A stretch of DNA of 22,065 nucleotides from a virus. The first letter of the stretch is position 1. Every line of letters starts with the position of its first letter. The notes beneath the pieces were generated by a model that saw nothing but the letters and a program-made list of their open reading frames with translations, was not told where the DNA came from and ran no database searches. Made by a program: the position numbers and the translations under genes. Positions 1 to 22,065 of this stretch are shown here, piece after piece. The stretch is from IMG/VR virus record IMGVR_UViG_3300036772_000009, positions 1 through 22,065 of that record, one strand, 5' to 3'.

Positions 1-105
1 TGCCGCCCCATCAGCGGCCTTAACAACGCGCCGTGTTTGTGTCTTCCGGCCGTCGAGAATAGCTCGCACCATCTCACCGTTAAAAATCATTCCGCGCTCT
101 TTCAT
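1..105 (-). CDS. N-terminal part of a phage accessory protein (MKERGMIFN... type), cut by the window edge
   Basis: Only the first 35 codons are visible; the gene runs off the left end. The start ATG (105-103) overlaps the TGA of the upstream gene as ATGA, which suggests translational coupling. The visible peptide contains ILDGRKTQTRRVV, a segment I associate with small enterobacterial phage proteins sometimes described as ASCH-like or simply hypothetical. The lysine/arginine-rich stretch would suit nucleic-acid binding, but that is inference. It is the most distal pL operon gene in view. Function is unknown. Confidence 0.6.
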   Translation of the reverse strand, partial: MKERGMIFNGEMVRAILDGRKTQTRRVVKAADGAA

Positions 106-494
106 TGGCCTGACTCCTTGCGCAGCTCTTTCGCCAGCCACTCCAGCGCCATGACCGGCACGCCGATTCGACCAGTTAACTCAAATTTTTTCAGTAGGTG
201 CTCGATTGCCATGTCCACACCCTGCGCCTGAATCCTTTTCAATACCGCATCCGTGACAGGGGTGCTCAGGCTTACCGCCTCATCAACAGCCGTGGCAAGC
301 GCACCATCAGTACCGGTTTCAAATGAATCTGCTATCTCTTCAATGCCCTGCTTCTGGCAGGCGTTTTCCGCCGCCAGCCCATCACACTTCTGCTTCAGCC
401 CATCACGCTCTTTCAGTAGTGCGGCGATAGTCGTTACGTGCTCAGCATTGCGCTCAGCCAGTTGACTCATGGTCAATCCATCATTAACTGTCAT
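102..494 (-). CDS. Hypothetical phage protein with N-terminal coiled coil
   Basis: This 130-residue protein has a likely coiled coil at about residues 10-50 (heptad-like alanine, leucine and glutamate spacing), then a helical C-terminal part ending in LAKELRKESG. Proteins of this composition are common in the distal left operon of enterobacterial phages and have no known role. It sits between a 54-residue gene upstream and the partial gene downstream, which it overlaps by 4 bases. The ATG at 494 is assumed; an in-frame Met at residue 9 (MSQLAERN) is a reasonable alternative. I do not recognise a domain. Confidence 0.65.
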   Translation of the reverse strand: MTVNDGLTMSQLAERNAEHVTTIAALLKERDGLKQKCDGLAAENACQKQGIEEIADSFETGTDGALATAVDEAVSLSTPVTDAVLKRIQAQGVDMAIEHLLKKFELTGRIGVPVMALEWLAKELRKESGQ

Positions 495-504
495 CTCTTA
501 TCCC

Positions 505-669
505 TCAGTGCTTCGTGGCTTTAATGAATTTGTCGATGTGCCGGTTCTCATCTGGAGACGGGAAGCTGTTCCGTGCTTTAAGTTCGGCCTCGGATGGCAT
601 AGGCTTATCGCGGCGACGTGCGACTAAATCCCCGGGCGTTAAATCAGCGTTGTATTGACCGTTAAACAT
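505..669 (-). CDS. Small hypothetical phage protein, 54 aa
   Basis: The ORF is open further upstream, but the likely start is the ATG at 669-667, preceded by GGAG at a spacing of 7 bases; a GTG two codons upstream is less likely. The start lies inside the last codons of the DUF5405-type gene (8-base overlap), so the two are probably coupled. The product is hydrophilic and charged (contains VARRRDKPMPSE) with no membrane segment. It belongs to the string of accessory genes at the end of the pL operon. I do not recognise the family. Confidence 0.55.
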   Translation of the reverse strand: MFNGQYNADLTPGDLVARRRDKPMPSEAELKARNSFPSPDENRHIDKFIKATKH

Positions 670-946
670 GCTCACGCTCCACATATTCAGATATGGATTT
701 GCTGACTGTCTGACTGAGGTTTTCGATATGCAGAACCAGCGCCTGCAATGTCTGCGCATCTGACGCGAGGATTTCCCGGTGGCATAGCTCTTTCACAAGA
801 TGCTCAAGCTTCGAGTAATAACGTGCTGAGCTGAGAGTTTCTTTCCCTGCGTTATCACCTTTTTCGATGATTACTTTCTCGCGCAAAACAAGGTCGTGAG
901 TAGTCCCGGTAATGACGTATTTACCGATTTCGATATTGAGTTTCAT
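662..946 (-). CDS. DUF5405-type phage protein
   Basis: This 94-residue protein starts at an ATG 7-8 bases after AAGGA. Its layout (an N-terminal strand region with YVITGTTHD, a VIIEKGDNAGKETL segment, then a helical half with LVKELCHREI) resembles the DUF5405 family found in P2-like and lambdoid phages. The family has no known function. It lies 8 bases after the upstream gene and overlaps the next by 8 bases, so it is part of the distal pL transcript. The family assignment is from memory of the motif pattern. Confidence 0.6.
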   Translation of the reverse strand: MKLNIEIGKYVITGTTHDLVLREKVIIEKGDNAGKETLSSARYYSKLEHLVKELCHREILASDAQTLQALVLHIENLSQTVSKSISEYVEREHV

Positions 947-954
947 GCTTATCC

Positions 955-1260
955 TTAGTCGCTAGTGCGATGACCGAAGCGACCAAATCGGACGCGTGAA
1001 CGGTCGTCTGTGTAATTTGTCGGAAGGTGAGGGCCGTGTGTTTCGTAGAACGGACGGAACGATGCGCGGTAGTTGTCATGCCAAAGCTGACTGTCTGCGA
1101 AGGCGTCGGCCTGGCGTTCCATGCGCTGCTGCTTTGTTTCTGCCGTGGCATCGCTTCCTTGCGATTGCGCCCAGTATTTTGCAAAGTTCGCCATCACTTC
1201 CTCTTTCGTTTTGGAAGAACACAGACGAGGGTTATCCGCCCCGGGTGGAGGTGATGGCAT
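955..1260 (-). CDS. Hypothetical phage protein, 79-101 aa
   Basis: Two starts are possible. The ATG at 1260 has AAGGA 7 bases upstream and gives 101 residues beginning MPSPPPGADN. The ATG at 1194 (MANFAKYW) has GAGGAAG close upstream and gives 79 residues. Both have plausible ribosome binding sites. The product is charged and rich in Arg, Asp and aromatic residues toward the C-terminus (RSRVRFGRFGHRTSD). No domain is recognised. It follows the SSB gene by 23 bases in the pL operon. An overlapping ORF in another frame (921-1184) is probably spurious. Confidence 0.5.
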   Translation of the reverse strand: MPSPPPGADNPRLCSSKTKEEVMANFAKYWAQSQGSDATAETKQQRMERQADAFADSQLWHDNYRASFRPFYETHGPHLPTNYTDDRSRVRFGRFGHRTSD

Positions 1261-1283
1261 GGTTAAATCCTTAGAGGGTTAAA

Positions 1284-1865
1284 TCAGAATGGAGCGTCGT
1301 CTTGGGCGTAGTGATAATCATCGGATGGTGCGGCGTTGCTGCCTTTCTTGCGATTATCCTTATCCTTCATAGTTGAAAGCATATGGTTAATGGTTTCGGG
1401 GTTCTTTCCTTCCGCTTTCTCTTTCAGTGTCTGACCTGTCTGGGCAATGAAGGGGATACGAATTTCCATTTGATAGCTGTCAGACCCATCGCGCTTTGAC
1501 GTCAGAACCTTTTGCAGAACCAGCCCTATCTTCTTGCCATGAAATTCTGGTGCCACAAAACTGCTTACAGATAACATCTGTTGGGTCAGCTGCTTAACTC
1601 CTGCGCACCCCATCATTGCGTGAATAACATTGGCACCAAATTTGTTTTCGGTTCCATCGTTCTTCTGGGTGCAGACATTGAGATACTGAACCTTGCGTCC
1701 ATCGTCAGATTCACCGGAGAACTCAATAAAGCGAGCGCCTTTCTCTGACTGCTTTAACGCCGCCTCGGTGATGGTCAGGATGTACGCACCAGTTTCGTTG
1801 ATAAATCCCCCTTGGCCCGCTGTTAATGCCGCTTCTTCGTTGTAAGTAAAAATTACGTCACTCAT
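1284..1865 (-). CDS. Phage single-stranded DNA-binding protein, partner of Sak4
   Basis: This 193-residue protein ends in an acidic stretch capped by DDAPF, the kind of tip SSB proteins use to dock partners. The body contains beta-rich segments compatible with an OB-type fold (FIEFSGESDDGRKVQYLNV, about residues 46-64). The ATG overlaps the TGA of the Sak4-like gene as ATGA. A Sak4 gene next to a cognate SSB is the arrangement known from phage HK620, where the SSB stimulates Sak4 annealing. The expected role is to coat ssDNA made by the neighbouring exonuclease and load the annealase. The assignment rests on C-terminus and context, so some uncertainty remains. Confidence 0.7.
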   Translation of the reverse strand: MSDVIFTYNEEAALTAGQGGFINETGAYILTITEAALKQSEKGARFIEFSGESDDGRKVQYLNVCTQKNDGTENKFGANVIHAMMGCAGVKQLTQQMLSVSSFVAPEFHGKKIGLVLQKVLTSKRDGSDSYQMEIRIPFIAQTGQTLKEKAEGKNPETINHMLSTMKDKDNRKKGSNAAPSDDYHYAQDDAPF

Positions 1866-2542
1866 GCCGCTGTTTCCTTAATTTGATGAACATTAGATAA
1901 TCCCCAGTATTCGCAGATGGTCGCGTCTACCGTGGCGAGATCGTTTTCAATTTCGTTTTCTTCGAACATGCCCATTGGCGACTTAACAGTGTCTGAGCCA
2001 TTGTTCTTTGTTGTGAAGAGATATTGCCCGTCGCGAGTGTGGGTACGCAGAACAATGGTGAACATGCCTTCAACGGTTATCTTTTCATCCAGCATTTTCC
2101 CGATTGTCTTCATCTTGACGCGGCCCATCGCTGTTTCCTCTGTGTGGGCCATGAAATACACTCGAAGGTCGTCAGGGGCATCCTGAGCGGCTTTAATAAC
2201 CTCCCACGCATGACGTCCAATCTCGGTGAACTTATCGAATGACTTTTCTTCTGAGCGGCGCATGAACTCGTTGCTCATGACGTATTGGAAATCATCAATG
2301 ATGACGACGTGCTTCCCATAATCACGGGCTTTCCTAATGACCGTGGCGATAAGATTCCAGTCATCAGATACCAAAACGCTTCCTTGCTTCTTGGCCTTGT
2401 CCCATGGCTTCCATTCAGTTGATTTAAACGGGAGTGGCTTACCTACTGACTTAATTAAAATGGCATCCTGCGGGTTAATATTGCGCAGGCTGGTTGATTT
2501 ACCTGTGCCGGACTCACCGAGCACTAATGTCGCTGTACCCAT
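1862..2542 (-). CDS. Sak4-like RecA-fold ATPase / single-strand annealing protein
   Basis: This 226-residue protein starts directly into a P-loop: Walker A GESGTGKST at residues 9-17 and a Walker B-like strand VVIIDD at 79-84. Short ATPases of this kind next to a phage SSB are the Sak4 group, remote RecA relatives that anneal single strands during phage recombination. The gene sits one base after the ExoX-like gene and overlaps the SSB gene by 4 bases, forming a compact recombination cassette that takes the place of lambda Red. A generic AAA-type ATPase is the alternative label. The ATPase call is firm; the Sak4 role is inferred from size and neighbours. Confidence 0.8.
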   Translation of the reverse strand: MGTATLVLGESGTGKSTSLRNINPQDAILIKSVGKPLPFKSTEWKPWDKAKKQGSVLVSDDWNLIATVIRKARDYGKHVVIIDDFQYVMSNEFMRRSEEKSFDKFTEIGRHAWEVIKAAQDAPDDLRVYFMAHTEETAMGRVKMKTIGKMLDEKITVEGMFTIVLRTHTRDGQYLFTTKNNGSDTVKSPMGMFEENEIENDLATVDATICEYWGLSNVHQIKETAA

Positions 2543-2543
2543 G

Positions 2544-3212
2544 TCATTTATCCAGGTGATGTTTAATAGTGAACCGCATGTCCTCTGACATGTCCGTGAT
2601 ATTTATAAACGCCCATCGGAGCCAACCAGGGTCTTGTTTTGCTACTTCTTCATAGGTTTTACCGCGATACTTTCCAATGTGAACTGTACGAAGCAAAACG
2701 GGTTGATTTGATATTTCCAGCATCTGCTCTACAGACCATTCGGAATCTGCAAGAATCTTCTTGAGTAGGCCTGCTGTTACGTAGCAGTCATACAGTGCGC
2801 GGTGGGCGTGAAGGTGTTCAGGAACCCAAGGGTTAATATCCAGTGCGTAGCGTAGGAACTGGTTAGAGTGGCTTTCAAGTTCAGGCCAAAGCCTGGCTGC
2901 GAGCTTTCGAGTGCAAATCCATTCGCATCCCATATCAGGCAGGACTCCTTTATCGAATGGGGCGTTGTGCGCCACCAGATAGTCAGCGCCTTTGTAGCGG
3001 TCAACCACATCTTCAATGGGCGGCATTTCTACTACCATATCCTCGGTTATGTGATGGATTGCCATAGCTGAGAAGCCGATAGGACGGTCAGGCTTAACAA
3101 AGTTACTTAACGGGTTTTGTATTTCACCGGGAACAACATCAACGCTGGCAATCTCAACGACACCTCCATCGAAACCGCACGTTTCCGTATCAATCACTCG
3201 AAAAATAGTCAT
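2544..3212 (-). CDS. exoX-like: ExoX-like DnaQ-family 3'-5' exonuclease
   Basis: This 222-residue protein has all three DnaQ/DEDDh exonuclease motifs: DTET at residues 8-11, AHNAPFD ending at Asp87, and HRALYD with His137 and Asp142. The sequence is close along its whole length to E. coli exonuclease X as I remember it (about 220 residues), including the C-terminal GKYRGK and DPGWLRW segments. ExoX degrades DNA 3' to 5' and acts in repair and recombination. Here it heads a recombination block with Sak4 and SSB. Its ATG overlaps the preceding stop as TAATG. AGGAG lies 10 bases upstream, so both coupling and direct initiation are possible. Confidence 0.9.
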   Translation of the reverse strand: MTIFRVIDTETCGFDGGVVEIASVDVVPGEIQNPLSNFVKPDRPIGFSAMAIHHITEDMVVEMPPIEDVVDRYKGADYLVAHNAPFDKGVLPDMGCEWICTRKLAARLWPELESHSNQFLRYALDINPWVPEHLHAHRALYDCYVTAGLLKKILADSEWSVEQMLEISNQPVLLRTVHIGKYRGKTYEEVAKQDPGWLRWAFINITDMSEDMRFTIKHHLDK

Positions 3213-3361
3213 TAGTTAAAGTCTCCTGAAAATTCCTTCCAGCTAACCGGCTCATTGCCACGCTCGGCAGCCAGATTAATTTGATCGCAAACTTCGTCCT
3301 CGATCATGTCCAGCATGATTTCCGTGAAAGCTTTTTCATCCCATTGTTCTGACGCGCTCAT
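3212..3361 (-). CDS. Small acidic hypothetical protein, 49 aa
   Basis: This short ORF reads MSASEQWDEK at its start and VSWKEFSGDFN at its end, with many Asp and Glu residues and few basic ones. Its ATG overlaps the preceding gene's TGA as ATGA, and its own TAA overlaps the exoX-like ATG as TAATG. Tight coupling on both sides is good evidence that it is a real gene despite its length. No domain is recognised. Position suggests, but does not show, a role linked to the exonuclease. Confidence 0.65.
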   Translation of the reverse strand: MSASEQWDEKAFTEIMLDMIEDEVCDQINLAAERGNEPVSWKEFSGDFN

Positions 3362-3561
3362 GCTGCATTCTCCTGCTTTATAATTACGCTGAACCCCTGA
3401 GCCTCCAGGAACTCGACAATCTCTTTCTGGTCCATCTGGAGAAGGATTTCGGTGGGGTTGTTGGTCTGGTCAAGTTGCACATCCTCGGCAATGATTTTCA
3501 TCTTCCCGGCATGTACGCTCTGGCGTGTTGTGAAGCACGAACAGGTTAGGTTGATGTTCAT
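3358..3561 (-). CDS. Small hypothetical phage protein, 67 aa
   Basis: The start is the ATG at 3561, chosen because GGAGG lies 5-6 bases upstream; an in-frame GTG 18 bases earlier would place that Shine-Dalgarno inside the gene. The start overlaps the Kil-like stop as ATGA. The product has an N-terminal strand-like region with a Cys pair (TCSCF) and a helical C-terminal half (KEIVEFLEAQGFSVIIK). No family is recognised with confidence. It lies in the kil to recombination interval of the pL operon, where lambdoid phages carry varied small genes. Confidence 0.6.
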   Translation of the reverse strand: MNINLTCSCFTTRQSVHAGKMKIIAEDVQLDQTNNPTEILLQMDQKEIVEFLEAQGFSVIIKQENAA

Positions 3562-3707
3562 TGACCCCTCCGATACCACGGTAAGTTAATTGCCGATTTC
3601 ATCTCAGCGTTGGCCTGCGCCCACATGCGGCCGTCACCCAGATAGCGAGCAATAACCGCCTTGCTTTGCGCCGCCTTGAGTTTGTTATGGTTAATGCTTA
3701 GTGACAT
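3558..3707 (-). CDS. kil: Kil-like host cell division inhibitor
   Basis: This 49-residue protein aligns without gaps to the core of lambda Kil (47 residues) as I remember it: QSKAVIARYLGDGRMWAQA here against QTKFTIATFIGDEKMFREA in lambda. The gene lies directly downstream of cIII in the pL operon, as in lambda. Lambda Kil blocks FtsZ ring assembly and kills or filaments the host when the left operon is induced. The ATG overlaps the end of cIII by 10 bases and the stop overlaps the next gene as ATGA. Assignment rests on motif and position; toxicity is inferred. Confidence 0.72.
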   Translation of the reverse strand: MSLSINHNKLKAAQSKAVIARYLGDGRMWAQANAEMKSAINLPWYRRGQ

Positions 3708-3826
3708 AAGGCCTCCAGAGATTTACGAGCCGCACGAATAAGTCGACGAACGCGCTTAGATAATTCGGATTCAGCGGGATAGAAAGCGGACATGACGCCA
3801 CTTCCCGCGAGGCTTAGTTGCATCAT
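3698..3826 (-). CDS. cIII: CIII protein, inhibitor of FtsH (HflB)
   Basis: The 42-residue product begins MMQLSLAGSG and carries an amphipathic basic helix (ESELSKRVRRLIRAARKSL, about residues 19-37), the hallmark of CIII. CIII protects CII from the FtsH protease and so favours lysogeny. Lambda CIII is 54 residues, so this is a short form. Two adjacent ATG codons are available; the first is 7 bases after AAGGA. It is the first gene after the terminator at about 3890 and overlaps kil. The presence of cII on the right arm agrees. Confidence 0.82.
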   Translation of the reverse strand: MMQLSLAGSGVMSAFYPAESELSKRVRRLIRAARKSLEALCH

Positions 3827-3886
3827 GGGAAATTCCTTTGTTAGGTTTGTGTTCATTCATCAGCCTTAAGCTCAGGAATGGACGCA

Positions 3887-3912
3887 ATAAAAAACCACCC
3901 GAAGGTGGCTTA
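3887..3912 (-). terminator. Rho-independent terminator in the pL operon
   Basis: On the minus strand a CCACC stem with a TTCG loop and a GGTGG arm (3895-3908) is followed by a run of six T. It sits right after the stop of the coiled-coil gene and before cIII. N-modified polymerase would read through it, so it can act as a tL-type terminator that separates pre-N and N-dependent expression of cIII, kil and the recombination genes. Confidence 0.85.
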
Positions 3913-4734
3913 GATGACATTAAGCTGCTGGTCTATGTAGGCTTTGTCAGCCTCAAATTTTTCTTTCGACTTGTTGAATTGCGCTGTTATGTTTTCGAAA
4001 GATCTCTCACATGTTGAATGCATTCCAGCTCGGATAAGCAGAATCTCATCTGCGCTGAACTCAATTCCCATCTTCTTGAGTTGCTGTAATTCTTCAACGC
4101 GCAAGGAGTTGATGAGCTTAATCGCGCAGGATTTAACAAATTCTTGCGCCTCTTCATACGTCTTGAAGAATGTGACATCTGAATAGCCGCCACTTCCATC
4201 ACTCCAGCGATTTACGCGAAGTCCGATTTTCCCATCAGAATTACCAAGAACAGACATCATCTTTAGGCCTTCATATCTCTTGTTACCGTAGGAGTTTTCG
4301 ATAACAGACATGTACTCAGAGAAGCGCTCTATCTTTGGAATGCGATAATCAGCCTGCACTGCGTAATTAAGTTGCCCGGTCATTACATCGATGAAGTGAT
4401 TCAGGTCTTGCTCGTCAATGTGATCAGCAAAGGCCTTTACCTGCTTAAGCTGATCGCGATACAAGCTCAACTTGTTTCTTGTATCGGCTATTTCACGATT
4501 AACGGAATCAATCTGTGCCTTAGCCTTTGCAAGTGCCGCCTCTTGTCGCGCCTTCTCTTTGGAGAGGTAAGTTTCAACTGGCGTGTCGTGCAGGCTCTTG
4601 GCAATGAAACGCTCACCGCCTGGAATCTCGTCGCCCTGCGGCGTAACGAACACTTCCTGAACGATGGTTTCTTGATTATTCAGTGCGCCGACGATCACTA
4701 CCTTGCGACCATCAGAAAGAAATTTGGTGTCCAT
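3910..4734 (-). CDS. Unknown phage protein with central coiled coil, 274 aa
   Basis: The start ATG at 4734 has GGAG 6 bases upstream. The N-terminal 60 residues look like a small beta domain (contains VVIVGALNNQETIVQEVF). Residues about 60-100 form a strong coiled coil (KEKARQEAALAKAKAQIDSV and on). The rest is mixed, with a glycine-rich segment RWSDGSGGYSDVTFF near residue 180, and the C-terminus returns to charged helix. There is no signal peptide or membrane segment. It lies between N and cIII, a slot where other lambdoid phages carry exclusion or antirestriction genes, but nothing in the sequence assigns a function. Confidence 0.7.
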   Translation of the reverse strand: MDTKFLSDGRKVVIVGALNNQETIVQEVFVTPQGDEIPGGERFIAKSLHDTPVETYLSKEKARQEAALAKAKAQIDSVNREIADTRNKLSLYRDQLKQVKAFADHIDEQDLNHFIDVMTGQLNYAVQADYRIPKIERFSEYMSVIENSYGNKRYEGLKMMSVLGNSDGKIGLRVNRWSDGSGGYSDVTFFKTYEEAQEFVKSCAIKLINSLRVEELQQLKKMGIEFSADEILLIRAGMHSTCERSFENITAQFNKSKEKFEADKAYIDQQLNVI

Positions 4735-4825
4735 ACTTTTCTCCAGTTAAAAAAATGCCGCAGTTAAGCGACAATAGGGACAACGAGGGTTTAGAATCTG
4801 CTCTCAGTGAAAGCTGATGCGGAAG

Positions 4826-5020
4826 TTACTCGGCGGGCGGGGCGGGTAGTGGCATCCAGTGGGTAGGGTGGCAGGAAATTAGCACCCCTTCGAATTGTGC
4901 AAATTGAAAGTCGCCATTACCTATATGAAAGCCAACCATCTGCTCTTTTGTATCAGAGCAAAAAACAAGAACATCCTTCGTCCTGCTGGGAACTTCGTCA
5001 CTGCACTTTATCCATTCCAT
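4826..5020 (-). CDS. DUF551-family phage protein
   Basis: The product begins MEWIKCSDEVP and ends THWMPLPAPPAE, the conserved ends of the DUF551 family of small proteins common in enterobacterial phages. The ATG at 5020 is preceded by AGGAG at a spacing of 6; a GTG one codon upstream is also open. The family has no known function. It lies downstream of a rho-independent terminator (5036-5061), so its expression probably depends on N. Confidence 0.82.
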   Translation of the reverse strand: MEWIKCSDEVPSRTKDVLVFCSDTKEQMVGFHIGNGDFQFAQFEGVLISCHPTHWMPLPAPPAE

Positions 5021-5035
5021 CACTCACTCCTCTGC

Positions 5036-5061
5036 ATAAAAAAGGCCGCCATTTGGCAGCC
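5036..5061 (-). terminator. Rho-independent terminator between pL operon genes
   Basis: On the minus strand a GGCTGCC arm, an AAAT loop and a GGCGGCC arm (one G-U pair; 5044-5061) precede six T. It follows the stop of the 101-aa gene by 36 bases and would stop unmodified transcripts before the DUF551 gene. It is a likely tL1 equivalent for this phage. Confidence 0.88.
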
Positions 5062-5097
5062 TGTAATTTAACTATCCGGAAATTCCGGAATGTTCAT

Positions 5098-5403
5098 CTA
5101 CGCAGCGTTAGGCTCACGTGGCTTGTAGTTGAAAACGTGCCAGTTATCTCGTAACTGGATAGTGTCGTAAGTATCTCTCCGCTCAGATAAACCAAGCTCA
5201 ACGGCTAGTGCGTGGAGTTCATGCCCCCGTTTAATCAAGTCCATCCCAATCCAGTCTTTATCCGCTGATATTTTTTGCGACTGCTTTGGAGTTAAGTCTC
5301 GATAGTCCTTGTCACTGAGCTTTTGCATGCGGTTCAAATCTGACTTCATTTCTCGGAGTTGCTTAATCATGGAGTCAATTTTCTTAATTTTCGATTCAGT
5401 CAT
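5098..5403 (-). CDS. Hypothetical phage protein, 101 aa
   Basis: The gene starts 7 bases after the stop of N, with only a weak Shine-Dalgarno (GTGAGTGAAG), so it may rely on coupling to N. The product is basic and helical at the N-terminus (KIKKIDSMIKQLREMKSDL, a likely short coiled coil) and ends in an aromatic-rich tail (RDNWHVFNYKPREP). No domain is recognised. It is the only gene besides N before the first terminator, so it should be made early without antitermination. Confidence 0.65.
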   Translation of the reverse strand: MTESKIKKIDSMIKQLREMKSDLNRMQKLSDKDYRDLTPKQSQKISADKDWIGMDLIKRGHELHALAVELGLSERRDTYDTIQLRDNWHVFNYKPREPNAA

Positions 5404-5410
5404 ACTTCAC

Positions 5411-5677
5411 TCACTTAACGATATGCACCGCTTCTTTGCGGACTGTGCGATGACCTGCGTGGAAGATTGCAACCTGCGGCAGGCAACGGTTATCTGCGCT
5501 GTCATAAACCTTTGTGTCGCGACCTATGAGAGCTTTGCTAACACGGTCAACCTTCTTGCTCAGCGTTAATACCTGACGAACCGGCTTTGCGCTTACTCCC
5601 ACTAACAGGGGGTTGGCAACTTTCCATTCAGCCTGTTTAGCTGCGCGTTGTTCGCGGCGGCGTTCTTGTGCGTTCAT
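5411..5677 (-). CDS. N: N transcription antiterminator, lambda type
   Basis: The ORF is open far upstream, but the gene starts at the ATG at 5677, 4 bases after AGGAGG. The product (88 residues) starts with an arginine-rich motif (RRREQRAAKQAEWK) followed by NPLLVGVSAKPV, nearly the lambda N sequence as I remember it. The C-terminal half, which in lambda contacts NusA and RNA polymerase, diverges and is shorter (lambda N is 107 residues). N binds boxB RNA and lets polymerase read through early terminators. Matching boxB sites are present at nutL and nutR in this window. It is the first gene of pL. Confidence 0.93.
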   Translation of the reverse strand: MNAQERRREQRAAKQAEWKVANPLLVGVSAKPVRQVLTLSKKVDRVSKALIGRDTKVYDSADNRCLPQVAIFHAGHRTVRKEAVHIVK

Positions 5678-5832
5678 ACATCCTCCTGTCAGTGTGTTTT
5701 GGTGGTGTGGTGATGGCATCCCAGAGCGCCAGTCGGTGGATTCGAACCCCAACCTGCCAACAATCCAGTTGAGCGCCTCTTCGCTGGTACGAAGAGCCTT
5801 CACCACACCCCGAAACATACTTCGGTGTATTT

Positions 5833-5863
5833 GCCCTTCTTCAGGGCCATCTGTTAATGAGCA
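5833..5863 (-). promoter_or_regulatory. nutL: nutL (boxA and boxB)
   Basis: Read on the minus strand, boxA is TGCTCATTAACA (5863-5852), one base from the rrn boxA TGCTCTTTAACA. boxB is GCCCTGAAGAAGGGC (5847-5833), a 5-bp stem with a GAAGA loop, which I recall as the lambda nutL boxB. It lies between pL and N, as expected. Confidence 0.93.
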
Positions 5864-5905
5864 TCCATCGTCCTGATGGGTAGTGCGTCCTGCTGATGAG
5901 GTAAA

Positions 5906-5932
5906 ATTACAAGAAAGATTGTATGTTGTAAA
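5906..5932 (-). promoter_or_regulatory. pL early promoter (approximate)
   Basis: On the minus strand a TTTACA hexamer (5932-5927) and a TGTAAT hexamer (5911-5906) lie 15 bases apart; TAATTT with a 17-base spacer is an alternative -10. Both overlap operators OL1 and OL2, as repressed lambdoid early promoters do. The transcript would reach nutL after about 40 bases. The exact start is uncertain. Confidence 0.6.
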
Positions 5933-5976
5933 CAAGAAATATTGTATTTGAGGGCAAAAAAAACAAACTCAATTGT
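5909..5976. promoter_or_regulatory. OL operators OL1-OL3, 434 type
   Basis: Three 14-bp partial palindromes: ACAAGAAAGATTGT at 5909-5922, ACAAGAAATATTGT at 5932-5945 and ACAAACTCAATTGT at 5963-5976. All have ACAA and TTGT half-sites around a 6-bp centre, the known 434 operator plan. The start-to-start spacings are 23 and 31 bp. OL3 departs most in its left half. Confidence 0.9.
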
Positions 5977-6002
5977 TTTATAACGGAAAATAGTTTGTTT
6001 TT
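5956..6002 (-). terminator. Possible AT-rich terminator of the cI operon, enclosing OL3
   Basis: On the minus strand AAAAACAAACT (6002-5992) is matched by AGTTTGTTTTT (5969-5959), with three more T following. The loop of about 22 bases contains most of OL3. It lies 24 bases after the stop of the exported-protein gene and could end the cI transcript before it meets pL. The stem is A-T rich, so strength is doubtful. Confidence 0.4.
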
Positions 6003-6025
6003 AATTTGATTTGGTTAATGAATGG

Positions 6026-7065
<1,040 letters not shown>

Positions 7066-7077
7066 CTACCTCTGTAA

Positions 7078-7380
<303 letters not shown>

Positions 7381-7387
7381 GTAACCC

Positions 7388-7420
7388 CGCTCTTTACACA
7401 TCTCCGAGCTGAAGAAGCTC
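7388..7420 (+). promoter_or_regulatory. nutR: nutR (boxA and boxB)
   Basis: boxA reads CGCTCTTTACA (7388-7398). boxB is GAGCTGAAGAAGCTC (7406-7420), a 5-bp stem with the GAAGA loop. The loop is the same as in nutL while the stem bases differ but still pair, as expected for an N-binding hairpin under structural selection. Confidence 0.92.
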
Positions 7421-7494
7421 AGTAATCAAAAAGACTACAAATCTAAGTGGCCCCCGCTACGGGTTCGCCGCGTAACTACTTATTCAACAAGGGA

Positions 7495-7527
7495 AGTATG
7501 ACAAATGGAACACGCAAACAAACGCAA
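7495..7527 (-). promoter_or_regulatory. pRE promoter, CII dependent
   Basis: On the minus strand TTGC, six bases, TTGC (7527-7514) is the CII recognition pattern, flanking the -35 region. A CATACT -10 (7500-7495) lies 17 bases from the central hexamer. It overlaps the start of cII, as in lambda, and drives antisense cro plus cI during establishment of lysogeny. Confidence 0.88.
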
Positions 7528-7783
7528 TGAGGCCCTACGCATTGAGAGCGCATTACTCAACAAGATTGCATTGATTGGCACAGAGAAAACTGCGGCTGCC
7601 GTAGGCGTCGATAAAGCGCAGATAAGCCGTTGGAAGCGTGACTGGATTCCTAAATTTTCAATGCTTCTGGCCGTGCTGGAGTGGGGCGTTGTCGATGATG
7701 AGATGGCGAGGCTGGCGCAGCAGGTAGCTAAGTTGCTGACAAAAGAAAAAGCGCCGAGCTGCGGGAACAGCTTCGACGCTTAG
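7505..7783 (+). CDS. cII: CII transcription activator
   Basis: The first 80 or so residues (ANKRNEALRIESALLNKIA, then GVDKAQISRWKRDWIPKFSM) are nearly those of lambda CII. The HTH covers about residues 25-45. The protein is 92 residues against 97 in lambda, and its C-terminal tail (KAPSCGNSFDA), the part that controls FtsH turnover, differs. CII activates pRE and so sets up lysogeny. A pRE overlapping its start and an OOP-like terminator antisense to its end are both present. It is the second gene of pR after nutR. Confidence 0.96.
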   Translation: MEHANKRNEALRIESALLNKIALIGTEKTAAAVGVDKAQISRWKRDWIPKFSMLLAVLEWGVVDDEMARLAQQVAKLLTKEKAPSCGNSFDA

Positions 7784-7808
7784 TGTGAAAAGTTAAGAGC
7801 AGTTCACA
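7741..7808 (-). ncRNA. OOP-like antisense RNA to the 3' end of cII
   Basis: On the minus strand a hairpin with arms 7780-7768 and 7761-7750 (one bulged A, G-U pair) is followed by a T-rich run (7749-7741), a rho-independent terminator inside cII. Upstream, TAAAAT (7820-7815) could be the -10 of a pO promoter; no good -35 is seen. The RNA would be about 68 bases, close to lambda OOP (77), which lowers cII expression. The terminator is clear; the 5' end is estimated. Confidence 0.55.
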
Positions 7809-7820
7809 GGAGATATTTTA

Positions 7821-7982
7821 ATGGCTAATCGTAAGAAGTACCAGGAAAAAGAAGAGCGGCGACACCCTGATTCACCTGATGGATTGGTCGTTGCAGCAGC
7901 TAACAGTAAGCCGTTTGCAGAGCGGTTCATTGGTGTTTTCAGGCTAGCTAAAGCGGGGGTGAAGAAAGATGGGCGTCGTTAA
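7821..7982 (+). CDS. Small basic phage protein upstream of the replication gene, 53 aa
   Basis: The ATG follows AGGAG by 8 bases. The product is strongly basic (MANRKKYQEKEERRHPDSPD at the start, AKAGVKKDGRR at the end) with a central segment NSKPFAERFIGVFRLA. It overlaps the replication initiator gene by 14 bases, suggesting coupled expression. I recall similar short proteins between cII and the replication genes of enterobacterial phages, without a function. Nucleic-acid or initiator binding is only a guess from charge and position. Confidence 0.65.
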   Translation: MANRKKYQEKEERRHPDSPDGLVVAAANSKPFAERFIGVFRLAKAGVKKDGRR

Positions 7983-8868
7983 GCAGTTATCAGACTACAG
8001 GCAGATCCCTGTACAAACTCAGGAGGCATCCAGTATGGGGTATGTCTCTATACACCGCCAATTTATGGACAGCCGTCTTTATAAGGATTCTCAAGCAGTA
8101 CATCTCTGGCTTCACCTCATCCTCAAAGCAAACCATGAGAAAGCAGTCGTAAATACCGACATTGGCCCGGTGACTGTTGATCGTGGTCAGATGCTAACAG
8201 GTCGCCCGACATTGGTGAGTGAGACATTCATATCTGATAACAAAGTGCGTAGTTTACTTCGTACTTTCGAAGCCAAAGGGATGCTCAATATATGCTCTAT
8301 GGGTAAGAAATTCAGTCTCCTGACAATCGTTAAATATGACGATTTCCAGTCAAAAAATTGTCCAACGGTTGTCCAACGGTTGTCCAACGAAAACGTCAGT
8401 AACGACGGGCCTTACAGAGATGATTGTCCAACGGTTGTCCAACGGTTGTCCATAAACAATAAGTCTTTTAATAACTCATTACCTAACGGTAATGAGTATG
8501 TCGATTCTGACCAGAAAAATAAGGCGGATAAGAAACCGAAACTTTCCTGCGAAGAAGTCTGGCAAGCGCTTCGTGAATGTGTGCCTGATGCCAGAGGCTG
8601 GAATGCTTTAACTCCAAAGCGCAGAACACTGATCCAGAAGTTCTGGAGAGAAGCAAAACCAATCGCCAGCCAGTTTGGCGATGCTGAGCCATTTGGCATG
8701 GAGGCATTCAGACAGTATCTGGATTATCTCCATGCATCCTGCCGATGGATGTTCGAACAGCGCCATGATCAGAAAACGGGTAAGACGTGGCAAAAACGTA
8801 ATTACGAATACATTCTGAACTCTGAAATTTATGCGCAGGTTCGCGAAGGAGAACGCGATGACCGATGA
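7969..8868 (+). CDS. O-like replication initiator with internal origin
   Basis: The 299-residue protein has an N-terminal winged-helix-like domain (about residues 24-125, with YVSIHRQFMDSRLY and VTVDRGQML). A linker contains two copies of CPTVVQRLS, about 22 residues apart, encoded by the origin iterons. The C-terminal domain (from about 185) probably contacts the helicase. The start at 7969 gives a leader with VVKQLSDYRQIP; the Met at residue 23 (MGYVSIH) is an alternative. An initiator gene holding its own iterons followed by a DnaB-type helicase is the lambda/P22-like plan. It overlaps the helicase gene by 11 bases. Confidence 0.82.
   Translation: MGVVKQLSDYRQIPVQTQEASSMGYVSIHRQFMDSRLYKDSQAVHLWLHLILKANHEKAVVNTDIGPVTVDRGQMLTGRPTLVSETFISDNKVRSLLRTFEAKGMLNICSMGKKFSLLTIVKYDDFQSKNCPTVVQRLSNENVSNDGPYRDDCPTVVQRLSINNKSFNNSLPNGNEYVDSDQKNKADKKPKLSCEEVWQALRECVPDARGWNALTPKRRTLIQKFWREAKPIASQFGDAEPFGMEAFRQYLDYLHASCRWMFEQRHDQKTGKTWQKRNYEYILNSEIYAQVREGERDDR
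8358..8456 (+). repeat. ori: Replication origin iterons, 11-bp direct repeats
   Basis: Six copies of TTGTCCAACGG in two tandem triplets: 8358, 8369, 8380 and 8424, 8435, 8446. Copy 3 differs in the last base and copy 6 keeps only TTGTCCA. The gap between triplets is 33 bp, so all six stay on one 11-bp register. The A+T-rich stretch at 8451-8475 is a likely unwinding element. Confidence 0.88.
8475..8496. repeat. Inverted repeat next to the origin
   Basis: A perfect 9-bp inverted repeat, CTCATTACC and GGTAATGAG, with a TAAC loop. It lies just after the iterons and the A+T-rich stretch, where lambda ori also has a palindrome. It could form a cruciform or bind a host or phage protein. Confidence 0.75.
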
Positions 8869-10261
8869 ATACACTCTACCGCCGAGCAGCAAAGAAGCTG
8901 AGCAGTGCGTACTTGGTTCTGTGCTGATTGCTGCGACAAGCGACAACGTGCAGACGGTATTTTCATTCCTGCTTCCCGAAATGTTTTTCAGCAAACGGCA
9001 CGGCATGATTTACCGGGCCATGCGGGAGATGAACAACAAAAATCTTCCGATTGACCTGCTAACCGTATCAGACCTTTTAGAGTCAAGAGGTGAGCTGGAG
9101 TATGCCGGAGGTTTTGCCTATCTGGCTGAACTGTCAAACAACACTCCCAGCGCTGCAAACGTCATCGCCTATGCAAACCGCGTTAAAGACACAGCAACTG
9201 AGCGCATGGCTATTGAGCAGGCTAACAAGATGCTCGAATTGCTTTATGCGCGTTCAGGGATGACAACCACGCAGAAGCTTGAAGCCGTTCAGGCCCTGGC
9301 AATGCAGGTTGATGAGAAATCCAGAACAGGCAACAGCAAAGGGCTGGTTTCTTTCCGTGAGGCTTTCAACCAGTGGACCTACGCGTTAGGTGACAGACTG
9401 GAAGGAAACACGGCATCGCTGGGCCTGACTTCTGGTATCGAAGCGCTGGATGCAATGCTTGAACCAAAGCGGATTGTGCGCGGTTCCCTGTTCGTCGTTG
9501 GAGCCAGGCCAAAAATGGGAAAGACCACGGTCTACCAAAAAATGGCAATACATTGTGCACTGACGGAAAACCTGCCCGCATTGGCATTCAGCCTTGAAAT
9601 GCCAAAAGAGCAGATGGTGGAGCGCATCGTTTCCCAGCACAGCCGGGTCAATTCAAACGTGTTCTACCAGAACGGGTATGAAGAAAATAAAGTGGCTATG
9701 GCGCTGGCGAAGGGTAGCGATCTTGCTGACACCGATAATCTTTACATCGACGACACACCAGGGCTTTCACTAGCACACATCGTTGCAGAATCCCGCAGGA
9801 TTAAACGTGAGCGTGGTGAAGTTGGAATGGTGCTGGTCGATTACCTGACACTCATGACAGCAGAGAAAGCTGATACAGAGGCGCAGGCATACGGAATCAT
9901 CACGAAAGGGCTGAAGGTGCTGGCAAAAGAGCTTAACTGCGTTGTTGTGCTGCTGACCCAGCTTAACCGTGGCTCAGAAGCGCGGGCAAACAAGCGGCCA
10001 GTTCCGAGCGATTCCCGCTCTACCGGGCAAATTGAGCAAGACTGCGACTACTGGCTGGGCATCTATCGAGAGTCGGAGGACAACGAAGCTGTCAGTGCCA
10101 ACGAAACAGAGTTACTTCTTCGTCTTAACCGTCATGGTTCAACCGGCACAATCTACTCCGAGCAGCGCAACGGCATTCTGTATGACATCGACCAGCTTGA
10201 TGCGCAGCGACGTATTGCTGACCGGGAATCAAGCCGCAAACAAAGCAAAGGGGGCTTTTGA
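8858..10261 (+). CDS. DnaB-type replicative helicase
   Basis: The 467-residue protein starts at the ATG at 8858, 6 bases after AAGGAG; the ORF is open 27 bases upstream. The N-terminal DnaB domain (SSKEAEQCVLGSVL from about residue 10) is followed by a RecA-like motor with Walker A GARPKMGKTT at 215-224 and a Walker B-like VLVDY with Asp328, then QLNRGSEARANKRP. The length fits P22 gp12 (458). Carrying its own helicase frees the phage from loading host DnaB through a P-type loader. It is coupled to the initiator by overlap and to the next gene by TGATG. Confidence 0.95.
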   Translation: MTDEYTLPPSSKEAEQCVLGSVLIAATSDNVQTVFSFLLPEMFFSKRHGMIYRAMREMNNKNLPIDLLTVSDLLESRGELEYAGGFAYLAELSNNTPSAANVIAYANRVKDTATERMAIEQANKMLELLYARSGMTTTQKLEAVQALAMQVDEKSRTGNSKGLVSFREAFNQWTYALGDRLEGNTASLGLTSGIEALDAMLEPKRIVRGSLFVVGARPKMGKTTVYQKMAIHCALTENLPALAFSLEMPKEQMVERIVSQHSRVNSNVFYQNGYEENKVAMALAKGSDLADTDNLYIDDTPGLSLAHIVAESRRIKRERGEVGMVLVDYLTLMTAEKADTEAQAYGIITKGLKVLAKELNCVVVLLTQLNRGSEARANKRPVPSDSRSTGQIEQDCDYWLGIYRESEDNEAVSANETELLLRLNRHGSTGTIYSEQRNGILYDIDQLDAQRRIADRESSRKQSKGGF

Positions 10262-10536
10262 TGATTACCACAAGACAACGCATACACACCTACATCAAAG
10301 ACAATCCCGACACCACAGTAAACGAAATAGCCGCAGCGATGGGCGTCACTCGTAGCTGCGTGAGCCCTCAGGTATCGAACCTGTTTCGTGATGGCCTGCT
10401 GACACGTAGCGTATTCAATCAGGGCTATCGTTACGCGGCCATTGGAACAATTACTGAGCCTGCAGCCGCTCTTGCACTGCACATGAGCGAGGGGATGGCG
10501 CTGTTTAACAAACTATTGAAGGGAGTTAGAGCATGA
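10261..10536 (+). CDS. Winged-helix DNA-binding protein (MarR-like)
   Basis: The 91-residue product has a winged HTH: TRQRIHTYIKDNPDTTVNEI, then AAAMGVTRSCVSPQVSNLF as the recognition part and GYRYA as the wing. The ATG overlaps the helicase TGA (TGATG), with AAGGGGG 8 bases upstream. It may tune transcription or act in replication. Such a gene often follows the helicase in phages with P22-type replication. No target can be read from the sequence. Confidence 0.75.
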   Translation: MITTRQRIHTYIKDNPDTTVNEIAAAMGVTRSCVSPQVSNLFRDGLLTRSVFNQGYRYAAIGTITEPAAALALHMSEGMALFNKLLKGVRA

Positions 10537-10985
10537 GTTACGACATTTACGATCTGAAAACAATTTTAAAAGAGATGCGCACTTATGACCCGCGAGCGGA
10601 TGAGTACGGAGGTAAGCACATAATTCCTGGCTGGGCTGAAAGAGCACAAGGTGCAACAGCGAAAATTCAGGATGAGAACGAATATCTCCGCAAGCGCATC
10701 AAAGAAATGGATCTGATATTCGGCAAGAACCTGCTGGCTATGCGTGCTGCCTGTATCGAGGCTGAACATGGGGAAGGTGACAAGGCTGGCATGCAATGGA
10801 TTTTTAACACGCTTCTTGGTCCAGGTGAGTTTGCGCCAGATGAAGAAACAGACGCTCAGGCATATTTCAATCGTGAGAATGAGGTTCTCGATAAAGAACT
10901 TAACGAGGTTCTCGACTGGTTTCATGAGCGTTACAAGCGCCATAAAGCCGCACAAACCAAGCTAACCGTGGTGGATAAATCATGA
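10533..10985 (+). CDS. Hypothetical phage protein, 150 aa
   Basis: The start overlaps the previous stop as ATGA and the stop overlaps the next start in the same way. The product is acidic and helical, with a conserved-looking N-terminus (YDIYDLKTILKEMRTYDPR), a coiled stretch DENEYLRKRIKEMD, and a C-terminal helix (LDKELNEVLDWFHERYKRHK). There is no membrane segment. I do not recognise the family. Its position at the start of the nin-like block suggests early-middle expression from pR after N antitermination. Confidence 0.65.
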   Translation: MSYDIYDLKTILKEMRTYDPRADEYGGKHIIPGWAERAQGATAKIQDENEYLRKRIKEMDLIFGKNLLAMRAACIEAEHGEGDKAGMQWIFNTLLGPGEFAPDEETDAQAYFNRENEVLDKELNEVLDWFHERYKRHKAAQTKLTVVDKS

Positions 10986-11251
10986 GCACATCACAGCTAA
11001 AGCCTGATAACCGGGCGCAGTTTGAATCTTGGTGGGAAACCCAAAAGCCGAATTATTTCAAAGGCCGCTATGAGCCATTTAAAAGAGTTGATTGGGAAGC
11101 ATGGCAGGCCAGCCGCGCCAGCATCGTTGTAGGGCTACCTGACAAAGTGATGGTTGAAGATGAGTTCGACAATGGTCATAACTGCGTAATTGACTATTGC
11201 TCCGCAGCCATCCGCGCCGCTGGGATAACCGTTAAAGGGGATAGCGAGTGA
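10982..11251 (+). CDS. Hypothetical phage protein, 89 aa
   Basis: The N-terminal half contains FESWWETQKPNYFKGRYE followed by WEAWQASRASIVVGLP, a motif widespread in accessory proteins of enterobacterial phages (often labelled Ea22-like at the C-terminus). The C-terminal half has an aspartate-rich stretch and CSAAIRAAGITVKG. It overlaps its neighbours by 4 bases on both sides. Function is unknown. Confidence 0.65.
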   Translation: MSTSQLKPDNRAQFESWWETQKPNYFKGRYEPFKRVDWEAWQASRASIVVGLPDKVMVEDEFDNGHNCVIDYCSAAIRAAGITVKGDSE

Positions 11252-11541
11252 AGAAGTTAATTTTGATAGCCGCTTTATTTTTGGCGGCATGCGACCAAAA
11301 GCCAGACGCTGCACTAATTGACTCCACTGTTTCGACGGCTGACACAGGAAGATTTCAGGTGAAAGAAATGGCGCGATTCAGGGACTCAGATGCTTATAAC
11401 AATAGCCGGAAAATATTCCTGATAACCGATAAAGACTCAGGAAAGGAGTTCATCGGCGTGTCTGGTGTTGGCATATCTGAGGTTGGAACTCATACCTACT
11501 CGAATGGTAAGCAGGTGCTGACCACCACTGATGAGAGGTAA
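11248..11541 (+). CDS. Small lipoprotein in the nin-like region
   Basis: The gene starts with GTG at 11248, overlapping the upstream stop as GTGA. MKKLILIAALFLAAC is a lipoprotein signal with lipobox LAAC and the lipidated Cys at 15. Asp follows at +2, which in enterobacteria usually keeps the protein in the inner membrane. The mature part (82 residues) has a segment KIFLITDKDSGKEFIGVSGVG that resembles, weakly, DUF6440-type proteins. An envelope protein among early cytoplasmic genes may act in exclusion or host modification; this is inference. Confidence 0.75.
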   Translation: MKKLILIAALFLAACDQKPDAALIDSTVSTADTGRFQVKEMARFRDSDAYNNSRKIFLITDKDSGKEFIGVSGVGISEVGTHTYSNGKQVLTTTDER

Positions 11542-11544
11542 TCA

Positions 11545-11994
11545 ATGCAAATCGAAATGGTCAAGAATGCCGGTGGCGTTTTTGTTCCAGCGTTCGATAG
11601 CGACTTACTGAGGTTAACCAAGTTCAAGAACGGCGAGCAATACACCGCCGAAATCAAGCTCACCAGAAACCCCTCTTTTCACCGAAAAATGTTTGCCTTC
11701 TTTGGCTTCTGCTTTGCTCATTGGGCAGCGGAGAACGCCGGATACGATTGCTCTGACGAATACACCCAGAAAGAAGAGTTCAGAAAGAATTTAACCATTC
11801 TCGCTGGCTTCTTTGACACCGTCACGACCATCAAGGGTGAACTAAAGGTAAGGGCCAAGAGCCTGGCTTACGCGAACATGGAGCCTGACGAGTTCGAACG
11901 TTGTTACAGCGCACTGATTAACGCCGCCATTAAACACGTATTCGCCGGGACTAAAGACCCGCAAATACTCAATCAACTACAGAGCTACTTCTGA
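11545..11994 (+). CDS. DUF1367-family protein
   Basis: The 149-residue protein begins MQIEMVKNAGGVFVPA and contains LTRNPSFHRKMFAFFGFCF, the hallmark of DUF1367 phage proteins. These occupy the nin-region slot that holds ninB/orf in lambda; it is not NinB itself by sequence. A role in recombination or DNA processing is often guessed from that position but is not shown. It begins 3 bases after the lipoprotein gene stop. Confidence 0.85.
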   Translation: MQIEMVKNAGGVFVPAFDSDLLRLTKFKNGEQYTAEIKLTRNPSFHRKMFAFFGFCFAHWAAENAGYDCSDEYTQKEEFRKNLTILAGFFDTVTTIKGELKVRAKSLAYANMEPDEFERCYSALINAAIKHVFAGTKDPQILNQLQSYF

Positions 11995-12001
11995 GGGCAA
12001 T

Positions 12002-13081
12002 ATGACTGCCTATTACAACGAAATTGACCCGTTTGCAGCTCAGTGGCTGCGTAACTTAATTGAAGCCGGACAGATAGCACCTGGCTATGTAGACGAAAGG
12101 AGCATTGAGGATGTTACACCAAGCGATTTGCGAGGATTTACCCAGCACCACTTCTTCGCCGGCGTTGGAGTCTGGAGCTACGCATTACGACAGGCAGGAT
12201 GGCCCGACAGCAAACCAATCTGGACAGGTTCATGTCCGTGCCAACCTTTCAGCGCGGCAGGCAAGGGAAATGGGTTTGATGACGAGCGGCACCTTTGGCC
12301 TGCATTCCAGTGGCTCATCAATGAGTGCCAGCCTGAGCACATCCTTGGCGAACAAGTTGCAAGCGGTAACGCAAACGAATGGTTCGACCTTGTACAAACA
12401 GACCTGGAAGGAATGGGATACGCCTTTGGGCTTACGCCGTTTACGGCAGCGAGCATCGGTGCGCCGCACATCAGAGAGCGAGCTTACTGGGTGGCCTACA
12501 CCAACATGCAACACGAACCCGCAGCCGGAAACGCGCCGGGGGTTGCAGAATGTATCTGGAGCAGCGCGATTGGTGGGATGGCAAACGCCGGTGGCGAACG
12601 ATTCTACCGGGTCGACCCACTGCTACAGCGGGAAGAACCTGGACGGCTCCCCGAAGATATGCCTGAAGCTTCCCGGATCGGTATTGCTGACCGGGTGGGT
12701 AACCCCAACATCACGGGACTGGAAAGACTCGTCGGGAATGACAGCGCGGCGGGACGGAAAGGAGCGACTGGACCAGTTACCACGACAGGCATACACAGCA
12801 GGCCCCTTGAGGTTAACGGTTTTTGGCGAGATGCGGACTGGCTCTTTTGTCGAGATGGGCAATGGCGTCCAGTTGAACCCGGCACATTCCCGCTGGTTGC
12901 AAGGTTTGCCAAAAGCCTGGGACACGGCAAGTCCTCATTACGAGCAATGGCAGGACGCAACCGCACAGGGAGACTTAAGGGTTACGGTAACGCCATAAAC
13001 ACCGAGGCAGCCAAAGCATTCATTACGGCTTACATGGAGTGCATGCCATGCGCAAGACCTGGTTTCGCCACCACGATTTAA
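12002..13081 (+). CDS. Orphan DNA cytosine-5 methyltransferase (Dcm type)
   Basis: The 359-residue protein has motif I FFAGVG (51-56), motif IV PCQPFS with catalytic Cys80, a motif VI where the usual ENV is EQV (117-119), motif VIII IRERAY (158-163), a variable target-recognition region, and motif X GYGNAI near 327. It methylates C5 of cytosine, probably to shield phage DNA from host restriction; no endonuclease is nearby. The EQV form is frequent in phage enzymes of this kind. GAGGG lies 4 bases before the ATG. The gene contains a long second-frame ORF (12111-12998), and its end overlaps the next gene by 34 bases. Confidence 0.93.
   Translation: MTAYYNEIDPFAAQWLRNLIEAGQIAPGYVDERSIEDVTPSDLRGFTQHHFFAGVGVWSYALRQAGWPDSKPIWTGSCPCQPFSAAGKGNGFDDERHLWPAFQWLINECQPEHILGEQVASGNANEWFDLVQTDLEGMGYAFGLTPFTAASIGAPHIRERAYWVAYTNMQHEPAAGNAPGVAECIWSSAIGGMANAGGERFYRVDPLLQREEPGRLPEDMPEASRIGIADRVGNPNITGLERLVGNDSAAGRKGATGPVTTTGIHSRPLEVNGFWRDADWLFCRDGQWRPVEPGTFPLVARFAKSLGHGKSSLRAMAGRNRTGRLKGYGNAINTEAAKAFITAYMECMPCARPGFATTI
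12111..12998 (+). CDS. Candidate overlapping gene inside the methyltransferase gene, +1 frame
   Basis: This 295-codon ORF lies wholly inside the methyltransferase gene. AAGGAG (12097-12102) sits 8 bases before its ATG. The product has a Ser-rich N-terminal part, a segment GSTLYKQTWKEWDTPLGLRR then ASVRRTSE, and three GWxTP motifs (at 12489, 12576, 12693) followed by LNPAHSRWLQGLP. I recall many phage proteins annotated with this same layout, so the frame is at least widely conserved. It may be a true dual-coding gene or a conserved by-product of methyltransferase coding. Function is unknown. Confidence 0.4.
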   Translation: MLHQAICEDLPSTTSSPALESGATHYDRQDGPTANQSGQVHVRANLSARQAREMGLMTSGTFGLHSSGSSMSASLSTSLANKLQAVTQTNGSTLYKQTWKEWDTPLGLRRLRQRASVRRTSESELTGWPTPTCNTNPQPETRRGLQNVSGAARLVGWQTPVANDSTGSTHCYSGKNLDGSPKICLKLPGSVLLTGWVTPTSRDWKDSSGMTARRDGKERLDQLPRQAYTAGPLRLTVFGEMRTGSFVEMGNGVQLNPAHSRWLQGLPKAWDTASPHYEQWQDATAQGDLRVTVTP

Positions 13082-13248
13082 CCACGCAAGAAGCAGACGA
13101 ACTCATTCAACGCTACACCCTCCGCAACGTACAAACCCAAAAGACATTAAGCGCCGACCCGAGATTCTGGGTAGTTTCGGCATTGCTTCCCGAGGGTAGA
13201 ACTGAGCCGAGGACGAGCACCATTTATCAACAGAGGATATTTTTATGA
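13048..13248 (+). CDS. Small nin-region protein, 66 aa
   Basis: The ATG at 13048 follows GGAG by 8 bases; an in-frame GTG at 13039 is less likely. The product starts MRKTWFRHHDLTTQEADELI and is basic, with a helical N-terminal half and FWVVSALLPEG in the middle. It overlaps the end of the methyltransferase gene by 34 bases and the NinX-like gene by 4. I do not recognise a named family. Its place fits the string of small nin genes. Confidence 0.65.
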   Translation: MRKTWFRHHDLTTQEADELIQRYTLRNVQTQKTLSADPRFWVVSALLPEGRTEPRTSTIYQQRIFL

Positions 13249-13538
13249 CCGATTATTCAGAGATGAGCGATTTTGAAGTTAACAAGGCAGTGGCTTTTCA
13301 TATCGGGCTAACCACTTATAGAAACGCTGAAGAGGGCTCATTCAACCCCTGCAACAACCCCGCAGACGCCTGGCCGATTATTGTCAAAAACAGAATTCAC
13401 ATCGATCCGCCATTAAGAGACTTCCACCCTTGGAAAGCCGATAGAGGGATTGCTTTCCAATGTCAGCATGACAACCCACTGCGGGCGGCGATGGTCGTAT
13501 TTCTTAAGCTAATAGGTGCTGAGAATGCTGACTCATGA
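13245..13538 (+). CDS. ninX: NinX-like protein (DUF2591)
   Basis: The 97-residue product begins MTDYSEMSDFEVNKAVA and contains FNPCNNPADAWPIIVKN, then NPLRAAMVVFLKL, the three conserved blocks of DUF2591/NinX proteins of P22-like phages. The function is unknown. The ATG overlaps the previous stop as ATGA, and AGAGG lies about 8 bases upstream. It overlaps the NinF-like gene by 14 bases. Confidence 0.8.
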   Translation: MTDYSEMSDFEVNKAVAFHIGLTTYRNAEEGSFNPCNNPADAWPIIVKNRIHIDPPLRDFHPWKADRGIAFQCQHDNPLRAAMVVFLKLIGAENADS

Positions 13539-13719
13539 ATCCATCACCGATTACCAGCGAACCAGCAACGCAGCAGCAGGATATTGCGCAGCATGTACAA
13601 AGCCTTTGCAGCCTGGCGAAGTTTACGCATGCAACGAGTGCGCGAATGATGCGTATGTAGAAACTAAACCGAATGGAGGTAGCGATGAGGAAGCCCAGAA
13701 AGCGGTGCAAGAATCCTGA
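13525..13719 (+). CDS. ninF: NinF-like zinc-ribbon protein
   Basis: The 64-residue product has the pattern [20 protein letters not shown], two CxxC knuckles 13 residues apart, which matches lambda NinF (CANC...C..C) in layout and size. It probably binds zinc. The ATG at 13525 is chosen over a GTG at 13516. The gene overlaps ninX by 14 bases and rap by 35, as the nin genes of lambda also crowd. Its role is unknown. Confidence 0.75.
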
Positions 13720-14293
13720 TTGCCGGGAATGGTTTCATCCAGCCTTCTCAAATCAAACCTGGTGCAGCGCAGAGTGTGGAACCGTAATAGCGCTAGCCAA
13801 GAGAGAGAAAGACCGCCAGAACGCGATACAGAAAGCGGAGCGACGGCGAAAGGATGAAGCCCAGCAGGAACGACGAAGTTTAAAAGTCCGCAAGTTAGCA
13901 GTACAGCCCCGCAGTTACTTCATCAAGCAAGCCCAGCAAGCAGTTAATGCCTACATCCGTGAAAGAGATAAAAACCTTCCCTGCGTTTCATGTGGAACGT
14001 TGAGCGCCGCCCAATGGGATGCGGGCCACTATCGCACTACGGCCGCCGCGCCACAGCTAAGGTTCGACCCTCGCCAAATATGGAGGCAATGCTCAGTTTG
14101 CAATCAGCACAAAAGCGGGAATTTAGTCCCGTACAGAGCTGAGCTTATCAGGCGCATTGGACTGGCTGAGGTGGAAATAATTGAAGGAAACCACGACCGC
14201 CATCGCTGGACAATCGATGAATGCAAGGCAATCAAAGCTGAGTATCAGCAGAAGCTTAAAGACCTGATTAACCAACGGGAGCAAGCAGCATGA
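13685..14293 (+). CDS. ninG: NinG / Rap recombination endonuclease
   Basis: The 202-residue protein matches lambda NinG (Rap) almost throughout as remembered: [15 protein letters not shown] and WCSAECGT near the N-terminus form a zinc finger, [14 protein letters not shown] lies in the middle, and WDAGHYRTT with [13 protein letters not shown] forms the HNH-like nuclease core. Rap cleaves branched DNA such as Holliday junctions and D-loops during recombination. The ATG at 13685 follows GGAGG by 6 bases. The C-terminus overlaps Q by 4 bases. Confidence 0.95.
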
Positions 14294-14805
14294 AGGTTAC
14301 AGAGCTAAGCCTGACAAAAGAGCAAGCTGATTGGCTGGATAGCTGGTTAGAGCAGTGGGGGGCATGGGTTTACAGCGGAAGACTGGAAAAGCGCATGAGC
14401 AGCGTTATAGCTCAGTACATGGCGACAGTAGAACCACAGCGCTATCCAGACAGACCAATGTGCAATGACGATGACGGAATGTTGATTTCTCAGGTCGTAG
14501 ATTCCGTCATGTGCATTGATAGAAAAGCGTTCGGTATTCTTCTTAGCTACTATGTTCACCTGTCATCCAAGCGAGCAATTGCAGCTTACTACCACAAGTG
14601 CGCAATTCCCCGCAAAATGTCAGGCAGGGGAGGCGAATCAATCAGGCCGCCATCACTTGTCACATGTCGAAGAGAAATTGACCAAATACTGTCTGCTTCT
14701 CAGTGGATGATATTCCAAAAGCTCAAACCTGCACTTAACGAGCGAAAACGTGTTGCTAACGTGAGAGAAATCTCAAATAACTGGTTGACTGGCATGATCC
14801 AATGA
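14290..14805 (+). CDS. Q: Late antiterminator, Q family
   Basis: The 171-residue protein contains WGAWVYSGR near the N-terminus, [17 protein letters not shown] and [11 protein letters not shown] in the middle, and [14 protein letters not shown] toward the C-terminus. These are the conserved blocks of the phage antitermination Q group (DUF1133-like or Phage_antiter_Q), which is unlike lambda Q. It should load on polymerase at the late promoter and let it pass the two terminators at 14866 and 14919 into the lysis genes. It starts as ATGA from ninG and is the last gene of pR. Confidence 0.85.
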
Positions 14806-14865
14806 GCCACTATTACAAGGTAAGCTGCCGTATGTGTGACTTATTTACGTAGCTACCAAATTAAG

Positions 14866-14890
14866 AGGCCTCGCAGATGCGGGGCTTTTT
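14866..14890 (+). terminator. Terminator after Q (tR' candidate)
   Basis: GCCTCGC (14868-14874), an AGAT loop and GCGGGGC (14879-14885) form a stem with one G-U pair, followed by five T. It lies 61 bases after Q. The late promoter pR' should sit between 14806 and 14866, but I cannot fix its hexamers. Confidence 0.85.
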
Positions 14891-14918
14891 GCATTTCAGG
14901 ACTACATAAAATTCTAAT

Positions 14919-14943
14919 AAGGCTGCCTGCGGGTGGCCTTTTT
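14919..14943 (+). terminator. Second terminator before the lysis genes
   Basis: GGCTGCC (14921-14927), loop TGCG and GGTGGCC (14932-14938) pair with two G-U pairs and are followed by five T. Together with the hairpin at 14868 it forms a double block that Q must overcome before the holin gene. Confidence 0.8.
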
Positions 14944-15056
14944 CTATTTAGCGCCAGTCATCCAGCAATCACTTTCACTCATAGATAACGTGCCGTGGCA
15001 TGAGTGGCGCTTTCCCAACTACACAGAACAGCACCCGCAAACTAGCGAGGTGAGAG

Positions 15057-15386
15057 ATGCACAGAATGAATCCAGCCGAAGGACACAATATGCCGTACTG
15101 GTGGTCTGGTCTGCTTGGCTTCTTCTCCGTTCTCAGTCTTCAGGATTACGTTTTTATTATCGGTGCTTTGATATCCGCTTTTTTCACTATCAAGACCTAT
15201 TACGCTAAACGTAAAGAAGAAAAAGAGCGGATGGAAGAAGAGCGCAAGCGAACGGCCATCATGGAAAATTACTTAAAAGCTCAGATGGAAAAGCCAGAGA
15301 GTGACCGACCGGCTGCTATTGAGGTTGTGAGCGATGCAATTAAAAAGGCGCAGGTGAGCCATGGCGATTCCAGACAAACTACGTAA
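15057..15386 (+). CDS. Holin
   Basis: The product has one strong membrane segment (LQDYVFIIGALISAFFTI) preceded by a shorter hydrophobic stretch (WWSGLLGFFSVL), then a long charged helical tail (AKRKEEKERMEEERKR). Two starts each have a good Shine-Dalgarno: ATG 15057 (GAGGT, spacing 5; 109 aa) and ATG 15090 (AAGGA, spacing 6; 98 aa). It precedes the SAR endolysin and overlaps it by 26 bases, the usual lysis cassette order. With a SAR endolysin, small-hole pinholin behaviour is expected, though the long tail is unusual. Confidence 0.82.
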   Translation: MHRMNPAEGHNMPYWWSGLLGFFSVLSLQDYVFIIGALISAFFTIKTYYAKRKEEKERMEEERKRTAIMENYLKAQMEKPESDRPAAIEVVSDAIKKAQVSHGDSRQTT

Positions 15387-15843
15387 GGCGCTAATTGGTG
15401 CGGCATCAGCCGGGGCAATAGCTATCGGTGGCGTTCTAATTACTGACCAGGAAGGGGTTAAATACACACCTTATCTTGATCCGATTGGCATCCCAACAGT
15501 ATGTGCAGGCGTTACCGGGCCAGATGTAGTGATGGGAAAGACATACACTAAAGCCGAATGCGACACGCTGCTTTATAAGCACATGCTTCCCGCAGTGAAG
15601 GCGGTCGACAACTCTGTGAAGGTTAAGCTGAACGACTACCAGAAAGCCGCACTTTATTCATTCACGTACAACGTTGGTGTTGGCGCATTCACCTCATCCA
15701 CTTTGCTGAAAAAACTCAACCAGGGCGATATACCCGGCGCGTGTGACCAGCTTCGGCGCTGGACTTATGCAGGTGGGAAGCAGTGGACGGGGTTATTGAA
15801 CCGGCGCGAGATAGAGAGGCAACTATGTTATGGAAAACCATAA
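15361..15843 (+). CDS. SAR endolysin, phage 21 R type (GH24 muramidase)
   Basis: The 160-residue enzyme resembles phage 21 endolysin. Residues 9-28 form the weakly hydrophobic signal-anchor-release segment (IGAASAGAIAIGGVLIT). The muramidase triad follows: Glu31, Asp40 and Thr46 in EGVKYTPYLDPIGIPT. Further conserved blocks are YSFTYNVGVGAF, LLKKLNQGDIPGACDQLRRW and GLLNRREIE. It is exported by Sec, held inactive in the membrane, and freed when the membrane depolarises. Cys48, Cys67, Cys132 and Cys156 may matter for activation. It overlaps holin (26 bases) and Rz (19 bases). Confidence 0.94.
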   Translation: MAIPDKLRKALIGAASAGAIAIGGVLITDQEGVKYTPYLDPIGIPTVCAGVTGPDVVMGKTYTKAECDTLLYKHMLPAVKAVDNSVKVKLNDYQKAALYSFTYNVGVGAFTSSTLLKKLNQGDIPGACDQLRRWTYAGGKQWTGLLNRREIERQLCYGKP

Positions 15844-16280
15844 CTGAGCACTGGCGAATCATCGTGGCCGCGATGCTCATTGCACTACTTGTCGTCACAG
15901 CCAAGGTAGCCCGAAGCAACTATGACCGCGCCCTGTTAGCAGAGAATGAGCTAAAGCTATCGCAAGCAACAATAAGTGACATGCAGACACGGCAACGCGA
16001 CGTTGCCGCTCTCGACACCAAATACACGCAGGAACTTGCCGATGCGAATGCTGAAAATGCTGCTTTGCAGCGCAAGCTTGATAATGGTGGTCGGGTGCTC
16101 GTCAAAGGCCGCTGTTCAGTGCCAGCCCAGACCAGCACCGCCAGCGTGGATGATGGCAACACCGTCGAACTCTCTCCAGTTGCTGGACGAAACGTTCTCG
16201 GTATCAGAGCCGGAATCAAACAAGATCAGTCAGCCCTGAGAGGCCTGCAGGACTACATCCGGCAGCAGTGCCTTAAGTAA
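15825..16280 (+). CDS. Rz: Rz inner-membrane spanin subunit
   Basis: The start ATG at 15825 follows AGAGG by 5 bases. The 151-residue protein has one N-terminal membrane anchor (WRIIVAAMLIALLVVTAKVA, about residues 10-29), then a long periplasmic coiled coil (SNYDRALLAENELKLSQATI onward), the i-spanin plan. It ends RGLQDYIRQQCLK, as lambda-type Rz proteins do. It joins with Rz1 to fuse inner and outer membranes as the last step of lysis. The Rz1 gene is nested inside it in another frame. Confidence 0.92.
   Translation: MLWKTITEHWRIIVAAMLIALLVVTAKVARSNYDRALLAENELKLSQATISDMQTRQRDVAALDTKYTQELADANAENAALQRKLDNGGRVLVKGRCSVPAQTSTASVDDGNTVELSPVAGRNVLGIRAGIKQDQSALRGLQDYIRQQCLK
16042..16239 (+). CDS. 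Rz1: Rz1 outer-membrane spanin lipoprotein, nested in Rz
   Basis: This 65-residue ORF lies inside Rz in the +1 frame. It starts at the ATG at 16042 with AGGA 9 bases upstream. MRMLKMLLCSASLIMVVGC is a lipoprotein signal with lipobox VVGC and the lipidated Cys at 19. The mature part is proline-rich (CQPRPAPPAWMM), as Rz1 proteins are. It is anchored in the outer membrane and binds Rz. The nested arrangement matches lambda. Confidence 0.9.
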   Translation: MRMLKMLLCSASLIMVVGCSSKAAVQCQPRPAPPAWMMATPSNSLQLLDETFSVSEPESNKISQP

Positions 16281-16303
16281 TTCGTCACCCACTATGACAA
16301 ACA

Positions 16304-16329
16304 GAGCCTGACTTCTGTCGGGCTTATTT
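16304..16329 (+). terminator. Possible terminator after Rz
   Basis: GCCTGAC (16306-16312), loop TTCT and GTCGGGC (16317-16323) pair with one G-U pair, followed by TTATTTAT. The broken T run makes it weak. It lies 26 bases after Rz and would be read through by Q-modified polymerase. Confidence 0.55.
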
Positions 16330-16475
16330 ATGCAGTAAATCCCCCGCGCATTCACCGCGCATCGTAAAACCCGAAACCATTCACAAAAGCGACCTCTGAG
16401 GACTCCATCGAAGCATGGTGCGATCGGGTGTGGGCGTTCTGGTGAACAGAGGTTTCTTTTTTGAAGGTAATCACC
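16330..16475 (+). other. Intergenic region with long hairpin upstream of the Bro-N gene
   Basis: No gene is seen between the hairpin at 16306 and the ATG at 16476. A direct repeat of CCGCGCAT lies at 16344 and 16355. ACCTCTG (16392-16398) pairs with CAGAGGT (16447-16453) across a 48-base loop and is followed by TTCTTTTTT, so a structured RNA or terminator is possible just before the ribosome binding site (AAGG) of the next gene. Confidence 0.4.
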
Positions 16476-17051
16476 ATGCAATCAGCTCTGACTTTTAAAG
16501 ATCATCATGTTGTGCCGTTTGATAACGGAGACGGAAAGGTATGGTTCACCAGCACTCATATGGCTGAGCTTCTTGAGTATGCGGATGATAAGTCAGTAAA
16601 CAGACTTTATAACCGCAATAAAACTGAATTTAGCTCCGATATGACCAAGGTGGTCACTGTGACCTCTAGTAATAAAAACAATGAGATACAGCATAATCGT
16701 CAAAGAATATTCTCCTCTCGAGGCGCTCATCTGCTCGGAATGTTGGCTGAAACCAAAATTGCTAAAGCACTGCGTCGCTGGCTTTTGGATCTGATTGAAA
16801 AAGAAACACAGCCCAATATGGCGCTGATGGATCTAAGCAATCTGAAAGATGTAGCGCTTGGTGAAATGCAGAACAGAGTCACGAAGGCTAACGAGTGGTC
16901 ACTTGAAACTTTCGGTCGCCCTGGTAGCCAGAGTATGACCATCCGTAAGCGTCACCTGAAGAAAATTCGTGAAGTGGAAAAGGTGATTCGTGAACTATCT
17001 CAACTATCTCTTCCCGACATGGGAGACTTTCCGAGTGGAGACGTAGCATGA
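16476..17051 (+). CDS. Bro-N domain protein, antirepressor-like
   Basis: The ATG at 16476 is chosen; a TTG at 16461 is open upstream. The first 110 residues form a Bro-N domain (VVPFDNGDGKVWFTSTHMAE, then the DKSVNRLYNRN region, and a helix LRRWLLDLIEKE). The C-terminal third is helical and basic (TIRKRHLKKIREVEKVIREL). Bro-N proteins bind DNA and in phages often act as antirepressors or late regulators. Its place in the late region, after the lysis genes, is typical for such extra regulators. It overlaps the next gene by 4 bases. Target unknown. Confidence 0.8.
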   Translation: MQSALTFKDHHVVPFDNGDGKVWFTSTHMAELLEYADDKSVNRLYNRNKTEFSSDMTKVVTVTSSNKNNEIQHNRQRIFSSRGAHLLGMLAETKIAKALRRWLLDLIEKETQPNMALMDLSNLKDVALGEMQNRVTKANEWSLETFGRPGSQSMTIRKRHLKKIREVEKVIRELSQLSLPDMGDFPSGDVA

Positions 17052-17254
17052 CGCCCATCGACTTCATTCATAAAAACGTGGCTACCGAGCTGATAAAGCT
17101 TGGTTATGACCAGAGCGCATCAAGAATTGGTGCTGACATGGCGGTAGACCATTACCGCCGCTGCTCACAGGCCAGTCGCAAGGGAAAGATATTCGACGAC
17201 TGCCTCTATATTGCAAAGCAGTGGGCAGTTAAGCAAAAAGCGAAACATAAATAG
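17048..17254 (+). CDS. Small hypothetical phage protein, 68 aa
   Basis: The start overlaps the Bro-N stop as ATGA. The product is basic and helical, with FIHKNVATELIKLGYDQSAS, DMAVDHYRRCSQASRKGK and a lysine-rich end. I recall similar short proteins near the terminase genes of lambdoid phages, without a function. The coupling suggests it works with, or is made alongside, the Bro-N protein. Confidence 0.65.
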   Translation: MTPIDFIHKNVATELIKLGYDQSASRIGADMAVDHYRRCSQASRKGKIFDDCLYIAKQWAVKQKAKHK

Positions 17255-17464
17255 GTGCCCTTGATTGCAAGGAGACCTGACCGAGAGCCACTTTCACAAC
17301 GGCTCTTATCAGTTCCGTGGCGGAAACGAGGTGATCACTCATCTTGCTGACGGGTAAGCCGTAAGTGGGGAAGTCCTGCTGTGAAGCACCACAACTCTGC
17401 GACATCCATTATGTCTGCGTAATTTTAATGTAGAATGATTCCGGCAGAACCATTCGGAGTCATT
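17255..17464 (+). other. Intergenic stretch with possible promoter and short open reading peptide
   Basis: No gene of normal size is present. A 30-codon ORF from TTG at 17265 (ends at 17357) encodes a peptide with SHFHNGSYQFRGGNEVITHL, protein-like in composition, perhaps a relic. An inverted repeat AGAGCC...GGCTCT lies at 17284-17306. TAGAAT (17431-17436) is a good -10 in an A+T-rich stretch 28 bases before the next ATG, but no clear -35 is seen. Confidence 0.4.
17431..17436 (+). promoter_or_regulatory. Candidate -10 box of a moron promoter
   Basis: TAGAAT matches the -10 consensus at 5 of 6 positions and lies in an A+T-rich run (17419-17436). Transcription would start near 17443, about 22 bases before the ATG at 17465. 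The -35 region (near 17408) is poor, so the promoter may be weak or need an activator. Confidence 0.4.
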
Positions 17465-17707
17465 ATGAAGAACTTCCAGTTATACGTTGGCGGCGTTAAC
17501 GACATCACCTACAGGTATGATGTTCAAAAGGCAGGCGATGTCTTTAACGTTCGCATATACAACGTAGCAAATAAAAAGCACACCGAAGAAGGCGTTAAGC
17601 ATCTGATCAATATCTCACCACAGGATGTTATTGATGAATGCTCATCCCACTACCACAGAAACGCTAGAGGCATAAGAGGCTTTCTCAGTTGGTTAGGAAT
17701 TATGTAA
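17465..17707 (+). CDS. Moron-like gene, 80-aa protein of unknown function
   Basis: The ATG at 17465 follows GGAG by 5 bases; the ORF is open 30 bases upstream. The product starts MKNFQLYVGGVNDITYRYDV, looks beta-rich in the first half (VFNVRIYNVANKKHTEEG), and ends with a basic segment and hydrophobic tail (RNARGIRGFLSWLGIM). It stands alone between a candidate -10 box and a strong terminator that begins 7 bases after its stop, the plan of a moron expressed on its own in the lysogen. No family is recognised. Confidence 0.7.
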   Translation: MKNFQLYVGGVNDITYRYDVQKAGDVFNVRIYNVANKKHTEEGVKHLINISPQDVIDECSSHYHRNARGIRGFLSWLGIM

Positions 17708-17713
17708 GACGAA

Positions 17714-17737
17714 CCCCGGCTAAGTCCGGGGTTTTTT
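17714..17737 (+). terminator. Strong rho-independent terminator after the moron
   Basis: CCCCGG (17714-17719), a 6-base loop and CCGGGG (17726-17731) form a perfect stem followed by six T. It would stop transcripts from a local promoter; Q-modified late transcripts should pass it. Confidence 0.93.
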
Positions 17738-18002
17738 ATGCCCAAAATATACCAAATGTGCAAGCCGATCCCTCTCCACATAAACACATCTCCAGCGTTT
17801 AACGAAGACTCCTGCCAGTCAAAACTGGTACTCCTCGGGACGAGTGCGCCGGAATCAGATGTAAGGGATAGCGCCGGGTCTTTTCATGCTGAAATCGGAG
17901 CATGGTTTCACCCTCATTCGTTGCGGTGACTGCAATGGCGGATGAAATGTCACTGGCAGCCGGAACAGACGGCTAAATTCAAACTCACCAACAGGAAAAG
18001 AT
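17738..18002 (+). other. 265-bp region without a convincing gene
   Basis: A 63-codon ORF (17738-17929) has no ribosome binding site, since its ATG follows the terminator T run, and its translation is not protein-like in pattern. Two copies of GCGCCGG occur at 17848 and 17871. AGCCG and CGGCT form a small inverted repeat near 17959-17975. I see no RNA gene. A pac-related or regulatory role is possible but not shown. Confidence 0.35.
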
Positions 18003-18251
18003 ATGAGCACACTGATAAAACGGTGGGACATCGTGTTGCAAACTAAAGAGGCATATGAATGTGATATCCCTGTTGAAGTGGTAGGCAGCCAGATGGATAA
18101 AGAGCCAGATATTCGCTCCGGTTTTCTGATCATCACTAAAGGCCACGAAATTCACGCCGTGCCATTAGAGCGCATTCACTACTTCGGCATCATTGCTGTT
18201 AAAGACGGCGAACAAGAGGGTCGCGGTCATCCACTTGACGCACAACTATGA
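18003..18251 (+). CDS. Hypothetical phage protein upstream of terminase, 82 aa
   Basis: The ATG follows AGGAAAAG by about 4 bases. The product is small and mixed alpha/beta (LIKRWDIVLQTKEAYE, GFLIITKGHEIHAVPLERIH) with no Cys-rich or membrane part. It stands 61 bases before the small terminase gene. I do not recognise a family. Confidence 0.65.
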   Translation: MSTLIKRWDIVLQTKEAYECDIPVEVVGSQMDKEPDIRSGFLIITKGHEIHAVPLERIHYFGIIAVKDGEQEGRGHPLDAQL

Positions 18252-18312
18252 CATTCACATTACAGATGGTTCTTGCTAGAGCCATGTTTAATGACAATAA
18301 CAAGGAATCGAT

Positions 18313-18888
18313 ATGGAGCTAACTGAACACCAGAAAGCCCTGTTCGATGGCCTGACCAAATTACAGCAGAAGTTTGCGTTAGGCATCGTGAAAGGGCTTA
18401 GCCAGATAGATGCGTACAAACAGGCAGGCGGGAAGGCCAAAACCGAAGAGAGCGCTCACGCATCGGCCAGCGAAATCTTCAGTAATCTTAAGGTAAAAGC
18501 ATTTATCGACGAGATGAACAAGGAAGCTATTACCGATGCCGTTATGACTCGACAGGAAGCTCTTGAGCGCCTCTCTTCAATGGGCAGGGCTTCATTGCAT
18601 GAGATGGTCGAATTCAGCGAATCAGAGCGCGGCACAGACGATAATGGCAATCCAATGATTCAGGCTGGGTGGCGGTTTAAGGATTCAGCACTGCAAAGCG
18701 CTGGTTCACTCTCCGCTATATCTGAGCTAACGGCTGGTAAGCGAGGCATCTCTATCAAGCTTCACGATCCGAAAGCAGCTATCAAGCAACTTGCTGAATT
18801 GCAGGGATGGGAGCCGCCGAAGGAGTCGAAGCTAACTATAACCGCTACTAAGCCACTATCGGCACTGTTTGACGATGACGAAACTTAA
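18313..18888 (+). CDS. Terminase small subunit (Terminase_2 / XtmA type)
   Basis: The 191-residue protein starts 7 bases after AAGGA. The N-terminal part [20 protein letters not shown] followed by AYKQAGG and the helix with [20 protein letters not shown] is the DNA-binding half of Terminase_2 proteins. The central coiled region ([17 protein letters not shown]) makes the oligomer. The C-terminus ([20 protein letters not shown]) is typical too. It recognises the packaging site and stimulates the large subunit. It overlaps terL by 14 bases. Confidence 0.9.
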
Positions 18889-20215
18889 CCCCGTGTTCAG
18901 GCCTTTTATCAAGCCACACCGCTATAAGGTTGCGAAGGGCGGGCGTGGTAGTGGGAAGTCATGGTCTATCGCCAGGCTTCTTGTTGAGATAGCCCGAAGA
19001 GGCACATATCGCTTTCTTTGCGCCCGTGAGTTTCAGGCCAGTATCGCAGACTCGGTTATCCAGCTGATTGCTGACACCATCGAGCGAGAAGGCTATAACC
19101 ACGAATTCGAGATCCAGAAGGTCTACATCCGGCATATTGCAACCAACAGTCTGTTTATGTTCTACGGCATAAAGAACAACATCACGAAAGTGAAGTCGCT
19201 GGAAGGCATAGACATCTGCTGGATTGAAGAAGCTGAGGCCGTTACTAAAGCCAGTTGGGATGTGTTGATACCGACTATCCGAAAGCCGGGAAGCGAGATA
19301 TGGGTAAGCTACAACCCGAAGAACATTCTGGATGACACACATCAACGGTTCGTTATCAGCCCTCCTGACGATATTTGCCTGTTAACCGTTAACTGGAATG
19401 ATAACCCTCACTTTCCTGATGTTCTGCGCCTGGAGATGGAAGAGTGCAAGCGTAAAGACTTCGACCTGTACCAGCACATCTGGGAAGGCCAGCCGGTAGC
19501 AGATAGCGACCTGGCGATTATCAAGCCTTCATGGATTGCCGCTGCAGTAGACGCTCATATCAAACTCAACTTCACAGCGTCCGGCGCTAAGCGAATTGGC
19601 TTTGACGTGGCCGATGAGGGCGAGGACAGTAACGCAATAACTATGGCCCACGGTGCAGTAGTGAAGGATGTGCAGGAGTGGAGTCGAGGTGATGTTATTG
19701 AGTCTGCTAACCGGGTCAATCAGTACGCGGACAGCATCAACGCTGACAAGGTTATTTATGACTCAATCGGTGTCGGCGCTGGAGTCAAAGCTCAGCTTAA
19801 CCGGATCGCAAAAAGCCAAGTGGAGGGCTTCAATGCCGCTGCAGCTGTGTTTGAACCAGATCGCGAATTCACGCCAGGTAAAACAAATAAAGACATGTTC
19901 TCTAACCTCAAGGCGCAAGCGTGGTGGCTGGTAAGGCAGCGCTTCTATAACACCTGGAGAGCGATAGAGCATGGCGAAACATTCCCGGACGACCAGTTAA
20001 TAAGCCTCTCATCAGATATAAAAAACCTTGAATACCTCAAGGCTGAATTGTCGCGCCCTCGTGTTGATTATGACAACAACGGCAGGGTGAAAGTAGAGAG
20101 CAAAAAGGACATGAAAAAGCGAGGCATACCGTCGCCGAACATGGCCGACTCCTTGATCATGGCCTTTGCGCCAACTTCTAATGCTCTGGCGAGACTAAAA
20201 GCTCTTGCCAGTTAA
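18875..20215 (+). CDS. Terminase large subunit (Terminase_3; Sf6 gp2-like ATPase)
   Basis: The 446-residue protein starts at the ATG at 18875 inside the small-subunit gene, with no clear Shine-Dalgarno, so coupling is likely. Walker A GGRGSGKS is at 22-29 and Walker B ICWIEE at 114-119. The first 220 residues match Shigella phage Sf6 gp2 very closely as remembered. The RNase H-like nuclease has FDVADEG with Asp244, Asp296 in IYDSIG and Asp425 in NMADSL. The Sf6 relation suggests headful (pac) packaging, so no cos site is expected. It cuts and pumps DNA into proheads. Confidence 0.95.
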
Positions 20216-20224
20216 GGTGAGGCA

Positions 20225-21481
20225 ATGGCTAAACGTAACAACAGGCAGCAAAAGAAAATCGACAAGCAGATGCGAACGGATAGTTATCAGAACGTGTTCA
20301 TGAATATAGGCACGGGTGGTGACAGATCAGCTTATAGCCGTATCCGTACAGCACACCTGCTAACCCGTAGCACGCTTGACAGCATCTATCTGGGCGATGG
20401 ATTGGGACGGCGCATTGTCGATGTAGTGGCTGATGAGATGTTTCGCGCTGGATTCACTATCGAAGGCGCGAACAACGAACCGCAGATAATGTCTCGATGG
20501 GATGAACTCAACCTTACGCAGCAATTCACCGACGCAGTAGCATGGGCGCGTTTATACGGCGGCTCGCTAATGCTGTTCGGTGTGAATGATGGTGGAGACC
20601 TGCTTTCACCAATAGGTGAGGGCGAACTTGAGTTTGTCCGGGTTTATGACCGCTACCAAGTACAGCCTTCCCTTCGCGACCTTAATCCTGAGAGCATCAC
20701 TTACGGCGATATTATCCAGTACCAGATTAACCCTATCTCTGGAACGCCGTATTACGTCCACGCCAGCCGCTGCCACATATTCGACGGTGAGCGACTACCA
20801 AACCAAATTCGACACCAGAATCAGGGGTGGGGTGCTTCATGCTTGCAGGGTATCTATCAGGCGCTGACCGATTACGGCATGAGTCACTCCCACGCTACGA
20901 GCCTGCTTGAGCGTAAACAACAGGGGGTATGGTCGGCTGCTGACCTCGCACAATTATGTCAGGACGGAGAGGGCCGTGAGACGGTGCAGGCTCGCCTTAA
21001 CATGGTGGACATGACGCGCAGCAACGGGAACACTATTGGGATTGACGCCAACACCGAGAAATACGAGCTGCTGAATGGATCTCTGGAAGGCGTGGTCGAT
21101 GTGCAGGACCGCAAGCAATTGAGAATATCCGCACTTACCGGCATTGATGAGCAAATCCTTTTCACTAAGACTCCATCCGGGCAGGGCGCAGATAAAACAA
21201 CTGTGCCGGAGTCATGGAAGCAACTTGTTGGTCGCAAGCAAAAAGATGAAGCCCGGCCAGCGATTGAGAAGGCTATCAATTTTCTCACTACTGATAAGAC
21301 CTGGACTATTAAGTTCAACCCGCTGTCAGTACCGACTGAGAAAGAGCGTGCTGAAACCGCTAACCAGTGGTCACAGGCTGATGAGCGTTATTCGCAGCTT
21401 GGCTGGGTTAGCAACGACGAAGGTATTGCTACTCTGCAAAAACGTGGAGGCTACGTCTATCCGGAGATGAATGATGGCTAA
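20225..21481 (+). CDS. Portal protein (DUF1073 family)
   Basis: The 418-residue protein begins MAKRNNRQQKKIDKQMRTDS, then has RTAHLLTRSTLDSIYLGDGLGRRIVD, YGGSLMLFG and VYDRYQVQPS, conserved blocks of DUF1073-type phage portals. It forms the 12-mer ring through which DNA enters the head. The gene begins 9 bases after terL and its end overlaps the MuF-type gene by 8 bases. The length is typical for this family. Confidence 0.9.
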   Translation: MAKRNNRQQKKIDKQMRTDSYQNVFMNIGTGGDRSAYSRIRTAHLLTRSTLDSIYLGDGLGRRIVDVVADEMFRAGFTIEGANNEPQIMSRWDELNLTQQFTDAVAWARLYGGSLMLFGVNDGGDLLSPIGEGELEFVRVYDRYQVQPSLRDLNPESITYGDIIQYQINPISGTPYYVHASRCHIFDGERLPNQIRHQNQGWGASCLQGIYQALTDYGMSHSHATSLLERKQQGVWSAADLAQLCQDGEGRETVQARLNMVDMTRSNGNTIGIDANTEKYELLNGSLEGVVDVQDRKQLRISALTGIDEQILFTKTPSGQGADKTTVPESWKQLVGRKQKDEARPAIEKAINFLTTDKTWTIKFNPLSVPTEKERAETANQWSQADERYSQLGWVSNDEGIATLQKRGGYVYPEMNDG

Positions 21482-22065
21482 AGTTTGGCTGCATCCCTAC
21501 GGCATAGAACGTGACTATACAAACACGCTGGTCAAAGCTACACGGCAGTTCAATAAAGAAATCAACTCCTCGTATGGTGATATTCGCCTCGATGGCTGGC
21601 AGGACGATATGGCGGCTATTCTGGCTTACCTGCGCAATGCGGGTAACAGGATATTCCAGCCAGTAATTGAAAGGCTCCCATCCTTCTTCGCACTGACAAA
21701 CCAATTTAACGATAAGCAGTGGCGGTTAATTGTGAAAGGTGGGACTGGCGTAGAGCTTCCCCCGTCACAAGCCATTATCGCCGGACAAACAACTGTGCCC
21801 GTTTCATCTGGCGTGCTGGGTGTCGATGCTTACCGCGCCGAACCCTGGCTTCGAGAAATGCAGGAGTTATGGATATCTGAAAACACCAGGCTGATTAAGT
21901 CCATCCCTGCTGACGAACTGGCGGACATGGAAGGCATCATTCAGCGCGGTGTAATGAATGGCTCAAGCGCTGACACCATCAAGAAGCAGATTCAGGAGCG
22001 ATACGGCGTCACTGAGCGTCGAGCAAAGCTGATTGCAGTGGACCAGATTGGGAAAGCCAATTCAG
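21474..22065 (+). CDS. MuF-like head morphogenesis protein (SPP1 gp7 family), partial
   Basis: The gene starts at ATG 21474 (MAKVWLHPYGIE) or 21471 and runs off the window. GGAG lies just upstream and the start overlaps the portal stop. The visible 197 residues contain RLPSFFALTNQFNDKQWRL, then a helical region with WISENTRLIKSIPADEL and IQERYGVTERRAKLIAVDQI, matching the SPP1 gp7/MuF minor head protein domain. Such proteins associate with the portal and help head assembly or DNA ejection. The place after the portal gene supports the call. Confidence 0.88.
   Translation, partial: MAKVWLHPYGIERDYTNTLVKATRQFNKEINSSYGDIRLDGWQDDMAAILAYLRNAGNRIFQPVIERLPSFFALTNQFNDKQWRLIVKGGTGVELPPSQAIIAGQTTVPVSSGVLGVDAYRAEPWLREMQELWISENTRLIKSIPADELADMEGIIQRGVMNGSSADTIKKQIQERYGVTERRAKLIAVDQIGKANS

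Follow-up and report, generated by a model that had tools for sequence, protein, structure and literature searches.

Fragments of split C5-cytosine DNA methyltransferases (C5-MTases) are known to assemble, and the small-subunit gene of one two-polypeptide enzyme of this kind, M.EcoHK31I, is reportedly nested in the large-subunit gene in another reading frame. M.EcoHK31I (YGGCCR; Lee, Kam and Shaw 1995, NAR 23:103, as described in PMC3404938) carries motifs I–VIII and X on its large subunit, on which the predicted target-recognition domain (TRD) has also been placed, and motif IX only on the smaller one (PMC3404938). M.AquI (CYCGRG) is a natural two-subunit C5-MTase as well, split in the variable region with motifs IX and X on the second subunit, and the small domain of both M.HhaI and M.HaeIII comprises the variable region together with motif IX (PMC3404938). 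The MTases of the Bacillus phages SPR, SPbeta, phi3T, rho11 and H2 have tandem target-recognition domains (PMC8936443; PMC12707154), and a phage methylase, ShiLan gp65, contains a hidden out-of-frame homing endonuclease ORF (PMC11855218).

The locus described here lies in a virus record with a lambda-like gene order, analysed as a single window of 22,065 nucleotides (IMG/VR record IMGVR_UViG_3300036772_000009, positions 1 to 22,065). An N-type antiterminator, a repressor, O-like and DnaB-like replication genes and NinB are followed by the overlapping genes A and B and then by NinG, Q, lysozyme, terminase and portal genes; between the lysozyme and terminase genes, at 16461–17051, a protein with a BRO-family N-terminal domain (PF02498) is encoded. 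All parts of the A/B locus mapped below are on the plus strand. Gene A (12002–13081, 359 aa), the proposed catalytic subunit of a C5-MTase, matches phrog_363 (E = 5.8e-90) and, over residues 74–171 only, PF00145 (E = 2.5e-15). The PF00145 match and an alignment to M.HhaI (residues 74–170) locate motifs IV, VI and VIII and the PCQ catalytic cysteine, and the similarity to other C5-MTases detected by sequence search spans motif IV to motif VIII. Gene A carries C5-MTase motifs I (FFAGVGVWSYAL, AdoMet binding, 12152–12187), seen by eye in the translation and conserved in the alignment; IV (GSCPCQPFS, with the catalytic cysteine, 12227–12253) and VIII (IGAPHIRERAYWVA, 12455–12496), both from the M.HhaI alignment; and X (GRLKGYGNAI, 12968–12997), which overlaps the end of B and is supported by alignment and by A-frame constraint from ~12947. 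At 12497–12811 the A protein is a nearly unconstrained linker that is always open. Shielding phage DNA from host restriction would be a role fitting an MTase at this map position.

Gene B (12111–12998, 295 aa) is nested in A in the +1 frame and is probably the target-recognition and motif IX subunit. A previous, sequence-only reading had singled it out as a 295-codon ORF wholly within the MTase gene, shifted by +1, with AAGGAG 8 nt 5' of its ATG and three GWxTP motifs. All of this was borne out: the frame has 295 codons plus a stop, the Shine-Dalgarno sequence is at 12097–12102, and the motifs are GWPTP (12489), GWQTP (12576) and GWVTP (12693). The similar phage proteins mentioned in that reading do exist, as PHROG family phrog_1008, which gene B matches with an E value of 1.9e-25. 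No Pfam or NCBIfam domain matched B, searching PDB sequences with the profile of B gave no match, and AlphaFold models of both chains from 19-row alignments (pLDDT 35 and 40) were too poor to use. The DNA that encodes the A linker encodes a row of cassettes in B, namely cassette 1 (GWPTPTCNTNPQPETRRGLQNVSGAARLV, 12489–12575), from a family with 60 members, cassette 2 (GWQTPVANDSTGSTHCYSGKNLDGSPKICLKLPGSVLLT, 12576–12692), from a family with 61 members, and cassette 3 (GWVTPTSRDWKDSSGMTARRDGKERLDQLPRQAYTA, 12693–12800), from a family with 119 members in four slots. Next comes a segment constrained in both frames (12812–12901; VNGFWRDADWLFCRDGQWRPVEPGTFPLVA in A, LTVFGEMRTGSFVEMGNGVQLNPAHSRWLQ in B), with ~0 change at all three codon positions. 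The C-terminal part of B contains a motif IX-like sequence of the form (Q)LNPxHSRWLMGLPxxWD (QLNPAHSRWLQGLPKAWD, 12870–12923), which a profile comparison matched to motif IX in single-chain MTases.

The complementary distribution of motifs extends well beyond the window. Among 365 parsed pairs, the motif IX pattern is present in B in 365 and in A in none, and motif X is in A, downstream, in 350 and in B in one. At the level of motif and profile matches, the split of the predicted MTase motifs between A and B is established, as is the existence of an in-frame single-chain counterpart. The B profile matches the nested subunit of the type found in Paenibacillus phage Leyra over most of its length (99.3%, E = 2.3e-20). 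The Leyra-type subunit in turn matches residues 229–365 of single-chain actinophage MTases, which comprise cassettes and motif IX (96.6%, E = 6.7e-10), and the N-terminal part of these single-chain enzymes matches M.HhaI (E = 2e-24). Compared directly, the profiles of window-type B and the single-chain MTases match at motif IX only (65%, E = 5.9e-5), and the cassette link between them runs via the Leyra-type subunit. Given this two-step profile bridge and the known content of the small domain (PMC3404938), B would be the counterpart of the C5-MTase small domain. Its most likely role is target recognition, as one subunit of a split MTase, and the sequence evidence points to a missing small-domain part of the same methyltransferase rather than a protein that has nothing to do with it.

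Selection at the protein level acts on both frames. The comparison started from 80 relatives that had been retrieved by a frame A query and hence were not selected for B; once near-identical copies had been dropped, the constraint set comprised 64 sequences, window included. With the +1 shift, A position 1 corresponds to B position 3 and A position 3 to B position 2. Before B (12002–12088), differences per site at A positions 1, 2 and 3 are 0.051, 0.055 and 0.328, the pattern of a normal gene. Across the cassettes (12497–12809) they are 0.341, 0.123 and 0.101, the free position being the third of B, and position 1 exceeds position 3 in 32/32 independent, non-overlapping pairs. Both frames are frozen at 12812–12901 (0.028, 0.006 and 0.051), and the A pattern is back from 12947, in motif X and beyond the B stop (0.070, 0.063 and 0.253). 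Changes that are silent in A and alter B have a rate of 3.42 before B that falls to 1.06 in 12227–12493, 0.77 across the cassettes and 0.43 within the frozen segment, and those that alter A and are silent in B (nsA/synB) reach 3.11 in the cassettes, about the speed of silent changes elsewhere. The N-terminal ~40 residues of B are weakly constrained (rate at A position 3, 0.215 vs 0.328 before B). In distant loci, the same test finds position 1 above position 3 across the cassettes in 34/45 pairs, a noisy result, as shuffled cassettes align badly; the 'pre' region of this comparison takes in sequence upstream of the gene. All pair counts vary with the alignment used.

From these region-wise substitution rates, B is constrained over most of its length, and the A protein is almost neutral across the cassettes. 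The dual-coding test finds B to be selected throughout its conserved part and A before 12496, at 12812–12901 and from ~12947; within the cassettes A is selected for openness only, and stops in A there number 0 in 64 sequences vs 3.7 expected per sequence under B-synonymous permutation. The suggestion of a dual-coding locus is therefore upheld by frame-specific constraint, the very check that the sequence-only reading had proposed. Its argument that third-position changes favour the second frame, drawn from repeats within the gene, is replaced by the stronger evidence of the 32 orthologue pairs. Stops or frame breaks in B with A intact, which it had named as grounds for refutation, were looked for, and a truncated B was found in just 1 of ~157 near loci. 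That sole near relative with a premature B stop (L030, 2501–3385, on the same contig as L116) retains 170 residues of B and has an open A. The earlier reader was right about dual coding; the purpose of B, as the putative missing small-domain part, is what the present analysis adds.

Overlaps of the A and B families were found at 499 loci (399 of them distinct) in phages, plasmids and bacterial genomes, mostly via B or A queries, so that these counts give no estimate of how often A occurs without B. The shift is +1 in 499/499. Named carriers include the phages epsilon15, N15, K1ind2, PMG1, PhiXhv-28, Vibrio Fayden, Rhodobacter RcJoli and Erythrobacter ZS04 and, outside phages, a Rhodoplanes plasmid. 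The same layout is present in T4-like KMB43 and in Leyra, whose gp61 and gp62 (L381, 1767–2804 and 1951–2655) are annotated as two overlapping 'DNA methyltransferases', nested at +1, with motif IX in gp62. In one Paenibacillus-type copy (L473, 2311–3078), motif IX is in frame with A and B is truncated, as if an indel had joined the frames. Three distant loci (L292, L294 and L296) were missed by the first B profile and show a B-like +1 frame by eye.

Annotation of these loci is uneven. Both phrog_363 (A) and phrog_1008 (B) are labelled 'DNA methyltransferase'; the families are the same as those described here, but the label is silent on B being nested or a distinct subunit. The 'Mte8-like' ORF in K1ind2 is likewise of these families, and both frames are annotated in a few records. 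For the E. coli matches, the intact record (L506) and the other feature lists name the cytosine methyltransferase frame only. In two E. coli prophages, a gene for an MT-A70 family methyltransferase lies directly 5' of gene A (L506, 1836–2492; L507, 836–1492), and in the second of these, from E. coli 914033, the gene A copy (1489–2658) is disrupted, its annotation listing two partial pseudogenes. No description of this overlap was found in the open-licence papers of the phage literature.

In B proteins, a conserved segment is separated from motif IX by one to five blocks of ~26–40 residues that begin with GWxTP, a count that excludes the hairpin-like segment 'KEWxTPSG'. From 225 parsed B proteins, 611 blocks were obtained, with 30 families of three or more members and 140 different orders, and a single family is found in up to four slots. 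Eight block pairs are at least 80% identical across loci whose catalytic cores are <55% identical, and five of them occupy different slots. This comparison demonstrates that the cassettes have been shuffled, and such sharing across loci and slots is the behaviour expected of exchangeable recognition domains. Position and profile comparison suggest that each cassette is a DNA recognition domain.

We consider it very likely that both subunits of a split C5-cytosine DNA methyltransferase are encoded here in overlapping frames. Frame A would give the catalytic subunit, comprising AdoMet binding, the PCQ nucleophile, motif VIII, a loose linker, the short and conserved FWRDADW segment and motif X, and ribosomes initiating at the Shine-Dalgarno sequence and ATG at 12097–12113 would make the frame B protein. 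B would supply the parts that A is missing, a row of GWxTP cassettes serving as target-recognition domains plus motif IX, and the two chains would assemble into a single enzyme. The A/B complex would presumably form, methylate DNA and protect the phage genome from restriction. Cassette swaps between phages would alter the specificity, and perhaps the number of specificities, with the catalytic core untouched, and each cassette would be kept stop-free in frame A, being a mere linker there. It also seems reasonably probable, if less so, that the recognition subunit of this nested-gene MTase, used by phages of many hosts, is a programmable array of standard cassettes, swapped between phages to alter the methylated sites; each cassette would then specify a recognition module in one of its frames and, in the other, a linker that does no harm, and the swaps would probably match host restriction systems.

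Several other explanations of frame B have to be weighed against this split enzyme. GC-rich DNA and the conserved motifs of A lower the frequency of stops, and B could be regarded as an accidental frame held open by A conservation and base composition. This is extremely unlikely, given that frame B was open in 0/20,000 synonymous-codon permutations of A, which had a mean of 6.6 stops, and that in the cassettes B third positions change freely and A third positions are held in every independent pair; a chance ORF was ruled out by codon permutation and the substitution pattern. The 17 B stops counted were in a sliding-window stretch that extends beyond the end of some B frames. The start of B bears on how the frame is read. 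Its ATG is present in 154/154 near loci. Of the Asp codons of A in this region, the one covering the ATG is GAT in 64/64 sequences, although those at positions 9, 31 and 42 alternate between GAT and GAC. The GGAG of its Shine-Dalgarno sequence is kept in 64/64 relatives via the Arg codons AGG and CGG. Among all 285 distinct loci with a recognisable LSxRQA motif, an ATG with a Shine-Dalgarno sequence lies upstream of the motif in frame B in 253, vs 50 in the third frame. B is thus presumably translated from 12111. Ribosomes might instead, or in addition, shift from frame A into B and produce an A–B fusion, in which motifs I–VIII of A followed by the cassettes and motif IX of B would resemble a single-chain MTase. 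However, such a product would be without motif X, located in frame A past the stop region of B, and B has a conserved ATG and Shine-Dalgarno sequence of its own, with A codons fixed to preserve them, all of which makes a fusion highly improbable.

Nor does a different role for B fare well. A true overlapping gene for a separate protein, such as an anti-restriction or regulatory factor, would fit the lack of a Pfam or NCBIfam domain match and the failure to model the structure of B; it is nevertheless unlikely, since A is without motif IX and B has a motif IX-like segment in every parsed pair, no locus found has B with no trace of the A frame, and nested B-type subunits match the recognition region and motif IX of single-chain MTases. 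To an out-of-frame homing endonuclease we assign almost no probability: the published hidden ORF within the methylase gene of ShiLan gp65 (PMC11855218) is a precedent, but B has no match to HNH or other nucleases in Pfam, PHROGs or NCBIfam, spans the conserved motifs of A rather than being an insertion, is present in essentially all relatives fetched with A, and ends in a motif IX-like segment. A hidden HNH element of the ShiLan domain type was ruled out, the second frame having no nuclease match.

A split C5-MTase read from overlapping frames would have several implications. The gene pair overlaps on the same strand for 885 nt, and this overlap is evolutionarily well supported at hundreds of loci. 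Annotation usually omits one half of the pair, probably the half that sets specificity, and recoding and expressing only the annotated frame of such an MTase would yield an incomplete enzyme. The cassettes make up about 30 shared modules, each with a putative target sequence that could be determined in turn. The locus also illustrates that a stretch of almost neutral linker in one reading frame leaves room for a modular protein in the second, and long overlaps become less paradoxical. If the recognition subunit is a programmable array, the locus would amount to a naturally occurring modular code for methylation specificity, written in two frames.

Compared by description with M.EcoHK31I, the A/B pair shows the same motif split, I–VIII and X versus IX; the predicted TRD of M.EcoHK31I, however, has been placed on its large subunit, whereas in the A/B pair the putative recognition region is assigned by selection and homology to B, as several shuffled cassettes. 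No EcoHK31I-like restriction-modification locus was recognised. M.AquI is likewise a naturally split C5-MTase of two polypeptides, but has motifs IX and X together, whereas here motif X remains with the proposed catalytic chain, and the gene for the second chain is nested. As in the multispecific MTases, recognition modules would be arranged in series, with one to five exchangeable cassettes preceding motif IX and a putative site for each cassette; those of the Bacillus phages are in one chain and one frame, and the array described here belongs to a separate protein read in another frame. In single-chain actinophage MTases such as ShiLan gp70 and Gudmit 58, the order is the same, LLPTP cassettes and motif IX lying between motifs VIII and X, but everything is in one frame and one protein. 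In ShiLan gp70 (L379), Gudmit 58 (L380) and two further loci (L384 and L397), the LLPTP cassettes and motif IX are in frame A. ShiLan and Gudmit also have a +1 frame of 100–245 codons with LLPTP cassettes of its own (MNDTSG...), which overlaps the upstream part and may be a remnant or truncated second subunit. What is new in the A/B locus is that a probable separate motif IX subunit and putative tandem recognition domains are combined in one nested gene, cassette-shuffled, widespread and mostly unannotated.
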